DNA of 64,000 nucleotides from Alphaproteobacteria bacterium (GTDB lineage Bacteria > Pseudomonadota > Alphaproteobacteria > DSM-16000 > Inquilinaceae), in the NCBI GenBank assembly GCA_028284045.1, contig JANQSN010000033.1, positions 1-64,000 of the forward strand, given 5' to 3'. This document shows positions 1-64,000 of the stretch, in pieces. The position numbers were made by a program, and so were the translations under genes. How positions within the stretch are numbered: position 1 is the first letter of the stretch; each line of letters begins with the position of its first letter. Below the pieces are notes generated by a model, which saw only the letters and a program-made list of their open reading frames with translations, did not search any database and had not been told where the DNA came from.

Positions 1-98
1 GACGACATCCTCGCCACCATCAAGCGCTTCTGCCTGCAAACCCTCCAAGCCGCTCAAAACCAAACCCAAATCATCAAAACTTCTGAATCGGGACACTA
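1..98. mobile_element. Right end of an IS630-like insertion sequence
   Basis: The end reads CTGAATCGGGACAC at 83-96, followed by TA at 97-98. This fits an IS630-type terminal repeat next to its TA target duplication. The other end is outside the window, so the inverted repeat and the duplication cannot be confirmed. The element abuts the 3' end of the leftward TauE/SafE gene. Confidence 0.45.
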
Positions 99-99
99 G
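1..99 (+). CDS. IS630-type transposase, C-terminal fragment (cut by window edge)
   Basis: Frame 1 is open from the first base to a TAG at 97-99 and encodes 32 residues ending in TSESGH. That tail resembles the C-termini I recall for IS630-family (DDE) transposases of alphaproteobacteria. The rest of the protein, including the catalytic residues, lies outside the window. The last codons overlap the apparent inverted-repeat end of the element, and the stop codon uses a TA dinucleotide, the target that IS630 elements are known to use. The family assignment rests on a short tail, so it is moderate. Confidence 0.5.
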   Translation, partial: DDILATIKRFCLQTLQAAQNQTQIIKTSESGH

Positions 100-878
100 C
101 CGGCGAGCAGGCCCCGTGTGCCGTCGTGCAGCAGCTTCAGCCCGGTCAGCAGCAGGAAGGCGTAGACCCAGGCGTAGAACGCACCCTCGTTGATCCGCCG
201 ATGCAGCCAGATGCCCAAGAGGATGCCGATCGGCGCCAGCGGCATCAGCACCAGCGCCGTCAGCAGGTTTCCGGTGTGAAGCTGGCCGAGCAGCCCATAG
301 GGCAGCAGCTTGACATAGTTGACCAGGGTGAAGAAGACGACCGTGGTGCCGACGAACACCGTCTTGTCGAGGCGCTGGCCCAGCAGATAGACGCTGATCG
401 GCGGCCCCCCGGCATGCGCGATGAAGCTGGTGAAGCCGCTGGCGGCGCCCGCCAGCAGCCCCAGCGGCACCGACGGCCCGCGTGCTTCAACCGGCCCGTC
501 GGCGGCCCGCCGGCGCTGCCAGGCGCGCCAGTAGTGGTGCACGGCGAAGCCTAGCGCCAAAAGGCCGATCAACAGCCGCAGGACATCCGCATCGAGGTGC
601 CGGAAGCTCAGGCTGCCGACCAGGATGCCGATCAGCGCCGCGGGCACCAAGATCACCAGATTGCGGGCGTGCCACATCCCGCGATAGGCCCACAGGCCGA
701 CCAGATCCATGACGCACAGCACCGGCAGCATGATCGCCGCGGCGGTGATCGGGTCCACCGCCAGGCTCATCATCGGCACGCCGAGCACGGCCAGCCCGCC
801 GCCGAAGCCGCCCTTGGAGATGCCGACCAGCAGCATCGCCACCACGGCCAGCGGATAGAACCAGGGATCGGCGATCAC
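96..878 (-). CDS. TauE/SafE-family membrane permease (putative sulfite/anion exporter)
   Basis: This 260-residue, very hydrophobic protein has the two-repeat layout of the TauE/SafE (DUF81) family. Each half carries a glycine-rich stretch: GGFGGG near residues 23-28 and an AHAGGPP segment in the second half. Members are inner-membrane proteins thought to export sulfite, sulfonates or other small anions; the substrate is not evident here. The stop codon overlaps the apparent IS630-like end at 96-98, so the native C-terminus may have been slightly longer. No neighbouring sulfur gene supports a precise role. Confidence 0.85.
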   Translation of the reverse strand: MIADPWFYPLAVVAMLLVGISKGGFGGGLAVLGVPMMSLAVDPITAAAIMLPVLCVMDLVGLWAYRGMWHARNLVILVPAALIGILVGSLSFRHLDADVLRLLIGLLALGFAVHHYWRAWQRRRAADGPVEARGPSVPLGLLAGAASGFTSFIAHAGGPPISVYLLGQRLDKTVFVGTTVVFFTLVNYVKLLPYGLLGQLHTGNLLTALVLMPLAPIGILLGIWLHRRINEGAFYAWVYAFLLLTGLKLLHDGTRGLLAG

Positions 879-921
879 GGGGAAACGGCGAAACGGTATC
901 GGGAGCGCCGGCGGCGACCGG

Positions 922-1605
922 TCAGCCGGGGGTTCCGGTCTCCACCAGCATCCAGTTGGGATCGCCGGACCGGCTGTCGCGCATGAAGGTCCAGAGATCG
1001 ACCACCTCGGTCGGCGTCGTGGGGTCGCCCTCGACCACCTCGCCGGCGGGATTGCGCGTCACGTTGATCTGACGGCTCTCGAACCGCACGGTGATGAACA
1101 CCGTCTGTCCTTCGGTGCGGGCATCGTCGACCTCGGCATACAGGCTCTCGATTCGCGTCTCCAGGCTGTCGCCCTCTTCCGCGCGGCGGTCGATCGCCTC
1201 GGCAAAGCCTTCGTAGAGATCGTCGCTGAGCAATGGGCGCAGCGCCCCGGTGTCGCCTTCGGCATAGGCTTCGACGATCATCCCGAAGGCGATCTTGGCG
1301 CCGCGCACGAAGCCCGCCTCGTCGAAGCTGGGGTCGAGCGCCCGCACCGCACCCAGGCCCGATGCGCGCGCGACCGCGTCATCCTCATCCTCGTCGCCGG
1401 CCCCGAACCCGCGGGCCGGCAGCGGCACGACATTGTCTTCGCCGTTCGCGTTGCGCCGGTCGCGCCGCGCCAGCGGGCTGGCGCGATGTTCCTCATGACC
1501 CGTGCGGCGGCCCAGCACGCTGCGCAGACGCAGCAGCAGAACGCCCGCGATCACCGCGAAGATCAGGATGTCGAAGAATGCCAAGCCGTCGCCCATTCGC
1601 TTCAC
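922..1605 (-). CDS. timA: Tim44/TimA-like membrane-anchored protein
   Basis: This 227-residue protein has one N-terminal transmembrane helix (about residues 9-27), a charged acidic linker (about 30-85) and a C-terminal Tim44-like alpha/beta domain (about 90-225). That architecture matches alphaproteobacterial TimA, the relative of mitochondrial Tim44. It is expected to sit on the inner face of the cytoplasmic membrane; its bacterial role is not settled. It is divergent from fxsA and secB across 277 bp, the usual alphaproteobacterial arrangement, and this supports the call. Confidence 0.85.
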   Translation of the reverse strand: MKRMGDGLAFFDILIFAVIAGVLLLRLRSVLGRRTGHEEHRASPLARRDRRNANGEDNVVPLPARGFGAGDEDEDDAVARASGLGAVRALDPSFDEAGFVRGAKIAFGMIVEAYAEGDTGALRPLLSDDLYEGFAEAIDRRAEEGDSLETRIESLYAEVDDARTEGQTVFITVRFESRQINVTRNPAGEVVEGDPTTPTEVVDLWTFMRDSRSGDPNWMLVETGTPG

Positions 1606-1882
1606 GCATCCCAGGGACCCGGCCGATCCGCCGGTCGGCGCCGATGGGCGGCAATGCCGCTTGCGACACCGCCCTTAGCCACACCTCAACGACGACCATA
1701 CCCAAACGACGGAAGGCGTTGGACCGTTCCCGGTCCGCTCCCATATGCCGGAAGACCGGCCGAAATGCCCGATCCGCGACGTCGCACCCCGATCGGGGCA
1801 CCATGACGGGTCGCATGTCCGGGCGAAACGTCCTTCCCCTGACATAGGGGGTCCGTCCAACAAGGGCAAGAAAGAAGCCTGA

Positions 1883-2356
1883 ATGCCGATCGTCTTTTTG
1901 GCCTTCCTGGCGGTTCCGCTGATCGAGGTGGCCCTGTTCGTTTTGGTCGGCGGCCAGATCGGCGCGTTGGCCACCATCGCGCTTGTGGTCGCCACCGCGG
2001 TCGTCGGCACGGCCCTGTTGCGCCGTCAGGGCCTGGCGACCCTGGCCGCGGCAGAGGCGGCGATGGCCCGGGGCGAGCCGCCGCTGGCGCAGATGTTGGA
2101 CGGCGTCTGCCTGCTGGTCGGCGCGGTCCTCCTCCTGACCCCGGGTTTTCTCACGGATGCCATCGGCTTCTTCCTGCTGGTGCCGGCGGGACGCGCGGTG
2201 CTGGGCCGTCAGGTCTGGCGGGTATTGGAACGCCGCCGGGCTTGGCGGGGCGGGCCAAGCCGGCCGAGCCGGCCGGGCATGCGCGACCCCGAGGATCCCG
2301 ACGTCGTCATCATCGACAGCCCCTATCGCGACCTCGACAAGACGCCGGGCGCGTGA
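1883..2356 (+). CDS. fxsA: FxsA family membrane protein
   Basis: This 157-residue protein has several hydrophobic helices in its first 115 residues, with the family-typical early PLIEVALF stretch and LLLTPGFLTDAIGF near residues 85-100. FxsA is an inner-membrane protein; in E. coli its overproduction relieves exclusion of phage T7 by the F plasmid, and its normal function is unclear. The polar tail carries a Pro/Arg-rich stretch. The start is the first ATG, after a weak purine-rich stretch. secB follows by 93 bp. Confidence 0.88.
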   Translation: MPIVFLAFLAVPLIEVALFVLVGGQIGALATIALVVATAVVGTALLRRQGLATLAAAEAAMARGEPPLAQMLDGVCLLVGAVLLLTPGFLTDAIGFFLLVPAGRAVLGRQVWRVLERRRAWRGGPSRPSRPGMRDPEDPDVVIIDSPYRDLDKTPGA

Positions 2357-2449
2357 TTGAGTGCGCCGCCCATGGCGCCGGGCCGGGCCTTCGGCCGGCG
2401 TGATGGTCTTCCCCCAGCCGACGATCCCAACAGCGGACACCGCGACCCC

Positions 2450-3010
2450 ATGAGCGATTCCGACAGCCCGACCGGCGCCCCCGCCGCCCCGCCCGCCGGC
2501 GAAGCGCCGGCCGGTGCCCCGGCCGCGCCCCTGGTGCAGATCCACGCCCAGTACCTGAAGGACCTGTCGTTCGAGAGCCCGAATGCGGCGGCGCTGATGG
2601 CGCTGCGCCAGCCGCCGCAGGTCACCGTTCAGGTGGATGTCCGGGCCAACCCGATCGACGACGGCCAGCGCACCGAGGTGGTGTTGCACCTGCGCTGCGA
2701 TGCCTCCGTGCAGGAGACGCAGGCCTTCATCATCGAGGCGGATTACGCCGCGCTGGTCAGCCTGTCGGCGGAACTGCCGCGGGAACGGCGGGCGGCCGCC
2801 CTGATGGTCGACGTGCCCAACATGATCTTTCCGTTCGCCCGTGCCGTGATCGCCGATGCCTCGCGCGACGGCGGGTTTCCGCCGCTGCTGATCCAGCCGA
2901 TCGACTTCGTGGCGATGTTCCGCCGGCAGGTCCAGGCGCTGCGCGAGCGCATGGGCACGCCGGGCGGCGAGGGCGAGGCGCCTTCTTCTCCCGCACCCGG
3001 CACGGCATAA
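2450..3010 (+). CDS. secB: Protein-export chaperone SecB
   Basis: SecB keeps preproteins unfolded in the cytosol and hands them to SecA. The 186-residue product begins with a Pro/Ala-rich tail of about 30 residues, then shows the SecB core: QIHAQYLKDLSFE, then ANPIDDG, LHLRCDAS, LMVDVPNMIFPFAR and PPLLIQPIDF near the C-terminus. I chose the ATG at 2450 rather than the upstream in-frame TTG at 2357, because the upstream extension has no family similarity and lies right against fxsA. Confidence 0.93.
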   Translation: MSDSDSPTGAPAAPPAGEAPAGAPAAPLVQIHAQYLKDLSFESPNAAALMALRQPPQVTVQVDVRANPIDDGQRTEVVLHLRCDASVQETQAFIIEADYAALVSLSAELPRERRAAALMVDVPNMIFPFARAVIADASRDGGFPPLLIQPIDFVAMFRRQVQALRERMGTPGGEGEAPSSPAPGTA

Positions 3011-3039
3011 GGCGCAGGCGCGCCTATCCCTCCCGGCGC

Positions 3040-3723
3040 CTATCCTTCCCGGCGCCACAGGGCGTTGGGAATGCCGGCGATGAACGCTTCATGGGCGGCC
3101 AGCTCCGCCGCGCTGGGAGCATGCGGGCGCGGCGGGTGGAAGGTGGTCGGTCGGGATACCGGGCCGTTCTCCGTCGTCGCGGTCTCCTCGCCGGCCAGCA
3201 GGGTCAGGCCGGGCTGACGGCCGCCGCGCAGCTCCAGATAGACTTGGGCCAGCAGCCGGCTGTCCAGCAAGGCGCCGTGCTGGCTGCGGTCGCTGGTGTC
3301 GACGCCGAAGCGCATGCACAAGGCATCCAGCGAGGCCTGCGCACCGGGAAAGCGCCGGCGCGCCAGGGCCAGCGTGTCCTCCGCCCGGTCCATGGGCAGC
3401 GGCGCCAAGCCCAGGCGCGAGAACTCCGCGTTGAGAAACCGCATGTCGAAGGACGCGTTGTGGATGACCAGCGGCGCATCGCCGAGAAAGGTCAGCAGCG
3501 CGTCGGCGATCTCCGCGAAGACCGGCTTGTCGGCGAGGAACGCATCCGACAGACCGTGCACGGCCTCCGCATCCGCGCGCATCGGTCGTTCGGGGTTGAT
3601 GTAGCGGTGGAAGGTACGCCCCGTCTCCACCAGATGGGACAGTTCCACGCAGCCGATCTCAACGATCCGATCGGTCGCCGGGTCGAGGCCCGTGGTCTCC
3701 GTATCGAGGACGATTTCGCGCAT
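3040..3723 (-). CDS. dnaQ: DNA polymerase III epsilon subunit (3'-5' proofreading exonuclease)
   Basis: DnaQ is the proofreading exonuclease of the replicative polymerase. The 227 residues show the DEDDh exonuclease motifs in order: DTETTG near residues 7-12 (Exo I), HNASFDMRFLN (Exo II), and a GALLDSRLLAQVY segment (Exo III) preceded by the proton-acceptor histidine. The C-terminal 50 residues are Pro/Ala-rich and would carry the contact to the alpha subunit. The gene overlaps the end of coaE by 65 bp, so the two are likely co-transcribed. Confidence 0.93.
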   Translation of the reverse strand: MREIVLDTETTGLDPATDRIVEIGCVELSHLVETGRTFHRYINPERPMRADAEAVHGLSDAFLADKPVFAEIADALLTFLGDAPLVIHNASFDMRFLNAEFSRLGLAPLPMDRAEDTLALARRRFPGAQASLDALCMRFGVDTSDRSQHGALLDSRLLAQVYLELRGGRQPGLTLLAGEETATTENGPVSRPTTFHPPRPHAPSAAELAAHEAFIAGIPNALWRREG

Positions 3724-4360
3724 AGCGGCGCTCCCGGAAAGGGTTGGGCGGCCAGGCCGGCGGCCGGCGGGGCCGGGTCCGCTGACGGCGTACCGCGCGG
3801 GCCAGGCAGCGCCGCGTCAGGGCACGGCCGAGACCGGTGGGAATGGTCCCGTCGGCACGGCGGCGCTTTTCCCGGTCGGTCATCTGACGGGCGAGAATAG
3901 CCGCCAGCCGGTCCGCCGTCATGCCCGCGCGCCCCAGCACGCGCTGGTGCTGCAGAAAGGCCGGGGCGCTGACCACCAGCACCCGGTCGATCGCGCCGTC
4001 CCGCCCGGTCTCGAACAGCAGCGGGATGTCCAGCACCGCCACCCGCGCCCGCCGGCGCGCCTGGCGGGCCAGGAACGCTCGCGTCCCGGCCACCACCATC
4101 GGATGGAGGATCGCCTCCAGCCGGGCCAGCGCCGCGGGGTCGGCGAACACCACCGCGCCGAGCCGCGCCCGGTCCACCGCCCCGTCCACCACACAGCCGG
4201 GGAACGCGGCGGCGATGGCCGGCACCGCCGCCCCGCCGCGGCCGATCAGCCGATGCACCGCGGCATCGCTGTCGTGCACCGGCAGGCCGCCGGCGCGGAG
4301 CATGCCGGCCGCGGTCGACTTGCCCATGGCGATGGAGCCGGTGAGGCCAAGCACGACCAT
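3659..4360 (-). CDS. coaE: Dephospho-CoA kinase
   Basis: CoaE catalyses the last step of coenzyme A synthesis, phosphorylating the ribose 3'-OH of dephospho-CoA. The P-loop GLTGSIAMGKST is at residues 5-16, followed by HDSDAAVHRL, the LEAILHPMV segment and DIPLLFE, all typical of the family. At 233 residues it is about 30 longer than usual. The extra Arg/Pro-rich tail is out-of-frame dnaQ sequence, so a frameshift or lost stop near the end is possible. aroE ends 9 bp upstream of the coaE start. Confidence 0.9.
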   Translation of the reverse strand: MVVLGLTGSIAMGKSTAAGMLRAGGLPVHDSDAAVHRLIGRGGAAVPAIAAAFPGCVVDGAVDRARLGAVVFADPAALARLEAILHPMVVAGTRAFLARQARRRARVAVLDIPLLFETGRDGAIDRVLVVSAPAFLQHQRVLGRAGMTADRLAAILARQMTDREKRRRADGTIPTGLGRALTRRCLARAVRRQRTRPRRPPAWPPNPFRERRYARNRPRYGDHGPRPGDRSDR

Positions 4361-4368
4361 CGCGCGGC

Positions 4369-5217
4369 CTATCCCGAGGGCTCCCCGAGTACGGCCCGTT
4401 TCAGGGCCTCATCGACCACCGGATCGACGCCGAACCAGCCGTGGAACTGCGGGCGTGCCTGATGCAGCAACATGCCGATGCCGTCGACGGTGGCCAGGCC
4501 CCGCGCGCGCGCCGCGCCCAGCAACGGCGTTTCCTCGGGCGTATAGACGATGTCGTAGACGACGGCGTCTGACGGCAGGCCGCCGAGATCGAGGTCCAGC
4601 GGCGGCTGGCCGACCATGCCTTGCGTCGTCGTGTTGACCACCAGGCCCGCATCGCCCAGCGCGTCGTGCCGGTCGGTCCAGTCGACGACCTCCGCGGCGA
4701 GGTCGAGGTCGGCGGCCAAGAACCGGGCCCGCTCGGCCGTGCGGTTGACCAGGCGCAGTTGCGTCGCCCCGGCGGTCGCCAGGCCGACCAACACTGCACG
4801 AGCCGCCCCGCCGGCGCCGATCACCACCTGCGCGCCGTGGTCCGCGCGCCACTGCGGCGCGCTCTGGCGCAGATGGACCAGAAAACCGTCGATATCGGTG
4901 TTGCGGCCGTGCACGCTGCCCTCGGCGGTGACACGCAGCATGTTGACCGCGCCGATACGCGCCGCCGCCGGATCGATCGCGTCGAGAAACGGGATCACGG
5001 CCTGCTTGTGGGGCACGGTGACGCTGGCCCCGACCAGGCCGAGGCCGGCGAGGCCGGCGACTGCCGCGCCGACCCGGGATGGGTGAACGGCAAAGGGCAC
5101 GAAGGCGCCGTCGATGCCGTAGCGGTCGAGCCAATGGCCATGCAGCCGCGGCGACAAGCTGTGTTCCACCGGCCAGCCGATCACGCCGGCGGTCCGGGTG
5201 CGGCCGCTATGGCTCAT
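4369..5217 (-). CDS. aroE: Shikimate dehydrogenase (NADP+)
   Basis: AroE reduces 3-dehydroshikimate to shikimate in aromatic amino acid synthesis. The 282 residues show the substrate-binding SLSPRLHG near the N-terminus, VTVPHKQ with the catalytic lysine, NTDIDGF with the catalytic aspartate, the NADP-binding GAGGAARAV loop, and VNRTAERA. The start codon overlaps the stop of maf by 4 bp, so maf-aroE-coaE-dnaQ form one tight leftward unit. Confidence 0.94.
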   Translation of the reverse strand: MSHSGRTRTAGVIGWPVEHSLSPRLHGHWLDRYGIDGAFVPFAVHPSRVGAAVAGLAGLGLVGASVTVPHKQAVIPFLDAIDPAAARIGAVNMLRVTAEGSVHGRNTDIDGFLVHLRQSAPQWRADHGAQVVIGAGGAARAVLVGLATAGATQLRLVNRTAERARFLAADLDLAAEVVDWTDRHDALGDAGLVVNTTTQGMVGQPPLDLDLGGLPSDAVVYDIVYTPEETPLLGAARARGLATVDGIGMLLHQARPQFHGWFGVDPVVDEALKRAVLGEPSG

Positions 5218-5840
5218 GCCGCCAGCACCCCCGATTGGCGCAGATAGCCGAGCAAGGGCAGGAGCGGCAGCCCGAGCACGGTGAAGAAGTCACCCTCCAC
5301 CCGGTCGAAGAGCTGGGCGCCGCGGCCTTCGAGCTGGTAGCCGCCGACGCTGTGCAGAACGTCATCGCCAACGCTGTCCAGATAGGCGTCGAGGAAGGTA
5401 TCGGAGAAGGCGCGGACGGTCAGCCGGGCGCGGTCGACGCGATGCCAGGCGCGCGTACCGCCGCGATAGACCACGACGGCGGAGATCAGCTCGTGCCGGC
5501 GGCCCCGAAGGCTCTGCAATTGCGCGCGCGCCGCGGCTCGGTCGGTCGGCTTGTCGAACCAAGTCTCCGATGCCGGATCCTTGCCGGTAGGCTCTCCGGG
5601 CAGGACGAGCATCTGATCGGCGGCGACGATCAGCGCGTCGCCATGGCGCATCACCGCACGCCGCGCCTTCAGATCGGCCAGCGCTTCCGCCACGGCAGCG
5701 GCGGGCGCGCCGTCATCGCGCATCGCCTGCTTCACCGCCGTCTCATCGATCGGCGCGGGGGCGGGCGTCACGTCCAGGCCCGCGCTCTGAAGCATCGCCA
5801 ACCGGGCCTTGCTGGCGCTTGCCAGGAGGATCGCCGCCAC
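5214..5840 (-). CDS. maf: Maf-like nucleotide pyrophosphatase
   Basis: Maf proteins hydrolyse non-canonical or modified nucleoside triphosphates and have been linked to septum control. The 208-residue product starts with LLASASKARLAML (the family has SxSPRR-like residues here) and includes VAADQML and LRGRRHELISAVVV. The DxxxPTDRA-type loop near residue 95 is also present. It overlaps aroE by 4 bp and follows ppsR by 14 bp. The family is clear; the exact substrate is not. Confidence 0.88.
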   Translation of the reverse strand: MAAILLASASKARLAMLQSAGLDVTPAPAPIDETAVKQAMRDDGAPAAAVAEALADLKARRAVMRHGDALIVAADQMLVLPGEPTGKDPASETWFDKPTDRAAARAQLQSLRGRRHELISAVVVYRGGTRAWHRVDRARLTVRAFSDTFLDAYLDSVGDDVLHSVGGYQLEGRGAQLFDRVEGDFFTVLGLPLLPLLGYLRQSGVLAA

Positions 5841-5854
5841 GGATCAAGTCTCGC

Positions 5855-6688
5855 TCAAGCGCCGTCTTGCTGCTGCTTACGCCGGGCGAGGAGAGACAGA
5901 ATCTCCGCGGCGGTTTCTTCGATCGCGCGGTGGCTGACATCGATCACCGGCCAGCCATGGCGGAGGTAGAACCGCCGCGCCTCCCGGACCTCACCGCGGA
6001 CGACGTCGGGGTCGAAATAGGTCGTCGACTGAGAGCTTTGCAACGTCTGCATGCGGTTGCGGCGGATTTCCACGAGCTGGTCGGGATCCTTGGTCAGCCC
6101 GACGATCAACGGCCGCTTCAGATTGGCCAGCTCCGGCGCGATCGGCACACCGGGCACGAAGGGCACATTGGCAGCCTTGATACCGCGATTGGCTAGATAG
6201 AGGCAGGTCGGTGTCTTGGAGGTGCGGGAGACGCCGACCAGGATCACCTCCGCCCGATGCAGGTTGACCGTTGCTTGGCCGTCATCGTGGTTGAGCGCGA
6301 ACTCCATCGCTTCGACACGGTTGAAATAGGCCGCATTCATCGCGTGCTGCGATCCCGGCCGGCTGGTGCTGGCCATGCCGAGAAAGCTGCTCATCATGCC
6401 GATGATCGGCTCCAGCACGGAGGTGTGGGGCACGCCCAGCTCGAAGCAGGTGGTGACCAGGCGACGGCGCAGCTTCTCGTCCACCAGGGTATAGATCACG
6501 CAGCCGCGATAGCGCTCGATCTCCTCCAGCACCAGGTCCAGCTGGGCGTCGCTGCGCACCAGGTTCCAGAAATGCTCCACCGGCTCGACGCCCTCGAACT
6601 GGGCAAGGCAGGCCCGCGCAACGCTGTGGATCGTCTCGCCGGTGGCATCCGACACGAGATGGAGATGGAAGTACTTGGTCGCGCTCAT
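5855..6688 (-). CDS. ppsR: PEP synthase regulatory protein (bifunctional kinase/phosphorylase, DUF299)
   Basis: Members of this family phosphorylate a threonine of phosphoenolpyruvate synthase or pyruvate phosphate dikinase with ADP, and reverse it with phosphate. The 277 residues begin with HLHLVSDATGETIHSVARA and contain the P-loop-like VGVSRTSKTPT near residues 153-163, both hallmarks. It corresponds to the RP001-type gene that flanks the replication origin opposite hemE in alphaproteobacteria. It is the first gene of the leftward cluster. Confidence 0.93.
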   Translation of the reverse strand: MSATKYFHLHLVSDATGETIHSVARACLAQFEGVEPVEHFWNLVRSDAQLDLVLEEIERYRGCVIYTLVDEKLRRRLVTTCFELGVPHTSVLEPIIGMMSSFLGMASTSRPGSQHAMNAAYFNRVEAMEFALNHDDGQATVNLHRAEVILVGVSRTSKTPTCLYLANRGIKAANVPFVPGVPIAPELANLKRPLIVGLTKDPDQLVEIRRNRMQTLQSSQSTTYFDPDVVRGEVREARRFYLRHGWPVIDVSHRAIEETAAEILSLLARRKQQQDGA

Positions 6689-7300
6689 CGGCTTCAGCGT
6701 CCAACCGGCCTGTCTAAGGCCGGCGTTTCAGGGGGGAGACAGAGGCCAGCACCGATCCCTGGACGATCGCTGCCGCCCAACAGGAGCAGCAAGCGCGGTA
6801 AGGGGCGGATGAATTGGGGATAAGGCAGCAGATCGGGACCCGGACCGCCAAACCATCCCCGATCTGGCCGAAACCGTCCAGCCGCTTATCCCCGTCGCAG
6901 AGCCAACCACGCCCTCCACCCGTTCCGGCGTGTTGTTCGGCGGCAATCCGCCGGCTTATCCCACCGATCATCCCCATGGGGCCGACGACGTCAAAGCTGG
7001 CGTAGCATTCTGAAATGGCAGCCTTTTGATACCGCACCGACCGACACGAGAGGGCGACCGGCGGCGGTCGGCTGGACAGTGGTGCAACAGCAATGGCATG
7101 ACACCGGGGATAACCTGAGAATTCCCGCCATCCGGTCGCCCCAACAAATCCCATCAAAAAAACAAAGATTCTTTGTTTTGAAGGGAGAACCACAAGGACA
7201 TCGGCGCCGTCCGTGCCAGCGATCCTGAGAGCGATCCTGGATGGACAACCGTGCGACGCAGGGGGAGCGGGATCACCCGAGACGATGGACCCGAGAGACC
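6689..7300. other. Probable chromosomal replication origin (oriC) between ppsR and hemE
   Basis: This 612-bp gene-free stretch lies between divergent ppsR and hemE, the known origin position in Caulobacter and relatives. It carries four sequences close to the DnaA box TTATCCACA: TTATCCCCA (minus, 6815-6823), TTATCCCCG (plus, 6886-6894), TTATCCCAC (plus, 6956-6964) and TTATCCCCG (minus, 7105-7113). A weaker TCATCCCCA is at 6968-6976. It ends in an A/T-rich block (about 7143-7180) that could be the unwinding element. Long open frames across it look spurious. The call combines synteny with motif reading; origin activity is inferred. Confidence 0.72.
7159..7179. repeat. AT-rich palindrome in the putative origin
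   Basis: Two perfect 10-base arms, AAAACAAAGA and its complement TCTTTGTTTT, surround a single T. The centre forms GATTC, a GANTC site of the CcrM methyltransferase class. It is the most AT-rich spot in the origin-like gap and lies about 120 bp before hemE. It could be part of the unwinding region or an operator of hemE. Confidence 0.6.
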
Positions 7301-8332
7301 ATGACCGACCGCCGGTTCCTGCGTGTGCTCGCAGGCGAACGCCTCGATCCACCGCCGATCTGGCTGATGCGCCAGGCAGGCCGTTACCTGCCGGAGTATC
7401 GGCATACCCGGGCACAGGCGAATGGTTTTCTGGACCTCTGTTACACGCCGGCTCTGGCGCGCGAGGTCACCTTGCAGCCGATCCGGCGCTATGCCTTCGA
7501 CGCCGCCATCCTGTTCTCCGACATCCTGGTGCTGCCGCATGCGCTGGGCCAGGCGGTCTGGTTCGTCGAGGGAGAAGGCCCACGGCTGGAGCCGATCCGG
7601 GACGAAGCGGGCCTGTTGGCCCTGAAACCGGGCGAGAGTGGCGGTAGCCTCGCGCCGGTGCTGGAGACGGTTGCCGATCTCAGGGCGACACTGCCCCACG
7701 AGGTCGCGCTGATCGGCTTTGCCGGCGCGCCTTGGACCGTGGCGTGCTATATGGTGGCCGGCGGCGGGTCGAAAGACTTCGTCGCTGTGCGCACGCTCGC
7801 AGCCTCCGAGCCGGACTTCTTCCGCGCGTTGATCGACCTGCTGGTCGAGGAGACCATTGGCTACCTGGCGGCCCAGGTGGAGGCCGGCGCGGATGCGCTG
7901 CAGCTGTTCGATAGCTGGGCGGGATCGCTGGCGGAGGACGGATTCGATGACTGGGTCATCCGGCCGACGCGGCGGATCGTAGAGGGTTTGCGAACCCGCG
8001 GCGTGGATGTTCCCATCATCGGGTTTCCGCGGGGTGGCGCGGCACTGCTGGAGCGGTTCATCGTCGAGACCGGCGTAGATGCGGTGTCGGGCGATGTGGC
8101 CTGTCCGCTATCCGCCTTGGCGGCGGTTCAGCCACGCGTTGCGGTTCAGGGCAATCTGGACCCAGCGGTGGTGGTCGCCGGCGGCACGCGGCTGGATGCC
8201 GCGGTGGATCGGATCGTTGGCGGGCTGCGGGACGGTCCCCATGTGTTCAACTTGGGGCATGGTGTCGTACCGCAGACGCCGCCGGATCATGTGGCGCGGC
8301 TGGTGGACCGGGTGCGCAATACGAGTGCATGA
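7301..8332 (+). CDS. hemE: Uroporphyrinogen decarboxylase
   Basis: HemE decarboxylates the four acetate side chains of uroporphyrinogen III to give coproporphyrinogen III. The 343 residues from the ATG at 7301 open with MTDRRFLRVL and then PIWLMRQAGRYLPEYR, the conserved active-site loop. They continue with LFSDILVLPHALG (catalytic Asp), FAGAPWTVACYM and a C-terminal FNLGHGVVPQTPP. An upstream in-frame ATG at 7241 would add 20 residues without family similarity. It leads the hemE-hemH-hemJ-rho series. Confidence 0.95.
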   Translation: MTDRRFLRVLAGERLDPPPIWLMRQAGRYLPEYRHTRAQANGFLDLCYTPALAREVTLQPIRRYAFDAAILFSDILVLPHALGQAVWFVEGEGPRLEPIRDEAGLLALKPGESGGSLAPVLETVADLRATLPHEVALIGFAGAPWTVACYMVAGGGSKDFVAVRTLAASEPDFFRALIDLLVEETIGYLAAQVEAGADALQLFDSWAGSLAEDGFDDWVIRPTRRIVEGLRTRGVDVPIIGFPRGGAALLERFIVETGVDAVSGDVACPLSALAAVQPRVAVQGNLDPAVVVAGGTRLDAAVDRIVGGLRDGPHVFNLGHGVVPQTPPDHVARLVDRVRNTSA

Positions 8333-8474
8333 GGTGGGTCTTGGGAGAGGTTGAGGGCGGATATCGGGCCTCGCTGAGCCGATGGATCGTCGCTCGCGTC
8401 GATCTGCGGCCGGGTGGCCGCCGGACCCCTCCGGTGGCGACGGATGTCGGCCGCCGCATCGACGGGTGCGCGGC

Positions 8475-9557
8475 ATGACGGCATCGCGTCGACGGATTGC
8501 GGTGGTTCTGTTCAATCTCGGCGGCCCCGACCAGCCGGAGAGTGTCCAGCCGTTTCTGTTCAACCTCTTCTACGACAAGGCGATCCTGCGGATCCGCAAT
8601 CCGCTGCGTCTTTTCCTGGCGACCTTGATCTCGCGTAAGCGGGCGCCGGAGGCGATGGAGATCTACGCCAATCTGGGCGGCGGATCGCCGCTGCTACCCA
8701 ACACCCAAGTCCAAGCCGCGGCCTTGGAGGATGGATTGCAGGACCTCGGCGACGTCCGGGTCTTCATCTCCATGCGCTACTGGCATCCGATGAGCGACGA
8801 GACGGCAGCGGCGGTGAAGGCGTTCACGCCGGATCTGGTGGTGCTGCTGCCGCTTTATCCCCAGTACTCGACGACGACGACGGCGTCGTCGCACCGGGTG
8901 TGGCGGGAGGCAGCGCGGCGCCACAGGCTGGATTGCGAAACCCGGCTGATCTGCTGTTATCCCGAGGAAGACGGGCTCATCGAGGCGATGGCGGCGCGCA
9001 TCCGCCCGGCGCTGGCGGCGGCGGCCGAACACGGCCGGCCGCGGCTGCTGATGTCCGCCCATGGCCTGCCGGAACGGATCGTCCGGGACGGCGATCCCTA
9101 TCAATGGCAGTGCGAGCGGACGGCGGCGGCGGTCGTCGATCGGTTGGGCATCACCGATCTGGACTGGGTGCTGTCCTATCAGAGCCGGGTCGGACCGCTG
9201 AAATGGATCGGGCCGGCGACGGAGGAAGAGGTCGAACGCGCCGGCCACGATCAAGTGCCGCTGGTGGTAGCACCCGTCGCCTTCGTATCGGAGCATTCCG
9301 AAACGCTGGTCGAGCTGGACATCGAGTATCGCGAGTTGGCGGCCCAGTGCGGGGTGCCGGCCTATCACCGGGTCCCCACAGTCGATGCGGAAGCGGCGTT
9401 CATCGACGGGCTGGCGCGGCTGGCCCGCCGGACGGTGAAGAGCGATCAGGCCATATTGTCAGGCGCAGGCGCGCGGATTTGCCCCGGCCGATGCGGCGGT
9501 TGCCCCAACGCGGTGACCGCGCTTGAAGAAGCGTCAATCGGGTTGGCGGCGGAATAG
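8475..9557 (+). CDS. hemH: Ferrochelatase
   Basis: HemH inserts Fe2+ into protoporphyrin IX. The 360-residue product from ATG 8475 shows the N-terminal VVLFNLGGPD, the metal/porphyrin-site SAHGLPERI and FVSEHSETLVELDIEY, and SRVGPLKW. Near the C-terminus, cysteines at about residues 336, 340 and 343 (CPGRCGGC) form a cluster. Some ferrochelatases, including that of Caulobacter, carry a [2Fe-2S] centre held by C-terminal cysteines, so an iron-sulfur form is plausible. hemJ follows after 99 bp. Confidence 0.94.
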   Translation: MTASRRRIAVVLFNLGGPDQPESVQPFLFNLFYDKAILRIRNPLRLFLATLISRKRAPEAMEIYANLGGGSPLLPNTQVQAAALEDGLQDLGDVRVFISMRYWHPMSDETAAAVKAFTPDLVVLLPLYPQYSTTTTASSHRVWREAARRHRLDCETRLICCYPEEDGLIEAMAARIRPALAAAAEHGRPRLLMSAHGLPERIVRDGDPYQWQCERTAAAVVDRLGITDLDWVLSYQSRVGPLKWIGPATEEEVERAGHDQVPLVVAPVAFVSEHSETLVELDIEYRELAAQCGVPAYHRVPTVDAEAAFIDGLARLARRTVKSDQAILSGAGARICPGRCGGCPNAVTALEEASIGLAAE

Positions 9558-9656
9558 CCCCTTCCGCACCGCTCGCCGGCGGTGTATTCCTGCGCCGGAT
9601 TTTCCCGATCATCGGTAATCGGGATAGGGTGACCGGCGGGGAGGAGCGGCAACGCC

Positions 9657-10118
9657 ATGTGGACGTCGATAACGACGTGGATTATCAGTAACTATACTTG
9701 GTTTGTTGCACTCCACGTCATTTCGATTATTGCGTGGATGGCAGCAATGCTCTATTTACCACGGCTGTTTGTGTATCACACAAAGGTCGCGCCGGGGTCG
9801 GAAGCCTCAGAGACCTTTAAGGTGATGGAACGCAAGCTGCTGCGCGTGATCATGACACCGGCCATGATCGCAAGCTGGCTGTTCGGCTTGGCGATTATCG
9901 CCGCCAACAGCACCTACTACCTCTCCTCGGGCTGGATGCACGGCAAGCTGCTGCTGGTGGTCATCATGACGGCGCTGCACGGGGTGTTCGCGCGCTGGGT
10001 GCGGGTGTTCGCCCAGGACGGCAACCGCCGCAGCGAGGGCTTCTACCGTGCGATCAACGAGGCGCCGACGCTGGCGATGATCGCGATCGTCATCCTGGTG
10101 GTGGTGAAGCCGTTCTGA
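9657..10118 (+). CDS. hemJ: HemJ-type protoporphyrinogen oxidase (membrane)
   Basis: HemJ oxidises protoporphyrinogen IX to protoporphyrin IX in bacteria that lack HemG and HemY. The 153-residue protein has four likely membrane helices. It keeps the conserved first-helix histidine (FVALHVISIIAWMA) and the family tail NEAPTLAMIAIVILVVVKPF. The first 35 codons are noticeably richer in A/T than the rest. Together with hemE and hemH it gives the last steps of haem synthesis. Confidence 0.92.
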   Translation: MWTSITTWIISNYTWFVALHVISIIAWMAAMLYLPRLFVYHTKVAPGSEASETFKVMERKLLRVIMTPAMIASWLFGLAIIAANSTYYLSSGWMHGKLLLVVIMTALHGVFARWVRVFAQDGNRRSEGFYRAINEAPTLAMIAIVILVVVKPF

Positions 10119-10452
10119 TCAGGGCGACACGGTCGGGCGGCGCGCTCCGGCAATCCGTGGGGCCTGGCAGGCGGAAATCGCCGCTTCGGGCGGCGGGCGG
10201 TGCTTGACGGCCGGGGGTCGCCTTCCTATGGTATAAGGGTCTGCGGGGCATCTCTCATAAATCTGTTGCGGCACGGCGCCGCCGATCGGTCCGAACGGGC
10301 ACGGACGGACAGCCCCCATTCTCCCTCTCTTGGTGCGGTCCTTGTCGCCTTCCCCGGCGATTGGGCCTTGCTCGACGATCGGATCCTTCAAGGGTGATCG
10401 GGCCTGTCGAGGCGAAACCGCACGCAGCGTCATCGCACACTGAGACCAATCG
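10119..10452. other. rho upstream region (334 bp)
   Basis: No gene is supported here. It holds a sigma70-like promoter (see 10204-10232) and leaves a leader of roughly 210 nt before rho. E. coli rho is known to be autoregulated in its leader; nothing in this leader proves the same here. Confidence 0.5.
10204..10232 (+). promoter_or_regulatory. Candidate sigma70-type promoter of rho
   Basis: TTGACG at 10204-10209 and TATGGT at 10227-10232 are separated by 17 bp. A second -10-like hexamer, TATAAG, lies just downstream at 10232-10237 but at too long a spacing. It is the best match seen in the gap before rho. Confidence 0.5.
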
Positions 10453-11715
10453 ATGCATTTGCAGGATCTGAAGGCCAAAACGCCGGCCGAATTACTTTCG
10501 TTTGCCGAGGAATTGGCGGTCGAGAACGCCAGCACCCTGCGCAAGCAGGATATGATGTTCGCCATCCTCAAGCAGATGGCGGAGAACGATACGGCGATAT
10601 TCGGCGTCGGCGTGCTGGAGACCTTGCCGGACGGGTTCGGGTTCCTGCGGTCGCCGGAAGCGAACTATCTGCCGGGGCCGGACGACATCTATGTCTCGCC
10701 CAATCAGGTGAAGCGCTTCGGCCTGCGCACCGGCGACACCGTGGAAGGCCAGATCCGCGCGCCGAAGGATGGCGAGCGGTATTTCGCGCTGACCAAGGTC
10801 GAGGCGGTGAATTTCGCCAGCCCCGAGCAACTGCGCCACCGCATCAATTTCGACAACCTGACCCCGCTCTATCCCGACGCGCCGCTGATCATGGAGGTCG
10901 CGGAACCGGCCGGGGGCCGCAAGAACATGCTGCCGCGGGTGATGGACCTGGTGGCGCCGCTGGGCAAGGGCCAGCGTGCGCTGGTGGTGGCGCCGCCGCG
11001 CACCGGCAAGACGGTGATGCTGCAGAACATCGCCCATTCGGTGGAGGAGAACCATCCGGAGGCCTTCCTCATCGTGCTGCTGATCGACGAGCGGCCGGAG
11101 GAGGTAACGGACATGGCACGCTCCGTCAAAGGGGAGGTGATCTCCTCGACCTTCGACGAGCCGGCGGCGCGCCATGTGCAGGTCGCCGAGATGGTGATCG
11201 AGAAGGCCAAGCGGCTGGTCGAGCAGAAGCGCGACGTGGTCATCTTGCTGGATAGCATCACGCGGCTGGCGCGCGCCTACAACACGGTGGTGCCGTCCTC
11301 GGGCAAGGTGCTGACCGGCGGCGTCGACGCCAATGCGCTGCAGCGGCCCAAGCGATTCTTCGGCGCGGCCCGGAACATCGAGGAAGGCGGCAGCCTGACC
11401 ATCATCGCCACCGCGCTGATCGACACCGGCAGCCGCATGGACGAGGTGATCTTCGAGGAGTTCAAGGGCACCGGCAATTCCGAGATCGTGCTCGACCGCA
11501 AGCTCAGCGACCGGCGGACCTTCCCGGCCATCGATATCGGCAAGTCGGGAACCCGCAAGGAAGAGCTGCTGGTGGAGAAGTCGCGGCTGCAGAAGATCTG
11601 GGTGCTGCGCCGGATCCTGCTGCCCATGGGCACGACGGACGCCATGGAGTTCCTGCTGGACAAGCTGCGCCAGAGCAAGGCGAACGAAGAGTTCTTCGAA
11701 AGCATGAACCAGTAG
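10453..11715 (+). CDS. rho: Transcription termination factor Rho
   Basis: Rho is the hexameric RNA-dependent ATPase that ends transcription at C-rich sites. The 420 residues match the usual length. They start with the N-terminal helix bundle ([21 protein letters not shown]), then the RNA-binding [23 protein letters not shown]. The Walker [12 protein letters not shown], Walker [15 protein letters not shown], and the R-loop/secondary-site [20 protein letters not shown] follow. The downstream 57 bp carries no obvious terminator before the convergent DJ-1 gene. Confidence 0.97.
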
Positions 11716-11772
11716 CCGGCGGGAGGCTTGCGGCCTCACCGCCCGCAGCACCTCAACGCCTCAACGCGCGCC

Positions 11773-12507
11773 TCAACTCGTTATGTCGTTCTTTGCCAGG
11801 CGCGCCGCCGCGGTCGCCACCGCGGCCTCGCGGGCGGCGCGGCGTGCCTGGCCGGCCGCGCGCACATCCGCGACGATGGCCGGCGGCGACGTCGTCGGGG
11901 TGCCGCCGGGCCAAGGCGGGGCGGGGTCGTATTCGATGGCGAGTTGGATGGCCTGGGCGGTTCCTTGACCCACTTTGTCGCCCACCAGCTTCAGGGCCAT
12001 GTCGATGCCGGAGGTGACGCCGCCGGCGGTGTAGATCTTGCCGTCGACGGTCATGCGGTCGTCGCTGACCACCGCGCCGAAGGACGCCAGAAGGTCGCGG
12101 GCCTGCCAGTGGCCCCCGGCGCGGCGCCCGACGAGCAGGCCGGCGGCACCGAGCAGCAGGGACCCCGTGCAGATCCCGAAGACCGTGTCGGCGCGCGCCG
12201 CCTCACGGCGGATCCAGGTGAGCCAGGCCTCGTCACCCAACAGGGCATCGACGCCGCCCCCGCCGGGCACGACCAAGAGGTCGCTGGGCGGGGCTTGGTC
12301 GCGGGCCACGGTCGGGGCGAGGCCGAGGCCGCGATCGGCGATGACGGGACGCGGATCGGCGGCCACCAGCGCGACGGTCCAGCCGGGAACCCGCGTCAAC
12401 ACCTCATAGGGGCCGACGAGGTCGAGGGGGACGACGCCGTCGAACAGCATGATGTTGACCTGCACAGGCACCGTCTCCTGAAGGATCACCTTCTCCTGAA
12501 CGATCAC
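11773..12507 (-). CDS. DJ-1/PfpI family protein, isonitrile hydratase-like
   Basis: The 244-residue product is a GATase1/DJ-1 fold protein with the nucleophile elbow GICTGS at about residues 116-121 and an early conserved acidic site in VPLDLVGPYEVL. The overall pattern, including HW after the elbow, GGVTSGIDMAL and LAIEYDPAPPW, is close to what I recall of Pseudomonas isonitrile hydratase (InhA). The substrate is not proven. The GTG at 12507 is the longest start. A GTG at 12465, 8 nt after an AGGAG, would better match the family N-terminus. It lies between rho and mnmE with no pathway partners. Confidence 0.8.
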   Translation of the reverse strand: MIVQEKVILQETVPVQVNIMLFDGVVPLDLVGPYEVLTRVPGWTVALVAADPRPVIADRGLGLAPTVARDQAPPSDLLVVPGGGGVDALLGDEAWLTWIRREAARADTVFGICTGSLLLGAAGLLVGRRAGGHWQARDLLASFGAVVSDDRMTVDGKIYTAGGVTSGIDMALKLVGDKVGQGTAQAIQLAIEYDPAPPWPGGTPTTSPPAIVADVRAAGQARRAAREAAVATAAARLAKNDITS

Positions 12508-12511
12508 CGGC

Positions 12512-12553
12512 TAGAGCGTGTTTGGCTGACTCTGGTCAGCCAAACACGCTCTA
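12512..12553. repeat. Perfect 19-bp intergenic hairpin
   Basis: A 19-base arm starting TAGAGCGTGTTTGGC is followed by a 4-nt TCTG loop and its exact complement ending GCTCTA. It sits just upstream of the DJ-1 gene start and downstream of the dienelactone hydrolase gene. No T-tract follows, so it looks like a dispersed palindromic repeat rather than a standard terminator. Confidence 0.75.
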
Positions 12554-12568
12554 TCATCTTCATCTGAC

Positions 12569-12616
12569 GCATTTTCCGAGTCGCCGGGTGGGTCCACCCG
12601 GCTTGAAAATGCTCTA
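12569..12616. repeat. Second imperfect palindrome of the same intergenic element
   Basis: The outer arms GCATTTTC (12569-12576) and GAAAATGC (12605-12612) enclose an inner 9-bp stem, GCCGGGTGG (12583-12591) with CCACCCGGC (12594-12602). It ends in GCTCTA, matching the TAGAGC at the start of the neighbouring hairpin. The whole 12512-12616 block may therefore be one composite element. Confidence 0.65.
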
Positions 12617-12662
12617 GCGGTCACCAATCGCCAACAAGGGCCGCGGCGAGGCGGTGCGCCGG

Positions 12663-13361
12663 TCACGCTTTCAGGTAGCGGTCGAGAAAATCGGCGGTGC
12701 GGCCGTTGGCGAGATCGGCGCTGGCGGCGTCGAAATGGGCGCCGCCGACCCGGCAGAAGGCGTGGTCGACGCCGGGATAGCTCTGCAGCGTGACCCAGGG
12801 ATTGCCGCTCAACGTCGCGCGGATCTCGCCTTGCGCCTCCTTACTCACAAAACCGTCTTCTTCGGCGATGTGCAGGAGCAGCGGGGCCTTGATGGTGCCG
12901 GTCTCGGCCAGGGCGGCCTCGATGCCGACGCCGTAATAGCCGACCGCGCAATCGACATCGGTGCGGGTCGCCATCAGATAGGCGAGCTTGCCGCCCAGGC
13001 AGTAGCCGAGCCCGCCGACCTTGCCCGTCACGGCGTCATGATCGCGCAGCGCGGCGAGCGCTACCGCGAGGTCGCGCACGCCGGAGGCTTCGTCGAACCC
13101 CTTGTAGAGGTCGAAGGCCTGCGCCCATTCCGCGTCGCTCTGGTCGGTGATGTCGATGCCGGGCTGCTGGCGCCAGAAGAGATCGGGGCAGAGCGCGACA
13201 TAGCCCTGGGCGGCGAAGCCGTCGCAGAGGTCGCGCATCACCTGGTTCACGCCGAAGATCTCCTGGGCGATCACCAGGCCGGGCCCGCGGCCGGCGGGCG
13301 GCAGGGCGAGATAGGCGGAGAATTGGCCGCCGTCCTCGGCGGTCAGGGTCACGCTGGCCAT
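12663..13361 (-). CDS. Dienelactone hydrolase family protein
   Basis: This 232-residue alpha/beta hydrolase has the dienelactone hydrolase triad pattern. The nucleophilic cysteine is in GYCLGG (about residues 118-123), the acid in HIAEEDGF, and the histidine in GVDHAF near the C-terminus. QEIFGVN near residue 34 is also a family signature. Such enzymes hydrolyse dienelactone in aromatic catabolism or act on other small lactones and esters. No aromatic-degradation gene is nearby, so the substrate is open. Confidence 0.87.
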   Translation of the reverse strand: MASVTLTAEDGGQFSAYLALPPAGRGPGLVIAQEIFGVNQVMRDLCDGFAAQGYVALCPDLFWRQQPGIDITDQSDAEWAQAFDLYKGFDEASGVRDLAVALAALRDHDAVTGKVGGLGYCLGGKLAYLMATRTDVDCAVGYYGVGIEAALAETGTIKAPLLLHIAEEDGFVSKEAQGEIRATLSGNPWVTLQSYPGVDHAFCRVGGAHFDAASADLANGRTADFLDRYLKA

Positions 13362-13458
13362 GATCGAGAAATCCTCCGGAAGACAAGGTTGCGGCGGGAT
13401 CGGTGGATCGTCGGGCGGACGGCGGATATCCGGTCGGGTTCGGGGGACGGGCGTCGGC

Positions 13459-15492
13459 TCACGGCTCCCTCAGGGCGTCGGCAAGCGCCGCGGGGTCGGT
13501 GATCGGCGCTCGGCAGGTCGGGCCGCGGCAGACATAGGCCGTCGCTTGGCCGCCGAGCGGCGTCTTGCCATAGGCGGGATGCGTCGGCGGGAGCGGGTTG
13601 TCCGGCGCGACGACAACCATACAGCGATCCGGCAGGCTGGCACCGAGCGCGGTGCGCCGCAACGTGGCGAGCGCGGGATCGTCGGTCTTGCCGACCAGGA
13701 CGATCTGGCGCCCATCCTCGGTATCCTCCACCGCGTTGAGGAAGGTGGCGAGCGGGAAGAAGTTGCGCTCCACCTCGCCGGAGAAGGCGTTGATCAATGC
13801 CGCGGCGCGATCGGCATAGCGCGGTTCGGCGGTGAGACGGTGCAACAGCGACAGGACTTCCAAGAGCGTACCGGCGGCCGCGGGCGTCGCCCCGTCATAG
13901 GCCGTCTTGGTGCGCACGATCAGCGATTCGGCATCGTCGGCGGTGAGGAAGTAGCCGCCGGTCTCGCCGTCGCGGAAGTGCCGCTCAATCGCCTCGACCC
14001 AGGCCATGGCCCGGTCCAGCGGGGCGGCATCGCCGGTCGCTTCGTGAAGCGCCAGGCCGGCGCGGGCCATCTGCACATAGGCGTCCAGCGTGCCGGCGTG
14101 GCGCGCCTGACCGTGGCGCGCGGACTGGTGCAGGCGGTCGGGCCCCCGCGCGGTATCGACCAGCGTCGTCGAGACGGCCTGGAAGGCGCGGGCCGCGGCG
14201 GCCAGCCAGTCGGCGCGGTCGAAGACCAGGGCGGCGTCTGCCAGGGCGGCGATCATCAAGCCGTTCCAATCGGCCAGCACCTTGTCGTCCCAGCCCGGGC
14301 GCGGGCGCTGTGCCCGGGCGGCGAGCAGGCGGGCGCGCGCCTCGGCCAGGCGCGCCTCCCTCGCCGGGTCCAACAGCCTGTCTTCCAAGCGCCGGTTGAG
14401 GATTGTGCGGCCTTCCCAATTGCCGCCGGGGGCGACGTCATAGTGGTGCTTGAACAAGGCGGCGTCTTCGGCGGGCAACAGCCGATCGATCTCGTCTTCC
14501 TGCCAGACGTAGAAGCGGCCTTCTTCGCCCTCGCTGTCGGCATCCAGCGTGCTGGCGAAGGCGCCGTCGGCGTCAACCATCTCGGCCAGAAGCCAGTCCA
14601 CCGTCTCGGCGATCCGCACGGCGAAGAGCTCGTTCCGGGTGTCTTGCCAGACAAGGGTCAGGAGGCGAAGAAGCTGGGCATTATCGTAGAGCATCTTCTC
14701 GAAATGCGGCACAAGCCACTCGTCGTCGGTGGCATAGCGGGCGAAGCCGCCGCGCAGGTGGTCGTAGATACCGCCCTGGCACATCCGGGTCAGGCTGACC
14801 TCGACGGCGTCGCGCAGCCGCGCGTCGCGTCGGCGCAGCCAGGCGCGCCATAAGAGCAGCAGGATGGGGACCTGGGGGAATTTCGGGGCGGAGCCGATGC
14901 CGCCCCAGACGGTGTCGACCTCGGCACACAGCCGGTCGGCGATGCGGTCGAGGACCTCGCGAGTCGGGCCGGGGCCGCGCCGGTTCTGCGACAGGCGCGC
15001 AAGGCCGTCGGCCAGCGCGGCGACGTTCTGGTCGATGCGGTCGCGCCCGTTGGCGTAGAGCTCGACGACGGCGCGCAGCACGTCGGGAAAGCCGGGGCGG
15101 CCGTACCGGCTCTCCGGCGGGAAATAGGTGCCGCCCCAGAAAGGACGCCCGTCGGGCGTCAAGAACATGGTGAGCGGCCAGCCGCCGGGCTGCCCCAGCA
15201 TGGCCAGCGCGGACTGGTAGATGGTGTCGAGGTCCGGCCGCTCCTCCCGATCCACCTTGATGCAGACGAAGCCGGCGTTCATTTGGGCGGCGATGGCGGG
15301 GTCCTCGAAGGACTCATGCGCCATCACATGGCACCAGTGGCAGGCGGAGTAGCCCACGGACAGCAGGATCGGCCGGTCCAGCGTGCGGGCTTGGTCCAGC
15401 GCCGCCGGGCCCCAGGGCATCCAGGCGACCGGGTTGTCGGCATGCTGCAGGAGATAGGGGCTGGTCTCGCTTCCCAGCAGGTTGTCCGCCAT
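13459..15492 (-). CDS. DUF255 / YyaL-type thioredoxin-like protein
   Basis: The 677 residues from ATG 15492 begin with NLLGSETSPYLLQHADNPV, the hallmark of the DUF255 (YyaL/SSP411) family. A thioredoxin-like domain follows, with CHWCH near residues 49-53 and VDREERPDLD. The rest resembles an (alpha/alpha)6-barrel, as in glycan-processing folds; AYVCRGPTCRAPITD is near the end. The function is unknown in bacteria. A much longer open frame reaching 16578 is read-through in antisense to mnmE and is not part of the gene. Confidence 0.9.
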   Translation of the reverse strand: MADNLLGSETSPYLLQHADNPVAWMPWGPAALDQARTLDRPILLSVGYSACHWCHVMAHESFEDPAIAAQMNAGFVCIKVDREERPDLDTIYQSALAMLGQPGGWPLTMFLTPDGRPFWGGTYFPPESRYGRPGFPDVLRAVVELYANGRDRIDQNVAALADGLARLSQNRRGPGPTREVLDRIADRLCAEVDTVWGGIGSAPKFPQVPILLLLWRAWLRRRDARLRDAVEVSLTRMCQGGIYDHLRGGFARYATDDEWLVPHFEKMLYDNAQLLRLLTLVWQDTRNELFAVRIAETVDWLLAEMVDADGAFASTLDADSEGEEGRFYVWQEDEIDRLLPAEDAALFKHHYDVAPGGNWEGRTILNRRLEDRLLDPAREARLAEARARLLAARAQRPRPGWDDKVLADWNGLMIAALADAALVFDRADWLAAAARAFQAVSTTLVDTARGPDRLHQSARHGQARHAGTLDAYVQMARAGLALHEATGDAAPLDRAMAWVEAIERHFRDGETGGYFLTADDAESLIVRTKTAYDGATPAAAGTLLEVLSLLHRLTAEPRYADRAAALINAFSGEVERNFFPLATFLNAVEDTEDGRQIVLVGKTDDPALATLRRTALGASLPDRCMVVVAPDNPLPPTHPAYGKTPLGGQATAYVCRGPTCRAPITDPAALADALREP

Positions 15493-15697
15493 CGCTGTCC
15501 TTCCGCCCCGTCTTGAGGGCGTGTCGCCGCCGGTCGGCGGGGACGGCCCCGGGGGTATCGTCGGGAGTGTCGGGGCGCCGGGTTTCGGCGCTCCGGCAAG
15601 GGTTGCTATAGTCGCGCGGGCGGCGAGGCGGAGGCAAGCGCGGGCAGCCGGGCGTCGTCGGACGCGGGGTCGCTGGCGGCAGGGGAGAGCAGGCGCG

Positions 15698-15958
15698 ATG
15701 AAGGTGACGATCGATATCGAGTGTACGCCGGAGGAGGCGCGCACCTTTCTGGGCTTGCCGGATCTGCAGCCGATGCAGCAGGCGGTGCTGGGGCAGCTGC
15801 AGGAGCGGCTCAGCGCCAATCTGGCGGTGATGGATCCGGAGACCCTGTTCAAGACGTGGCTGCCGGCGGGCTTGCAGAATCTGGAGACGCTGCAACGCTT
15901 CTTTTGGTCGCAGATGACGGGCGGAAACACGCCGGGGAGTGAGCGGGACGGAGGCTGA
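15698..15958 (+). CDS. Small conserved protein, DUF6489 type
   Basis: The 86-residue protein starts MKVTIDIECTPEEARTFLGL and ends in a Trp/Phe-rich helix (ETLQRFFWSQMTG), a pattern I associate with DUF6489, short alphaproteobacterial proteins often next to mnmE. It has no membrane helix and no known function. A purine-rich AGGGGAGAG lies about 9 nt upstream of ATG 15698. The longer upstream frame overlaps the DUF255 start and lacks coding character. mnmE begins 41 bp downstream. Confidence 0.75.
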   Translation: MKVTIDIECTPEEARTFLGLPDLQPMQQAVLGQLQERLSANLAVMDPETLFKTWLPAGLQNLETLQRFFWSQMTGGNTPGSERDGG

Positions 15959-15999
15959 GACGGTCGGTCGCGGCGGTTCCGTGGGGCGGGGGAGCGATT

Positions 16000-17409
16000 G
16001 TGGCGGGCGCTGGCGGCGGGTCCCGGGCCGCGGACGGTCTGACGGGTCGCGATCTGGCAGCCGACGGTCGGGCCGGGGATACCCTCTTCGCGCCGATCAC
16101 CGGGATCGGGCGGACGGCGGTGACGGCCTTTCGGCTCTCCGGTCCTGCCGCCGGGCCGGCCCTCGACGCGCTGAGTGGGCGGCCCCGGCCATCGCCGCGG
16201 CGGGCTGCGCTGCGCTGGCTGCACATGCCGGGGTCGGGCGTGCCCATCGACCAGGCTTTGGTTCTGTGGATGCCGGGGCCTGACAGCTTCACCGGCGAGG
16301 ATGTGGTGGAACTCCATGTGCACGGCGGCCGGGCTGTCGCTGCGGCGCTGTCGGATGCGCTGATGGCGCTGCCGGGGATGACGCCGGCGGAGCCCGGGGC
16401 GTTCAGCCGGCGCGCCTTCGACAATGGCCGGATGGACGTGACGGTGGCGGAGGGAATCGCCGATCTCGTCGCGGCGGAGACAGAGGCGCAACGTCGCCAG
16501 GCCCTGCGGCAGATGGACGGGGCGTTGGGTCGGCGGGTGCGCGACTGGGCGGAGCGCCTGACCCAGGCGGTCGCGCATCTGGAGGCGGCCATCGACTTCG
16601 TGGATGAGGACCTGCCGCCGGATCTGCCGTCTGGCGTGACCGCGGCGTTGGGCGATCTCGCGGTGGAGATGCGGGGCGCGCTGGCTGGGGCGGGGGCGGC
16701 GGTGCGGCTGCGCGACGGCCTGTCGGTCGTGTTGGTCGGCCCGCCGAATGTGGGCAAGTCCAGCTTGATGAACGCGCTGGCCGCTCGGGACGTGGCGATC
16801 GTCGCGGAACGTGCCGGAACGACGCGGGACGTGGTGGAGGCACAGCTGGATCTGGCCGGTTGGCCGGTGATCTTGGCGGATACGGCCGGGCTGCGGGCGT
16901 GTGCGGAGGCGGTGGAGGCGGAGGGGGTTCGCCGCGCCCGCGCCCGCGCCGCGGCGGCGGATGTTCAGGTTCTGGTGCTGGCGGCGACGGAGCTGTCCTC
17001 GGTTCCCCCAGATCTGACGGCGCTAGTGGCCGAAGCGGATCTTGTGGTGGTGAACAAGTGCGATCTTACGGAAGTGCGGCCCCTGACCGGGTGGGGGGAT
17101 GGGCTGGTGGTTGCGGTGTCGGCCGCGACCGGGGCGGGGCTCAGTCAACTGATATCGGCATTGGCGGCGCTGGCGGCCGAGCGCTGCGATGCCGGGGCGG
17201 GGTTGGTCACGCGCCAGCGCCATGTCGCAGCCCTGACCGATGCCGTGGCGGCGCTGGAACGGGCGCGGGCGGAGATGGGGACCGGGGCCCTGGAGCTGGT
17301 TGCGCATGAGGCCCGGATGGCCCTGGGCGCGCTGGGGCGGCTGACCGGTGCGGTGGATGTCGAGGCGCTGTTGGACGTGATCTTCGGGGATTTCTGCATC
17401 GGCAAATAG
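16000..17409 (+). CDS. mnmE: tRNA modification GTPase MnmE
   Basis: MnmE, with MnmG, adds the carboxymethylaminomethyl (or aminomethyl) group to the wobble uridine U34 of certain tRNAs. The 469-residue product has the folate-binding N-terminal domain (TLFAPITGIGRTAVTAFRLSG), then the GTPase motifs: G1 GPPNVGKSS, G2 TTRD, G3 DTAG and G4 NKCD. It ends with the essential CIGK. The first codon is GTG; the N-terminal 25 residues before TLFA are extra and the exact start is uncertain. mnmG follows after a parS-containing gap. Confidence 0.94.
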   Translation: MAGAGGGSRAADGLTGRDLAADGRAGDTLFAPITGIGRTAVTAFRLSGPAAGPALDALSGRPRPSPRRAALRWLHMPGSGVPIDQALVLWMPGPDSFTGEDVVELHVHGGRAVAAALSDALMALPGMTPAEPGAFSRRAFDNGRMDVTVAEGIADLVAAETEAQRRQALRQMDGALGRRVRDWAERLTQAVAHLEAAIDFVDEDLPPDLPSGVTAALGDLAVEMRGALAGAGAAVRLRDGLSVVLVGPPNVGKSSLMNALAARDVAIVAERAGTTRDVVEAQLDLAGWPVILADTAGLRACAEAVEAEGVRRARARAAAADVQVLVLAATELSSVPPDLTALVAEADLVVVNKCDLTEVRPLTGWGDGLVVAVSAATGAGLSQLISALAALAAERCDAGAGLVTRQRHVAALTDAVAALERARAEMGTGALELVAHEARMALGALGRLTGAVDVEALLDVIFGDFCIGK

Positions 17410-17414
17410 GCCAT

Positions 17415-17430
17415 CGTTTCACGTGAAACA
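17415..17430. promoter_or_regulatory. parS centromere site 1
   Basis: CGTTTCACGTGAAACA matches the conserved bacterial parS TGTTTCACGTGAAACA at 15 of 16 positions, with an intact 14-bp palindrome GTTTCACGTGAAAC. It lies just after mnmE, 3.6 kb from parB. ParB is expected to load here and spread. Confidence 0.9.
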
Positions 17431-17641
17431 CTCCGCTCGACGCGCCGCGGGCACACGGGCAGTGGCGGACGATGCGCCGGTATTGCCGGCGTGGATCCCT
17501 ACCAAAGCCCATCGGTGCTAGAAGATGACGTCTTCAGGGGTCGTCTGGCGCCGATGACGACGCAACCCGCGACCGTGTTGCGGACTCCTGAGGGTCGTGA
17601 TGGGTGTGACAAGCGTTCAAGGGAGCAAGGAGCCGGTGACG

Positions 17642-19540
17642 ATGGCGTGTCACCACCGTGCCGATGTCATCGTCGTCGGCGGCGGCCATGCCGGGGCCGA
17701 GGCGGCGGCCGCGGCGGCCCGGCTGGGCGCGCGTGTCCTGCTGGTGACGCACAACCCGGCGACCATCGGCGTCATGTCTTGCAATCCGGCCATCGGGGGC
17801 CTCGGCAAAGGGCACCTGGTGCGGGAGATCGATGCCCTCGACGGGCTGATGGGGCGGGTGATCGATCGGGCGGGCATTCAGTTTCGCGTCCTCAATCGCT
17901 CCAAGGGCCCGGCAGTCCGCGGCCCGCGGGCCCAGGCGGATCGCGCGCTCTATCGCTCGGCGATGCAATCGGCGTTGGGATCCATGGTGGGTCTGGTGGT
18001 GTGCGACGGGGCGGTGGAGGACCTCTGCCTTGACGGGACCGGGCGGGTCTCGGGGGTGGCGCTGGCGGACGGCCGGGTCCTGACTGCGGCGGCAGTGGTG
18101 TTGACCACCGGCACCTTCCTCCGCGGGCTGATTCATCTTGGGACCGAGCGCACCGCCGCCGGACGCCTCGGGGAACGGCCGGCGCTGGCGTTGGCGGAGC
18201 GTCTTTACGGCCTTGGCCTCGCCATGGGGCGGCTGAAGACGGGGACGCCGCCGCGGCTGGATGGCCGAACCATCGACTGGGCCGCCACGATCCCTCAGGC
18301 CGGCGACGATCCGCCGGAGCCCTTCTCCGCGCTGACGGATCGAATCACGACGCGGCAGGTGGCGTGCGCGATCACCGGGACGACGGCGGAAACCCACGCA
18401 ATCATTCGCGACAATCTGGCGCTCTCCCCGCTCTACAGCGGTCAGATCGAGAGCCGGGGGCCGCGCTACTGCCCGTCCATCGAGGACAAGGTGGTTCGGT
18501 TCGCCGACAAGGACCGTCACCAGATCTTCCTGGAGCCCGAAGGCCTCGACGACCCGACCGTCTATCCGAACGGGATTTCGACCTCGTTGCCGCGGGATGT
18601 GCAGGCGGCGGTGGTTAGGACGATCCCGGGACTGGCCGAGGCAACCATCCTGCAGCATGGCTATGCCATCGAGTACGACTATGTCGACCCGCGGGAGTTG
18701 TGGCCGACCCTGGCGGTGAAACGCTTGCCGGGTCTCTATCTCGCCGGGCAGATCAACGGCACCACCGGATATGAGGAGGCGGCGGCGCAGGGGCTGATTG
18801 CCGGCCTGAACGCCGCGCTGTCCGCCGGCCGGGCGGGTGGCGACGGTGCGAACGACGCGCAGGGCGGGGTAAGCCTAGACCGGGCGGACGGCTATATCGG
18901 CGTGCTGATCGACGATCTGGTGACGCGTGGCGTGACGGAGCCCTACCGTATGTTCACGTCGCGGGCGGAGTATCGGCTCAGCCTGCGGGCGGACAATGCC
19001 GACCAACGACTGACGCCGATCGGTCTGCAGATCGGCTGCATCGGCCAGGATCGTGCCGCCCGCTTCGCCGACAAGGCGGCGTGGCTGGAGCGCGGGCGGG
19101 CCCTGATGCAGTCGCTGAGCCTGACGCCGAGCGAGGCATGCGCGCAGGGCTTGCGCATCAATCTCGACGGCCAGCGCCGAACGGCGTTCGATCTGACGCG
19201 CTATCCGGGCATCGACTTTGCGACGCTTCGCCGTCTGTGGCCGGTGCTGGCCGATCTGCCGGTCGCGATCGGCGAGCAATTGGTGATCGATGGCCGATAC
19301 GCCGGCTATGTCGAGCGCCAATCGGCGGAGGTTCGCGCATTCCGGCGCGACGAGGCGTTGCGGTTGCCGGCCGATTTGGTCTTTGACCGGGTCGCCGGCC
19401 TGTCGACGGAACTGAAGCAGCTCCTCGACCGAGCGCGGCCGGCCACGCTGGGGGCCGCGGGCCGTCTGCCAGGCATGACACCGGCCGGCCTGATCGCGTT
19501 GCTGCGGCACGTCCAACGGTCGGATGATGCCGCGGCGTGA
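17642..19540 (+). CDS. mnmG: tRNA U34 carboxymethylaminomethyl synthase, FAD subunit
   Basis: MnmG (GidA) is the FAD/NADH partner of MnmE in wobble uridine modification. The protein shows the FAD loop [10 protein letters not shown] near the start and the two conserved cysteine segments SCNPAIGG and [17 protein letters not shown]-like [10 protein letters not shown] and a helical C-terminal domain follow. I chose ATG 17642 (632 residues) because AAGGAG lies 9 nt upstream. The frame is open to GTG 17597, but that adds residues before the Rossmann strand. It overlaps rsmG by 17 bp. Confidence 0.95.
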
Positions 19541-20186
19541 GGACCTTGACGCCATCGCGCAGGATGCCGGCTTGGGTGTTTCACGTGAAACGAGGGACCG
19601 GCTGCAGGCCTATGCCGACCTGTTGAAACGCTGGCAACGGCGCATCAACCTGGTCGGACGCGACAGCGTGCCCGGCCTGTGGCACCGCCATATCCGCGAT
19701 TCGGCCCAGCTTCTCCCCCTGCTGCCCGACGGCGCCCGCACCCTGGTCGATCTCGGTAGTGGCGCGGGATTCCCGGGCCTCATCCTCGCCATTCTCGGCG
19801 TGCCCGAGGTTCGCCTGATCGAGAGCGATCAGCGCAAGGCCGCCTTTCTGGCCGAGGCCGCCCGCGTGACCGGTGTCCGGGTCACGATCGAGACCCGACG
19901 GATCGAAGACGTGCCGGCCTGCGCCGCCGATATCGTGACCGCCCGGGCGCTCGCCCCGCTGGACCGATTGCTGCCGCTGGTCCGGCGCTTCGTCCGTCCG
20001 GACAGTGTCGTCCTCCTGCTGAAGGGTCAAGATGTAGATCGGGAATTGACCGAAGCTACTAAAAGCGGGATTATCGACAGGAACTGGCAGCCGGAGCGAC
20101 TGCCCAGCCGGACGGATCCGGCCGCCGTCATCCTGCGTTTCGGAGGACATTGCCTTGGCCCTGCCGACCCTGCGCCCGGCCGATGA
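19524..20186 (+). CDS. rsmG: 16S rRNA (guanine-N7) methyltransferase RsmG
   Basis: RsmG (GidB) methylates G527 of 16S rRNA (E. coli numbering); loss gives low-level streptomycin resistance. The 220 residues contain the SAM-binding [11 protein letters not shown] near residues 74-84, and [12 protein letters not shown] before it. The N-terminal GVSRET codons contain a parS site. The gene overlaps the mnmG end by 17 bp and the parA start by about 30 bp, so translation of the run is probably coupled. Confidence 0.93.
19577..19592. promoter_or_regulatory. parS centromere site 2, inside rsmG
   Basis: TGTTTCACGTGAAACG matches consensus parS at 15 of 16 positions and shares the 14-bp palindrome of the 17415 site. 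It is read in frame as VSRET in RsmG. A parS site embedded in gidB/rsmG is a recurring arrangement. The two sites are 2.2 kb apart and lie within 3.6 kb of parAB. Confidence 0.9.
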
Positions 20187-21012
20187 GGCCGCCGACGGTC
20201 CTGGACAGGCCCGCGGGCCCGCCCGGTGCGTTGCCGATCGGGTGATCGCCATCGCCAATCAGAAGGGTGGGGTGGGCAAGACCACAACGGCGATCAACCT
20301 CGGCACCGCCTTGGCCGCCATCGGGCGGCGGGTCCTCATCATCGATCTCGATGCCCAGGGCAACGCCAGCACCGGCCTCGGCATCGATCGGGGTGCCCGG
20401 GGGACCGGAACCTATGGACTGCTCTTCGGCGACACCTCGGTCGCCGAGGCCGCCCGCGCCACCGAGATCCCCAACCTCTGGGTCGTTCCCTCCACCGCCG
20501 ATCTTTCCGGCGCGGAAGTCGAACTCGTTTCGGCCGCCGGCCGCGAGTTCCGCCTGAAGAGCGCGCTCGGCGAACCGATCGCCGAGGCCTATGACTATGT
20601 CCTCATCGACTGCCCGCCGGCGCTCGGTCTCCTGACGCTGAACGCGATGGTCGCCGCCGACCGCGTCCTCGTGCCGCTGCAATGCGAGTTCTACGCCCTG
20701 GAAGGCTTGAGCTTTCTGATGCGGACCATCGAGCGTGTCCGCAAGGGCCTGAACCCCGATCTCGACATCGACGGCATCGTGCTGACCATGTTCGACAAGC
20801 GTAACAAGCTGTCGGAGATGGTGGCCTGCGACGTCCGCCAGCATCTCGGCGACAAGGTCTTTCAGACCGTGATCCCGCGCAATGTCCGCATCTCCGAAGC
20901 GCCGTCGCACGGCAAGCCGGTTCTGCTCTACGACCTGCAATGCGCCGGGTCGCGGGCCTATGTTCATCTCGCCGGCGAGGTTCTGCGCCGCGAAGCGCGG
21001 GCGGCCGCCTGA
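20155..21012 (+). CDS. parA: Chromosome-partitioning ATPase ParA
   Basis: ParA is the Walker-type ATPase that, with ParB-parS, moves newly copied origins. After a 28-residue tail the 285-residue product has the deviant Walker A KGGVGKTTT, the DLDAQGNAS motif (Walker A') and VLIDCPPALG (Walker B). The TTG at 20155 is the likely start, because GGAGG lies 8 nt upstream and no ATG is available before the ATPase core. A GTG at the core itself is the alternative. Its stop overlaps the parB start as TGATG. Confidence 0.95.
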   Translation: MALPTLRPADEAADGPGQARGPARCVADRVIAIANQKGGVGKTTTAINLGTALAAIGRRVLIIDLDAQGNASTGLGIDRGARGTGTYGLLFGDTSVAEAARATEIPNLWVVPSTADLSGAEVELVSAAGREFRLKSALGEPIAEAYDYVLIDCPPALGLLTLNAMVAADRVLVPLQCEFYALEGLSFLMRTIERVRKGLNPDLDIDGIVLTMFDKRNKLSEMVACDVRQHLGDKVFQTVIPRNVRISEAPSHGKPVLLYDLQCAGSRAYVHLAGEVLRREARAAA

Positions 21013-22037
21013 TGACCGACCCCGGTGCCCGGCGCCGGCCGCAGCTCGGCCGCGGCCTCAGCGCGCTGTTCGGCGACGCCGACCCGGCGGCGGCGGAAGC
21101 AGTCGCGACCGAAGGCGTGCGCTCGGTTCCCATCGAGGCCATCTTCGCCAATCCCGCCCAGCCGCGGCGCCGATTCGCCGATGTCGAACTGGCGGAGCTG
21201 GCGCGGTCGATCCGCGAACGCGGCATCGTCCAACCGCTGCTGGTGCGTCCCCGCCCGACCGGGGTCGACGGCGCGTATGAGATCGTCGCCGGGGAGCGGC
21301 GATGGCGCGCCGCCCAGCAGGTCCAACTGCACGAGGTTCCGGTCGTCGTTCGCGCACTCGACGACGCGCAATCGCTGCAGCTCTCGATCATCGAGAATGT
21401 TCAGCGGCAGGATCTGTCGTGCCTGGAGGAGGCCGCCGCCTACCGTCGCCTGGTCTCCGAGTTCGGCCATACCCAGGAGGAAATCGCCGGCATCGTCGGC
21501 AAGAGCCGCAGCCATGTCGCCAACAGCCTGCGCCTGCTGAACCTGCCGGCGGCGGTCCAACAGTTCCTGGAGGACGGCCGCCTGTCCGCCGGCCATGGCC
21601 GGGCACTGCTCAGCGTCGACGACCCGGCCGCCCTCGCGGTGGAGGTGGTCCGCCGTGGGCTGAGCGTCCGCCAGACGGAGGCGCTCGCCCAGCAGCAGCG
21701 CGATCGGCACGTAGCCCCGACGCCGGTGGCCGATCCCCCGACGGTGCGCCCCGTCGCGAAGGCCCGCGAAGACCGGGCCGGCACGTCGGGACCCGCCGAC
21801 AGCCGCGATCCCTTCGATCACCCGACACCGCCGGGTCAGGAGGATCCGTTCCGCCGGCCGCTCGCCCAAGAAGATGCCACCGCCCTCCAGCGCAGTCTTT
21901 CCGAGGAGCTTGGCATGAGGGTGCGCATCGATATGCGCGCCGCAGCGGCGGGTTCTCTGTCGATCGACTTTCGGTCGCTGGAGCAGCTGGACGTCCTGCT
22001 TGCCAGGCTGAGCCCGCCGATCCCGTTCTCCGGGTAG
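21012..22037 (+). CDS. parB: Chromosome-partitioning protein ParB (CTPase clamp)
   Basis: ParB binds parS, closes as a CTP-dependent clamp and spreads. The 341 residues start with GRGLSALFG (the ParA-contact region), then IFANPAQPRRRF. The CTP-site GERRWRAAQQ and the helix-turn-helix around HTQEEIAGIVGKSRSHVANSLRLLNLP follow. A Pro-rich linker (about 240-290) leads to a C-terminal dimerisation domain. The start ATG overlaps the parA stop by one base. The gene converges with holA, 58 bp away. Confidence 0.95.
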   Translation: MTDPGARRRPQLGRGLSALFGDADPAAAEAVATEGVRSVPIEAIFANPAQPRRRFADVELAELARSIRERGIVQPLLVRPRPTGVDGAYEIVAGERRWRAAQQVQLHEVPVVVRALDDAQSLQLSIIENVQRQDLSCLEEAAAYRRLVSEFGHTQEEIAGIVGKSRSHVANSLRLLNLPAAVQQFLEDGRLSAGHGRALLSVDDPAALAVEVVRRGLSVRQTEALAQQQRDRHVAPTPVADPPTVRPVAKAREDRAGTSGPADSRDPFDHPTPPGQEDPFRRPLAQEDATALQRSLSEELGMRVRIDMRAAAAGSLSIDFRSLEQLDVLLARLSPPIPFSG

Positions 22038-22095
22038 AGCCGATTCGTTTAGCGGCTGCCCGCCAGATCGCTTTGGGGGTCGCGCACGTCGTCCG

Positions 22096-23148
22096 CTATC
22101 GCGGCCTCGATGGCCGGATCCGGCCAGCCGCCTCGCGCGACAACGTCAACAGCTCCTGGCGCAGCACGATCTCCGCTGGGATCCCGGTCTGCTTGCAGGC
22201 GAGTTCCAGCGCGAACAGCCGATCCAAGGCGGCCTGGCAGGCGGCGCGCGGCCAGGATCCTTGCAGCCGTCGGAAAGCCGGCTGTTGCTTGAAGAAGATC
22301 CGAAGCCGGGCGAGGATCGCCTGCTCGGTATGGCCCGCCGCCGCCAGCAACGACGCCATGCGCAGGCGATCGACATGCCGCTGCACGGCGCGAACGATAC
22401 GCACCGGCGCGACCCCGTCGGCGGCCAGGCGTCGGCAGGCCCTGTCGACCACGGCGACGGCCCCTTCGGTCACCGCAATCGCCAGGGCGTCCAGCGAGGC
22501 TTGCGCACCGTCGCCGAGACAGTCGCTCACGTCCTCCGCCGTGAGCTGCCGTCGGTCGCCGACGAAGCAGACGAGCTTTTCCAGCTCTCCGCGCATCACC
22601 GCATGGTCCGCGCCCAACCGATCGGCCAGCGCAACCAGGACGTCCCGATCGGCGCGTACGCCGGCGGCGTCGAGATGGCGGCGAATCTCCTCGATCAGCG
22701 CGCCGCCTTCCGCCGGGTAGCAGGCGATCGCCACGGCCGCCGGCGCCGCCTCGCACAGTCGGCGCAGCGCCGAGCGCGGCGGCAGATCCGCCGGTCCCTC
22801 CAGGACAATCAAATTGGCGGCCAAGGTGCTGCCGGCCGCCTGGTCCAGGCAGGTCTCGACGGCGGCCGTGACCGCATCGGCGGCGTCGCGGACCCGGATC
22901 GCGCGCCGCCCGCCGACCAGGCTGCCCGCCGCGGCTTCATCCACCAGCCGTGCCGGATCGCCGGAGATGTCACCGGCCTCCAGCGTCGCCGCCCGGAAGG
23001 GATCGTCCGCCGACCCGGCGATCGTCGTCATCAAGCCGCGGCACCGCTCGCGAACCAGCCCGCGATCGGGTCCATAAACCAGCGCCACGGCGATATCGTC
23101 CGGCGGACGGCGCAGGAAGCCGTCGACGCGCGCCGGCGCCAACTTCAC
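22096..23148 (-). CDS. holA: DNA polymerase III delta subunit
   Basis: HolA is the clamp-loader subunit that opens the beta clamp. The 350-residue product shows the family pattern: VALVYGPDRGLVRERC near residues 21-36 (the degenerate nucleotide-binding loop), LGADHAVMRGELEKL (the AAA+ lid region), and a C-terminal helical collar domain with RRLQGSWPRAACQAALDRLF. Position between parB and lptE fits the alphaproteobacterial order. The ATG at 23148 gives a natural MKLAPARVDGFLRRPP start. Confidence 0.92.
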   Translation of the reverse strand: MKLAPARVDGFLRRPPDDIAVALVYGPDRGLVRERCRGLMTTIAGSADDPFRAATLEAGDISGDPARLVDEAAAGSLVGGRRAIRVRDAADAVTAAVETCLDQAAGSTLAANLIVLEGPADLPPRSALRRLCEAAPAAVAIACYPAEGGALIEEIRRHLDAAGVRADRDVLVALADRLGADHAVMRGELEKLVCFVGDRRQLTAEDVSDCLGDGAQASLDALAIAVTEGAVAVVDRACRRLAADGVAPVRIVRAVQRHVDRLRMASLLAAAGHTEQAILARLRIFFKQQPAFRRLQGSWPRAACQAALDRLFALELACKQTGIPAEIVLRQELLTLSREAAGRIRPSRPR

Positions 23149-23287
23149 CGGCGTGCGCCCGGCCTGTCTTCCGGCGCCTGGCCTCTCGCGCGCCCGGCGC
23201 CGGTTTCCGCGTCGGCGCCACGACCAACCAAGCCGAAACGCCCGCCGTCCCGCCAGCCGGTCCTATTGTCGGCCGGTCGTTCAGACC

Positions 23288-23851
23288 TCATCCGACATCC
23301 TCCGCCCGCGTCTGGAAGTAGAGCGCCAGTTCGCGGCGAATCTGCTCGCTGATGTCCCGGAGCGACCGCTCCCGCGCGCTGTCGACGCTGACCTCGCTGC
23401 CGAAGAGGTCGTCCTGGATGTTGTAGCTGGCGGTCGCGCGATGCCTGCGCTCCAGCACGACCTCGCTGCTTGCCAGCTCGATCAGTCTGGCCTTGGCGGT
23501 GACCACGAGCCGTGCGCGCGTCACCGTGCCGTCGTCGACGGTCGCCAGCGACCCTTCCGACTCGTCGAGATCCACCGTCAGCCGATGGGTCGGCTCGGCC
23601 GGCCGCCCGCCCGGATTGAGCCGCTCCAGCAGGAGGTTGCGGAGCTGCTGTCCCGGGCGATCGGCAACCACCGCGACTCGGACGGCCGCAAGGTCGTCGG
23701 CCACCACCCGGCCACCCTCGCTGACCTCTCCATAGAGTGGCTGGAACCCGCAGCCCGCCAAGGCCGCAGCCGTGCCGGCCGCGACCAGGAGGCGTCGCCG
23801 CAGGATCGGCGAAGAGGCGTCGCTCAACCCTTGAGGATGTCTTCGATGCAT
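23288..23851 (-). CDS. lptE: LPS-assembly lipoprotein LptE
   Basis: LptE is the outer-membrane lipoprotein plug of the LptD translocon that places lipopolysaccharide at the cell surface. The 187-residue product from ATG 23851 has a signal peptide with the lipobox LAGCGFQPLYG; GFQPLYG is characteristic of LptE. A GGGGGG-containing purine stretch lies upstream of this ATG. A GTG 10 codons earlier (23881) is possible. It sits between leuS and holA, the usual alphaproteobacterial place. Confidence 0.9.
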   Translation of the reverse strand: MHRRHPQGLSDASSPILRRRLLVAAGTAAALAGCGFQPLYGEVSEGGRVVADDLAAVRVAVVADRPGQQLRNLLLERLNPGGRPAEPTHRLTVDLDESEGSLATVDDGTVTRARLVVTAKARLIELASSEVVLERRHRATASYNIQDDLFGSEVSVDSARERSLRDISEQIRRELALYFQTRAEDVG

Positions 23852-24028
23852 GATGGTGACCCCCCGGGGCTGTGTTCCCACGCGGTCTGGACGTCTTCGC
23901 TTGATGCTCGGCCGCCCGGCCCTCCACGGCAGTATCCTGGAACAGGGGGCCGGGTTGGAGCCGATTCGGGAAAGGGCGTACAGCGCCTTAGGTCGGCGCG
24001 GGGAATTGAACGGGCCGGTAGGAGGCCC

Positions 24029-26773
24029 TCAAACCACGACATTGACGATCCGATTCGGCACGACCACCACTTTGCGGACCGGTCGGTCCCCGACCGCTCG
24101 GCGCACCGCCACATCGGCCAGTGCTTGATCCTCCGCCGTTTCGCGTGCGGCGTCGCGAGGCAGCGCGATGGTGGCGCGCAGCTTGCCGTTGACCTGCACG
24201 GCGACGGTGACGGTGTCGTCCTGCAGCAATGCAGGGTCCGCCGTCGGCCAGGGGGTTTCGCTCAGCGGCGCCGTGCCGCCCAGTCGCTCCCACAGCTCCT
24301 CCGCCAGATGCGGCACCACCGGTCCCAAGAGCTGCACGATGGCCGCCAAGGCCTCGCGGCGCGCGGCGCCGAGACCGGCGCCGGCGTCGCCGGACGCCTG
24401 GGCGTCGGTCAGCATATTGGTCAACTCGCGGATCCGGGCGACCGCGCGGTTCAACCGGAACCCGTCGAGGTCCTCGCCGACCCCGGCGATGGTGCGATGG
24501 GTCGCGCGCCGTAGCGCCAAGGCTGCGGGGGCCGACGCCTCGGTCCCAGCCCCGTCGCCGGGCGGCTCCTCGGCGACCAGCCGCCACAGCCGGTTGAGGT
24601 AGCGCCACGCCCCCTCGATACCGCTTTCCGTCCAGTCGAGGTCACGCTCCGGCGGGCTGTCCGACAGCAGCAGCAGCCGCGCGGTATCGGCGCCGTAGGT
24701 CTCCACCACCCGCTCCAGCCCGACCACGTTCTTGCGCGACTTGCTCATCTTCTCCGCGCGGCCGACGGTCACCGGGGTGCCGTCGCTCGCCCGCCGGGCG
24801 CCGCCGCCGGCCGCCCCGTCCAGCGTTATCTCCTCCGGAAACAGCCAGGCGCCGTCGGCCGCCTGATAGGTCTCGTGGCACACCATCCCCTGGGTCATCA
24901 ATCCGGCGAAGGGCTCTGCCAGGTCGGCGTAGCCGCAGTCGGTCAGCGCCCGCATGAAGAAGCGCGAATAGAGCAGGTGCAGGACCGCGTGTTCGATGCC
25001 GCCGATATACTGGTCGACCGGCAGCCAGTAGTCGACATCGCCCCGCCGGAACGCCGTGTCCGCGTCGGGCGAGCAGAACCGCGCGAAGTACCACGAGCTT
25101 TCGAAGAAGGTGTCGAAGGTGTCGGTCTCCCGGATCGCCGCCGTCCCGCATTTGGGGCAGGCGACATGCTTCCAGGTCGGGTGGTGATCCAGCGGGTTGC
25201 CGGCCACCGACAGATCGACGTCACGCGGCAGCTCGACCGGCAGATCGGACTCCGGCACGGGGACGATCCCGCAGTTGGGGCAATGGATCACCGGGATGGG
25301 GCAGCCCCAATAGCGTTGCCGCGACACCCCCCAGTCGCGCAGGCGAAAGGCGATCCGGGCCTCCCCGAGGTCGCGGCCCTCCAGCGCCGTGATGGCGGCC
25401 CGCTTCGCTTCCGCCACCGTCAGCGGCGTCGGCACCGCCAAGTCCGGTACGCCCAGGCAGGCCAGGTCATAGGCGAACCGGCGCCCGTCGGCGCCGATGA
25501 AGGCGGTGGCGCCGACATGGAACAGGCGCCGACCGTCGATCTCCGCGATGCCGGCGCCGTCTTCGAACCGCGCGCGGTCCTCGGGTGCCAGCGCGGCGAC
25601 GGCATCGTCGTCGACCGGCGTCGCGTCGGCCGGCCACAGGGCCGGGCGCACCGCCAGATCGTACTTCCGGGCGAAATCCAGGTCGCGCTGGTCATGCGCC
25701 GGGCAGCCGAAGACGGCGCCGGTGCCGTAGCCCATCAGCACGAAGTTCGCGACATAGACGGGCAGAAGCCGATCCGCCTCGAACGGATGGCGCACGGCCA
25801 GCGCGGTGCGGTAACCCCGTTTCTCCGCCTTCTCCAACGCCGCTTCGCTGGTGCCGAGGCGGCGGCATTCGCCGGCGAAGGCGGCCAGCGCGGGGTCGTC
25901 CTCGGCCAGGCTTAGGCTCACCGGATGGTCTGGCGACAGGGCGAGGAAGCTGGCGCCGGCAATCGTGTCCGGACGGGTCGTGAAGACCTCGATGGCCTCG
26001 GGCAGGCCTGCGCGCAGGGCGTCCGGCAGCGGTGTGCGCGCATCGCCGTCCGGTGCCGCTCGGCCGGCCAGCGCAAACCGCATCAGCGCGCCCTCCGACC
26101 GGCCGATCCAGTTCTGCTGCATCAGCCGGACGCGGTCGGGCCAGCGGTCCAGCGTCTCCAATGCCTCCAGCAGGCTGTCGGCATAGCGCGTGATGGCGAG
26201 GAACCATTGCGGCAGCCGCCGTTGCTCGACCAATGCGCCGGACCGCCAGCCCCGTCCGTCGATCACCTGCTCGTTGGCCAGGACGGTGTGCTCGACCGGA
26301 TCCCAGTTGACCACCGACTCCTTCCGGTAGGCGAGGCCCGCCTCCAGGAAGTCCAGAAACATCTTCTGCTCGTGGCGGTAGTAATCCGGCGTGCAGGTGG
26401 CGATCTCCCGGTCCCAGTCGTAGCTGAGGCCGATCAGCCGAAGCTGCTCGCCCATCACCCGGATGTTCTCGAAGGTCCAGTCGGCCGGGTGCACGCCGCC
26501 GGCGAGCGCGGCATTCTCCGCCGGCAGCCCAAAGGCATCCCATCCCATGGGATGCAGGACGTTGAAACCCTGGGCCCGCTTGTACCGGGCGATGACGTCG
26601 CCGATGGCGTAGTTGCGGACATGCCCGACATGCAGCCGCCCCGACGGATAGGGAAACATCTCCAGCACGTAGTATTTCGGCCGCCCGGGATCGATCCGCG
26701 CGTGGAAGGTGCCGCGCTCGGCCCACCGCGCCTGCCACTTCGCCTCGATCTCGCGGAAGCTGTACCGCGCCAT
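24029..26773 (-). CDS. leuS: Leucyl-tRNA synthetase
   Basis: LeuS charges tRNA-Leu and edits misactivated residues. The 914-residue length is normal for the class Ia enzyme. The HIGH-type motif is [15 protein letters not shown] near residues 42-56. A large CP1 editing insertion includes [20 protein letters not shown] and [11 protein letters not shown]. The zinc-type CPNCG and CPKCG segments follow, and [11 protein letters not shown] is the class I lysine loop. The C-terminal [11 protein letters not shown] is typical. The start ATG 26773 is clear. Confidence 0.97.
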
Positions 26774-27093
26774 GGTGTCTCTCCGCCCGCCGGATCGTCG
26801 GACCCCGCGATTCCGGCGCCGGCGCTTGCCGTCAGCCGCCGACGCAGACCGTCGTGTCGCCCGAGAAGCGGTGCCGGGCCGTCGCGAGGATCGCAGGAAC
26901 GCTCTGCCAGGCAGGTCGAGCGCCGGTGTCGGCGGGGCGCGCCGACCGGGTCCGGCAATGCTCTAGGCCGACCGACCCTGCCGATCAATACCCGTCTCGG
27001 GTCCGTTGCCGTCTCGGGCCGCCTGCCGTGTCGGGTCGCTTGCCGTGTCGGGTCGATGGCAGGCCGACGATGATGGCCGCCTGCCCGCCGTCC
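26774..27093. other. Intergenic gap between leuS and the DUF3576 gene
   Basis: This 320-bp stretch has no supportable gene. It contains a 17-bp tandem array (26994-27060) and the 10-mer AATGCTCTAG at 26957-26966, which also occurs at the edge of the palindromic element near 12607. Both flanking genes are leftward, so it would carry any promoter of leuS. Confidence 0.5.
26994..27060. repeat. Four-copy 17-bp tandem repeat
   Basis: Copies at 26994-27010, 27011-27027, 27028-27044 and 27045-27060 follow the pattern GTCTCGGGTCCGTTGCC. Changes occur mainly at positions 3 and 9-14, and the last copy is one base short. The copies diverge moderately, so this is an old or selected array between DUF3576 and leuS. 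Confidence 0.8.
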
Positions 27094-27720
27094 CTATTGT
27101 GAGGCCGCCAGCACCCGCAGTTCGCGCGCCCGGGCCAGAATGGCGTCCTCCAGCGCGCGCACCGCGCCCGGCTCCACCGCGCCGTCCATCCACTGGCCGG
27201 CATCGTCGCGGATCTGGCGGAACAAGGCGACGCGGATCCCGTCGGAACGCAGCTCCCGCCCGAGAATGAAGACATTCGCCTTGAACCGTTCCGTCGGGCT
27301 GCCGGAGGGCGACCACCAGTCGGTGATGATCACCCCGCCGAACGGGTCGGGCGTTCCGTCGAGCGGCATGAAGGCGACGGTGTCCAGCGAGGCGCGCCAC
27401 AGGAAGCTGTTGACCCCGATCCCGCCGCCATCCAGCGCCGCCGCATCCCGGTCGCTGTCGCCGCCGAGCAGGCTGATGCCGCCATCGCCGCCGAAGACGC
27501 TGCTGTCGGGTGCATTGCGGCTTGCCCGGCTTCCGACATCGTCGGGTTCGTCCAACACCGGTTCGGCGTTGCCGCACGCTGCCAGCGCGCACATCACGAT
27601 TCCGGACACAAGACCGCGCCGCCACGCCCGGGCGTTCCATGATCCGGCGGACCACCCACGATCCCGATCCGATCGCGTCACGCCCGTCGTCCTGCGCCGA
27701 TGAAGGAGAGCTTGTCTCAT
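27094..27720 (-). CDS. DUF3576 lipoprotein
   Basis: The product, up to 208 residues, has a hydrophobic segment ending in the lipobox LAAC (Cys about residue 49). The conserved DUF3576 core follows: GVNSFLWRASLDTVAFMPL, DPFGGVIITDWW and ERFKANVFILGREL. The family is alphaproteobacterial and found next to leuS-lptE; a role in the outer envelope is inferred from the lipobox and context. The ATG at 27720 gives an unusually long region before the signal core, so the GTG at 27681 may be the true start. Confidence 0.85.
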   Translation of the reverse strand: MRQALLHRRRTTGVTRSDRDRGWSAGSWNARAWRRGLVSGIVMCALAACGNAEPVLDEPDDVGSRASRNAPDSSVFGGDGGISLLGGDSDRDAAALDGGGIGVNSFLWRASLDTVAFMPLDGTPDPFGGVIITDWWSPSGSPTERFKANVFILGRELRSDGIRVALFRQIRDDAGQWMDGAVEPGAVRALEDAILARARELRVLAASQ

Positions 27721-28321
27721 CTGCCGACCTGTCTGTTCCCTCGCACCGATCGATCCGGCCCAACGGTCTCGACCCGTGGAGAAGGATCGCCTTCAAGAAG
27801 GCCCTCCCAAGAAGGTCCTTCAAGTGTGCGGCCTTCGGGCAGACGCGGGGACGCGACCATCCGCGGGTCCGGCGCCCCAATGCCACGCGCCCCTATGCCG
27901 GCACCACTATGCCAGCCCCACTATGGTTGTCCGGCACTGCCCGATGCAAACCCGGCGTTCGCAGAAGCCATGGCGTCGCACCGGACGTGCGGATCATGCC
28001 GCGGCGATCCCGCCGACCGGTGCGGTTTGCGTGAGGGCCTTAGCTTTGGGCGCCAGTCTATTGGCTTCCCGCGCGGTTGGCCAATGCTCCGGTGATCCGG
28101 CGGGGCTGCGCCGGCGGGCCGTCGGCCGGTGTGTTGCCGAGAGGCAACATCCGTGGCAGGAATGCCCTCACATCCGGCGCATGGTGTTGACCGGCCGTGG
28201 GTTTCGGCTCACTAAGGCTTGGTAACCTTTCCGGTATCCAGCGGGTCAACCGTTTGGAACGGCGCAAAGGTCCGACCGGTAAATCTGGGGAACAGCGGTC
28301 CTTATGTCAGGAGATACAATC
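27721..28321. other. Divergent regulatory gap before the porin gene
   Basis: No convincing gene is seen in these 600 bp, although several weak frames cross it. It separates the leftward DUF3576 gene from the rightward porin and should carry both promoters. Small inverted repeats occur: GCCTTC-AA-GAAGGC (27789-27802), GAAGG-T-CCTTC (27811-27821), and ATTGGC/GCCAAT at 28060-28085. TTGACC at 28187-28192 is a possible porin -35 with a poor -10. The porin ribosome-binding site AGGAG is at 28309-28313. Confidence 0.5.
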
Positions 28322-29599
28322 ATGAAGAAGACGCTGCTGGCCACGACGTCGATCGTGGCGGTGGGTCTCGCCTCTGCAGGGGCGCAGGCTCAGTGGGATG
28401 TGAATGTCGGTGGCTCGATGAGCCAGTGGTTCGTGGGTGTCGGGCAGGATGTGCCGGGCCACAACTCGACGCATGTCAACGGCAACACCGAAATCCAGTT
28501 CGACGCGCGCAACGTGCTGGACAACGGCCTGACCTTCGGCGTGAAGGTCGAGCTGGAAGGCGACTCCTTCGCCCGCGGTGCCTTCGTCGACGAGTCGGTT
28601 CTGTTCATTCAGAGCCCCGACTACGGCCGGTTCGAGATCGGCATGGAAGACAGCGCCGGCAAGCAGATGTTGATCACCGGTCCGTCGGTGGGCTTCGCCG
28701 CGAACTCCGGCACCTGGACGGACTTCGTGATTCCGTACCTGACCGCCGGCTTCATCGGCAACTCGCCCGCCTACACGACCCTGCAGTCGGCCGGCGGTGA
28801 CAGCGACGATCCGAAGATCACGTACTACACGCCGCGGGTCAGCGGGTTCCAGTTCGGCATCTCCTACACGCCGGACACGGCCGCGGGTGGCACCAACGCC
28901 AACTTCATCGGCGCCGGCGGCGGTGGCATCAGCTACCTGCACGGTGTCGACGGCGGCATCAACTACGTCGGTAGCTTCGGCCCGGTCGACGTTTCGGCAT
29001 CGGGTGGTCTGTTCTGGGCGTCGGGTCCGTCGGGCCAGGTCGGCGCCTTGGTCGACAGGACGACCAACAACAACTGGTCGGCGGCGACGAGCCTGTCGGA
29101 TGACTTCTTCTCCTGGAACGTCGGTGCGTCCGTCGGCTACGCCGGGTTCACCCTCGGCGGCTCGTATGTTTCCGTCGAGTCCGGTCAGCGGGCGATCGTG
29201 ACGGCCGGTCCGGGCGCTGGCACCACCGGTAACTTCGGTGTTGCCGCTCCCGTGGTCGCGACCAACGAGGGCGATGGCTGGGAAGTCGGCCTGAGCTACG
29301 AGCAGGGCCCCTGGGCGTTCGGCGTCAGCTACTTCACGGGCGTGCAGGAAGGCGTGATCCTCAATCCGGATCGCGACTTCACGCAGAGCGTGACGGGCGG
29401 CGTCAGCTACACGCTGGCCCCGGGCGTCAACGTCCTGGCGTCGATCGGCTTCGTGGAGTCGGATTCGGAGTTCGTGTCGGGCGGCACCTTCGGCGGTGTC
29501 CCGGCGGGCACCACCGGCACGACGACCACGACCGGTTTCCCGGCCACGGATGACAACTCCGGCGTCTACGGCGGTGTTGGCTTCGCGCTGAGCTTCTAA
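28322..29599 (+). CDS. Outer-membrane porin
   Basis: The 425-residue protein has a clear signal peptide (MKKTLLATTSIVAVGLASAGAQA). Alternating beta-strand sequence follows, ending in a phenylalanine (FALSF), as expected for a trimeric general porin. The N-terminal mature part (WDVNVGGSMSQWF) and FEIGMEDSAGKQM match Gram-negative porin family patterns. A Thr/Gly-rich loop near residue 400 is probably extracellular. AGGAG lies 8 nt before the ATG and a strong terminator follows, both consistent with high expression as a single-gene transcript. Confidence 0.92.
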   Translation: MKKTLLATTSIVAVGLASAGAQAQWDVNVGGSMSQWFVGVGQDVPGHNSTHVNGNTEIQFDARNVLDNGLTFGVKVELEGDSFARGAFVDESVLFIQSPDYGRFEIGMEDSAGKQMLITGPSVGFAANSGTWTDFVIPYLTAGFIGNSPAYTTLQSAGGDSDDPKITYYTPRVSGFQFGISYTPDTAAGGTNANFIGAGGGGISYLHGVDGGINYVGSFGPVDVSASGGLFWASGPSGQVGALVDRTTNNNWSAATSLSDDFFSWNVGASVGYAGFTLGGSYVSVESGQRAIVTAGPGAGTTGNFGVAAPVVATNEGDGWEVGLSYEQGPWAFGVSYFTGVQEGVILNPDRDFTQSVTGGVSYTLAPGVNVLASIGFVESDSEFVSGGTFGGVPAGTTGTTTTTGFPATDDNSGVYGGVGFALSF

Positions 29600-29630
29600 G
29601 TTCAAAAGAACGGCACGGGCTGTACTGGAG

Positions 29631-29664
29631 AGGCTGGGGCGAAAGCCCCAGCCTTTCTTTTTTT
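29631..29664 (+). terminator. Rho-independent terminator of the porin gene
   Basis: A perfect 10-bp stem AGGCTGGGGC/GCCCCAGCCT closes a GAAA tetraloop and runs into a T-rich tract (TTTCTTTTTTT). It starts 31 bp after the porin stop. Confidence 0.95.
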
Positions 29665-29815
29665 GGCTGTCGGCGACCGGCGACAGGGCAGGCCGCCAAT
29701 GGAACGCCGGCGTGTGCCTTGAACACCGTTCCCACGCCGGCGGGAACCTTGTCGCTTCAAGCGGTTGGAGATACCCCCTTCGCGGTGATGACGGGGGCGT
29801 TTCTCAGCGGCCAGC

Positions 29816-30088
29816 CTATGTCTGATCGATGCACCGATAGATCAGACTGCGGTCGGACACCGCATGCAGCAGGGGGAAGGTCTGGATCGGGCAGGACATC
29901 CGGGCCAGGCTGCCGGCTCGGGCCTGCGGGACTCCCGGCGGCAAGGTGATCGTCACCATGTCGGGATAGGGCGTGCGGGTCTCGACGACCGGTGCCGCTG
30001 TCGGATGGCCGGACGGCCCGGCGGCGCAAGCGGCCAGCATCAACAGGCCGACCCCGCACGTGCCCAGCCGCGCGATGCGGAATGTCAT
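29816..30088 (-). CDS. Small hypothetical lipoprotein
   Basis: This 90-residue gene is found inside a longer, unlikely leftward frame. ATG 30088 has a perfect AAGGAGG 9 nt upstream (30098-30104). The product has a signal peptide MTFRIARLGTCGVGLLMLAAC with a lipobox cysteine at residue 21, and then a short mature domain with two more cysteines (SCPIQTF, YRCIDQT) that could form a disulfide. No family is recognised. It faces the porin terminator and is divergent from the first sulfotransferase gene. Confidence 0.75.
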   Translation of the reverse strand: MTFRIARLGTCGVGLLMLAACAAGPSGHPTAAPVVETRTPYPDMVTITLPPGVPQARAGSLARMSCPIQTFPLLHAVSDRSLIYRCIDQT

Positions 30089-30298
30089 GATACCGGTCCT
30101 CCTTGGCCTGGGCGAACGTGGGAACGAGCGATCGACACCCCACCGTCGGCCCACGGGCCGGCGGTGCCGCGATCGCAGCCGGGCCTTCGACGGCCGGCAT
30201 CGCAACCGTGCTACGACTTGACGTGAGCCCGCCGCACCGCCGATGCAAGATCGGCCGTATGTCGCAAGCACCAAGGCCGACAAAGTGGGGAAAGACAG

Positions 30299-31150
30299 AT
30301 GGGAATCGTCTGGCTGGCGTCCTATCCCAAGTCCGGCAACACCTGGGTCCGCGCCTTCCTGGCCAACCTGTTCACCAATCCGGAAACGCCTGTACCGGTC
30401 AACCGGCTGCCCAACTTCGTGCGGGCGGACCATGTGGCGGCGCATTACGAGACGGTATCCGGCAAGCCGTTCACCCAGCTCACCGATGCGGAGATCCACC
30501 AGCTCAGGCCACAGGTCCAGCGCCACCTGGCGTCCTCCAGCGACAAGACGATCTTCTGCAAGACGCATAACGCGCTGACGACGCTGGACGGTCTGCCCAC
30601 CATCGACCCCGAGGTCACCCAGGGGGTCATCTACGTCATCCGCAACCCGCTGGATGTCTGCCTGTCCTATGCGGACCACTACGGCCTGGATGTCGAGAAG
30701 GCGTCCTGGGCCCTATGCGCGCCGACCAACCGGATCATGACGGAGCCGACCACCGCCTTCCAGGTCCTGGGCAGTTGGAGCGATCATGTGCGAAGCTGGA
30801 TCCTGCCGCCGCGCATGCCGCATCATGTGATGCGCTATGAGGACATGATCGCCAAGCCGGTCGATACCTTCCGCGCGCTCGCGACCTTCCTCGGCCTGCC
30901 CGACGACCGCGAGCGCCTGAAGAAGGCGATCGCTTTCAGCCGTTTCGACACTCTGCGCCGTCTGGAGGCGGCGGACGGTTTCGTCGAACGGTCGCCGCAT
31001 TCCCGGCGCTTCTTCCGCAGCGGCAAGGTCGGCCAGTGGCGGCGCAAGCTGACCGGGCCCCAGATCGACCGGTTGGTCGACCAGCACCGCGACGTGATGC
31101 GCCAGTTCGGCTATCTCGACGCGAGCGATCGTATCGCGCGATCCTCTTAG
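30299..31150 (+). CDS. Sulfotransferase domain protein 1
   Basis: The 283-residue product is a cytosolic-type PAPS-dependent sulfotransferase. The 5'-phosphosulfate loop YPKSGNTW is at residues 9-16. The KTHNA segment with a likely catalytic histidine, the 3'-phosphate motif IRNPLDVCLSY and a C-terminal FRSGKVGQW (family RKGxxGDW) follow. The acceptor is unknown; small alcohols or surface glycans are typical. It lies 61 bp before a close paralogue and together they form an accessory pair after the porin. Confidence 0.88.
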   Translation: MGIVWLASYPKSGNTWVRAFLANLFTNPETPVPVNRLPNFVRADHVAAHYETVSGKPFTQLTDAEIHQLRPQVQRHLASSSDKTIFCKTHNALTTLDGLPTIDPEVTQGVIYVIRNPLDVCLSYADHYGLDVEKASWALCAPTNRIMTEPTTAFQVLGSWSDHVRSWILPPRMPHHVMRYEDMIAKPVDTFRALATFLGLPDDRERLKKAIAFSRFDTLRRLEAADGFVERSPHSRRFFRSGKVGQWRRKLTGPQIDRLVDQHRDVMRQFGYLDASDRIARSS

Positions 31151-31211
31151 CAGGCTGCTAGGAAACGCGAGATTTGGCCCTGAACGTCATTCCCGCGAAG
31201 GAGACTTTGTC

Positions 31212-32060
31212 TTGGGGGGCATCTGCTGGCTCGCCTCGTTCCCGAAATCGGGCAATACCTGGGTGCGGCTGTTTCTGGCCAATCTGTTCGCCAATCTTCC
31301 CAAGCCGGTGAACATCAACACGCTGAAGAACTTCACCTTCGGCGACAATCGCGGCGATCTGTTCGAGCAGGTGGCCGGCCGGCCGCTGGCCGACCTGTCG
31401 ATGCAGGAGATCAACGCGCTGCGGCCCCGGGTCCACCGGTTCATCGCCAACGCCCGGCCGGAGACGATCTTCGTCAAGACCCATCAGGCGATCGGCTTCG
31501 TCGACGGCGTCGCGACCATTACGCCGGCGGTGACCCAGGGCGCCGTCTACATCATCCGCAACCCGCTGGACACGCTGGTTTCCTACGCCAGCCATGTCGG
31601 CGCGTCGCTGGAAGAGGCGGTCCGCCACCTGGCCGATCCGGACAATCGGCTGGAAGGCGGCTCCATCTCCACCTTCTCGATGCTGACCTCCTGGTCCAAT
31701 CATGTCCGCTCCTGGGTCGATGCGCCGGGGCTGAAGCCGCATGTCATGCGCTACGAGGACATGGCGCAGGATCCGAAAGGGACCTTCGCGGCGTTCTGCC
31801 GCTTCCTCGGCCTGCCCGACGACCGCAAGCGTCAGGACAAGGCAATCCGGTTCACGGCCTTCGATACGCTGCGCGATCAGGAGGCGCGGTTGGGCTTCCG
31901 GGAGCGGCCGCCGACCTCCGAGGTGTTCTTCCGCAAGGGCAAGGTCGGCTCCTGGCGCGACGAGTTGCCGGCGACGCTGGCCGAACAGGTGATCGCCGAC
32001 CACCGCGAGGTCATGCAGCGTTTCGGCTATCTCAACCCGGACGGCTCGCCGATCTACTGA
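31212..32060 (+). CDS. Sulfotransferase domain protein 2
   Basis: This 282-residue paralogue of the preceding gene shares the same layout: FPKSGNTW near residues 10-17, KTHQA, IRNPLDTLVSY and FRKGKVGSW. The last is closer to the canonical RKGxxGDW than in copy 1. The two products align over their whole length, which points to a tandem duplication followed by divergence. The start is a TTG at 31212 directly before GGICWLASFPKSG; no ATG is available near it. yggS follows by 33 bp. Confidence 0.88.
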   Translation: MGGICWLASFPKSGNTWVRLFLANLFANLPKPVNINTLKNFTFGDNRGDLFEQVAGRPLADLSMQEINALRPRVHRFIANARPETIFVKTHQAIGFVDGVATITPAVTQGAVYIIRNPLDTLVSYASHVGASLEEAVRHLADPDNRLEGGSISTFSMLTSWSNHVRSWVDAPGLKPHVMRYEDMAQDPKGTFAAFCRFLGLPDDRKRQDKAIRFTAFDTLRDQEARLGFRERPPTSEVFFRKGKVGSWRDELPATLAEQVIADHREVMQRFGYLNPDGSPIY

Positions 32061-32093
32061 TCGGGCCGGCGGATGAGAGGAGAGCGCCTTTCC

Positions 32094-32789
32094 ATGGGTA
32101 TAGACATGGGGTCGCCGGCCCAAGCGGTCGCGCAGGCCCTGACGGAGATCCGGGCGCGCATGGATCGCGCCGCGACGATGGTCGGTCGCCCGGCCGGAGC
32201 GGTGACCTTGGTGGCCGTCGCCAAGCGCCAGCCCGCACCCCGCATCGATGCGGCGCTGGCCGCCGGTCACCATGTCTATGGCGAGAACCGCGTCCAGGAA
32301 GCCCAGCAGCGCTGGCGCGATCGCCGGGAAATCCATCCAGCCCTTCGGCTTCACCTGGTCGGCCCGCTGCAGACCAACAAGGTGCGTGACGCCGTCGCCC
32401 TGTTCGACGTGATCGAGACCGTCGACCGGCCGCGCCTGGTCGCTGCCCTGTCGGAGGAAATGGCCCGATCCGGCCGCCGGCCCGATTGCCTGATCCAGGT
32501 GAACACCGGGGCGGAGCCGCAGAAGCACGGCGTCCTCGCCGCCGATCTCCCCGATCTCTTGCGCACCGCGACGGAGGAAGCGGGGTTGCCGATCGCCGGC
32601 CTGATGTGCATTCCCCCGGCCGACCAGCCGGCAGCGCCCCATTTCGCCCTTTTGGCGGAGCTCGCCGCGGCGCATGACCTGTCCATCCTCTCGATGGGCA
32701 TGAGCGCCGACTACGAGACCGCCATCCATCAGGGCGCGACCCATGTCCGGGTCGGCAGTGCCCTGTTTGGCGCAAGGGAAGCGCTCTAG
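32094..32789 (+). CDS. PLP-homeostasis protein, YggS family
   Basis: YggS/PROSC proteins bind pyridoxal 5'-phosphate in a TIM barrel, have no known catalytic activity and keep PLP levels balanced. The 231-residue product shows VAVAKRQP with the PLP lysine, GENRVQEA, HLVGPLQTNK, GLMCIPP and the phosphate-binding SMGMSADYETAI. ATG 32094 is preceded by AGGAG about 11 nt upstream. A GTG/ATG start at 32073 would place the same AGGAG inside the coding region, so I prefer 32094. Confidence 0.92.
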   Translation: MGIDMGSPAQAVAQALTEIRARMDRAATMVGRPAGAVTLVAVAKRQPAPRIDAALAAGHHVYGENRVQEAQQRWRDRREIHPALRLHLVGPLQTNKVRDAVALFDVIETVDRPRLVAALSEEMARSGRRPDCLIQVNTGAEPQKHGVLAADLPDLLRTATEEAGLPIAGLMCIPPADQPAAPHFALLAELAAAHDLSILSMGMSADYETAIHQGATHVRVGSALFGAREAL

Positions 32790-33319
32790 TCGGACCGAAT
32801 GTCCAGGACTGATCCGAGGCCGGCCGCGGCGACGATCGTCCGCAGGACGTCCAGCGCAACCGCGACGCAGCCGGCGGTCGGCCGCCCGTCGAGGTCCGCG
32901 ACATGCAAGAAGACCGCGCTACCGGCGCCGGCGACGACCGGGTCGTCGTTGTGGCCCAGCACCACCACCAAGTCGTAGAGCCCGTCGTCGCGCCACATCC
33001 GCTCATGCCCGGCGGGGAACGGCAGCCGCACCGGGCGGTTGTAGTCCGGATGGTCCGGGTCGTCGCACCAGCCGTCCGCCGGATCGAGCGCGTCGACCGG
33101 CAGGCCGCTCGGGGGTGCGGACAGGCGGTCGGGACGGTAGAGCACCCGGCGCAGCGGCCAGACCCCGACCGGCGTCCGCCCGTCGCCCTCCCGCTTGGCC
33201 ACGGCGGCGCCGGTCCGGCCCAGAAGGCAGGCCGCAGAGCCGCCCGACCAGTCGAGGCGTCCACGCGGGTCATCGCCATTGGCCGTGACGGTCAAGCAAA
33301 GCGCGGCAGGCCCCGTCAT
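32786..33319 (-). CDS. L,D-transpeptidase family protein (YkuD-like)
   Basis: The 177-residue product from ATG 33319 carries the L,D-transpeptidase catalytic pattern H-x-n-GC: FLHVADLDGRPTAGCVAV, with the nucleophilic cysteine in AGCV. The N-terminal part has GRTPVGVWPL, as in other YkuD-like proteins. There is no signal peptide in this frame, so a cytosolic or non-classically exported form, or a wrong start, is possible. It overlaps the 3' end of yggS by 4 bp in convergent orientation. Confidence 0.82.
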   Translation of the reverse strand: MTGPAALCLTVTANGDDPRGRLDWSGGSAACLLGRTGAAVAKREGDGRTPVGVWPLRRVLYRPDRLSAPPSGLPVDALDPADGWCDDPDHPDYNRPVRLPFPAGHERMWRDDGLYDLVVVLGHNDDPVVAGAGSAVFLHVADLDGRPTAGCVAVALDVLRTIVAAAGLGSVLDIRSD

Positions 33320-33363
33320 CCCGCCCCCTCCGATCGCCCGGCGCTTGCCGTCGGCGGCCAAAG

Positions 33364-33533
33364 CCCTCCCCCTTGATGGGGGAGGGTTGGGAGGGGGTGA
33401 TCGTGTCGTTGAATGAGGCGGATGAGGAAACGTCCTATCGAGGGGACGATCGGGCAGGCGCAAGCATTGCGATGCAAGACGCGCCAGCGTCGCCATCACC
33501 CCCACCCGAACCCTCCCCCATCAAGGGGGAGGG
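33364..33533. repeat. 170-bp intergenic element with 38-bp terminal inverted repeats
   Basis: The left end (33364-33401) starts CCCTCCCCCTTGATGGGGG. The right end (33495-33533) is its near-exact complement, with one indel and two substitutions. The 93 bp between them have no coding capacity. Similar G-rich CCCTCCCC...GGGGGTGA repeats are common between genes in alphaproteobacteria, so a MITE-like or dispersed palindromic repeat is likely. Confidence 0.8.
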
Positions 33534-33558
33534 GCTGTGAACGTCGAGCCGGTCGCTG

Positions 33559-34557
33559 CTAGTAGGCTACCGGGATCCCGCCGGGCCGCAAGGGGTTGGT
33601 CAGACCAGGCGCCGCGGGAACACCGGCCGGCTGGCTCTGTCCGGCAATCCGGGGCGCGATGCCCCCAGCCGATGCGCCGGTGCGCTGTCCGGTCTCGTAC
33701 GCCTCCACGGCGGCGGCCATCGCCACCGGCGAGGCGGTGGCCGGCGCGGATCGCCCGGTGCCCGGCCGAACGGTCGGCCAGCCGGCGAAGGCGCCGGCAT
33801 CCGCCACCGACCCCGGTGTCGGTCGGCTGCCGGGCGGGATCGGCGCCGCCGGCGGTTGCTGCGGTCGGTCGGCCGTTGACACCGGTGCCGCACCCGTCGG
33901 CGGCGGCAATCCGCCGGAGGCGAGCGCCATCAAGGCGGCATCGAGACGGGAATCGATGGCGATCGGCCCGGTGGCCGCCGCCGCCGATGCGACCGGCGCG
34001 GCCGCAGCACCGGCCAAGGCGGCACCCTGTCCCGAGGCGGGCGCCGGACCCGAGGCGGGCGCCGGGCCGGCCACCACCGATGCAGCCGCCCCGGCATCCG
34101 CCGTCGAGGCGGCGGGCGGGCTGGCGGCGGGTGTCGCGTCGGCGAGCACACCGCTCGGCGTCACCTGGCGGCCCAGGTCTTCGCCCGTCACCATGGCGAC
34201 GGCCGTGGCCCCGAAATCGCGACCTGTGTCCCGCTCGAAGGCCGCTTCCGCCGCGCCGATGACCATCCCCATGGGGCCGCCATAGAGAAGGCCGCCCATG
34301 ATGCGGCCGGCAGGGCTCAGCTCATCCCCGGTCAGCTCGCGATAGGCGATGTTGACCAGCGGGATGTGTTGCAGCGGGTTCACCACGTCGACCAGGTCGG
34401 CGAAGGTCGTCTGCTGCTCCGGCGGCAGGTCCTGCCAGACCTGGGCCCGCTCGCGCGTCGTGACCGGCGGGTGATAGGGCGGGTTGCGCAGCCGCCAGCG
34501 CTCTTGCGGATCGTCTGGCCACATGGCGGCGTCCATGTAGGCGGCGCTGTGGGACAT
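33559..34557 (-). CDS. Hypothetical protein with conserved N-terminal domain and Pro/Ala-rich tail
   Basis: The 332-residue product has two parts. Residues 1-130 contain a conserved-looking block: LVDVVNPLQHIPLVNIAYRE, then TGDELSPAGR and a glycine-rich amphipathic stretch GGLLYGGPMGMVIGAAEAAF. Similar blocks occur in other alphaproteobacterial hypothetical proteins. Residues 150-332 are low-complexity Ala/Pro/Gly, probably disordered. No signal peptide is seen. AGGAG lies about 9 nt before ATG 34557. The function is unknown; the glycine-rich stretch might associate with membranes. Confidence 0.72.
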   Translation of the reverse strand: MSHSAAYMDAAMWPDDPQERWRLRNPPYHPPVTTRERAQVWQDLPPEQQTTFADLVDVVNPLQHIPLVNIAYRELTGDELSPAGRIMGGLLYGGPMGMVIGAAEAAFERDTGRDFGATAVAMVTGEDLGRQVTPSGVLADATPAASPPAASTADAGAAASVVAGPAPASGPAPASGQGAALAGAAAAPVASAAAATGPIAIDSRLDAALMALASGGLPPPTGAAPVSTADRPQQPPAAPIPPGSRPTPGSVADAGAFAGWPTVRPGTGRSAPATASPVAMAAAVEAYETGQRTGASAGGIAPRIAGQSQPAGVPAAPGLTNPLRPGGIPVAY

Positions 34558-34748
34558 CGGACCATCTCCTCTTCGTGCTGAGGAGGAACGATGCAACGTC
34601 CGTGCCAGCGTATCCGCGCGCGGTCCGCCCGCCGCCGCCGGTCGTCGCCGGCATCGGATCGCCGATCCGGCACCCCTGTCTTGCCGGGCGGGCTCGCGCC
34701 TTGCCCGGCAGATCCTGCCCATCGGCAGGGGGGCGGATGGCGCCGGGG

Positions 34749-35930
34749 CTACAGCAGATGACCGCTGCGCCGGCGCTTGGTGCCGAGGTAGAACTCGTTG
34801 TGACCGTTGGCCGGGAAGCTGTGGGTCACCCGCTCCACCACCTCGATGCCGCAGCGGGCGAGCTGGGCCACCTTGTCCGGATTGTTGGTCAGCAGCCGAA
34901 CCCGCGTCAGCCCCAGCCGCCGCAGCATCTCCGCCGCCGGCAGATAGATCCGCTCATCGGCATCGAAGCCCAGCATCTCGTTGGCATCCACCGTGTCGTA
35001 GTCGGCGTCCTGCAGCCGGTAGGCCCTGAGCTTGTTCACCAGACCGATGCCGCGGCCCTCCTGGGCGAGATAGAGCAGCACCCCGCTGCCGGCCCGCGCG
35101 ATCTCGCGCACCGCCCCGCGGAGCTGGTCGCCGCAGTCGCAGCGCAGGGATCCCAAGAGGTCCCCGGTGAAGCACTCCGAATGCAGGCGCACCAGGGCGG
35201 GGGCCGCCGGATCCGGCCGGCCGACCACCAGGGCCAGATGCTCCTGTCCGCCATCGGTTGGGCGGAAGGCGACGATGCGGGTCGCCTCCGCCCCGTCCAG
35301 CGGCACCGCCGCCTCCGCCACTGCGCCCAGCGACGACGCGGCATGGGCCTCGTACTCGGCGATGTCGTAGGCGGCGACCGACAGCAGGTCCAGCCGCGCC
35401 ATCAGCCGTTCGCTCGCCACCGGCCGGGCGACCGGGGCAGCCACCGCCGCCGGCAAGAGACGCGCCAGCTTGACCAGCCGGACCACCGCCGCCGCCCCGT
35501 CGTCGCTGTCGGCGGGCAGGGCCCGCATCGGCATCGCCGACAGGCCCGAAAGGCCTTGATCCGGCGGCCCGGGATGCGCGGCCGGGTCGCTCGCCTGGCG
35601 CACCAGGGCGGCGTCGAGCGGGTCGGTTGGCTCGAACACCACCACGCCGGGGCCATCCTTGATCAACCCCAGCGCGGCGGCCCGCTGGCGCGTGACCATC
35701 AGCCGGGGCGCGGTGCCGGTGGCGTCGCGCATCAGGGCGAGCGCCCGGTCGGTGACGCTTTCCGCCGCCAAGGCCAGCAGCGCCGGGCCGCCGTCGGGGC
35801 GCACCAGCACGCCGTCGCCGCGGCGCAACTCGCCCACCGCCCGGTCGACCGAGCGCAGGCTGGCCCGCCGTTCCTCCTCATGGATGGTCGGCTTCAGGCC
35901 CAGCGCGGCGAGCAGGCGGGGATCGGTCAT
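34749..35930 (-). CDS. ribA: GTP cyclohydrolase II (riboflavin synthesis)
   Basis: RibA opens the imidazole ring of GTP, the first step to riboflavin. In the 393-residue product the C-terminal 200 residues hold the catalytic domain: HSECFTGDLLGSLRCDCG (three zinc cysteines), YLAQEGRGIGL, the DANEMLGF loop and LLTNNPDK. The N-terminal 190 residues look like a divergent DHBP-synthase-type domain without its catalytic signatures. The start is ATG 35930 (MTDPRLLAALG). It stands alone without other rib genes nearby. Confidence 0.9.
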   Translation of the reverse strand: MTDPRLLAALGLKPTIHEEERRASLRSVDRAVGELRRGDGVLVRPDGGPALLALAAESVTDRALALMRDATGTAPRLMVTRQRAAALGLIKDGPGVVVFEPTDPLDAALVRQASDPAAHPGPPDQGLSGLSAMPMRALPADSDDGAAAVVRLVKLARLLPAAVAAPVARPVASERLMARLDLLSVAAYDIAEYEAHAASSLGAVAEAAVPLDGAEATRIVAFRPTDGGQEHLALVVGRPDPAAPALVRLHSECFTGDLLGSLRCDCGDQLRGAVREIARAGSGVLLYLAQEGRGIGLVNKLRAYRLQDADYDTVDANEMLGFDADERIYLPAAEMLRRLGLTRVRLLTNNPDKVAQLARCGIEVVERVTHSFPANGHNEFYLGTKRRRSGHLL

Positions 35931-35943
35931 CGGCGGGCGTCGA

Positions 35944-36189
35944 TCATGGGGCGGTCGCGGATCCCGGGCCGGCGTCGGCGCGCGGTGGCGTGTCATAGCC
36001 GGGCCAGCGCACGAAGGCGAAGACATAGACGGCCACCACGCTGACATACGGAATCAGCAGCAAGAAGACCCAAAGCGGGCTCTGGCGCGCCTTGGCCAGC
36101 ACGATCCCGCCGAACAGCATCAGCGCGACGATGTAGAGGCCGATGATGAGATGCGCCAGCCAGGGGTCGAGGGAGGCCAGCAGGCTCAT
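35944..36189 (-). CDS. Small two-helix membrane protein A
   Basis: The 81-residue product from ATG 36189 has two hydrophobic helices (about residues 10-33 and 41-62) and a polar Pro-rich tail. Between the helices lies KARQSPLWVFLLLIP, and FVRWPGYD follows the second. The start overlaps the stop of the neighbouring small gene by 4 bp (ATGA). The two products share a P-x-W...IP...RWP pattern. Function unknown. It lies 13 bp before the start of ribA, so co-transcription with ribA is likely. Confidence 0.65.
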   Translation of the reverse strand: MSLLASLDPWLAHLIIGLYIVALMLFGGIVLAKARQSPLWVFLLLIPYVSVVAVYVFAFVRWPGYDTPPRADAGPGSATAP

Positions 36190-36398
36190 GACGACGGCCG
36201 ATGCGGCCGATGCGGCCAGCGCTGCAGGGCGAGCGGGGCCAGCGCCAGTGCCAGGCCCAGCACCGGGATCACCACCGGCAGCGCCCACACCGGGTTCAGG
36301 CCGACGCGCTGGTAGAGCCGCCACATCGGCCAGATCAGCAGCAGGTGGAAGACAAGCGCGCCGAACTCGGAGGATGACAGGAAGCTGAGGTCGTCCAT
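36186..36398 (-). CDS. Small two-helix membrane protein B
   Basis: The 70-residue product MDDLSFLSSSEFGALVFHLL has two hydrophobic helices, separated by LYQRVGLNPVWALPVVIP, and ends in LQRWPHRPHRPSS. It resembles protein A, encoded next to it, in size, topology and the NPxW/IP/RWP residues. The two genes overlap by 4 bp. ATG 36398 is preceded by a GAACGATGG-like purine stretch but no strong Shine-Dalgarno sequence. Function unknown. Confidence 0.6.
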   Translation of the reverse strand: MDDLSFLSSSEFGALVFHLLLIWPMWRLYQRVGLNPVWALPVVIPVLGLALALAPLALQRWPHRPHRPSS

Positions 36399-36498
36399 CG
36401 TTCCACTATGGTTCGATCGGGAAACACCCCGTGGTGATCGGCAAGCTGGGGCGCCGCCCGCCTCGGTCAATGCCGACCAACCGCACCGGTGCGGTCGT

Positions 36499-37665
36499 TC
36501 AGGCTGCGGCCGTGCGCCCTTGGGCCGCGGTTCGCCGCGCCGCCGCCCGGATCCCGCCCGCCCGCGTGCTGTCGGAGCGGAGCTGGCCGCACGCCGCCAG
36601 GATGTCGCGGCCGCGTGGGCTGCGGATCGGGCTGGCGTACCCGGCATCCAGGACGATGCGGGCAAACCGCGCGATCGCCGCGTCGTCGGAGCACTCGTAG
36701 GCCGAGCCCGGCCAGGGATTGAACGGGATCAGGTTGATCTTGGCCGGAATGCCGGCGATCAGCCGGACGAGCGCGCGGGCATCGGCCGGGCTGTCGTTGA
36801 TGCCTTTCAGCATCACGTATTCGAAGGTGATCCGCCTTGCGTTGTTCAGCCCCGGATAGGCGCGGCACGCCGCCATCAGCTCGGCGATCGGGTATTTGCG
36901 GTTCAGCGGCACCAGCTCGTCGCGCAGCGCGTCGGTGACGGCGTGCAGGCTGACGGCCAGATTGACCCCCAGCTCCGCGCCGCAGCGCGCCATCATCGGC
37001 ACGACGCCGGCGGTCGACAGGGTGATTCGCCGCCGCGAGATGCTGATCCCTTCGCCGTCCATGACGATCTTCAGGGCGCCGGCAACGCTCTCGTAATTGT
37101 AGAGCGGCTCGCCCATACCCATCATCACGATGTTCGACACCGTCCGGTCGCCGTCGCTGCGCCGCCAGTCGTCGAGCCGGTCGAGCGCCAGCAGGATCTG
37201 CCCGACGATCTCGCCCGCCGACAGGTTGCGCACCAGCCGCTGGGTGCCGGTGTGGCAGAACCGGCAGGTCAGCGTGCAGCCGACCTGGGAGGAGATGCAC
37301 AGCGTGCCGCGATCCTCCTCCGGGATATGCACGGTCTCCACCTTGTGGCCGTCGGCCAGCCCGGCCAGCCACTTGCGGGTGCCGTCGCGGCTGACCTGCT
37401 CGGTCGCGACCGCCGGCCGGTCGAGAACGAAGGTCTCCGCCAGGCGCTGGCGCAGGGGGCGCGCGACATCGGTCATCGCCGCGAAGTCGGTGACGCCGCG
37501 GCCATAGACCCAGCGCCAGATCTGCCGGGCGCGGAAGGCCGGCTCGCCGAGCGCCGCTAACCGCTGGGTCAGCGCGTCCCGGTCGAGGCCGATCAGCGCT
37601 TCGCGCCCGTCCGCCCGGGCGGCGGTCGGCGGTCCGAAGACATCCGTATGGGAAGCGAGGCTCAT
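36499..37665 (-). CDS. rlmN: Dual-specificity 23S rRNA/tRNA adenine-C2 methyltransferase RlmN
   Basis: RlmN is a radical SAM enzyme that makes 2-methyladenosine at A2503 of 23S rRNA and A37 of some tRNAs. The 388-residue product has the cluster motif CTLTCRFC, the preceding [18 protein letters not shown] and [15 protein letters not shown]-terminal ILAACGQL holds the resolving cysteine. The tail after that cysteine is Arg/Ala-rich. The start [11 protein letters not shown] is the only good ATG. Confidence 0.95.
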
Positions 37666-37743
37666 GGCGGTAACCGGTCCGGCGCGCGGGTGACGGGTTT
37701 CAGTCCCTCCGGCATGGCGCCGCAGAGGCGCCGCGTCGGGGAT

Positions 37744-38346
37744 CTAGTTGCAGGTTTCCGTCATTTGGTTGCGCGCGGCGGTGAATCCCAGCAGGGAATA
37801 GGTGTCGGTGGTCACCGTGCCGCGGCTGGAGGTGGCGACGGCGACCATGGTGCTGCCGGACACCATGGCCTGCACCATCTGCTGGTCGTCCTGCTCGGTA
37901 TAGTTCCAGGCGGTGTCGTCATGGGTGAACATCTGGAACTCGCGATTGCCGATGGTGACGTCGACCTCGCTCTCCGCCTCGTAGGTATAGCCGGTGATGA
38001 TGCTGACCACGTCCGCCTCGCCGTCGGCGGGCCGGTTGGTCACCAACAGGAAGATGGCGCCGCGGCTGGTGTAGTCGCCCTGGGCGCGGGTCGGCTCGGT
38101 GACGATGTAACAGACCGGCTGGCCGTTCTCGGCATAGGTGAAGACATGCCAGTCGCGGAAGGTGCCGACATAGTCCGGCTCCGCCGCCTGGGCCAGCGCC
38201 GCGCGCCCCGGCCCGTCGATGAGATCGGCGAGCCGCGGCCCACCGGGCAGGATCGCCGCCGCCGCCAGCGCCGCCGCAGCGATCATCAGGGTGCGCCGCC
38301 GGCGCAGGCGTGATCCCATCCTCACCCAGACACTTGCGATCGACAT
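37744..38346 (-). CDS. Invasion-associated locus B (IalB) family protein
   Basis: The 200-residue product has an Arg-rich N-terminus followed by a hydrophobic signal segment (about residues 20-36) and an Ala-rich cleavage region. The IalB fold follows: FRDWHVFTYAENGQPVCYIVTEP near residues 63-85, and a C-terminal TETCN; the two cysteines may pair. IalB-like proteins are periplasmic or secreted; despite the name, most are in free-living alphaproteobacteria. The ATG at 38346 or the one ten codons later could be the start. Confidence 0.82.
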   Translation of the reverse strand: MSIASVWVRMGSRLRRRRTLMIAAAALAAAAILPGGPRLADLIDGPGRAALAQAAEPDYVGTFRDWHVFTYAENGQPVCYIVTEPTRAQGDYTSRGAIFLLVTNRPADGEADVVSIITGYTYEAESEVDVTIGNREFQMFTHDDTAWNYTEQDDQQMVQAMVSGSTMVAVATSSRGTVTTDTYSLLGFTAARNQMTETCN

Positions 38347-38526
38347 GGCTCTTTAACGCCCGCCCGTGGTCTCAAGCACACGGCCCGCCCGTGGGATGAC
38401 AGTCCCTCTTGCGACGGTGCCTCAGCGATCCTTGATAGCAGTCTCGTTCGCTTGGGTGAACCGGTAACGCGCCCGTCGGCGCGACGTCCTGGCGCCCCGA
38501 ACGCTCGGCATCGGCGGCGCCGGCGA

Positions 38527-38555
38527 TGATCCAACGGCGGCGGCGCTGCGTAAGC
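38527..38555 (+). promoter_or_regulatory. Candidate RpoE/ECF-type promoter before the sigma-factor gene
   Basis: TGATCC at 38527-38532 and TAAGC at 38551-38555 are separated by 18 bp. This is one mismatch from the TGATCC-N18-TAAGA pattern of Rhodobacter sphaeroides RpoE promoters as I recall it. A transcript would start near 38562, 20 nt before the first possible start codon. It suggests autoregulation by the encoded sigma factor. Confidence 0.65.
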
Positions 38556-38581
38556 GCATCAACAACGGCGAAGGATGATAG

Positions 38582-39430
38582 ATGTCGAGCTTGGGCGGCG
38601 ACCCCGATGCCGGCGATCCCTGTTCCGGCGACCTGGCAGCCGACCGCGGCGCACGGGGCGGTATCGGCGCGGCGGCGCGGATGGTGACGGGACGCGCCGT
38701 CGCATCGCTCGCGCTTGATGAGTCCTTCGCCGTATCGTTGAATGGCCGCATGTCCGACAGCGATTTCTCTGGAACCGGCGGCCGCCCTGGTCCACGCCCG
38801 GCGCGGATCGACGCCGAGCCGGGCGGCGTGCGGCCCTCTGGCCGGTCCGGGTCCGGTGCCAGCGGCGACGATCCGCCCGCCGGCGGGGCAGAGGACACGG
38901 CCCGCGACTGGCTGGTCGCGGTGGGGCAGCGGCAGGATCGGGGCGCCTTCGCCAACCTGTTCCGCCACTACGCGCCGCGGGTGAAGGCCTATCTCATGCG
39001 CGTCGGCTGCGACGGCGGCGTGGCGGAGGAGTTGGCGCAGGAGGTCATGGTGACCGTCTGGCGGCGGGCGGAGACGTTCGATCCCCGCCAGGCGGGACCG
39101 AGCACGTGGATCTTCACGGTCGCCCGCAACAAGCGGATCGACCGGTTGCGGCGCGAACGGCGCCCGGAAGTGGATCCGGACGATCCGGCGCTGGTCGGGG
39201 AGCCGGCCGAACCGGCCGATCGCGGGATCGAACGCCAGCAGGAGGCGGTGCGCCTAAGCCGGGCCATCGACGCCCTGCCGGAAGAACAGCGGGATCTGGT
39301 GAAGTTGGCCTACTACGAAGACAAGCCACACAGCGTGATCGCCGCCCTTCGCGATCTGCCCCTGGGCACCGTGAAGTCGCGCATTCGTCTGGCGCTGAAT
39401 CGGCTGAGAAGCGAGTTGGGAGAGGGTTGA
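38582..39430 (+). CDS. rpoE: ECF sigma factor, RpoE (ECF11-like, singlet-oxygen type)
   Basis: The frame from ATG 38582 encodes 282 residues. Region 2 (about 104-175: FANLFRHYAPRVKAYLMR, AEELAQEVMVTVW, STWIFTVARNKRIDRLR) and region 4 (about 225-278: LPEEQRDLV, LPLGTVKSRIRLALNRLR) are clear. The gene directly downstream encodes its ChrR-type anti-sigma factor, so the pair likely answers singlet oxygen or related stress. AAGGA lies 6 nt before ATG 38582. The first 100 residues are Gly/Asp/Pro-rich and unlike other ECF factors, so ATG 38750 is a possible alternative start. Confidence 0.87.
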   Translation: MSSLGGDPDAGDPCSGDLAADRGARGGIGAAARMVTGRAVASLALDESFAVSLNGRMSDSDFSGTGGRPGPRPARIDAEPGGVRPSGRSGSGASGDDPPAGGAEDTARDWLVAVGQRQDRGAFANLFRHYAPRVKAYLMRVGCDGGVAEELAQEVMVTVWRRAETFDPRQAGPSTWIFTVARNKRIDRLRRERRPEVDPDDPALVGEPAEPADRGIERQQEAVRLSRAIDALPEEQRDLVKLAYYEDKPHSVIAALRDLPLGTVKSRIRLALNRLRSELGEG

Positions 39431-39432
39431 CC

Positions 39433-40170
39433 ATGGCGCAGTACAAGCCGACGGGGTTCGGCCGGCAACCCAGCCACCACCCGGACCACAGCCTCTTGTT
39501 GGACTATGCCAGCGGCGCCACCAGCGAGGCGGAGTCGCTGATCGTGGCGACGCACCTGACCTTGTGCGCGGAGTGCCGACGCGAACTCGCCAGGCTGGAG
39601 GCGGTGGGCGGTTCGCTGCTCGAATCGATCGAGCCGGCGACGCTCGACAACGGCTTCGACTCCGGCTTCGCGGCCGTGATGGCGCGGATCGATGGTGAGG
39701 ACGCGGCGGCGCCGACGGTCGGCGACCGGCGCGACGGCGGCGCATCGCCCGGCACGTCCTGCTGTGCCTGCGACGGCGACGATCACCTGCTGCTGCCGGC
39801 CCCGGTACGCGCCCTGCTGGATCGCTCGCTCGACCGGGTGGAATGGAAGCCGATCATGCGCGGCTTGGACGAGGCGCCGTTGCCCGATGTCGCCGGCGGT
39901 GCGAAAGTGCGGCTGATGCGGATTCGGGCCGGTGCCACGGTGCCCAAGCACACCCATCGCGGCACCGAGATGACCTTGGTCCTGGCCGGCGGCTTCTCCG
40001 ACGAGGGTGGCCATTTCGAACGGGGGGATCTCGCCGTCTTGGGCGCGGAGGCCGACCACCGGCCGGTCGCCGATCCGGGCGAAGACTGTCTGTGCCTGGT
40101 GGTGACGACCGCGCCGCTGCGCCTGACCGGCCGTATGGGGCGTCTGCTGAACCCCTTCGTGCGTTTCTAG
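39433..40170 (+). CDS. chrR: ChrR-type anti-sigma factor (zinc ASD plus cupin)
   Basis: The 245-residue product has the two ChrR domains. The N-terminal zinc anti-sigma domain shows HHPDHSLL and HLTLCAEC, giving the His/His/Cys/Cys ligands. The C-terminal cupin shows VPKHTHRGTEMTLVLAGGF and GHFERGDLAV. In Rhodobacter the cupin is needed for release of RpoE on singlet oxygen. A cysteine-rich linker (SCCACDGDD) lies between the domains. It starts 2 bp after the sigma gene, so the two are translated together. Confidence 0.9.
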   Translation: MAQYKPTGFGRQPSHHPDHSLLLDYASGATSEAESLIVATHLTLCAECRRELARLEAVGGSLLESIEPATLDNGFDSGFAAVMARIDGEDAAAPTVGDRRDGGASPGTSCCACDGDDHLLLPAPVRALLDRSLDRVEWKPIMRGLDEAPLPDVAGGAKVRLMRIRAGATVPKHTHRGTEMTLVLAGGFSDEGGHFERGDLAVLGAEADHRPVADPGEDCLCLVVTTAPLRLTGRMGRLLNPFVRF

Positions 40171-40228
40171 ATCACATTACTAGTACGTGTCGACGACCGG
40201 TCCCGTCTCTGTCCGGGAACGGCCGTCG

Positions 40229-40261
40229 GTGCCGCCGCCTAGGGGTTGCAGCGGCGCTTTT
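40229..40261 (+). terminator. Possible terminator after chrR
   Basis: A 7-bp stem (GTGCCGC at 40229-40235 with GCGGCGC at 40251-40257, one G-T pair) is followed by TTTT. The loop is long (15 nt), so termination would be weak. Confidence 0.35.
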
Positions 40262-40396
40262 CGCGGGGCGTATGTCTGCACCCCAGGGTCGCCGGCCATC
40301 TCACAACACATTGATCCAAAAAGATAAATTGATGATCTGCGGGCATTCCGCGGCGGTCGATCGGGCCGAAAGACCGATGTTCTAGAACACCGGGTG

Positions 40397-41152
40397 TCAG
40401 GGAAACGCGAATCCCGGATAGTCGACGCCGACCAGGTACAGGCCGACCGACGGCGCTGTCGGGCCGGCCGCCCGGCGGTCCCGCGCGGCGAGCGCCTGAC
40501 CCACCCTTTCGGGTGCCCACTGCCCCTGCCCGACCAAGACGAGCGTCCCGACCATGTTCCGCACCTGGTGATGTAGGAATGATCGGGCTTCAGCAACTAT
40601 CAGGATAGATTCGTCTTCTCGTCCAATATCCAATCTATCCAGTGTTTTCACCGGCGATCGTGCCTGGCAGTGGCTCGCGCGGAAGCTGGAGAAGTCGTGA
40701 TGGCCGATCAGCGCCGCGGCACCCCCCTGCATCGCCGCCACGTCCAGGACCGGACCGACATGCCAGGCGCGCCCGTCCGCCAAGGCCAGGCGCGGCCGCC
40801 GATTGACGATGCGGTAGCGATAGCGTCTTCGGATCGCCGACGTCCGGGCGTTGAAGTCGCCCGGGACCAGCGCGGCTGCCAGGACGACCACCGGCAAGGG
40901 TTTCAGATGGAAGCTCAGCGCCGCCGCGACCGTGTCCGCCGGCCAGTCACGGTCCAGGTCGACATGCGCGACCTGACCCAGCGCGTGCACGCCCGCATCC
41001 GTGCGTCCGGCACAATGGACGGTTGCGGTCGCACCGGTGAAGCGAACCGTCGCTTCTTCCACGGCGGCCTGCACCGACGGCTGTCCGGCCTGGCGCTGCC
41101 AGCCGGCGAAGGGCCGGCCGTCATACTCGATCAACAGCGCGTATCGGGGCAT
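40397..41152 (-). CDS. truA: tRNA pseudouridine(38-40) synthase
   Basis: TruA isomerises uridines 38-40 in the anticodon arm. The 251 residues start with RYALLIEYDGRPFAGWQRQ and contain GRTDAGVHALGQVAH with the catalytic aspartate (about residue 52). FNARTSAIRRRYRYRI and FLHHQVRNMVGTLVLVG follow. All are standard. truA-fmt-def lie in the same leftward order, as in many alphaproteobacteria. Confidence 0.95.
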   Translation of the reverse strand: MPRYALLIEYDGRPFAGWQRQAGQPSVQAAVEEATVRFTGATATVHCAGRTDAGVHALGQVAHVDLDRDWPADTVAAALSFHLKPLPVVVLAAALVPGDFNARTSAIRRRYRYRIVNRRPRLALADGRAWHVGPVLDVAAMQGGAAALIGHHDFSSFRASHCQARSPVKTLDRLDIGREDESILIVAEARSFLHHQVRNMVGTLVLVGQGQWAPERVGQALAARDRRAAGPTAPSVGLYLVGVDYPGFAFP

Positions 41153-41206
41153 GGGTGCGCGACGCTCGCGGGGCGGGAGGTGGTTGGATGGACGGCCGGC
41201 CGGCGG

Positions 41207-42139
41207 TCAATCGCCGGACAGGTGCGTCCCGGCGGGGATCGGGAAACCGCGCAGGACGGCGGCGGTCTCCGCCGGCGCCCGGCCGGGGCGTTGCAGGCGG
41301 GTCGGGCGGATCGCACCGCCCTGGGCGCAGGCGATGGTCAGCCGATCGTCCAGGACGGTGCCGGCCGGTGCCGCCGCGCCGTCGCGCACCGGTGCCGCGG
41401 CCAGCACCTTCAACCGCTCGCCGGCATGGGTGAAGCGGCAGCCCGGTCCCGGATTGAGGGCGCGCACCTGGCGGTCCGCCAGATCGGCGTCGGCCCAGCT
41501 CAGCACCCCGTCGGCGGCCGTCACCTTGTCGGCATAGGTGGCGCCCTCGGCCGGCTGCGGTCGCGGCGCCAGGCGGCCGGTGGCCACCCCCTCAAGCGCC
41601 GGGACGATCAGCCGGGCGCCCAGCGCCGCCAGGTCGTCGTGCAGCGTCGCCACCGTCGTCCGGCCGTCGATCGCAACCGCCTCCGCCAGCAGCATCGGCC
41701 CGGTATCCAGGCCTTCGTCCATCTGCATGATGGTAATGCCCGTCTGCGCATCGCCGGCCAGCAGCGCGCGCTGGATCGGCGCCGCCCCGCGCCAGCGCGG
41801 CAGCAGCGAGCCATGCACGTTGAGGCAGCCCAGACGCGGGGCGGCCAGGATCGGCGCCGGCAGGATCAGCCCATAGGCCGCCACCACGGCGGCGTCGAGG
41901 TCCAGTGCGGCGAAGGCCGCCTGGGCCTCTTCGTCGCGCAGCGTCCGCGGTGTGCGGACGGGGATGGCGTGCGCCTCGGCGAGCCTGTGCACCGGCGAGG
42001 GGTGCAGCGCCAGGCCGCGGCCGGCCGGCTTCGGGGCACGGGTGTAGACGCAAGCCACCTCGTGCCCGGCGTCGAGCAGCGCCTGAAGGCTGGCGACGGC
42101 AAAATCGGGCGTTCCCAGAAAGGCGAGCCTCAGGCCCAT
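41207..42139 (-). CDS. fmt: Methionyl-tRNA formyltransferase
   Basis: Fmt formylates initiator Met-tRNA. The 310 residues from ATG 42139 begin [16 protein letters not shown]. They contain [22 protein letters not shown] (folate and active-site residues), [11 protein letters not shown] with the catalytic aspartate, and a C-terminal tRNA-binding domain from about residue 205. An in-frame upstream start at 42181 adds 14 residues without similarity. It pairs functionally with def, 52 bp upstream, which removes the formyl group later. Confidence 0.95.
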
Positions 42140-42191
42140 GGCGCCCTCGTCGTTCGGGTCGGGGGTTGCCGGCGCCGGCACGCGGCGCCGG

Positions 42192-42710
42192 TCAGGCGGC
42201 GTCGTTCGCCTTCTTCCATTTGGCGAGCTTGCGCATGACGATGCCGCGCTTCAGCGCCGAGAGATGGTCGGTGAACAGGATGCCGTCCAGATGGTCGATC
42301 TCGTGCTGGACGCAGGTGGCGAGCAGGCCATCGGCCTCCAGCTCCCGCGCCGATCCGGTCTCGTCCAGATAGCCGATGCGGACCCGGGCGGGCCGCGTGA
42401 CCTCGGCATATTGCTCGGGCAGCGACAGGCAGCCTTCCTCCCGCGTCGCCGTCTCCTCCGACCGCCACAGGACGGTCGGGTTGGCCATCTTCATCGGGTC
42501 GGGCGGCGCGCCCTTCGCGGCCACGTCCAAGACCAGCACCCGGCGCAGCACGCCGATCTGCGGCGCGGCGAGGCCGATGCCTGGCGCGGCGTACATGGTG
42601 TCCAGCATGTCCGCCATCAGCTTGGCGACCGCGTCGTCGACCGCCACCACCGGCTCCGCCCGCCGCTTCAGGGTCGGGTGTGGGGCAAGGAGGATATCGC
42701 GGACGGTCAT
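42192..42710 (-). CDS. def: Peptide deformylase
   Basis: Def removes the N-formyl group from nascent proteins. In the 172-residue product the three motifs are complete: [10 protein letters not shown] (residues about 45-54), EEGCLSLP with the metal-binding cysteine, and QHEIDHLDG with the two metal histidines and catalytic glutamate. Length and spacing are normal for the Fe/Ni/Zn type I enzyme. It leads the def-fmt-truA leftward series. Confidence 0.96.
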
Positions 42711-42925
42711 GGTCTGAAGCGCGGGGTCTAGCAGGCGGAAGGGTTGCGCGGGGTCGCAAAAAGGGGCGCAGCCGGGCCGCCCAGGCTTGGCACATAAGGG
42801 CGCCGGGTAAGGGCCGTCAAGACGCGGACCCGCCCATGCCCGTGGGCAGCCCCATAGATTGTGGCTATGCTGCCCCCTTGCCCCACGATGTAAGGCTCAG
42901 CCCGCAAGGGTAGCGGTCGGCGACC

Positions 42926-44860
42926 ATGAAGGAGGGTGCGGTGCTGCAGCCGCGACGGGACCGCCGTGACGCCGCCGCCAGCGAGCCTGGGGTCGATCTC
43001 GACGCGGCGCGCGCGCACCTGACCCGGGTCTTCGGGTTCGCCGATTTCCGGCCCGGCCAAGAGGCGGTGATCGCCGCGGTGCTGGCCGGCCGCGACGTGC
43101 TGACCGTGATGCCCACGGGCAGCGGCAAGTCGCTGTGCTTTCAGTTGCCCGCCTTGCTGCGTCCCGGCCCGACCGTCGTCGTCTCGCCGCTGATCGCGCT
43201 GATGCGCGACCAGGTCCGCCAGCTCGCCGCCTTCGGCGTCGCCGCGGCCACCCTCAACTCCGCCAATGACTGGCGGGAGAATGCCGAGATCGGCGACCGG
43301 CTGCGGGCGGGCGCCCTGGATCTCCTCTATGTCGCGCCGGAACGCCTGGTGCGGCCGGAGACCATCGACCGGCTGCTGGATGCCGGCGTCTCGCTGCTGG
43401 CGATCGACGAGGCGCATTGCGTCAGCCAATGGGGGCACGATTTCCGCCCGGAATATCTCGGGCTGGGCGAGGTGCGCCGGGCGCTGGGTGGGGTGCAGAC
43501 CATCGCGCTGACCGCGACCGCCGACCCGCCGACCCGCACCGACATCCTGGCCCGGCTGTTCGAGGAAGAGCCGGCGGTGTTCGTCTCCAGCTTCGACCGG
43601 CCGAACCTGTACCTGGCGATGCGCCCGAAGGCCTCGGCGACCCGCCAGCTCACGGACTTCCTGGCGGACCGTCGCGGCCAGTCGGGCATCGTCTATGCCG
43701 CCTCGCGCAAGCGCACCGAGCAATTGGCCGAGGCCTTCCGCACGGCCGGACACAAGGCGCTGGCCTATCATGCCGGGCTGGCGCCGGAGGTCCGGGCCGA
43801 CGCCCAGGACCGTTTCCTGGCCGAGGACGGCATGGTGATGGCGGCGACGGTGGCCTTCGGCATGGGCATCGACAAGCCGGATGTCCGCTTCGTCGCCCAT
43901 GCCGACCTGCCGGCCAGCATCGAGGCGTATTATCAGGAGATCGGCCGCGCCGGCCGCGACGGGCTGCCGGCCGACACGCTGACCCTCTACGGGCTGGACG
44001 ACATGCGCCTGCGCCGCCGGCAGATCGACGACGGCGACGCCCCCGCGGCGCGCAAGCGGGTCGAGCATCAGCGGCTGACCGCGCTCTTGGCGCTGGCCGA
44101 GGCGCCGCATTGCCGGCGCCAGACGCTGCTGGCCTATTTCGGGGAGCCGCCGCGCGAACCCTGCGGTCACTGCGATCTCTGCCGCGATGGCGTGGATGCC
44201 TATGACGGGACGATCGTGGCGCAGAAGGCGATGTCGGCGGCGCTGCGCACCGGGCAACGCTTCGCCACGGAGCATCTGGTGGCCATCCTCACCGGCCAGC
44301 GGACCGAGCGGGTGGTGTCCTACGGCCATCACGACCTGCCGACCTTCGGCGTCGGGGCCGACCGGACGCCCAGCGACTGGCGCGGCGTGTTCCGCCAGCT
44401 CTACGCCGCAGGCCTGCTAGACATGGATTTGATGGGCTATGGCCGCTGGTCGGTGACCGAGGCGGGCCGGCGTGTCCTGCGTGGCCAGGACACGGTGGCG
44501 CTACGCGCGGAGCGGCCGGCCGCCCCGGCCTCGGCCAAGCGCCGCAAGGCCACCGCCAGCGAGGCACCCAACGCCCCCGACGCCCTGCGGGCGCCGGGCG
44601 ATGCGGCCCTGCTGACGCGGCTGAAGGCCGAGCGGCTCAGCCTCGCCAAGGCGGCGGGCGTGCCGGCCTATGTGGTGTTCCCCGACCGCACCCTGATCGA
44701 GATGGCGCTGGCCAAACCCCGCACGGAAGCCGACCTCGCCGCCCTGCACGGCGTCGGCGAAGCCAAGCTCGCCCGCTATGGCGCGGCTTTCCTGGCCGTG
44801 ATCGCGGAGATTGTCGCAGAGAACGACGCAACAGGAGGCGTCGGTCCGAAAGCGCCCTAA
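42926..44860 (+). CDS. recQ: ATP-dependent DNA helicase RecQ
   Basis: RecQ unwinds DNA 3'-5' in recombination and fork repair. The 644-residue product has the helicase core: FGFADFRPGQEAVI (motif 0), MPTGSGKSLCFQ (Walker A), DEAHCVSQWGHDFR (DEAH), AFGMGIDKPDVR and QEIGRAGRDG. The zinc-binding RQC region follows, with CGHCDLC, then a winged helix. A C-terminal HRDC domain spans about residues 560-635. An Ala/Lys-rich linker separates the last two. The extra 25 N-terminal residues are polar. Confidence 0.95.
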   Translation: MKEGAVLQPRRDRRDAAASEPGVDLDAARAHLTRVFGFADFRPGQEAVIAAVLAGRDVLTVMPTGSGKSLCFQLPALLRPGPTVVVSPLIALMRDQVRQLAAFGVAAATLNSANDWRENAEIGDRLRAGALDLLYVAPERLVRPETIDRLLDAGVSLLAIDEAHCVSQWGHDFRPEYLGLGEVRRALGGVQTIALTATADPPTRTDILARLFEEEPAVFVSSFDRPNLYLAMRPKASATRQLTDFLADRRGQSGIVYAASRKRTEQLAEAFRTAGHKALAYHAGLAPEVRADAQDRFLAEDGMVMAATVAFGMGIDKPDVRFVAHADLPASIEAYYQEIGRAGRDGLPADTLTLYGLDDMRLRRRQIDDGDAPAARKRVEHQRLTALLALAEAPHCRRQTLLAYFGEPPREPCGHCDLCRDGVDAYDGTIVAQKAMSAALRTGQRFATEHLVAILTGQRTERVVSYGHHDLPTFGVGADRTPSDWRGVFRQLYAAGLLDMDLMGYGRWSVTEAGRRVLRGQDTVALRAERPAAPASAKRRKATASEAPNAPDALRAPGDAALLTRLKAERLSLAKAAGVPAYVVFPDRTLIEMALAKPRTEADLAALHGVGEAKLARYGAAFLAVIAEIVAENDATGGVGPKAP

Positions 44861-44949
44861 CCTATTGTCTGTCAGCGATTTGCAACTCGCTGGTCGATTC
44901 CAACGAGTTCGGAAATTCTCTAGACTCCGCACAGGAGTGACGGGCACGC

Positions 44950-45702
44950 ATGGCAATGGCCGATGACATGACCAGCGACATCGCCTTGGAGATCGGCGCC
45001 GACCTCGACCCAGGCCGGTTCGTCGCGGTCGCACGCGCGTTCTTCGGCTTGGTCGAAGCGGTAACGGCGGTCGGCCATGCTGGCCGTCCTTTGGCTTGGC
45101 ACGTGCGGGTCCGCGAAGGCAGCAACATTCTCGCCCTCGATCCAGCGCCCTCGGTATCCCCGGCCGAAGCGACAGCCGCCATCGACCGCATCGACAGCGC
45201 CGTCAGGGCGCTCGTCTCTGGGGATCTCGCAGAAACGCTTCTGGATGAGGAGGCGCTGGACAACGCCCGCAAGCTGTCCGACTTGGCCACGGTTAAGGGC
45301 GGGGCCACCCCGATGCGCCTGTGGGTTCGCAGAAGCTCCTTCAACTTCGGTCCGGATATCGGCGAGGTCATCCGCGATGAGACCAAGCCAGCCTATCGGG
45401 ACTTTGGATCGATTGAGGGTACGCTGAACGCGATTCAGGATGGGGCTGGGGGCTTGGAGTTGCGGATTCGCGACCCTCTATGGCGTCGAGCAATCAAATG
45501 CTCCGTGCCGGAGGAAATGCTCGACGCTGCAATGCAGTACTTCCGGCAGCGTGTCGAGGTGTTCGGCGAGATTTACTACCGCAACGATGACACGCCACAC
45601 AGTATCCGAGTCCATCGTCTTGTGCACCTTCCCAACGATGATGACCTGCCGTCCATTGAGGATGTCCGAGGATTATTGAGTGATGGGGTGGCTTTGGAGT
45701 GA
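44950..45702 (+). CDS. Hypothetical 250-residue protein, first gene of a two-gene cassette with a PIN gene
   Basis: No family is recognised. The protein is soluble and mixed alpha/beta, with no signal or membrane segment. It begins DIALEIGADLDPGRFVAVAR and ends in an acidic NDDDLPSIEDVRG region. Codon use is less GC-biased than in recQ or maeB. AGGAG lies 13 nt upstream of the ATG, and a small inverted repeat (AACTCG/CGAGTT, 44884-44909) precedes it. Its stop overlaps the GTG start of the PIN gene (GTGA), so the two were a coupled unit. It might be the partner of the PIN protein; this is inference. Confidence 0.65.
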   Translation: MAMADDMTSDIALEIGADLDPGRFVAVARAFFGLVEAVTAVGHAGRPLAWHVRVREGSNILALDPAPSVSPAEATAAIDRIDSAVRALVSGDLAETLLDEEALDNARKLSDLATVKGGATPMRLWVRRSSFNFGPDIGEVIRDETKPAYRDFGSIEGTLNAIQDGAGGLELRIRDPLWRRAIKCSVPEEMLDAAMQYFRQRVEVFGEIYYRNDDTPHSIRVHRLVHLPNDDDLPSIEDVRGLLSDGVALE

Positions 45703-46145
45703 AGCTGTATTGGGACAGTTGCGCATTTCTTGCCTGGCTTCAGAACGAACCCGGCCGGGCGGACGCGTGTAACGATACGCTGCAAGACGCATAGCGGGGC
45801 TCGTTCATTATCTTGACCTCAGCGCTGACGCTGACCGAAACGCTGTGGATGCGTGGCGGCCCCAAGCTTGGAGAAGACAAAGCGCGCCTATTGAACGGCT
45901 TCTTCCGTCGGTCATTCCTGAGGGTGGTGAACGTGGACCGCGCGATCGCCGAAGATGCGCAGCGGCTGGTTTGGAACCATGATGTCAGGCCGAAGGATGC
46001 GCTCCACGTGGCCACGGCGGTCCGCTATTCCTGCGACCGCTTCGAGACCTTCGACGCCTCGCTCATCGCCAAGAGCGGGGAGGTCGACGGACTGCTGATC
46101 CAAGAGCCCAAGCGGGCGACCCAGCCCAGATTCTCGGGCATCTAG
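45699..46145 (+). pseudogene. PIN-domain protein gene interrupted by an amber stop
   Basis: Read through, the 148-codon frame from GTG 45699 gives a complete PIN-domain protein. It has VKLYWDSCAFLAWL (first acidic residue), ALTLTETLWM (glutamate), RPKDALHVATA and FETFDASL (further aspartates), the metal-binding acids of PIN ribonucleases. A TAG at 45792-45794 (codon 32) interrupts it; CAG to TAG is the simplest origin. Restart at TTG 45813 would lose the first aspartate. Many PIN proteins are toxins of toxin-antitoxin pairs. Lower GC and position suggest acquired DNA. Confidence 0.75.
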
Positions 46146-46149
46146 GTTC

Positions 46150-48420
46150 CTACACCCGCCGCTGCAACGCGTCGTGGGCGGCCAGGATCGCCGCCGTTAC
46201 CAGGTCGTTGACCGTCGCGCCCATCTGGACCACCTGGGCGGAGCGGGTCAGGCCCAGGAGCAGCGGGCCGATGACCCGGGCGCCGGCGGCCCGTTGCAGC
46301 AGCTTGGCGCCGATATTGGCGGCGTTCAGCCCCGGCATGATCAGCACATTCGCCGGGCCGGTCAGCCGGCAGAACGGGTAGCTGTTGCGCATCAGCGCGA
46401 AGTCGAGCGCGACCTCCGCCGACATCTCGCCGTCATACTCGAAGTCGACGGGCATGCCGTCCAACAGCGCCACCGCCTCGCGGGCATGCACCGTGCGCTC
46501 GTGCAGCGGTTGGCCGAAATTGCTGTAGGACAGGAAGGCGACCCGCGGCTCATGGCCCATCGCGCGCGCCCGCGCCGCGGCGGCCATGGCGATCTCCGCC
46601 AGCTCCGCCGCGCTCGGCGTCGGGTTGACCGTGGTGTCGGCCAGGAACAGCGATCCCGTCGGCACCACCAGGATCGACAGGCCGAACGGCACGGAGCCGT
46701 CGCGCACGTCGATCACCCGGCGGATGTCCTCATAGCAGACGGAGAAGCTGCGGTTCAGGCCGGTCACCATGGCGTCGCCCTCGCCCAGCGCCAGCAGGGT
46801 CGCGGCGAAGACGTTGCGGTTCTGGTTGACCATGCGCTCGCAGTCGCGCCGCATCACCCCGCGCCGCTGCAGCCGGTCGTAGAGATAGTCGGTGTACCGC
46901 CCGCGGTCCGCCACCAGCCGGGCGTTGACGATCTCCAGCGCCGCGGCCGGCCCGGCCATACCGATCGCCTCTGCCGCCGCGCGGATCTCGCCCTCGTCGC
47001 CGACCAGCACCGGGCGGCCATAGCCGGCATTGGCGAAGGCGACGGCGGCGCGGATCACCCGCTCGCGCTCGCCCTCCGCGAACACCACCCGCTGCGGGCG
47101 CGCCACCACCTGCTCCACGATGCCGCGCATCGCATGCGCCGTCGGGTCGAGGCGGGAGCGCAGGCGCTCGCGATAGGCGTCCGCCGCCTCCAGCGGGCGG
47201 CGGGCGACGCCGGTTGCCTCCGCCGCCGCGGCGACGGCCGGCGGGATCGCCACGATCAGCCGCGGGTCGAAGGGCACGGGGATGATGTAGTCCGGCCCGA
47301 AGCGCAGCCGCCGGCCGGCATAGGCCGCGTCCACCTCATCCGGGACGTCCTCGCGCGCCAGCGCCGCCAGGGCATGGGTCGCGGCGACCTTCATCGCCGT
47401 GTTGATGGTCCGCGCCCGGACATCCAGCGCCCCGCGGAAGATGTAGGGAAAGCCCAGGACGTTGTTGACCTGGTTGGGATAGTCCGACCGGCCGGTGGCG
47501 ATGATCGCATCGGCGCGCACGGCCTTCACCGCTTCGGGTATGATCTCCGGGTCGGGATTGGCCAGCGCGAAGACCACCGGCCGATCGGCCATCGACGCCA
47601 CCATCTCCGGCGTCACCGCGCCCTTGACCGACAGGCCGACGAAGACGTCGGCGCCGACCAGCGCCTCGGCCAGGCTGCGCCGGTCGGTGTCGACCGCGTT
47701 CGCCGACTTCCACTGGTTCATGCCGTCCGGGCGGCCGCGATAGATTACGCCCTTGGTGTCGCACATCAGGATGTTGGCCGGTGCGACGCCGATCTCGCGG
47801 AACAGCTCCGCACAGGCGACCGCCGAGGCGCCGGCCCCGTTGATCACCAGTTTCAGGTCGCCTAAATCCCGGCCGGTCAAGTGGGCGGCGTTGATCAGCG
47901 CCGCCCCGGCGATGATCGCCGTGCCGTGCTGGTCGTCGTGGAAGACCGGGATGTCCATCGCCTCGCGCAGCCGCTCCTCGATGACGAAGCAGTCGGGCGC
48001 CTTGATGTCCTCCAGATTGATGCCGCCGAAGCTGGGGCCGAGATGGCGCACTGCGTCGACGAAGGCGTCGACGTCGCGGGTGTCGACCTCCAGGTCGATG
48101 CCGTCGACATCGGCGAAGCGCTTGAACAGCACCGCCTTGCCTTCCATAACCGGCTTCGACGCCAGCGCGCCGAGATCGCCGAGGCCGAGCACCGCCGTGC
48201 CGTTGGAGATGATCGCCACCAGATTGCCGCGCGCGGTGTAGTCGAAGGCGGTGGCCGGGTCCCGCGCGATCGCCAGGCAGGGGGCGGCGACGCCCGGCGA
48301 ATAGGCGAGCGCCAGGTCGTGCTGGGTGGTCAGCGGCTTGGTCGCCACCACCTCCAGCTTGCCGGGCCGGCCGTCGGCGTGCAGGGCAAGCGCTTCCGCG
48401 TCGAGGGATCGGTTGGCCAT
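46150..48420 (-). CDS. maeB: NADP-dependent malic enzyme with C-terminal phosphotransacetylase-like domain
   Basis: The enzyme decarboxylates malate to pyruvate, giving NADPH. The 756 residues comprise the malic enzyme part (about 1-430: [41 protein letters not shown]). A phosphotransacetylase-like domain (about 440-756) follows, usually regulatory rather than catalytic in this family. This is the standard MaeB architecture of alphaproteobacteria. It is divergent from mutS across 108 bp. Confidence 0.95.
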
Positions 48421-48528
48421 GACGGCATCCGCCTGTTCTTCTTGTTCCGGCGCGGACGCGCCGCCTCCGGGGAGGAGTGCGCCCGACCGCCGGCCGGTCC
48501 GTCAAGGCACCTTTGGGCGGCAGCACCG

Positions 48529-51273
48529 ATGAGGGGGGCTGAAACAAAGCCGCAGGGCGCCGCCGCCTCGCCGATGATGGCGCAGTATCACGAGGCCAAG
48601 GCGGCGCATCCGGACTGCCTGATCTTCTTCCGGATGGGCGATTTCTACGAGCTTTTCTTCGACGACGCCGTGGTCGCCGCGGGCCTGTTGGACCTGGCGC
48701 TGACCCGCCGGGCCGATGTGCCGATGGCCGGCGTGCCGGAACGGTCTCACGAAGGCTATCTCGCCCGGCTGACCCGCGCCGGCCACAAGGTGGCGATCTG
48801 CGAGCAGATGGAAACCCCGGCGGAGGCGAAGAAGCGCGGCGGCAAGGGCCTGCTGCGCCGCGACGTCATCCGGGTGATCACGCCGGGCACGGTGACGGAG
48901 GAAAGCCTGCTCGACGCCCGCCGGCGCAACTGGCTGGCGGCGTTGGCGGCCGTCGGCGGCGGGGCGGAGCTTGGCCTCGCCTACGCCGACATCACCACCG
49001 GTGCGCTGGTGACCGAGCCGGTGGACCAGGCCGGCCTGGCCGCCGTGCTCGCCCGCATCGCGCCCAGCGAGCTGCTGATCGGCGACCGGCTGGCCGAAAG
49101 CCTGGCCGAGGCTTTGGCCGATCACCGCGAGCGCCTGTCGGTTCTGCCCACCAGCCGCTTCGACAGCGACAATGCGCGCCGCCGGCTGGAGGCGCTCTAT
49201 GCCGTGCGCACGCTGGCCGGCTTCGGCGGCTTCGGCCGGGCGGAGATCGCCGCGGCCGGCGCGCTGGTCGACTATGTGGCGCTGACCCAGAAGGGCCGCA
49301 TGCCGGCCTTCGAGCGGCCGCGCCGCGTCGCCACCGGCGACATCCTGCAGATCGACGCCGCCACAAGGCGCAACCTGGAGCTGACCCGCAGCCTCGACGG
49401 CGGCCGGAAAGGCAGCCTGCTGGCGGCGATCGACCGCACCGTGACGGGGGCGGGGGGCCGGCTCTTGGCCGATCATCTGGCGGCACCGCTGACCGATCCG
49501 GCGGCGATCGACCGGCGGCTCGACGCCGTGTCGGCCTTCGTCGCCGATGGGGAGGCGCGGGCGGGCTTGCGCCGCCTCCTGGCCGCGGCACCCGATCTCG
49601 CCCGGGCGCTCGGCCGGCTCAGCCTCGGCCGCGGGCTGCCGCGCGACCTCGCCGCCGTGCGCGACGGGCTGACCGCGGCCGTCGATATCCGCCGGCTGTT
49701 GGACAGCCCGGGCCGGCCGGCGCTACCGCCGCTGGTGGCCGACCTCGCCGCGGCGCTGCCGGCGACCTCGCCGCTCGCCGAGGCGCTGGCGGCCGCGCTG
49801 GCGCCCGACCTGCCGGCGCTGCTGCGCGACGGCGGGGTGATCGCCCGCGGCCACCACGCGCCGCTGGACCACCAGCGCGCACTGCGCGACGAGAGCCGCC
49901 GGCTGATCGCCGGTCTGCAGGCCCGCTATGCCGAGGCGACCGGCGTCGCCGCCTTGAAGGTCCGCCACAACAACGTGCTCGGCTACTTCGTGGAGGTGAC
50001 GCCGGCGCAGGCCGACCGGCTGGCGACAGCACCCCACGACCGGACCTTCCTGCACCGCCAGACCCTAGCCAATCAGGTCCGCTTCACCACGACGGAGCTG
50101 GGGGAGCTGGAGCAGGCCATCGCCGCGGCCGGCGATCAGGCCCTCGCCCTGGAGATCGAGCTGATCGAGGCGCTGACCGCCCGCATCCTGACGGAGGCGC
50201 CGGCGATCGGCGCCGCGGCCGACGCGCTGGCTGCGCTGGACGTCGCCGCCGCGCAGGCCGAGCTGGCGGTGGCGGCGCGCTATTGCCGGCCGGCGGTCGA
50301 GGACGGCGTCGCCTTCCACATCGAGGCCGGCCGCCACCCTGTGGTGGAGCCAGTCCTGTCCACCACCGGCGAGCCCTTCGTCGCCAATGACTGCGACCTC
50401 ACGGCGCGCGCCGGCGATCCGGCAGGCGGCGCTGCAGCGCCATCGGACGCGGGCGGTGGGCGGCTCTGGCTGCTGACCGGGCCGAACATGGCCGGCAAGT
50501 CGACCTTTCTGCGCCAGAACGCGCTGATCGCCCTGATGGCCCAGGCCGGCGGCTATGTGCCGGCCGACCGCGCCCGCATCGGCGTGGTCGACCGGCTGTT
50601 CAGCCGGGTCGGTGCGGCCGACGACCTGGCCCGCGGGCGGTCGACCTTCATGGTGGAGATGGTCGAGACCGCCACCATCCTGAACCAGGCGACGCGCCGC
50701 TCGCTGGTCATCCTCGACGAGATCGGCCGCGGCACCGCCACCTTCGACGGGTTGTCGATCGCCTGGGCGACCATCGAGCATCTGCACGACCGAATCGGCT
50801 GCCGGGCGCTGTTCGCGACGCATTACCACGAGCTGACGCGGCTGGCCGACCAGTTCGCTGAGGTGGTCTGCCACACCATGCGGGTGCGCGAATGGCGCGG
50901 CGACATCGTCTTCCTGCACGAGGTCCAGCCGGGGGCGGCCGACCGCTCCTACGGCATCCATGTCGCCCGCCTGGCCGGGCTGCCGGCCGCGGTGACGGCG
51001 CGGGCGGAGGCGGTGTTGGCGGCGTTGGAAGACGGCAGCGGTGGCGGATCGGTGGCCGCGCTTTCGGATCTGCCGCTGTTCAGTATGCCGGCCCCGCCGC
51101 CGGCGCCGATCGCTGCGTCACCAGTCCCCAGCGCAGTGGAGGACCGCCTGGCGGCCGTCGTCCCGGACACGCTCAGCCCGCGGGCAGCGCTGGACCTGAT
51201 CTATGCGCTGAAGGCCCTCCTGGCGGAGGACGGCCCCGACCCCGACCGCCCGGGTGGGTCCGATCGTGTCTAG
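48529..51273 (+). CDS. mutS: DNA mismatch-repair protein MutS
   Basis: MutS recognises base mismatches and short loops. The 914 residues from ATG 48529 show the mismatch-binding Phe-x-Glu in [14 protein letters not shown] near the N-terminus. The clamp and lever domains follow, then the ABC-type ATPase: [13 protein letters not shown] (Walker A), STFMVEM (signature) and [10 protein letters not shown] (Walker B), with ATHYHEL. The open frame extends upstream to 47881 in antisense to maeB; the chosen start matches the usual MutS N-terminus. Confidence 0.97.
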
Positions 51274-51306
51274 ACCAAGGAGGGAATTCGGGGAGAAACC
51301 GACCGG

Positions 51307-51921
51307 CTACTCGATCATGCGGCGGATCACGGTCGCCCGCCAGCCGCCGCGGCGCAGCACCTGCCGGGCGCGGCGGATCAGTTCCTCTTCCTCGCCCGGC
51401 CGGGTCGGGATGCCTGGTGGGGCGCGCTTCAGCTCCGTGCGCTCCAGCGGTGGCCGGGGCGACTGGCGCCGTTCCACCCGCTCTTCCTCCCGGGTTTCCG
51501 CCCCGTTGCCGGGCACCAAGTCCGGCGCGGTCACCGTCGCGACGAGATCGAACAGGACCAGCGTCAGGTCCTCCCCGTCGCGCAGCCGGCGCGCCAGCGT
51601 CTTGACCACGGTATGGGCATCCACCGGCACCTGAACGTTGAGCTGCTTGAGGCCCTTGGCTTCCTGGCGGGCGCGGTGGCGGGCGACCCGCACGGCGTTG
51701 CCGCTGGGTCGCTGCATGTCTATACCGGCCGGCGCCAACGCTGCCACGCGCCCGATCTGGGTCTCGTCCATCGCCGGGGTATCGTTCGCGCCGCGCGGGC
51801 TGCCCACGATGGCGGGGCGGTCCTCGACCGGGTCGCCATCGGCGCCGTTGGGGCTGTAGGCAGACGCCGGCAACGCCGGCAGATCATCGTCGGGCTGAGC
51901 GATGCTGGGGCTGGGATCCAT
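51307..51921 (-). CDS. Hypothetical protein with a possible ribbon-helix-helix segment
   Basis: The 204-residue product from ATG 51921 has a polar, probably disordered first 75 residues. A basic block follows: RVARHRARQEAKGLKQLNVQV, then VDAHTVVKTLARRLRDG. This resembles a ribbon-helix-helix DNA-binding fold (short beta strand, then two helices). A charged Glu/Arg region leads to a basic C-terminal helix. A GTG at 52068 would add 49 residues. No family is recognised. It is divergent from a helix-turn-helix gene and convergent with mutS. Confidence 0.6.
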   Translation of the reverse strand: MDPSPSIAQPDDDLPALPASAYSPNGADGDPVEDRPAIVGSPRGANDTPAMDETQIGRVAALAPAGIDMQRPSGNAVRVARHRARQEAKGLKQLNVQVPVDAHTVVKTLARRLRDGEDLTLVLFDLVATVTAPDLVPGNGAETREEERVERRQSPRPPLERTELKRAPPGIPTRPGEEEELIRRARQVLRRGGWRATVIRRMIE

Positions 51922-52368
51922 GAGTGGCGCTATACCGGACGTGGAGGAGAAGCGGGCGGGATCCGCCGCTTGAGGAGGAGAGGAAACCCGTACCGGGACT
52001 TGCCGAGGGGCCGGGCTCGCGGCACGATAGAGGATGCGTTCCACCGGGCGCCGACGATCCTCGGACACACGGTAAACGCATTGGATGTCTCAGTATAACC
52101 TCTCTGTTCGGTTGATACTAGACATGGTCCAACGAGGGCCTAACGAACGGCCTTACGGCGGGCTTCTCCAGTGCCGTCCCCATCGATCGCCCGTCCCGGG
52201 CGCCACGTCAAGATACCTTCGACATCGAATAACGACTCCGAACCCACGCGGCGCCCACCCGCGATCGGAAGCCGTCGCGGCCTGGCCCGGACGACACCGG
52301 GGCGTCGGGGTGCTGCCGCGATGGATGGACTCGTGTCATGGCCGAAGCTGTGATATGCGGAAAACACC
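51922..52368. other. Divergent gap between two putative DNA-binding protein genes
   Basis: The 447 bp hold no supportable gene. Part may code for an N-terminal extension of the leftward gene (to 52068). An A/T-richer patch around 52081-52130, with TATACT-like sequence on the minus strand (52093-52098), could be promoter DNA; no complete promoter is convincing. Confidence 0.4.
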
Positions 52369-52878
52369 ATGGATGCCCGCGACCGTCATCGCACCACCAC
52401 GACCATCACCACGGCCGCCCGCCTGCTTGGCGTGAGCGTCGAGACCCTGCGCAAGCGCCTCCAGCGCGGGACGATTGAGGGGTACAAGGCCGACGACGGC
52501 ACTTGGCGTGTCGTCCTGGACATGTCGGGGGAGGATCTGGCGCAGCGGGCGGAGGCTGCGGGCCCGCCCCCAGCGGCGGAGACACAGGACGAGATCCTCG
52601 CCGAACTGCACGCGCTGCGCGAGCAAGTAACTGTTTTGGCAGAAGCTTCCCGCGATCTTGCGATCCTGCTGGAGGACATGCACGGCCGGCTGATGTCCAT
52701 GGAAGAGGCGTCCAGCCCACGCGATGCCGAAGACCTGGAATGGCCGGACAATGGCGGCCGCTCGGCAGGGGGCCTCGAACCGGGCGAACAGGACGACGAA
52801 GCCGTCCTGACCCCGGCGCAGGCGCGTCGCCTGCTGATGGCGGTGCTGGAGGTGGTGGAACGGCAGGGTCGCGCCTAA
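52369..52878 (+). CDS. Helix-turn-helix protein with coiled-coil
   Basis: The 169-residue product has an N-terminal MerR/excisionase-like helix-turn-helix (TTAARLLGVSVETLRKRLQR, residues about 14-33), with a wing-like GTIEGYKADDGTWRV. A predicted coiled coil follows (about 70-112: ILAELHALREQVTVLAEAS), and a C-terminal helix. This small-regulator layout is common in mobile or accessory regions. It is 73 bp before glnD in the same direction, but is unlikely to be part of nitrogen control. Target DNA is unknown. Confidence 0.72.
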   Translation: MDARDRHRTTTTITTAARLLGVSVETLRKRLQRGTIEGYKADDGTWRVVLDMSGEDLAQRAEAAGPPPAAETQDEILAELHALREQVTVLAEASRDLAILLEDMHGRLMSMEEASSPRDAEDLEWPDNGGRSAGGLEPGEQDDEAVLTPAQARRLLMAVLEVVERQGRA

Positions 52879-52951
52879 GGACCCGACTGACCGGTTACCC
52901 GCCGCTGACCACCGCCGTGCTGAGGAGGGACGCGTCCTGGTTTTCCGCCTG

Positions 52952-55822
52952 TTGACCGATCGCGAACAGCGGATGGCACCGCCGCCGGACCGGACCGGGG
53001 GCGCCCCGCCGCCGGACGGTGTCGACAATCCCGACGGGCTGATCGATCGGGCCGATCTGGCGGCCGAGATCGATGCGCTGGTGGCGCGCCATGGCCCGCA
53101 GACCGCCCGATTGCGGGCCGATCTCTTCGCCTTGATCAAGCGGCGGCTTGAGGCCGCCCGCACCGAAGTACGCCGCCGGTTCGAGGTCGATCTGGTTGGC
53201 GGCGAGGCCTGTATGACGTCGCAATGCTATGTCATGGATGTCTTCATTGATGCGTTGGTCGAAATAGCCGAAGGAAAACTCTATTACGTGGCGAATCCGA
53301 CGGCGGCCGACCGGCTGGCCGTCGTGGCGACCGGTGGCTACGGGCGGGGCGAGCTCGCCCCCTTCTCCGACATCGATCTGTTGTTCCTGACGCCCTACAA
53401 GCCGACGCCACGGGTCGAGCAGGTGGTGGAGTTCTGCCTCTACATGCTGTGGGACCTCGGCCTCAAGGTCGGCCATGCCGTCCGCTCGGTCGAGGAGTGC
53501 CTGCGCTGGGCGCGCGACGACATGACGGTCCGCACGACGGTGATGGAAGGCCGGCTGCTCAACGGCGACGCCAGGGTCTTCCACATGTTCCGCCAGCGCC
53601 TGCAACGCGACGTCATCGCCAACTCCGCCCCGGCCTTCATCGAGGCGAAGATGGTGGAACGGGCGGAGCGCCACGACCGGCTCGGCGACAGCCGCTATCT
53701 GCTGGAGCCGAATATCAAGGAAGGCAAGGGCGGCCTGCGCGACCTGCAGCTTCTCGGCTGGATCGGCCGCTACCTGCATGGCAGCCCGGCCATGGCCGAC
53801 ATGGTCAAGGCCGGCCTGCTGACCCAGGAGGAGGAGCGGCGCGCCGCCAAGGCGGCGTCCTTCCTGGCCACGCTGCGCTGCAACCTGCACTACCGCGCCG
53901 ACCGGGCGGAGGAGCGGCTGACCTTCGACGTGCAACCGGCGATCGGCGAGCGCATGGGCTACACCGAGCGCGAGAGCGGCGCGTCGGTCGAGCGCTTCAT
54001 GAAGCACTACTTCATCATCGCCAAATCGGTCGGCGACCTGACGCGCACCGTGCTGGCCGGGCTGGAGGCGGAGCATCTCCACCGCGGCCGGCGCAGCCTG
54101 CGGCTATGGAGCCGCCAGCAGACGGTGGACGGGTTTGCCGTCCAGGGCAGCCGCCTGGCCGCCGCGAGCCCCGATCAGTTCGAGAAGGCGCCGGCCGACC
54201 TCATCCGCTTCTTCCTGGTCGCCCAGCAGCGCGACCGGGACCTGGAGCCCGGCACGCTGAAGCGGATTAGCCGGTCGCTCAAGCTGATCGACGGGACCTT
54301 GCGCGAAGACCCGCAGGCCAACGCCCATTTCCTGGAGATACTGACCGGGCCGCACGACCCGGCCCCGACGCTGCGGCGGATGAACGAGGCCGGCGTGCTC
54401 GGCCGCTTCATCCCCGATTTCGGCCGCGTCGTCGCCCAGATGCAGTACGACATGTACCATGTCTACACGGTCGACGAGCACACCGTGGTCGCGGTCGGCC
54501 TGATGCACCAGCTCGCCCATGGCAAGCTGGCCGATACGATGGTCCATCCGACGGCCGTGATGGCGCAGGTGCTGTCGCCGCGCGCGCTGTTCGTCGCCAT
54601 GCTGCTGCACGACATCGCCAAGGGGCGCGGCGGCGACCATTCGGTGCTGGGCTCGCGCATCGCGCGGCGGCTGGGGCCGCGCCTCGGGCTGACGGCGGAG
54701 GAGACCGATACCGTCGCCTGGCTGGTGCTGTACCACCTGACCATGAGCCAGGCCGCGTTCAAGCGCGATATCGAGGACGACAAGACCGTCCGCGACTTCG
54801 CCGATCTGGTGGGGTCGGTGGAGCGGCTGCGCCAGCTCTATGTGCTGACCACCTGCGACATCCAGGCGGTGGGGCCGGGCCGCTGGACGCCGTGGAAGGG
54901 CACGCTGCTGCGCAATCTCTACGAGCAGACGGCCGCGCGCCTCAGCGGCGGGTTCGAGGCGATGCACCGCGACGCCCGGGTGCAGGCGGCCCAGGGCGAG
55001 CTGCGGGCGGCGTTGGCCGCGGAGGGCGGCTGGGACGAGGCGGATGTCGAGACCTTCCTGGCGGCCGGCTACCCGTCCTATTGGCTGTCGCTGGACACCG
55101 AAACCCATGTCTATCACGCGCAACTGACCCGCTCCGCCCGCCGCCAGGGCCAGGCGCTGACGGTGGAGCGGCGGGTCAACCCGGAGATGGGCATCACCGA
55201 GCTGACCATCTACACCGCCGACCATCCGGGCCTGTTCGCCCATCTCGCCGGGGCACTGGCGGTGGCCGGCGCGAACATCGTCGAGGCCAAGGTGTTCACC
55301 CATACCGATGGCATGGCGCTGGATATCTTCGTCATCCAGGATGCCGCGACCGGCGGCCCGTTCGAGGCCCGCGAGAAGCTGGCCCGGCTGTCCGCCCTGA
55401 TCGCCCGCAGCCTGGAAGGGGTGATGATGCCGGGCGACGAGCTGGCGCGGCGGCGGCCGGCCTACCGGGTGCGCACCGGCATCTTCCGCGTGCCGGCGCG
55501 CGTGCTGATCGACAACGCTGCCAGCCACGCCCACACGGTCATCGAGATCAACGGCCGCGACCGGCCCGGGCTATTGTTCGACGTGACACATGCGTTGAGC
55601 GCGATGGCGTTGCAGATTTCGTCGGCCAAGATCAGCACCTATGGCGAGCGCGCGGTCGACGTCTTCTACGTTAAAGACATATTCGGCATGAAGATCACCC
55701 ACGACCAGCGGATCACCGAGATCCGCGAACGGCTGGAGGCGGCGGTGGACGGCCGGACCTTGCCTGCCCCCGCCGCGGACGATGCGCCGGAGAGCGAACA
55801 GTCGGCGCCGGCCGCGGAATAG
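52952..55822 (+). CDS. glnD: PII uridylyltransferase/uridylyl-removing enzyme
   Basis: GlnD senses glutamine and modifies or demodifies PII proteins to set nitrogen metabolism. The product, up to 956 residues, has the nucleotidyltransferase motif GGYGRGELAPFSDIDLLFL (about 127-145). The GlnD linker (LLEPNIKEGKGGLRDLQ), an HD domain (DEHTVVAVGLMH, LLHDIAKGRGGDHS) and two ACT domains at the C-terminus follow. The start is uncertain: TTG 52952 is the longest common start, ATG 52973 is an alternative, and AGGAGG (52923-52928) is far from both. Confidence 0.95.
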   Translation: MTDREQRMAPPPDRTGGAPPPDGVDNPDGLIDRADLAAEIDALVARHGPQTARLRADLFALIKRRLEAARTEVRRRFEVDLVGGEACMTSQCYVMDVFIDALVEIAEGKLYYVANPTAADRLAVVATGGYGRGELAPFSDIDLLFLTPYKPTPRVEQVVEFCLYMLWDLGLKVGHAVRSVEECLRWARDDMTVRTTVMEGRLLNGDARVFHMFRQRLQRDVIANSAPAFIEAKMVERAERHDRLGDSRYLLEPNIKEGKGGLRDLQLLGWIGRYLHGSPAMADMVKAGLLTQEEERRAAKAASFLATLRCNLHYRADRAEERLTFDVQPAIGERMGYTERESGASVERFMKHYFIIAKSVGDLTRTVLAGLEAEHLHRGRRSLRLWSRQQTVDGFAVQGSRLAAASPDQFEKAPADLIRFFLVAQQRDRDLEPGTLKRISRSLKLIDGTLREDPQANAHFLEILTGPHDPAPTLRRMNEAGVLGRFIPDFGRVVAQMQYDMYHVYTVDEHTVVAVGLMHQLAHGKLADTMVHPTAVMAQVLSPRALFVAMLLHDIAKGRGGDHSVLGSRIARRLGPRLGLTAEETDTVAWLVLYHLTMSQAAFKRDIEDDKTVRDFADLVGSVERLRQLYVLTTCDIQAVGPGRWTPWKGTLLRNLYEQTAARLSGGFEAMHRDARVQAAQGELRAALAAEGGWDEADVETFLAAGYPSYWLSLDTETHVYHAQLTRSARRQGQALTVERRVNPEMGITELTIYTADHPGLFAHLAGALAVAGANIVEAKVFTHTDGMALDIFVIQDAATGGPFEAREKLARLSALIARSLEGVMMPGDELARRRPAYRVRTGIFRVPARVLIDNAASHAHTVIEINGRDRPGLLFDVTHALSAMALQISSAKISTYGERAVDVFYVKDIFGMKITHDQRITEIRERLEAAVDGRTLPAPAADDAPESEQSAPAAE

Positions 55823-55883
55823 CACGGGCGGGCGGCACCAAGACCCGAGCGGCGATAAGCGCAACCTGATGGGGCGGCCAGGG

Positions 55884-57446
55884 ATGAGCCTCGCGCGCGC
55901 GCTCGCCACCGTCGGCGGGCTGACGCTGGTCAGCCGCATCGCCGGCTTCGTGCGCGACGTGCTGACCGCCGGCCTGTTGGGCGCCGGCCCGGTGGCCGAC
56001 GCCTTCTTCGTCGCCTTGCGCCTGCCCAACCTGTTCCGCCGGCTGTTCGCGGAAGGCGCCTTCGCCGTCGCCTTCGTGCCGATGGTGTCGGGCGAGCTGA
56101 AGGCCGGCGGCCGTCCGGCGGCGGTCGCGTTCGCGGAGGAGGCTTTGGCCGCCATGCTGGCGGTCGTGGTGCCGCTGACCGTGCTGGCGCTGATCTTCAT
56201 GCCGGCGGTGATCTCGGTGCTCGCGCCCGGCTTTGGCGGTGAGGCGGGGGCGGCGGCCGACCGCTTCGACCTCGCCGTCTTGTTCAGCCGCATCACCTTT
56301 CCCTATCTGATGCTGATGACCGTGGTGGCGCTGATGGGCGGCCTGTTGAACGCGGTCGATCGCTTCGCCCCCTTCGCCGCCGCGCCGATCGTCTTCAACC
56401 TGACGGTCATCGCCAGCCTGCTGGCGCTGGGTGGCGTGCTGGCCACGCCGGGGCACGCGCTGTCCTGGGGCGTGGCGGCCGCCGGGGCGACGCAGCTTCT
56501 GCTGCTCGCCGTCGCCTGCCGGTCGGCGGGCGTCGAGCTGCGCCTGGTATGGCCGCGGTTCGGGCCGAAGATCCGCCGGCTGGGCCGGCTGATGGCGCCC
56601 GGCGTGGTCGGTGCTGGCGCCCTTCAGCTCAATATCTTCGTCGGCACGCTGCTCGCCTCGCTGCTGCCCACCGGTGCGATCAGCTATCTCTACTTCGCCG
56701 ACCGGCTCTATCAGTTGCCGCTGGGCGTGATCGGCATCGCGCTCGGCACCGCGCTGTTGCCGCTGTTGTCGCGGCGCATCATCGCCGGGGAGACGGCGGG
56801 CGCCGCCCAGACGCAGGCGCGGGCGATCGAGTACGGCCTGCTCCTGGCCTTGCCGGCGACCGCCGGGCTGATCGCCATCCCGGGGCCGATCTTGCAGGTG
56901 TTGTTCGAGCGCGGCGCCTGGGGGCCGGTGGAGACGGCGGCGACCGCGGCGGCTTTGGCCGGCTTCGCCGTCGGCATCCCGGGCTATATCCTGGTCAAGG
57001 TGCTGGCCACGCCGTTCTTCGCCCGGTCGGACACGGTCACGCCGGTGCGCTACGCCATCGCCGCGGCCATCGCCAACATCGCCTTCTCGCTGGCGCTGAT
57101 GGGGCCGTTCGCCCATGTCGGGCTGGCCCTGGCCACCAGTGCCGCGGCCTGGTTGAACGTCGCCCTGCTGCTGCGCGGCCAGGCGCGCCACGGCTATTGG
57201 GGGGCCGCGCCCGGCTTCGCGCGGCGAATCGCCGGCATGGCCGGGGCCAGCGCGCTGATGGGCGTGGCGGTCTGGGGTGCGGAACCGGCATTGGCCGACT
57301 GGTTCGCCGCGGGGTTGGCGGCGCGGGCGGCGGCCCTGGCGCTGCTGGTCGGCGGTGGGGCCGTGGTCTACGCGGTCGCGGTGGTGCTGCTGGGCGGCAT
57401 CGCCCGCGCCGATCTCGCCCGCCTGCTCCGCCGTCGGCGCCGTTGA
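55884..57446 (+). CDS. murJ: Lipid II flippase MurJ
   Basis: MurJ flips lipid II across the inner membrane for peptidoglycan synthesis. The 520-residue, 14-helix protein starts SLARALATVGGLTLVSRIAGFVRDVL and contains ADAFFVALRLPNLFRRLFAEGAF with the essential arginines, and NLTVIASLLALGG. The ATG at 55884 gives the usual N-terminus; another ATG lies at 55869. It follows glnD by 61 bp, as in many alphaproteobacteria. Confidence 0.95.
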   Translation: MSLARALATVGGLTLVSRIAGFVRDVLTAGLLGAGPVADAFFVALRLPNLFRRLFAEGAFAVAFVPMVSGELKAGGRPAAVAFAEEALAAMLAVVVPLTVLALIFMPAVISVLAPGFGGEAGAAADRFDLAVLFSRITFPYLMLMTVVALMGGLLNAVDRFAPFAAAPIVFNLTVIASLLALGGVLATPGHALSWGVAAAGATQLLLLAVACRSAGVELRLVWPRFGPKIRRLGRLMAPGVVGAGALQLNIFVGTLLASLLPTGAISYLYFADRLYQLPLGVIGIALGTALLPLLSRRIIAGETAGAAQTQARAIEYGLLLALPATAGLIAIPGPILQVLFERGAWGPVETAATAAALAGFAVGIPGYILVKVLATPFFARSDTVTPVRYAIAAAIANIAFSLALMGPFAHVGLALATSAAAWLNVALLLRGQARHGYWGAAPGFARRIAGMAGASALMGVAVWGAEPALADWFAAGLAARAAALALLVGGGAVVYAVAVVLLGGIARADLARLLRRRRR

Positions 57447-57507
57447 CCGGGGCGGGCCCTTGACCGGGGCGGGCCCTTGACCTGGGCGGGCCCTTGACCT
57501 GGGCGGG
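57443..57507. repeat. 17-bp tandem repeat, 3.8 copies
   Basis: Copies at 57443-57459, 57460-57476, 57477-57493 and 57494-57507 (partial) share TTGACCGGGGCGGGCCC, with G or T at position 7. The first copy contains the murJ stop codon. The first two copies are identical, so expansion is recent. The array fills most of the gap before trpS. Confidence 0.9.
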
Positions 57508-57555
57508 GTGGAGCGGCTATCCGCCCCCGCGACCGACGACGCGGACACCACCCCC

Positions 57556-58566
57556 ATGCGACGCATCCTCTCCGGCATCCAGCCGACGGCGAAGATTCAT
57601 ATCGGCAACTATCTCGGTGCCGTGCGCAATTGGGTGCGCTTGCAGCGGGAGGACTACGACCCGCTGTTCTGCGCGGTCGACCTGCATGCGCTGACCGTGC
57701 CGCAGGACCCGGCGGAACTGCGTGCCGCGACGCGCGAGATGGTCGCGACGCTGATGGCCGCCGGCATCGATCCCGACCGCTCCACCATCTTCGTGCAGAG
57801 CCACGTGCCGGCGCATAGCGAGCTTGCCTGGCTGTTCTCCTGCGTCACGCCCATGGGCTGGCTGAACCGCATGACCCAGTTCAAGGAGAAGGCGGGCAAG
57901 CACCGCGACCAGGCGATGGTCGGCCTCTACACCTATCCGGTGCTGATGGCCGCCGACATCCTGGTCTATCAGGCGACGCATGTGCCGGTGGGCGAGGACC
58001 AGAAGCAGCATCTGGAGCTGGCCCGCGAGATCGCCGGCAGCTTCAACCACCGCTACGGCGTCGACCTGTTCCCGCTGCCGGAACCGCAGATCCTGGGCGA
58101 GGCGACGCGCGTCATGTCGCTGCGCGACGGCACGAAGAAGATGAGCAAGTCCGACGCCTCGGACTTCTCGCGCATCAACCTGACCGACGATGCCGATCTG
58201 ATCGCCCAGAAGATCCGCAAGGCCAAGACCGATCCCGAGCCGCTGCCCAGCGAGCCGGCGGGCCTGGACGGCCGGGCGGAGGCGGCCAATCTGGTCGCGC
58301 TCTACGCCGCCATGGCCGAGCAGCCGCCCGCCGCGGTGCTGGCCGACTATGGCGGGCAGAACTTCGCGCCCTTCAAGGCCGCCCTGGCCGACCTGATGGT
58401 CGCGCATCTGGCCCCGATCGCCGGGGAGCTGCGGCGCCTGCTGGCCGATCCGGGCACGGTGGAGGCGGTGCTGGCCCGTGGGGCGGCGCGCGCCCGGGCG
58501 CTGGGCGAGACCACGCTGGCCGAGACGCAGGAGACCATGGGGCTGCTCGCCCGCCCCACCGGATAA
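57556..58566 (+). CDS. trpS: Tryptophanyl-tRNA synthetase
   Basis: TrpS charges tRNA-Trp. The 336 residues from ATG 57556 show the class Ic signatures: [17 protein letters not shown] (HIGH equivalent), [22 protein letters not shown], and [10 protein letters not shown] (KMSKS loop). Length is normal. The upstream GTG at 57508 would add 16 residues without similarity. The tandem repeat between murJ and this gene may affect the leader but does not reach the coding start. Confidence 0.96.
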
Positions 58567-58697
58567 CCGCTTGCACCAAAGGGTATTTCGGCCGACAGTG
58601 CCCTCGGCGCGCCCGCGCCTGGCAGAGCCTCTCGGGACCGCTGTCCGCCGCGTCGCCGTGCGCTGCCCCGCGCGTCCGCCGAGCTGCTGCCCGTCCG

Positions 58698-59663
58698 ATG
58701 CAGATCTATCTGCCCATCGCCGAGATGACGGTGAATGCCCTGGTGATTCTGGGCATGGGCGGGGTCGTCGGCTTCCTGTCCGGGCTGTTCGGCGTCGGCG
58801 GCGGATTTCTGATGACGCCGCTGTTGATCTTCATCGGCGTGCCGGCGGCGGTGGCCGTCGGCACCCAGGCCAATCAGCTCGTCGCCGCGTCGGTTTCCGG
58901 CGTGCTGGCGCATTGGCGGCGCGGCAATGTCGACGTCAAGCTCGGGCTGGTGATGCTCGCCGGCTCCAGCGTCGGCACCGTGCTCGGCGTCTGGCTGTTC
59001 GGCATCCTGAAGCGGCTCGGCCAGATCGACGTGGCCATTGCGCTCAGCTACGTGGTCTTTCTGGGCATCATCGGCGGGCTGATGCTGGTGGAGAGCCTGC
59101 GGGCGTTGATCCGCCGCCGGCGCCCGGGCACCCGGCGCAGCAAGCTGCACCACCACAACTTCCTGCACGGGCTGCCGCTGAAGACCCGGTTCCACAAATC
59201 GCGGCTCTATGTCTCCATCCTGCTGCCCATCGCCATCGGCGCGGTCGGCGGCTTCCTGGTGGCGATCATGGGGATCGGCGGCGGGTTCTTCCTGGTGCCG
59301 GCGATGATCTATCTGTTGGGCATGCCGGCCTCCACGGTGGCCGGCACGTCGCTCTTCCAGATCATCTTCACCACCGCCATCGCCACCTTCCTGCAGGCCC
59401 AGCAGAACCAGACGGTGGATGTCGTGCTGGCCGTCCTGCTGCTGGCCGGCGGGGTCATCGGCGCGCAGTTCGGCAGCCGCGCCAGCGGCCGGCTGCGCGG
59501 CGACCAGGCGCGGGCGCTGTTGGCGGCGCTGGTGCTGGCGGTCTGCATCAAGCTGCTGATCGACCTGGTGGCGACGCCGCAGAGCCTCTATTCCGTCACG
59601 CCGATCGAGCCGGTGCCGACGGTCGCGGACCCGTCGGCCCTGGCGCCGGGAGCCGGGCAATGA
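58698..59663 (+). CDS. TauE/SafE-family permease, paired with TIGR02186
   Basis: The 321-residue membrane protein has the TauE/SafE duplicated pattern, with FGVGGGFLMTPLL in the first half and MGIGGGFFLVPAM in the second. A His/Arg-rich cytosolic loop (SKLHHHNFLHGL) joins them. It is longer than the permease at 96-878 and not a close paralogue. Its stop overlaps the start of the TIGR02186 gene (ATGA); I recall this pair as recurrent, so the partner probably serves the same transporter. The transported anion is not known. Confidence 0.88.
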   Translation: MQIYLPIAEMTVNALVILGMGGVVGFLSGLFGVGGGFLMTPLLIFIGVPAAVAVGTQANQLVAASVSGVLAHWRRGNVDVKLGLVMLAGSSVGTVLGVWLFGILKRLGQIDVAIALSYVVFLGIIGGLMLVESLRALIRRRRPGTRRSKLHHHNFLHGLPLKTRFHKSRLYVSILLPIAIGAVGGFLVAIMGIGGGFFLVPAMIYLLGMPASTVAGTSLFQIIFTTAIATFLQAQQNQTVDVVLAVLLLAGGVIGAQFGSRASGRLRGDQARALLAALVLAVCIKLLIDLVATPQSLYSVTPIEPVPTVADPSALAPGAGQ

Positions 59664-60436
59664 GCGCCTGGGCCGCCGCGAGCATCCGGCATGTCGGCCG
59701 GCTGCTGGTGCTGGCCGCCTGGCTGGTGGCGGCCACCCCCGGCCCGGCGGCGGCGCAGCCGCTGGTCGCCGACCTGTCCGATCATCTGATCGCCATCGCC
59801 ACCGACTTCACCGGGCGCGAGGTGGTGCTGTTCGGCGCGCTCGATGCGCCGGGCGACGTGGTGGTGGTGGTGCGCGGCCCCGAGCAGGAGATGGTGGTGC
59901 GCCAGAAGCAGCGGCGCCTGGGCATCTGGCTGAATGTGGAGAGCATGAGCTTCGTCGGCGTGCCCAGCTTCTACGGGGTCGCCTCCAGCCGCTCGATCGC
60001 CGATGTCGCGCCGCGGGCGGTGCGCGAGCGCTATGGCATCGGCGTGCACAGCCTGCGCCTGGATCCCAGCGATCCCGACGACCGCGGCACCATCGACTAT
60101 GCGATCTTCCGCCGCGCGCTGATCGAGCAGAAGCAGAGCACCGACCTGTTCGGCCGGACCGTGCGGCCGGTGGTCTTCCTGGGCGACCGGCTGTTCCGCA
60201 CCAATATCGTCTTCCCCGCCAATGTGCCGACCGGGCAATATACGGTCAGCGTCTATCTGCTGCGCGACGGGGCGGTCGTGGGGGCGCAGACGACGCCGCT
60301 GGCCGTCAACAAGGTGGGGATCGGGGCTGCCGTCTTCACCTTTGCCCATCGGCAGAGCGCGATCTATGGCGCCATCGCCATCCTGATCGCCGTGGCGGCG
60401 GGCTGGTTGGCCGGTTTCGTGTTCCGCCGCTCATGA
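59660..60436 (+). CDS. TIGR02186 family membrane protein
   Basis: The 258-residue product has a signal peptide (cleavage near AAAQPLVADL). A beta-rich periplasmic domain follows (FTGREVVLFGALDAPGDVVVVVRGP, FRTNIVFPANVPTGQYTVSVYLLRDG), then a C-terminal transmembrane helix (about 233-254) ending FRRS. This matches TIGR02186, whose members sit next to TauE/SafE permeases. A periplasmic accessory role for the permease is inferred from the 4-bp overlap. Confidence 0.85.
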   Translation: MSAWAAASIRHVGRLLVLAAWLVAATPGPAAAQPLVADLSDHLIAIATDFTGREVVLFGALDAPGDVVVVVRGPEQEMVVRQKQRRLGIWLNVESMSFVGVPSFYGVASSRSIADVAPRAVRERYGIGVHSLRLDPSDPDDRGTIDYAIFRRALIEQKQSTDLFGRTVRPVVFLGDRLFRTNIVFPANVPTGQYTVSVYLLRDGAVVGAQTTPLAVNKVGIGAAVFTFAHRQSAIYGAIAILIAVAAGWLAGFVFRRS

Positions 60437-60503
60437 GCCGCGGCACGAGGCCCCGCCGTCGGGCATCGCGAATCGACCAAATGGCACTACGGACTCGTCA
60501 GCC

Positions 60504-61043
60504 ATGACCGATAACGACGCCGCATCTGACACCCCACCGTCCGCCGGCGAGCCGGGCGGGGGCCGGCCGCCCCGGGTCTTCCTGGTGGTGGTCGACGACA
60601 GCCAGGAATGGCGCACGGCGCTTCGCTTCGCCTGCCGGCGCGCGGTCGTCCTGCAGGCGCGCATCGCGCTGTTGCGGGTGCTGGAACCCGACGAGTACGA
60701 CAACTGGATGAATGTCGGCGCTGTGATGCGCGAGGAGCAGCGCGAGCAGGCCGAACGCCTGCTGCAGCGCATCGCCCGCTCGGTCAACGAGCTGGCGCAG
60801 ACCATGCCCGTGCTGATCGTGCGCGAGGGCATCGCGCGCGAAGAGGTGACCAAGCTGATCGAGGAGATGCCGGGCATCTGCGGCCTGGTGCTGGGCGCCA
60901 GCCCCTCGGCCGACGGTCCCGGACCGCTGATCCAGCACTTCACCGGCAAGCGGATCGGCCGCCTGCGCGTGCCGGTGACCATCGTCCCCGGCGGCCTCAG
61001 CGACGAAGATATCGACGACCTGACGGCCGGCGCGGGGGGGTGA
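60504..61043 (+). CDS. Universal stress protein (UspA family)
   Basis: The 179-residue product has one Usp domain. VFLVVVDDSQEWRTALRFAC starts the fold near residue 25, a long helix (REEQREQAERLLQR) follows, and LVLGASPSADGPGP is near the C-terminus. The usual ATP-binding G-2x-G-9x-G[ST] pattern is only partly kept, so it may be a non-ATP-binding type. A Pro/Gly-rich 22-residue N-terminal tail is unusual. It lies between TIGR02186 and nfu in the same direction. Confidence 0.87.
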   Translation: MTDNDAASDTPPSAGEPGGGRPPRVFLVVVDDSQEWRTALRFACRRAVVLQARIALLRVLEPDEYDNWMNVGAVMREEQREQAERLLQRIARSVNELAQTMPVLIVREGIAREEVTKLIEEMPGICGLVLGASPSADGPGPLIQHFTGKRIGRLRVPVTIVPGGLSDEDIDDLTAGAGG

Positions 61044-61153
61044 GGGTTGCGTCCGTGGCGCTTGAATTCCTCGGCTGGCTGCCTAAGTGAGGCAAAACCG
61101 TGGCGCCCGGAACCGGCGCGCCCGGCGCTCGTCTCGTGTGGGAGCATCAGCGG

Positions 61154-61711
61154 ATGTTCATTCAAACCGAACAGACGCCCAACCCGGCCAGTCTGAAGTT
61201 TCTGCCCGGCTTGGCCGTCATGGGCGACGCCGGCACCGCCAATTTCCCCGATGCCGACAGTGCCGGCGTCTCGCCGCTGGCGGAGCGGCTGTTCGCCGTG
61301 GACGGCGTCACCGGGGTGTTCTTCGGCAGCGACTTCGTCACCGTCACCAAGACCGAGGACAAGGAGTGGTACCTCCTGAAGCCGGCCATCCTGGGCGCGC
61401 TGATGGAGCACTTCACCACGGGCCGGCCGCTGATCACCGGCACGCTGGCCGCGGGCGACAGCGCGCCGGCGGGCGAGGAAGACACGGTGGTGACCCAGAT
61501 CAAGGAGCTGTTGGACATCCGCGTCCGCCCCGCGGTCGCCCAGGACGGCGGCGACATCATCTTCGAGGGTTTCGAGGACGGGGTCGTCTACCTGCATCTG
61601 CAGGGGTCGTGCTCCGGCTGCCCGAGTTCGACCATGACCTTGAAGGCGGGCATCGAAAACATGCTGCGCCACTATATCCCCGAGGTTCGGGAGGTGCGCC
61701 AGAGCGCTTAA
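61154..61711 (+). CDS. NfuA/NifU-like Fe-S carrier protein
   Basis: The 185 residues from ATG 61154 start MFIQTEQTPNPASLKFLPG, the eukaryote-type Nfu N-terminal domain. The C-terminal NifU domain has RVRPAVAQDGGDI and the cluster motif CSGCPSS (C-x-x-C). Such proteins hand [4Fe-4S] clusters to targets; the closest relatives are mitochondrial NFU1 and alphaproteobacterial Nfu. An upstream in-frame start at 61100 lacks family similarity. Confidence 0.93.
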   Translation: MFIQTEQTPNPASLKFLPGLAVMGDAGTANFPDADSAGVSPLAERLFAVDGVTGVFFGSDFVTVTKTEDKEWYLLKPAILGALMEHFTTGRPLITGTLAAGDSAPAGEEDTVVTQIKELLDIRVRPAVAQDGGDIIFEGFEDGVVYLHLQGSCSGCPSSTMTLKAGIENMLRHYIPEVREVRQSA

Positions 61712-61914
61712 GCGCCGGCAACCGGGCGGCCCCCGCCGCCGGGTATCCGAAGGGGCTGCCGGCGTCCGGCGGCCTTCCCCCGATCGAGACGGCGATCACC
61801 GAACCGGCTTCCCCGTGCGAACCCGCACGGCCCGGGTCGCCCGCGGCCACGGCCGCGGCGCCGATTCACCCATTGTCAGAGAGTTAGGCCTAAGGTCCGG
61901 CACCGTAGGAAGAG

Positions 61915-63024
61915 ATGACGACGACACCCATCAGCCGACCTGATCAGCTTGGCCGCGACCGGCTCGGCGGCGCGCTGGGCGCCGCCGCCGTGGTGGTGGC
62001 GCTGGCGCTGATCGCGGCGGCTCCGACCCTCACCACCGATCGGGCGCCGACCGGCCCGGTGCGCCTGGACGATGCCGGCGTGGTCGCGCCGGCCTCCACC
62101 CGCAGCGGCGACCAGGAGGTGCCCGCCCCGGTGATCGAGGATCCGGCGACCGATTGGCACGAGATCCCGTTGTTCTCCGCCGACGATCCCGCGGCGCCGC
62201 CGATCGACAAGACCTCCGACCGCGTGCTTCGGGTGACCAGCGTCGGCGATCTGACGGTCCTGTTCGACACGCTCGGCTATGACTATCGGCTGGTCGGCGA
62301 GGCGGCGGTCAGCGTGCCGCGGCTCTACCTGACGGCCCTGCCCGGCGACATCGCCGACGGCGGGCACGCCGGCGAGCGGCCCGGTCTGTTCATCAACGCC
62401 TTGCTGCCGGTGATGCTGCGGGTCAATGAGGCGATCGCCGCCGACCGCGCCGTCGTCGTCGGGCTGGCCGCCCGGGTCGCGGCCGGTGCGGCGCTGGAAC
62501 CGGCCGAGATGGCTGGCCTCAGCCGCCTGGCGGAGGACTATCGCGTGGATCCGGACCAGCCGGCCGGCGCGGTTCTGGAGGCGCTGACGCTTCGCGTCGA
62601 TGCCGTGCCGCCGTCGATGGCGCTGGCCCAGGCAGCGCTGGAGAGCGGTTGGGGCACCTCCAGCCTGGCGCGCAACGCCAACGCGCTGTTCGGCCAGACC
62701 GGCAGCAGCGGGGTGCGCGCCTCTACCGGGCATACCTATGCGACCTTCGCGGACCTGAACGAGTCCGCCGAAGCCTATGTCCGCAACCTCAACACCCATC
62801 CCGCCTATGACGACTTCCGCCGTTTGCGGGCGGCCCAGCGCGCGGCTGGTGAGGCGTTGGACGGGGTGGCGCTGATGGACGGCCTGACCGCCTATTCGGA
62901 GTTGGGGACGGAGTATATCCGCTATGTGCGGCGGCTCATCGCCAGCTTCGATCTGCATCTGTTGGACGGGGCGCGGTTGGCCGATCCCGACGATCCGGGC
63001 GACCGCACGCCGGCGGCGATCTGA
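61915..63024 (+). CDS. Bax-like glucosaminidase domain protein
   Basis: The 369-residue product has a membrane anchor or signal segment (about residues 17-36) and a Pro/Asp-rich linker. A helical middle part follows, then a mannosyl-glycoprotein endo-beta-N-acetylglucosaminidase (FlgJ/Bax) domain. Its hallmark is SMALAQAALESGWGTSSLARNANALFG (about 238-264), with the catalytic glutamate in ALESGWG. It would cut peptidoglycan glycan strands in the periplasm. Its stop overlaps the probable CTG start of tsaB. Confidence 0.87.
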   Translation: MTTTPISRPDQLGRDRLGGALGAAAVVVALALIAAAPTLTTDRAPTGPVRLDDAGVVAPASTRSGDQEVPAPVIEDPATDWHEIPLFSADDPAAPPIDKTSDRVLRVTSVGDLTVLFDTLGYDYRLVGEAAVSVPRLYLTALPGDIADGGHAGERPGLFINALLPVMLRVNEAIAADRAVVVGLAARVAAGAALEPAEMAGLSRLAEDYRVDPDQPAGAVLEALTLRVDAVPPSMALAQAALESGWGTSSLARNANALFGQTGSSGVRASTGHTYATFADLNESAEAYVRNLNTHPAYDDFRRLRAAQRAAGEALDGVALMDGLTAYSELGTEYIRYVRRLIASFDLHLLDGARLADPDDPGDRTPAAI

Positions 63025-63728
63025 GCACGCGCCCGCCCGACCCGGCGGTTCTGGCCGTCGACACGGCGGGCGATGCCTGCGGTGTCGCCCTGGCCCGCGG
63101 CACCACAGTGCTCGCGGTGGCCGGTGAGGCGCGCCGCCACGGCCATGCCGAGGTCCTGGTCCCGCTGACCCGGCGCGTCCTGGACGAGGCCGGGCTCGGC
63201 TTTGCCGATATCGATGTCTATGCCGTCACCGTCGGTCCCGGGGGTTTCACCGGGATCCGCATCGGGCTGGCCGCGGTGACCGGCATGGCGCTGGCCGAGC
63301 GTCGGCCGATGCTGGGCATCGACAGCTTCACAGCCTCGCTGGCCACCGCGCTGGCGGACGGTGGCGACGCCGCGGGGGTCGTCCCGGAAGGGTCTTGGCT
63401 GGTCGCGCTGGACAGCCGGCGGGGCGATCTCTTCTGCCGGCTCCTGGGCGAAGACCTGGCGGCGTTGGGGCCGCCGGCGGTGGTCGCGCCGGCGGCGCTG
63501 GCCGACTGGCTCGGCGACCGCCGGCCGGTCGGGCTGACCGGCAATGCGGCCGGCGCGGTGGTCGCGCAACTCGGCCACGACCGCTTCGCCGCGGTCCGCC
63601 CGGCACCGGCGGTCGACCCCGCCCGGCTGGCCCTGTTGGCGGCGACGCGCGCCGATCGGGCGGGTGCGGCGGTGCCGACCCCGCTCTATCTGCGCGAGCC
63701 CGACGCTCGGCTGGCGGCCGGTCCGTGA
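63021..63728 (+). CDS. tsaB: tRNA threonylcarbamoyladenosine synthesis protein TsaB, probable CTG start
   Basis: TsaB is the scaffold of the TsaBDE complex that makes t6A37 in ANN-decoding tRNAs. The conserved N-terminus (AVLAVDTAGDACGVALARG) lies upstream of the first GTG (63108) and has no ATG, GTG or TTG in frame after the preceding stop. The best start is the CTG at 63021, which overlaps the glucosaminidase stop as CTGA and gives a 235-residue protein starting (M)STRPPDPAV. Later motifs include VTVGPGGFTGIRIGLA. A GTG 63108 start would remove the first beta strands. rimI overlaps by 4 bp. Confidence 0.85.
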   Translation: MSTRPPDPAVLAVDTAGDACGVALARGTTVLAVAGEARRHGHAEVLVPLTRRVLDEAGLGFADIDVYAVTVGPGGFTGIRIGLAAVTGMALAERRPMLGIDSFTASLATALADGGDAAGVVPEGSWLVALDSRRGDLFCRLLGEDLAALGPPAVVAPAALADWLGDRRPVGLTGNAAGAVVAQLGHDRFAAVRPAPAVDPARLALLAATRADRAGAAVPTPLYLREPDARLAAGP

Positions 63729-64000
63729 GCCGGCCGACGGGCGCTCCGGCGGGCCACCCGGCCGTCCGGCGCGCCGGCGTCGCCCATGCCGCGCTGCTGG
63801 CGGCGCTGCAGGCCGATGCCTTCGGCGACGGCCCGACCGTCTGGCCCGCCGATGTCTGGACGGAATGGCTGGCCGTGCCCGGCGTGGTCGCCCTGATCGC
63901 CCGATGCGACACCGTGCCGCTGGGTTTCGCCCTGGGGCGGGCCGCCGGCGGCGAGGGGGAGGTCCTGTCGCTCGCCGTTGCCGTGCCGGCCCGCCGGCGG
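63725..64000 (+). CDS. rimI: GNAT acetyltransferase, RimI-like (5' part; cut by window end)
   Basis: From GTG 63725, overlapping the tsaB stop as GTGA, the frame is open to the window end (92 codons). It begins with a Pro/Gly-rich tail, then HAALLAALQADAF, WTEWLAVPGVVALIA and PLGFALGRAAGGEGEVLSLAV. The last stretch is the GNAT core strand leading to the acetyl-CoA loop (VxPxxRRxG). RimI acetylates ribosomal protein S18 N-terminally and commonly follows tsaB. Confidence 0.8.
   Translation, partial: MSRPTGAPAGHPAVRRAGVAHAALLAALQADAFGDGPTVWPADVWTEWLAVPGVVALIARCDTVPLGFALGRAAGGEGEVLSLAVAVPARRR

Follow-up and report, generated by a model that had tools for sequence, protein, structure and literature searches.

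The chromosomal origins of Caulobacter and Rickettsia sit between hemE and COG1806 (PMC1914354), and the Caulobacter W-box, with the consensus TCCCCA, is a weak DnaA site (PMC4285127). In Bacillus subtilis and others, a basal unwinding system (BUS) has been described that combines tandem DnaA boxes with DnaA-trios (PMC8287927, PMC6669920). For Escherichia coli DnaA, the base-contacting residues are R399, P423, D433, H434, T435 and H439 (PMC7561715). The DNA analysed here (the window) comprises the first 64 kb of a contig of 73.6 kb, from a 4.32-Mb genome in 63 contigs, and its intergenic region at 6689-7300 is very probably the chromosomal oriC of this alphaproteobacterium of the Inquilinus family. 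The same inference, made in a preliminary description of the window, is supported by synteny, by the proximity of parS and parAB, by a GC-skew flip at the orthologous gap of a relative, and by a class-conserved core that lies at the right place and on the right strand.

The gap is 612 bp long and, as described earlier, separates two divergent genes, ppsR (COG1806/DUF299, RP001-type; 5855-6688, minus strand; PF03618, E=8.8e-92) and hemE (7301-8332, plus strand; PF01208, E=2.6e-113). It thus falls between hemE and COG1806/RP001, and the general location given in the preliminary description for alphaproteobacterial origins agrees with that reported for Caulobacter and Rickettsia (PMC1914354). Of the first 50 loci examined, 48 had a ppsR-hemE gap, and 113 distinct alphaproteobacterial gap sequences, typically of about 400-500 bp, were extracted in all; the closest relatives by ppsR are MAGs and Inquilinus limosus. 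A typical alphaproteobacterial ppsR-hemE origin is also carried by a sequence titled as an Anaerolineae MAG (L102, JANQQD010000042.1), the label or bin of which looks wrong, given 9% contamination in its genome, G012. To the right of hemE follow ferrochelatase, hemJ, rho, mnmE, mnmG, parA and parB, the last two being origin-proximal chromosome partition genes (20155-22037, plus strand; AAA_31, E=5e-62; ParB_N and HTH_ParB, E=5e-34). The gene mnmG is flanked by two parS sites, each with a single mismatch: one precedes it (17415-17430, plus strand; 0.02 chance matches expected in the window) and the other falls within the first part of the rsmG reading frame (19577-19592, plus strand). The distance from the gap to parS and parAB is 10-15 kb.

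GC skew was followed for 200 kb on each side of the orthologous gap in a relative of the same family (G008), where it averages about -0.019 across the hemE flank and +0.021 across the ppsR flank; of ten 20-kb blocks per flank, nine are negative towards hemE and nine positive towards ppsR, with the flip at the gap itself. The step at the gap of Inquilinus limosus (G013) is much weaker. On the contig under study the skew is -0.018 to the left of the gap and +0.089 over the next 12.7 kb, agreeing in sign with G008 in a comparison that is one-sided, the left arm reaching the contig end after 6.7 kb. Starting about 13 kb from the origin, the skew is negative for about 8 kb (20001-28000), contrary to the expected leading-strand sign.

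The four TTATCCC nonamers listed in the preliminary description were all recovered, namely TTATCCCCA at 6815-6823 (minus strand), TTATCCCCG at 6886-6894 (plus) and again at 7105-7113 (minus), and TTATCCCAC at 6956-6964 (plus). Two weaker C-type boxes, absent from that list, can be added: CCATCCCCG at 6853-6861 (plus) and, 12 bp after the 6956 box, TCATCCCCA at 6968-6976 (plus). Chance would supply 0.04 copies of TTATCCC in the gap (mononucleotide shuffling) and 1.8 in the whole window (dinucleotide shuffling); the genome holds 54 copies in 4.32 Mb, and the four in the gap lie within 300 bp. Similarly, three of the 18 genomic copies of TTATCCCC are in the gap. This nonamer was also considered as a genome-wide regulatory box and rejected as such, all 14 copies on other contigs being within mechanical ORFs, with no regulon pattern seen. 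In relatives, TTATCCCAC recurs in L013 at the position aligned with the 6956 box, where the alignment is weak, and a nonamer identical to the 7105 box is aligned with it in L003, other relatives having either an A-type or a C-type box there.

Every TTATCC box of the gap is of the C type, with C at position 7, and TTATCCACA is absent; [AT]TCCCC occurs five times and [AT]TCCAC not at all, and TTATCCAC, which has ten copies in the genome, is found nowhere within 6689-7300. The cluster of DnaA-box-like sites exceeds chance and is of C type only. The preliminary description took this as a local shift of the DnaA box to TTATCCCC. The composition on which that claim was built holds, but the C type is not local. 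Across the 113 gaps, TTATCCCC was seen 82 times against 1.7 expected and TTATCCAC 67 times against 0.9 (mononucleotide shuffles), and 17 gaps besides that of the window have no [AT]TCCAC. In addition, the W-box TCCCCA is equivalent to the 3' six bases of TTATCCCCA (PMC4285127) and occurs in the window's gap at 6815 (minus strand) and 6968 (plus strand). No description of TTATCCCC as a DnaA box was found in the literature searched. Judged from sequence, C-type boxes form a regular second kind of DnaA site in the origins of Alphaproteobacteria rather than a private shift, and they correspond to the Caulobacter W-box with TTA added at its 5' end.

An altered specificity of the DnaA of this lineage, in which a protein preferring TTATCCCC would have led to the loss of A-type boxes, is improbable, even if it fits the five [AT]TCCCC and the lack of [AT]TCCAC in the gap. 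The genome encodes one DnaA, and domain IV (G000 contig C37:31294-31500, L062) reads GERFDKRDHTTV where relatives have GRKFGGRDHTTV. The DK that directly precedes the RDHTT recognition motif is unique among 87 DnaA proteins, 77 of which have GG. Nevertheless, the residues that contact bases in E. coli DnaA (PMC7561715) are all retained, and C-type boxes are equally common class-wide. Moreover, A-type boxes are also missing in 17 of the 77 genomes with GG, and no association between the DnaA change and the boxes was detected among the 87 genomes with both DnaA and gap (Fisher p=0.69), so a recognition-helix change was rejected as the cause of the C-type boxes. The box-reading residues offer no evidence of change, and the window's C-type boxes are better regarded as part of the class repertoire.

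An alignment of the gap in relatives, proposed as a check in the preliminary description, showed a conserved block adjoining an AT-rich stretch in same-family gaps. A core profile of about 85 bp was built from 86 other alphaproteobacterial ppsR-hemE gaps, the genome under study being excluded, and found a single match in the 64-kb window, at 7104-7187 on the plus strand (E=1.1e-4; next E=8.6), which agrees with the expected site, strand and spacing to hemE. With the whole family left out, the window still matched at E=2.2e-4. The profile matched 95 of the 113 gaps, all on the same strand, and gave no match in shuffled gaps; in 737 kb from two relatives it found only their two orthologous gaps, and a Caulobacteraceae MAG (L180) gave a weak match (E=6e-4). 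The window, its left-out family and the relatives' contigs are the independent tests here. Box frequencies describe the class and are not independent tests, because the gaps that supplied the profiles and motif counts are also those on which they were read, and sequences that share descent do not count independently.

Within the class core the order is a minus-strand TTATCCACA-type box, a minus-strand TTATCCCCA-type box, a plus-strand TAATCCCCG, a plus-strand TTATCCACA, a period-3 tract and an AT-rich element. At position 7 (n=86), box 2 has C in 48 and A in 24, box 3 has C in 75 (87%) and A in 7, and box 4 has A in 67 (78%) and C in 13; with such strong preferences at boxes 3 and 4, the two types act class-wide as partners, each with its own positions. 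The possibility that TTATCCC is the site of another protein, one regulating the origin or hemE/ppsR, is very unlikely. Two proteins would be expected to favour different core positions, as A-type and C-type sites do, but TTATCC is common to both types, homologous core positions carry either of them (box 1 is A-type in 39 gaps and C-type in 34), and Caulobacter DnaA itself binds TCCCCA, albeit weakly (PMC4285127). The notion that the gap is a mere divergent promoter region with chance or promoter sites, the active origin lying elsewhere, fits the divergence of hemE and ppsR and the degenerate core of the window but is scarcely credible given a motif density far above chance, a core found class-wide, the skew flip at the relative's orthologous gap and the synteny with the known Caulobacter origin (Cori).

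In the window, the putative unwinding core at 7104-7187 comprises the 7105 box, the remnant of a tandem pair, GAATTCCCG and CCATCCGGT at 7119-7136 (plus strand) in place of the TAATCCCCG and TTATCCACA of the class, a weak period-3 tract at 7139-7157 (plus strand; CCC CAA CAA and so on), which is the counterpart of the trio-like tract of relatives, and the AT-rich element. It is degenerate, with few consensus bases in the tandem pair and a short trio-like tract, the longest C run of which is 3 against a class mean of 4.9. The tract would be homologous to the class core, a reading that rests on the profile. A strict class-wide pattern, TAATCCCCNTTATCCACAG with two mismatches, was found in 59 of 385 genomes and was not used as evidence because its margin over a reversed-pattern control was only moderate and many matches lay outside the gap.

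GC content is 62% over the entire gap, whereas the kilobases of the window are mostly 64-78%, and AT content is thus raised at this locus. The AT-rich block said to follow the boxes was located at 7153-7182 (80% AT), where it constitutes a putative unwinding element. Most of it is spanned by a perfect palindrome, AAAACAAAGA-T-TCTTTGTTTT (10+1+10; 7159-7179), centred on GATTC, a GANTC site, at 7167-7171. Of 94 relatives, 48 also have a GANTC in the corresponding stretch, against 16.8 expected, which hints at methylation-linked control by a CcrM-type enzyme. With counts per gap taken as both-strand counts halved, the Inquilinus-type gaps (L006, L007 and L009-L012) have 8-10 GANTC within about 404 bp, and the window's origin has one.

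The arrangement suggests how initiation could proceed. DnaA would load on the C-type TTATCCC[C] boxes between 6815 and 6976 and on the 7105 box, and from there it would spread via the adjacent tract into the palindromic AT-rich element at 7153-7182. Melting of the strands at this element would then permit helicase loading, and two forks would depart, one toward ppsR and the other toward hemE. With its tandem pair and tract eroded, this origin may rely more on its distal boxes.

Assignment of the gap as oriC locates the origin in a lineage that has been little studied and lacks a closed genome, and the class-wide counts imply that origin finders using TTATCCACA alone miss half of the alphaproteobacterial box repertoire. 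The class core also provides a concrete DNA fragment for testing the generality of the published DnaA-trio rule, and it makes a sharp prediction, namely a C-type upstream box and GNT triplets without a fixed middle base.

Compared with the BUS of Bacillus subtilis and others, the alphaproteobacterial core has a similar layout of head-to-tail TAATCCCCG-TTATCCACA, a period-3 tract and an AT-rich element. The tract itself differs. In the core of 94 relatives' gaps, a C-N-A tract of period 3 separates the final DnaA box from the AT-rich element, and three consecutive CNA triplets were found in 45 of the 94 gaps against 2.6 in shuffles. Three trios by the published rule, 3'-NAN-5', were no commoner than chance, being present in 15 of the 94 gaps where shuffling gave 15.3. 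The class tract therefore reads 3'-GNT-5', keeping C and A on the top strand and lacking the conserved middle A. In the window both tandem boxes are eroded. The BUS calls for a DnaA box that differs from TTATCCACA at no more than two positions and lies, in the same direction, no further than 16 bp from the trios; GAATTCCCG and CCATCCGGT have five mismatches each, the well-matched 7105 box points the opposite way, and, where at least three trios would be expected, the top strand of the tract has no three in-phase NTN. The chances are about even that alphaproteobacterial origins share one unwinding core, with outer A-type and inner C-type boxes in near-dyad and a dedicated box of the C type, TAATCCCCG, immediately upstream of one of the A type, followed by single-strand 3'-GNT-5' triplets in which no middle A is conserved; such a core would be a BUS variant with its own trio rule, and the window's origin an eroded member.

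Cori of Caulobacter crescentus, the hemE-COG1806 origin, shares with the window its flanking genes and the combination of DnaA boxes and an AT-rich region (PMC1914354, PMC4285127), but differs in having TGATCCACA G-boxes and CtrA sites of the form TTAA-N7-TTAA. The window's gap has no G-box of this kind and not one TTAA; CtrA sites are also missing from 15 of 17 same-family gaps, and are thus not general to the family. The IHF site WATCAANNNNTTR is likewise absent from the gap and from all 17 same-family gaps. These absences, the degenerate core and the weak skew step in Inquilinus limosus are the points that weigh against the oriC reading. Unlike those of Cori, the boxes of the window keep the full 5' TTA. 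Classical TTATCCACA origins of the E. coli type differ from the window in the base at position 7, which in every one of its TTATCC boxes is C, and share with it the TTATCC core, the clustering of boxes on both strands and the AT-rich element alongside.
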